Positions 1 through 5,295 of a DNA stretch of 5,295 bases are shown piece by piece. The notes under the pieces were generated by a model. The model saw nothing but the letters and a program-made list of their open reading frames with translations, had not been told where the DNA came from and ran no database searches. This stretch comes from Thiobacillus sp. (GTDB taxonomy: Bacteria; Pseudomonadota; Gammaproteobacteria; Burkholderiales; Thiobacillaceae), in assembly GCA_011391285.1 (NCBI GenBank), contig JAABQU010000070.1:1-5295 (forward strand), in the 5' to 3' direction. The stretch's first letter is position 1; the number at the start of each line of letters is the position of its first letter. The position numbers were made by a program, and so were the translations under genes.

Positions 1-459
1 ATGCACGTCATCGCCGGCAAGGCGGTGGCGTTCAAGGAAGCATCCACCAAGGAATTCAAGCGCTACCAGGAACAGGTCATCGACAACGCACTGGTGATGT
101 GCAAGGTGCTGGTCGAGCGTGGCCTGCGCATCATCTCCGGCCGCACCGAGAGCCACGTGTTCCTGGTCGACCTGCAGCCGAAGCAACTCACCGGCAAGGA
201 AGCCGAAGCCCTGCTCGGCCGCGCCCACATCACAGTCAACAAGAACTCCATCCCCAACGACCCGCAAAAACCCTTCGTCACCAGCGGCATCCGCATCGGC
301 ACCCCGGCGATGACGACGCGCGGCTTCACCGAACTCGAAGCCGAACAGCTCGCCCACCTGATCGCCGACGTGCTCGACGCGCCGACCGACGAGTCGGTGA
401 TCGAGCGGGTGAAGGGCGACGTGGCGAAGCTGGTGGCGAAGTTTCCGGTTTACGGTTGA
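1..459 (+). CDS. glyA: Serine hydroxymethyltransferase, C-terminal part (5' end outside window)
   Basis: This PLP enzyme interconverts serine plus tetrahydrofolate with glycine plus 5,10-methylene-tetrahydrofolate in the cytoplasm, and is the main source of one-carbon units for thymidylate, purines and methionine. The 152 visible residues match the C-terminal domain of bacterial GlyA throughout. They begin in the [14 protein letters not shown] helix, pass the [13 protein letters not shown] and [12 protein letters not shown] segments, and include [10 protein letters not shown], whose Arg (visible residue 98) corresponds to the substrate-carboxylate-binding Arg363 of the E. coli enzyme. The protein ends in KFPVYG, close to the E. 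coli ending. The ATG at position 1 is an internal methionine (about residue 266 of roughly 417), so the PLP-binding lysine and the true start lie to the left. The stop is TGA. nrdR follows 47 bases later with no clear terminator between, so cotranscription is plausible. Identity is close to certain. Confidence 0.97.
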
Positions 460-492
460 GCCGGCCGGATGAAACCCTCGGGAATCCATAAC

Positions 493-497
493 GGGAG
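493..497 (+). promoter_or_regulatory. Shine-Dalgarno sequence of nrdR
   Basis: GGGAG lies 9 bases upstream of the nrdR ATG at 507. It supports that start, which also gives the family-typical MKCPFCGS amino terminus. The glyA-nrdR spacer (460-506) shows no convincing promoter or terminator. Confidence 0.6.
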
Positions 498-506
498 CCG
501 CATACG

Positions 507-956
507 ATGAAATGCCCGTTTTGCGGCTCCATGGATACCCAGGTCATCGACTCCCGCGTCAACGAGGCGGGCGACGCAATTCGCCGGCGCCGCCGCTGCG
601 CGGCCTGCGACAAGCGCTTCACCACCTGGGAAACCGCCGAGCTGCGGCCGCCGCAGATCGTCAAGACCAACGGCACGCGCGAGGACTTCTCCGAAACCAA
701 GCTGCGCGAAGGCTTCCGCCGCGCGCTGCACAAGCGGCCGGTTCCAACCGAGCTGGTCGACGCCGCGGTCGACCGCATCCGCCAGCGGCTGCTGACGCAG
801 GGCGAGCGCGAAGTACCCGCACGCGAACTCGGCGAGCTGGTGATGAACGAACTGAAGAAACTCGACAAGGTCGCCTACATCCGCTTCGCATCGGTGTACC
901 GCAGCTTCCAGGACGTCGAGGACTTCCGCGACGTCATCCGCGACATCGACGAGTAA
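507..956 (+). CDS. nrdR: Transcriptional repressor NrdR
   Basis: NrdR is a cytoplasmic zinc-ribbon/ATP-cone repressor that binds NrdR boxes upstream of ribonucleotide reductase operons and switches DNA binding according to bound ATP or dATP. The 149-residue product has the normal family length. Its zinc ribbon uses Cys3, Cys6, Cys31 and Cys34 (CPFC and CAAC), with the basic DNA-contacting run IRRRRRC at 25-31. The ATP-cone domain covers about residues 49-139, beginning with PPQIVKTNG and ending with the conserved [19 protein letters not shown]. Placement between glyA and ribD is a conserved arrangement in beta- and gammaproteobacteria. The stop codon abuts the ribD ATG (TAAATG), implying one transcript and translational coupling. 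Its likely targets include the anaerobic reductase genes encoded about 2 kb away on the opposite strand, although the promoter of that operon lies outside the window. No NrdR box was seen here. Confidence 0.98.
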
Positions 957-2048
957 ATGTCCAGCATCGACCGTTTCAGCGCCGCCGACCATGCCCACAT
1001 GGCGCGCGCGCTGCAACTCGCGGCACGCGGCCTCAACACCACCCCCCCCAATCCGCGCGTCGGCTGTGTCATCGTCAGCGACGGCCGCGTCGTCGGCGAA
1101 GGCTGGCACGAACGCGCCGGCATGCCGCACGCCGAAGTCAATGCGCTGAAAGCCTCAGGGAAATCCGCACGCGGCGCGACGGTGTACGTCACGCTGGAAC
1201 CCTGCTCACATCACGGCCGCACCCCGCCGTGCGCCGAAGCACTGGTCAACGCGGGGGTGGGGCGCGTGGTGGCAGCGATGACGGACCCGAACCCGCTGGT
1301 TGCCGGCGGCGGCATTTCCATGCTGACGCTGGCCGGCATCCAGGCCGAAGTCGGCCTCATGGAGGCCGAGGCGCGCGCGCTCAATCCCGGATTCATCTCG
1401 CGCATGACACGGCAGCGCCCGTGGGTGCGGCTGAAGACCGCATCCACCCTGGACGGCAAGACCGCGCTCGCCAATGGCGCCTCGCAATGGATCACCGGCG
1501 AGGCGGCGCGCGCCGACGTGCAGAAGCTGCGTGCACGCGCCTGCGCCATCCTCACCGGCAGCGGTACGGTGCTTGCAGACAACCCGCGCATGAACGTACG
1601 CGGCATCGACATCGGCCGCCAGCCGCTGCGGGTCATCGTCGATTCCGCATTGCGCACGCCGGTCAGCGCGGCAATCCTGCCCGCGCTCGTCGCCTGCCAC
1701 CACGCTGCTCCAGATGCTCGTGCCGCACTCGAAGCAGCGGGCGCAGAAGTGATCGCGTTACCCGGGACCGATGGCCGCGTCGATCTCGTCGCCTTGCTCA
1801 CGTTGCTGGCACAGCGCGGCGTCAACGAACTGCACGTCGAAGCCGGCGCGCACCTGAACGGCGTGCTGCTCGCAGCCGGACTGGTCGACGAATGGGTGGC
1901 CTACGTGGCACCGATAGCGGTGGGCGACGATGCGCGCGGGCTGTTCGCACAGCCACCGCTGGCGACGCTGGCCGACGCAGCGCACTTCCGCCTCGCCGAC
2001 GTGCGACAGATCGGCGGCGATCTGCGGCTGACGCTGTTGCCCGCCTGA
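957..2048 (+). CDS. ribD: Bifunctional riboflavin biosynthesis protein RibD (deaminase/reductase)
   Basis: RibD carries out two successive cytoplasmic steps of riboflavin synthesis. It deaminates 2,5-diamino-6-ribosylamino-pyrimidinone 5'-phosphate, then reduces the ribosyl side chain to ribityl with NADPH. The product has 363 residues, against about 367 in E. coli. The N-terminal cytidine-deaminase-like domain (about 8-150) shows TPPNPRVGCVIV at 29-40, the catalytic HAE at 58-60, and the zinc cysteines in EPCSHHGRTPPC (Cys83, Cys92). The C-terminal reductase domain (about 155-363) shows RLKTASTLDGKTA, SQWITG, GSGTVLADNPRM and EAGAHLNGVLLAAGLVDE. All expected active-site motifs are intact. 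The ATG immediately follows the nrdR TAA with no strong Shine-Dalgarno sequence, so initiation probably depends on ribosomes ending nrdR. No FMN riboswitch can fit upstream, and none is expected for this operonic ribD. A run of eight C at 1042-1049 encodes part of the deaminase motif. Confidence 0.97.
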   Translation: MSSIDRFSAADHAHMARALQLAARGLNTTPPNPRVGCVIVSDGRVVGEGWHERAGMPHAEVNALKASGKSARGATVYVTLEPCSHHGRTPPCAEALVNAGVGRVVAAMTDPNPLVAGGGISMLTLAGIQAEVGLMEAEARALNPGFISRMTRQRPWVRLKTASTLDGKTALANGASQWITGEAARADVQKLRARACAILTGSGTVLADNPRMNVRGIDIGRQPLRVIVDSALRTPVSAAILPALVACHHAAPDARAALEAAGAEVIALPGTDGRVDLVALLTLLAQRGVNELHVEAGAHLNGVLLAAGLVDEWVAYVAPIAVGDDARGLFAQPPLATLADAAHFRLADVRQIGGDLRLTLLPA

Positions 2049-2102
2049 GCGGCCTCGCCTCACGCACGGCAGCCCCTGCCACGCTGGATAAACGCTGAAA
2101 TG

Positions 2103-2108
2103 AAGGAA
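2103..2108 (+). promoter_or_regulatory. Shine-Dalgarno sequence favouring the start at 2115
   Basis: AAGGAA sits 6 bases before the ATG at 2115. It lies downstream of the alternative in-frame ATG at 2100, which has no such motif. This is the reason for choosing the shorter, 308-residue form of the next gene, which also starts directly at a normal signal peptide. Confidence 0.6.
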
Positions 2109-2114
2109 ACACGC

Positions 2115-3041
2115 ATGCACATCATTCGCTTCTTGTTCGCCCTTGTTCTGCTCGGGCTGATCGCCCCGGTACACGCCCTCACGCTCAAGCCGCACCTTGT
2201 CGCGCCGGGGGTTTATGCCTTCGTCGGCGAGGTCGGCGGGCGAACCTACGCAAACGAAGCGATGAACGCCACCACCGGGTTCGTGGTCACGACGGCAGGC
2301 GTGGTGGTGATCGACAGCGGGGCGTCGTATCGGGTCGGCAAGCAGATTCACCAGGCGATTCGCCGGGTGACCCTGCAACCGGTCAAAGTCGTGATCAACA
2401 CCGGCGGACAGGATCACCGCTGGCTGGGCAACAGCTATTTCGTCACGCTGGGCGTGCCCATCATCGGCCACCAGAACATGCGCGCCGACGCCGAGGAACG
2501 CGGCGCGCAACTGATCCAGTCACTGCAGGGCGAACTCAAGGAAAAGCTGGAAGGCACCCGGGTCGTGCTGCCGACGCAGACCTTCGAAACACACCATCAC
2601 CTGCGGCTGGGCAAAACCGATTTCGAGCTGATTTTCTCCGCCCCCGCCCACACTCCGGGCGACATCATGGTCTGGCTACCGCAGAGCCGCGTCGTATTCA
2701 GCGGCGACATCGTGTTCACCGACCGCCTGCTGGGGGTGCTGCCGTTCAGCAGTGTGGCCGGAGGGATTGCATCATTCGATGCAATGGCCGCGCTCAAGCC
2801 CGCGCGAATCGTGCCGGGGCATGGCGCTGTCTGCGACCTTGCCAAGGCGCGCCGCCAAACACGGGATTATCTGGTGCTGCTGCACGACCACATGAAGCGT
2901 GCGGTCGATGCCGGCGAGGACTTGCAAACCGCACTCGACACGCTGGATCAAGGCGCCTATTCGAAGCTGCCCAACTTCGATCTGCTGAGCGGCAGCAACG
3001 CCAGCCGAGCCTACCTGGAAGCGGAGGCGGCGGCATTCTGA
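2115..3041 (+). CDS. Exported metallo-beta-lactamase-fold protein with altered zinc motif
   Basis: This is a probable periplasmic member of the MBL-fold hydrolase superfamily, resembling the SoxH / quinoprotein-relay type of secreted MBL proteins; its substrate is unknown. From the ATG at 2115 it has 308 residues; starting at 2100 would add five. The N-terminus is a signal peptide: MHIIRF, a hydrophobic stretch, then an A-x-A-like PVHA cleavage site near residue 21. MBL elements follow in order: the VVVIDSGAS strand-loop, the metal motif region TGGQDHRWLGN, APAHTPGD, FSGDIVFTDR and VPGHGAV. The usual HxHxDH reads T-G-G-Q-D-H, so the first two zinc-1 histidines are missing. The Asp-His pair, the His of AHTPGD, the bridging Asp of SGD and the final His of PGHG remain. 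It lies 66 bases after ribD on the same strand and may be read from the same transcript, but no functional link to riboflavin is evident. The fold is confident; the function is not. Confidence 0.85.
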   Translation: MHIIRFLFALVLLGLIAPVHALTLKPHLVAPGVYAFVGEVGGRTYANEAMNATTGFVVTTAGVVVIDSGASYRVGKQIHQAIRRVTLQPVKVVINTGGQDHRWLGNSYFVTLGVPIIGHQNMRADAEERGAQLIQSLQGELKEKLEGTRVVLPTQTFETHHHLRLGKTDFELIFSAPAHTPGDIMVWLPQSRVVFSGDIVFTDRLLGVLPFSSVAGGIASFDAMAALKPARIVPGHGAVCDLAKARRQTRDYLVLLHDHMKRAVDAGEDLQTALDTLDQGAYSKLPNFDLLSGSNASRAYLEAEAAAF

Positions 3042-3056
3042 ATCCGGTTGCATGGA

Positions 3057-3749
3057 CTACGTTGCGCGCACTGAAAAATCCTCGAACAGCCCAGCAAGTC
3101 CCTCGCCCACGTCCCGCAGAGGCCGGCCGCGCGTCGCGTTCTGGCACAGGGCCTCGTCCGCACACCCCTGGCTGCGAAAGGCCTGGATGACGAAATGTTT
3201 CACCCCTTGCGTGGCCAGATCGTGTGCGAGGCTGACCACTTCGGCATCAGCCAGCAGCGCCGGATGCACGGTGGTGCGGACTTCATGGGCGACGCCAGAC
3301 GCCACCACTTCCAGCAGCCCGGCATGCGCCCGCTCGCCGCTGCCGGCCACGCCGGTGACGCGCGCGTAATCAGCAAACGGCGCCTTCACGTCCAACCCCA
3401 CCCAGTCGACCAGCGGCAGCACTGCCGCCAGCCGCTGCGGGTACATGCCGCCGGTGTGCAGGCCGATCTTGAATCCGAGCGCGCGCACCTCGCGCATGGC
3501 GTCAGGCAGGCCCGCCTGCAAAGTCGGCTCGCCGCCGGAAAACACCACGCCGTCGAGCAGCCCCTGGCGCCGACGCAAAAAGGACATTACGTCGGCCCAG
3601 AGAATTTCGCTGTCGCTGCGCGACGGAATCAGGCCGGGGTTGTGGCAATAGCCGCAATGCCACGGGCAGCCCTGGCAGAACACCACTGCGGCCAACTTGC
3701 CGGGCCAGTCCGAGGTAGAAAGCGGGGTTAGGCCGCCAACACGCAGCAT
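3057..3749 (-). CDS. nrdG: Anaerobic ribonucleotide reductase activating protein, radical SAM (NrdG)
   Basis: NrdG is the cytoplasmic activase of class III ribonucleotide reductase. Its [4Fe-4S] cluster cleaves S-adenosylmethionine, and the resulting radical abstracts hydrogen from the glycyl-radical glycine of NrdD. The product has 230 residues, the longer form typical of the NrdG2-type family rather than the roughly 154-residue E. coli NrdG. It begins MLRVGGLTPLSTSDWPGK and carries the radical-SAM cluster motif CPWHCGYC (Cys28, Cys32, Cys35, with a further Cys25), followed by HNPGL, the SAM-binding SGGEPTLQ at 71-78, and GLDVKAP near 118-124. The ATG at 3749 was chosen because family homology starts there. 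The frame stays open to an ATG at 3956, but that stretch is compositionally non-protein-like and overlaps the upstream gene. The Shine-Dalgarno sequence is weak. Its target glycine is apparently on the separate small protein encoded just upstream. The stop is TAG, 15 bases from the convergent MBL gene. Confidence 0.94.
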   Translation of the reverse strand: MLRVGGLTPLSTSDWPGKLAAVVFCQGCPWHCGYCHNPGLIPSRSDSEILWADVMSFLRRRQGLLDGVVFSGGEPTLQAGLPDAMREVRALGFKIGLHTGGMYPQRLAAVLPLVDWVGLDVKAPFADYARVTGVAGSGERAHAGLLEVVASGVAHEVRTTVHPALLADAEVVSLAHDLATQGVKHFVIQAFRSQGCADEALCQNATRGRPLRDVGEGLAGLFEDFSVRAT

Positions 3750-3780
3750 GGGCAACAATCCGGGAAAAGGTTCAGTGAAA

Positions 3781-3804
3781 CGGCCCCGCGTACAGCCGGG
3801 GCCG
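3781..3804 (-). terminator. GC-rich stem-loop before nrdG (possible attenuator or weak terminator)
   Basis: An 8-bp all-G/C stem (CGGCCCCG paired with CGGGGCCG) encloses an 8-base loop. Read on the minus strand, it is followed immediately by TTTC and then, nine bases further on, by TTTT. The U tract is poor, so full termination is doubtful; partial termination or mRNA stabilisation between the glycyl-radical gene and nrdG is as likely. The stem ends about 31 bases before the nrdG ATG. Confidence 0.4.
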
Positions 3805-3812
3805 GGTAATCG

Positions 3813-3828
3813 CCGCGCTCGAGCGCGG
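3813..3828 (-). repeat. Perfect 16-bp palindrome, hairpin-forming
   Basis: CCGCGCTCGAGCGCGG is a perfect palindrome that could fold in RNA as a 6-bp stem with a TCGA tetraloop. It lies in the 98-base non-coding spacer between the glycyl-radical gene and nrdG, eight bases from the second hairpin. No U tract follows it on the minus strand. It could be a protein-binding operator or an RNA-stability element; nothing in the sequence decides which. Confidence 0.5.
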
Positions 3829-3847
3829 GGCGGTGCAGAGACTCGAC

Positions 3848-4033
3848 TCAGGCAGAGCAGCGGCCTTCGACGAAGAACTGCCGCTCGCGATGCTCGCCCT
3901 GCTTGCCCTTGTTGAAGCTCGTCACCGGGCGATGGTACCCCATCACGCGGGTCCACACTTCGCAGCGGGTGCGCTCCTCATCCTTCAAAGTCACGGCGAG
4001 CTGGGCTTGGGTCAAAACACTCATGTCGTTCAT
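3848..4033 (-). CDS. Separate glycyl-radical domain of class III ribonucleotide reductase (split NrdD C-terminus)
   Basis: This 61-residue protein corresponds to the last segment of ordinary NrdD proteins, the part that carries the stable glycyl radical. It reads CEVWTRVMGYHRPVTSFNKG from residue 24, and Gly32 in RVMGY is the expected radical site. The following KGKQGEHRERQFF is the usual NrdD tail. The first 20 or so residues (MNDMSVLTQAQLAVTLKDEE) form a linker-like lead. The gene starts 26 bases after the stop of the large nrdD part, in a different frame. It has its own strong Shine-Dalgarno sequence, which argues for a real gene over a frameshift artefact. It probably associates non-covalently with the large subunit and is activated by NrdG encoded downstream. 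An alternative is a stand-alone spare part comparable in idea to GrcA/YfiD for pyruvate formate-lyase, but the adjacent NrdD lacks its own glycyl segment, so this copy should be essential to the enzyme. Databases often name such short ORFs simply as anaerobic ribonucleoside-triphosphate reductase. Confidence 0.88.
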   Translation of the reverse strand: MNDMSVLTQAQLAVTLKDEERTRCEVWTRVMGYHRPVTSFNKGKQGEHRERQFFVEGRCSA

Positions 4034-4039
4034 TTCAAT

Positions 4040-4045
4040 CTCCTT
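4040..4045 (-). promoter_or_regulatory. Strong Shine-Dalgarno sequence of the glycyl-radical gene
   Basis: On the minus strand AAGGAG lies 6 bases before the ATG at 4033, close to the ideal ribosome-binding arrangement. It is the best Shine-Dalgarno match among the genes in this window. It is the main sequence evidence that the small gene is initiated independently instead of by frameshifting from nrdD. Confidence 0.85.
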
Positions 4046-4048
4046 CTT

Positions 4049-4064
4049 GGGTTCAGGGTTCAGG
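4049..4064. repeat. 7-bp tandem duplication over the nrdD stop codon
   Basis: The plus strand reads GG, GTTCAGG, GTTCAGG (minus strand CCTGAAC twice, then CC). The unit contains the TGA that ends the large nrdD part, so the repeat spans the stop and the first part of the 26-base junction. Removing one copy would leave the same TGA in frame, so the duplication alone does not explain the split gene. Confidence 0.7.
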
Positions 4065-5295
4065 CTGCAACAGCTTGCTTGCGGGACAGGACTTCCTCGT
4101 CGCATTTCGGACAAAACTCGTGCTCGCCGGCGAGGTAGCCATGTTTGGGACAAATCGAGAAGGTCGGTGTCACGGTGATGTAGGGCAGGCGGAAACGTTC
4201 CAGCGAGCGGCGCACCAGGTTGCGGCATGCGTCTGCGGATGAGATGTTTTCCGACATGTAGAGGTGCAGCACGGTGCCGCCTGTGTACTTGCGCTGCAGG
4301 TCGTCCTGCCGCTCCAGCGCCTCGAAGGCATCGTCGGTGAAACCCACCGGCAGTTGCGACGAGTTGGTGTAGTACGGCATGTCTTCGGTGCCCGCCTGCA
4401 GGATGGCCGGATAACGCTTGCGATCCTCCTTGGCGAAACGGTAGGTGGTGCCCTCGGCTGGCGTGGCCTCCAGGTTGTACATGTGGCCCGTTTCTTCCTG
4501 GAACGCAGCGATGCGTCCACGGATGTGATCGAGCAGACGCACCGCGAAATCGTGGCCCCACTCGGAAGTGATGTCGTGCTCGTCGCCGGTGAAATTGCGG
4601 ATCATCTCGTTGACGCCATTGATGCCGATGGTCGAGAAGTGATTGCGCAGGGTGCCGAGATAGCGCTTGGTGTAGGGGAACAGGCCGTTGTCCATCAGGC
4701 GCTGGATCTCCTTGCGCTTGATTTCCAGGCCGTTTCGCGACATGTCGAGCAGGGCGTCAAGGCGGCGCAGCAGACCTGCCTCGTCACCCTTGTACTCGTA
4801 GCCCAGGCGCGCGCAGTTGACCGTCACCACCCCGACCGAACCGGTCTGCTCGGCCGAGCCGAACAGGCCGTTGCCGCGCTTCAGGAGTTCGCGCAGGTCA
4901 AGCTGCAGGCGGCAGCACATCGAGCGGATGTGGTTCGGCTTCATCTCGGAATTGATGAAGTTCTGGAAGTAGGGCAGGCCGTACTTGGCTGTCATCTCGA
5001 ACAGCAGCGTGGCGTTCTCGGATTCCCACGGGAAATCCGGCGTCATGTTGTAGGTCGGGATGGGGAAGGTGAACACGCGGCCCTTGGCGTCGCCCGTGGT
5101 CATCACCTCGATGTACGCACGGTTGATCATGTCCATCTCGGCCTGCAGCTCGCCGTAGGTGAACGGCATTTCCTTGCCGCCGACCACTGGCACCTGCTCG
5201 CGCAGGTCTTCCGGGCACACCCAGTCGAAGGTCAGGTTGGTGAACGGCGTCTGGGTGCCCCAGCGCGACGGCACGTTTAGGTTATAGATCAGTTC
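4060..5295 (-). CDS. nrdD: Anaerobic ribonucleoside-triphosphate reductase, large part (5' end outside window, lacks glycyl-radical tail)
   Basis: Class III ribonucleotide reductase reduces ribonucleotides to deoxyribonucleotides in the absence of oxygen, using a protein thiyl radical generated from a glycyl radical. The visible 411 residues enter at the right edge as ELIYNLN followed by VPSRWGTQTPFTNLTFDW, a typical NrdD core. They include FPIPTYNMTPDFPW, YFQNFINSEMKPNHIRSMCCRL (Cys127/Cys128 of the fragment, probable thiyl-radical site), SVGVVTVNCARLGY (Cys161), YTNSSQLPVGF and a zinc knuckle CPKHGYLAGEHEFCPKC (Cys382, His385, Cys395, Cys398). The reading frame then ends at KQAVAA, just where other NrdD proteins continue into the RVxGY glycyl-radical loop; that loop is in the next gene. 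The N-terminal ATP-cone and real start are beyond the window. A GTG at 5274 is internal coding sequence. Cotranscription with the two downstream genes is likely, and regulation by NrdR and an oxygen-responsive factor is inferred from the family, not seen. Confidence 0.95.
   Translation of the reverse strand, partial: ELIYNLNVPSRWGTQTPFTNLTFDWVCPEDLREQVPVVGGKEMPFTYGELQAEMDMINRAYIEVMTTGDAKGRVFTFPIPTYNMTPDFPWESENATLLFEMTAKYGLPYFQNFINSEMKPNHIRSMCCRLQLDLRELLKRGNGLFGSAEQTGSVGVVTVNCARLGYEYKGDEAGLLRRLDALLDMSRNGLEIKRKEIQRLMDNGLFPYTKRYLGTLRNHFSTIGINGVNEMIRNFTGDEHDITSEWGHDFAVRLLDHIRGRIAAFQEETGHMYNLEATPAEGTTYRFAKEDRKRYPAILQAGTEDMPYYTNSSQLPVGFTDDAFEALERQDDLQRKYTGGTVLHLYMSENISSADACRNLVRRSLERFRLPYITVTPTFSICPKHGYLAGEHEFCPKCDEEVLSRKQAVAA

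What the first reader, a model, noticed from the sequence alone, without database searches (positions are those of the whole stretch)
3848..4062. Class III ribonucleotide reductase split: glycyl-radical loop on a separate 61-residue protein
The large NrdD part ends 13 residues after its zinc knuckle. The RVMGY radical segment, which in most NrdD proteins follows in the same chain, is encoded by an independent gene in another frame with an AAGGAG ribosome-binding site 6 bases before its ATG. The large part contains no other RVxGY-like motif in the visible sequence. A two-piece glycyl-radical enzyme would let the oxygen-sensitive, easily cleaved radical segment be replaced without remaking the catalytic subunit, an idea parallel to GrcA rescue of pyruvate formate-lyase. 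The repair idea is inference; the gene split is seen directly.
Basis: partly seen in the sequence, partly recalled or inferred. Interest (0 to 1): 0.75.

Follow-up and report, generated by a model that had tools for sequence, protein, structure and literature searches.

The report
Two-piece anaerobic ribonucleotide reductase
The oxygen-sensitive, radical-carrying tip of an enzyme that makes DNA building blocks is encoded as its own tiny protein in many bacteria, and alone in some phages, which suggests an exchangeable spare part.

Summary
On the minus strand the NrdD core gene (4060-5295, 5' end outside the window) stops 13 residues after its zinc cysteines; the glycyl-radical loop is on a separate 61-aa gene (3848-4033) with its own AAGGAG-ATG, followed by nrdG. 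It is no indel: of 80 named-genome loci, 76 show core, loop and nrdG in that order, only one of them as a fusion; spacing and frame vary freely. Cupriavidus necator H16 pHG1 has the same three genes. Best reading: a two-polypeptide class III RNR whose radical subunit is the small protein. Unexpectedly, loop proteins also occur away from any nrdD: extra unlinked copies in some split genomes (some in prophage settings, one upstream of aerobic nrdAB) and orphan copies in viruses. IMG/VR gave 127 confirmed stretches; 50 of 50 whole virus records tested hold the loop and no NrdD core. PHROGs files them as family 4132, unknown function. This fits a GrcA-like spare part for RNR, raised only as a possibility in the paper I saw. 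Docking, activity and repair are untested; two possibly relevant older papers could not be read.

The parts
3848..4033 (-). 61-aa stand-alone glycyl-radical-loop protein (C-E-V-W-T-R-V-M-G-Y-H-R-P)
   Evidence: (PF13597 positions 532-562, E 3.7e-8)
3938..3940 (-). codon of Gly32, the predicted radical glycine (by alignment with NrdD)
   Evidence: sequence with the translation; position inferred from the RVMGY motif
4040..4045 (-). AAGGAG ribosome-binding site, 6 nt before the small gene's ATG
4060..5295 (-). nrdD core (3' part, 411 aa visible; 5' end outside the window), without radical loop
   Evidence: PF13597 141-535, E 1e-124; best NCBIfam PRK08270
4102..4152 (-). zinc ligands CPKHGYLAGEHEFCPKC at the end of the core
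4909..4920 (-). MCCR motif of group NrdDh4
   Evidence: group definition from PMC4493059 section 11
4837..4869 (-). predicted finger loop GLFGSAEQTGS with Phe
   Evidence: group definition; which Phe is at the tip is inferred
3057..3749 (-). nrdG, radical-SAM activase (start at ATG 3747-3749 is inferred)
   Evidence: (TIGR02495 NrdG2, 210 bits, cut-off 131)

Best explanation
The window encodes a class III ribonucleotide reductase of the NrdDh4 type made of two polypeptides: a catalytic core that ends after its zinc ribbon, and a 61-residue protein that carries the glycyl-radical loop. SHOWN by sequence: the gene split, its conservation, the separate start, the lack of any other radical motif in the core, and unlinked and virus-borne copies elsewhere. 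INFERRED: the small protein docks into the core's barrel where the tethered loop sits in fused NrdD, NrdG loads the radical on Gly32, and the complex reduces ribonucleotides. INFERRED, less sure: because the loop is a separate chain, an oxygen-cleaved loop can be swapped for a fresh one; extra copies in some genomes and orphan copies in phages are spare or supplementary radical subunits for the host enzyme.
Against: No expression, docking, EPR or activity data. Only single chains could be folded. The loop matches the solved structures too weakly by sequence to count alone. Fused forms exist within the same subgroup (16 of 82 tree rows), so separation is not essential for function. Only one weak match in 50,697 GenBank phage records: orphan phage copies rest on metagenomic contigs and prophages. 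The M. fulvum extra copy looks like a local duplication and is the only two-copy case among 55 genomes of its family.
Confidence: 0.8

Rival explanations
1. A sequencing indel or recent frameshift broke a normally fused nrdD.
For: The two genes lie in different frames only 26 nt apart.
Against: The same separation in 79 of 80 loci from many genera, 2 of these without a nearby core, with spacings of -26 to 549 nt and all frames; separate genes in complete plasmid records.
Confidence: 0.01
2. Programmed frameshift, read-through or ribosome hopping makes a fused chain from the two ORFs.
For: Some relatives have both parts in one frame with a single stop codon between (L277-L281).
Against: No constant spacing, frame or stop codon; own start with Shine-Dalgarno; in three MAGs (G713, G739, G543) the only small gene found is on another contig than the core.
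Confidence: 0.03
3. The linked small protein is only a GrcA-like backup, and the core makes its radical in some other way.
For: Shape and size resemble YfiD/GrcA (general knowledge).
Against: 0 of 151 cores have any other radical-loop motif and the small gene sits between core and nrdG in nearly all loci, as expected of a subunit.
Confidence: 0.05
4. The orphan phage copies are inhibitors that titrate NrdG or block the barrel, not working spares.
For: The records tested have no core of their own (50 of 50) and no class I/II RNR barrel (0 of 50); the loop is what NrdG must bind.
Against: Residues around the radical Gly are kept, also in 17 codons not forced by the search (dN/dS 0.35, weaker than the bacterial 0.23); a phage gains little from starving its own replication of dNTPs (general knowledge).
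Confidence: 0.12

Closest known systems
Fused class III RNR NrdD (T. maritima 4COI/4U3E, Prevotella copri 8P2S, phage T4 1HK8)
   Same: Barrel, zinc ribbon, radical loop and NrdG partner; model of natural fusion L035 aligns through the loop.
   Different: Here zinc ribbon and loop are on two genes; the loop protein is diffusible.
GrcA/YfiD and T4 Y06I, spare parts of pyruvate formate-lyase (PMC8683613, passages)
   Same: Small stand-alone glycyl-radical protein; also carried by a phage; extra copies beside the enzyme's own loop in some genomes.
   Different: Not related to the PFL loop family by Pfam; in split NrdD the linked copy replaces, not backs up, the loop. Rescue unproven here.
Split class II RNR NrdJa/NrdJb and split class I NrdA of phage Aeh1 (PMC3267527, PMC9669993, passages)
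   Same: One RNR chain divided between two genes, working as a complex.
   Different: Other classes and other split sites; no radical loop involved.
nrdD genes of phages interrupted by introns, inteins or breaks (PMC3653736, passages)
   Same: nrdD in more than one coding piece; the paper counts 6 phage cases.
   Different: Those are interrupted whole genes, mostly by mobile elements; the phage copies here are the loop alone.
PHROG 4132, unknown function
   Same: 10 of 10 proteins tested (window, prophage L062, 8 viral) match its positions 110-159 of 179, E 3.1e-11 to 4.3e-5.
   Different: No function given; its N-terminal part is not matched by the proteins tested.

Membership tests
Class III RNR (NrdD with NrdG) | NrdD barrel and zinc ribbon | tested here: met
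   PF13597 141-535 in the visible part; zinc motif 4102-4152
Class III RNR (NrdD with NrdG) | glycyl-radical loop in the same chain | tested here: not met
   absent from the core, present on a separate gene
Class III RNR (NrdD with NrdG) | radical-SAM activase NrdG in the operon | tested here: met
   TIGR02495 above cut-off
Class III RNR (NrdD with NrdG) | glycyl radical and ribonucleotide reduction | not testable with these tools
   needs EPR and assay
NrdDh group 4 | MCCR motif and Phe in the finger loop | tested here: met
   window; MCCR in 149 of 151 distinct cores, NGLFGS 137 times; definition
GrcA/YfiD | sequence kinship to the PFL radical domain | tested here: not met
   Pfam scan of the small protein at E <= 0.01 gave PF13597 only; that GrcA is in PF01228 is recalled
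GrcA/YfiD | backs up an enzyme that has its own loop | tested here: not met
   the window's core has no loop; extra copies elsewhere do accompany a linked copy
GrcA/YfiD | restores activity of oxygen-cleaved enzyme | not testable with these tools
   needs biochemistry
PHROG 4132 | profile match | tested here: met
   window small protein E 1.9e-9, residues 15-56

The most novel reading that the evidence does not exclude
The NrdD radical loop is an exchangeable module. Bacteria with split NrdD can replace an oxygen-cleaved radical subunit of about 60 residues without remaking the 76-kDa core; some keep extra copies, one in front of the aerobic RNR genes; and many phages carry the radical subunit alone to keep, or switch back on, the host's anaerobic dNTP synthesis. 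This would be a spare-part system for RNR and the function of PHROG 4132.
Probability: 0.5. Interest if true: 0.87.

Novelty: new variant of a known kind. Interest (0 to 1): 0.73.

Why it matters
[quoted passage not shown] A common proteobacterial form with a separate radical subunit would change how activation, turnover and oxygen damage can be studied: the radical-bearing piece can be added, removed, labelled or aged apart from the catalyst. Andorfer et al. 2021 state that only YfiD and Y06I are validated spare parts and that such proteins may exist for other glycyl-radical enzymes (passages); this gives concrete, testable candidates for RNR. It also offers a function for a phage family of unknown function. 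Annotation consequence: the small gene is named 'nrdD' in pHG1 and in a Bradyrhizobium plasmid and often 'hypothetical protein' in the listing.

Tried and rejected
Indel, frameshift and read-through readings: rejected. The match with a TGA inside in Thiothrix L053 was followed: an N lies between an overlapping ATG with Shine-Dalgarno and the loop, so its frame is uncertain; not counted as read-through. The AlphaFold model of a viral copy with a Cys-rich N-terminus was too poor to use (pLDDT 66.7). NrdR boxes (consensus recalled) near the two M. fulvum copies: none. A hairpin between small gene and nrdG: 14 of 32 loci folded have z below -2 against mononucleotide shuffles, but the window's own z is 0.34; dropped. 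Candidate extra copies in G630 (C1, another loop type) and G509 (C238, weak) were inspected and dropped. G598 could not be classed.

Counts and their limits; 38 of 369 genomes match NRDD; by my reading 28 split, 7 fused, 3 fragments or weak; 39 of 337; 27 split, 10 fused, 1 partial, 1 unclear. A separate match of the loop was read as split; ORF ends were read only on fetched loci (192 loci, 175 without and 17 with the loop, duplicates included). None of the 17 fused genomes of these two samples had an extra stand-alone copy. One search's list was cut by the tool, so no split count is given. Few candidates per genome were scored in the PF13597 searches, so copies may be missed: in G442 the linked copy was not listed but is there. 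Scans were seeded with EERTRCEV/WTRVMGYH and E[VI]WTRVM/GYHRP..., so invariance inside these peptides is partly by construction; each keeps at most 80 loci. For the tree 21 of 192 cores were dropped (zinc motif not matched or short) and 172 rows were thinned to 82. That fused cores all hold the motif is by definition of the label, as is its absence from the last 75 residues of split cores.

Prior art. Searches, and passages of 15 papers (for PMC4493059 also section 11), gave none that describes a split class III NrdD of this kind or an NrdD spare part; PMC3653736 does describe interrupted phage nrdD genes. The library lacks most subscription papers. Two recalled papers are not held: Wei et al. 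2014 on N. bacilliformis NrdD, and Siedow et al. 1999 on nrdD/nrdG of Alcaligenes eutrophus H16. From memory the latter gives NrdD as 76.2 kDa, equal to the core computed, and it may already remark on the missing motif.

Full report
WHAT IS IN THE WINDOW. Plus strand: the 3' end of glyA (1-459), nrdR (507-956), ribD (957-2048) and a metallo-beta-lactamase-fold gene (2100-3041). Minus strand: the nrdD core (4060-5295, open at the window end), a 61-aa gene (3848-4033) and nrdG (3057-3749, start inferred). Pfam NRDD divides at the gene border: core 141-535, small protein 532-562 of 562. The window's genome is not held.

IT IS A REAL AND COMMON ARRANGEMENT. The protein search scored 3172 candidates, 3171 at E <= 1e-3; the 120 listed are 60-73 aa long, within a length filter of the tool. 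Of the 80, 76 have core upstream and nrdG downstream, including one natural fusion (L035); L047 has no nrdG on its short flank, L019 has nrdG but only a scrap of core, and L059 and L062 have neither. Core-to-small distance is -26 to 549 nt when L035 and L019 are left out; frames are 29/25/24 over the 78 loci with a core match. The small gene is under purifying selection: dN/dS 0.21 (33 codons, 78 rows), 0.23 in 17 codons not forced by the search patterns. None of 151 distinct cores has another R[VIL]xGY motif. Cupriavidus necator H16 pHG1 and a Bradyrhizobium ottawaense plasmid show the same three genes.

COPIES AWAY FROM NRDD. The genomes of the two loci without a core also have a normal core-plus-small pair. 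In Magnetospirillum fulvum the extra copy lies 63 nt upstream of the class I nrdA ORF, followed by nrdB. It is the only two-copy genome among 55 of its family, and by eye its similarity to the linked copy begins before the start codon, so a local duplication is likely. In a Thiobacillus MAG the extra copy follows phage baseplate and tail genes. In G274 it lies near SSB, RecT, RecE-like and class I/II-type RNR barrel genes. Among 27 split genomes five have extra unlinked copies (G001, G442, G513, G725, G530); G513's is near a phage endolysin gene. In three more (G713, G739, G543) the only small gene found is on another contig than the core; in G713 it sits beside an NrdG-like ORF (recognised by eye). 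These are mostly draft assemblies. Seven orphans were compared with 174 loop windows (duplicates included): the own genome's linked copy is the unique best match in three, tied best in two (both in G442), behind one window in one and behind two in one. In G513 the two copies agree at 37 of 38 residues although synonymous sites differ at 0.76.

VIRUSES. A scan of IMG/VR gave 132 stretches, 127 confirmed, 80 kept. None of the 80 shows an NrdD core or nrdG in the flanks held; weak core hits of 60-77 bits overlap the loop itself. Of the 80, 50 were searched over the whole record: 50 of 50 have a single NRDD match limited to the end of the profile (from 513 or later), and 0 of 50 a class I/II RNR barrel. 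Records may be fragments. Of six viral loci whose neighbours were scanned, five have structural phage genes (portal or head-tail adaptor L155; portal L157 and L202; head protein and protease L161; neck L161 and L202; tail fibre L190), and L182 has replication, helicase and SSB genes. Selection on the viral loops is weaker but purifying (dN/dS 0.24; 0.35 in the unforced codons). Nine of the viral rows aligned have a Cys-rich stretch before the loop, perhaps a knuckle of their own; unproven. Ten of ten proteins tested match PHROG 4132, listed as unknown function. Against: in 50,697 GenBank phage records only one weak match appeared, in ANMV-1 virus, annotated as anaerobic RNR, so isolated phages hardly show this.

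WHAT IT IS NOT. Not an indel, not a frameshift product, and not GrcA by sequence. It may still work like GrcA: PMC8683613 (passages) reports that YfiD and T4 Y06I rescue cleaved PFL and raises the possibility of spare parts for other glycyl-radical enzymes. Here the core has no loop of its own, so the linked copy should be an obligatory subunit; only extra and viral copies would be spares.

VERDICT. The split is certain at gene level. A two-chain enzyme is likely (0.8). Exchange or rescue is about even (0.5). Novelty is limited by known splits of class I and II RNRs, by interrupted phage nrdD genes (PMC3653736, passages), and by papers I could not read.

Noticed in passing
L059:6001-9296 (Magnetospirillum fulvum DSM 13234): Extra radical-loop gene directly upstream of aerobic class I nrdA and nrdB.
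   Followed up: partly
L137 (G274:C3:12400-24400): Orphan loop gene in a prophage-like region with SSB, RecT, RecE-like and an RNR barrel gene of 952 aa.
   Followed up: partly
L146, L153, L156, L167, L184, L198, L199, L202, L209: Viral loop proteins with a Cys-rich N-terminal stretch (C-x-H ... C ... C-x-x-C-like) that may form their own metal knuckle; model too poor.
   Followed up: partly
L140 and L141 (G386): One genome of the Thiothrix genus holds two core-plus-small nrdD pairs on different contigs.
   Followed up: no
G794, G922, G883, G840, G959: Genomes with a split nrdD and also a second, single-chain NrdD of another type.
   Followed up: no
L053:5964-6019: An N between an overlapping start codon and the loop makes the small gene's frame uncertain in this Thiothrix record.
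   Followed up: partly
window 2100-3041 +: Metallo-beta-lactamase-fold gene close to the SoxH-related 'quinoprotein relay' zinc hydrolase models, below their cut-offs.
   Followed up: no
L004, L007, L009, L020, downstream of the small gene: Strong predicted hairpins between small gene and nrdG in some loci, not in the window.
   Followed up: partly
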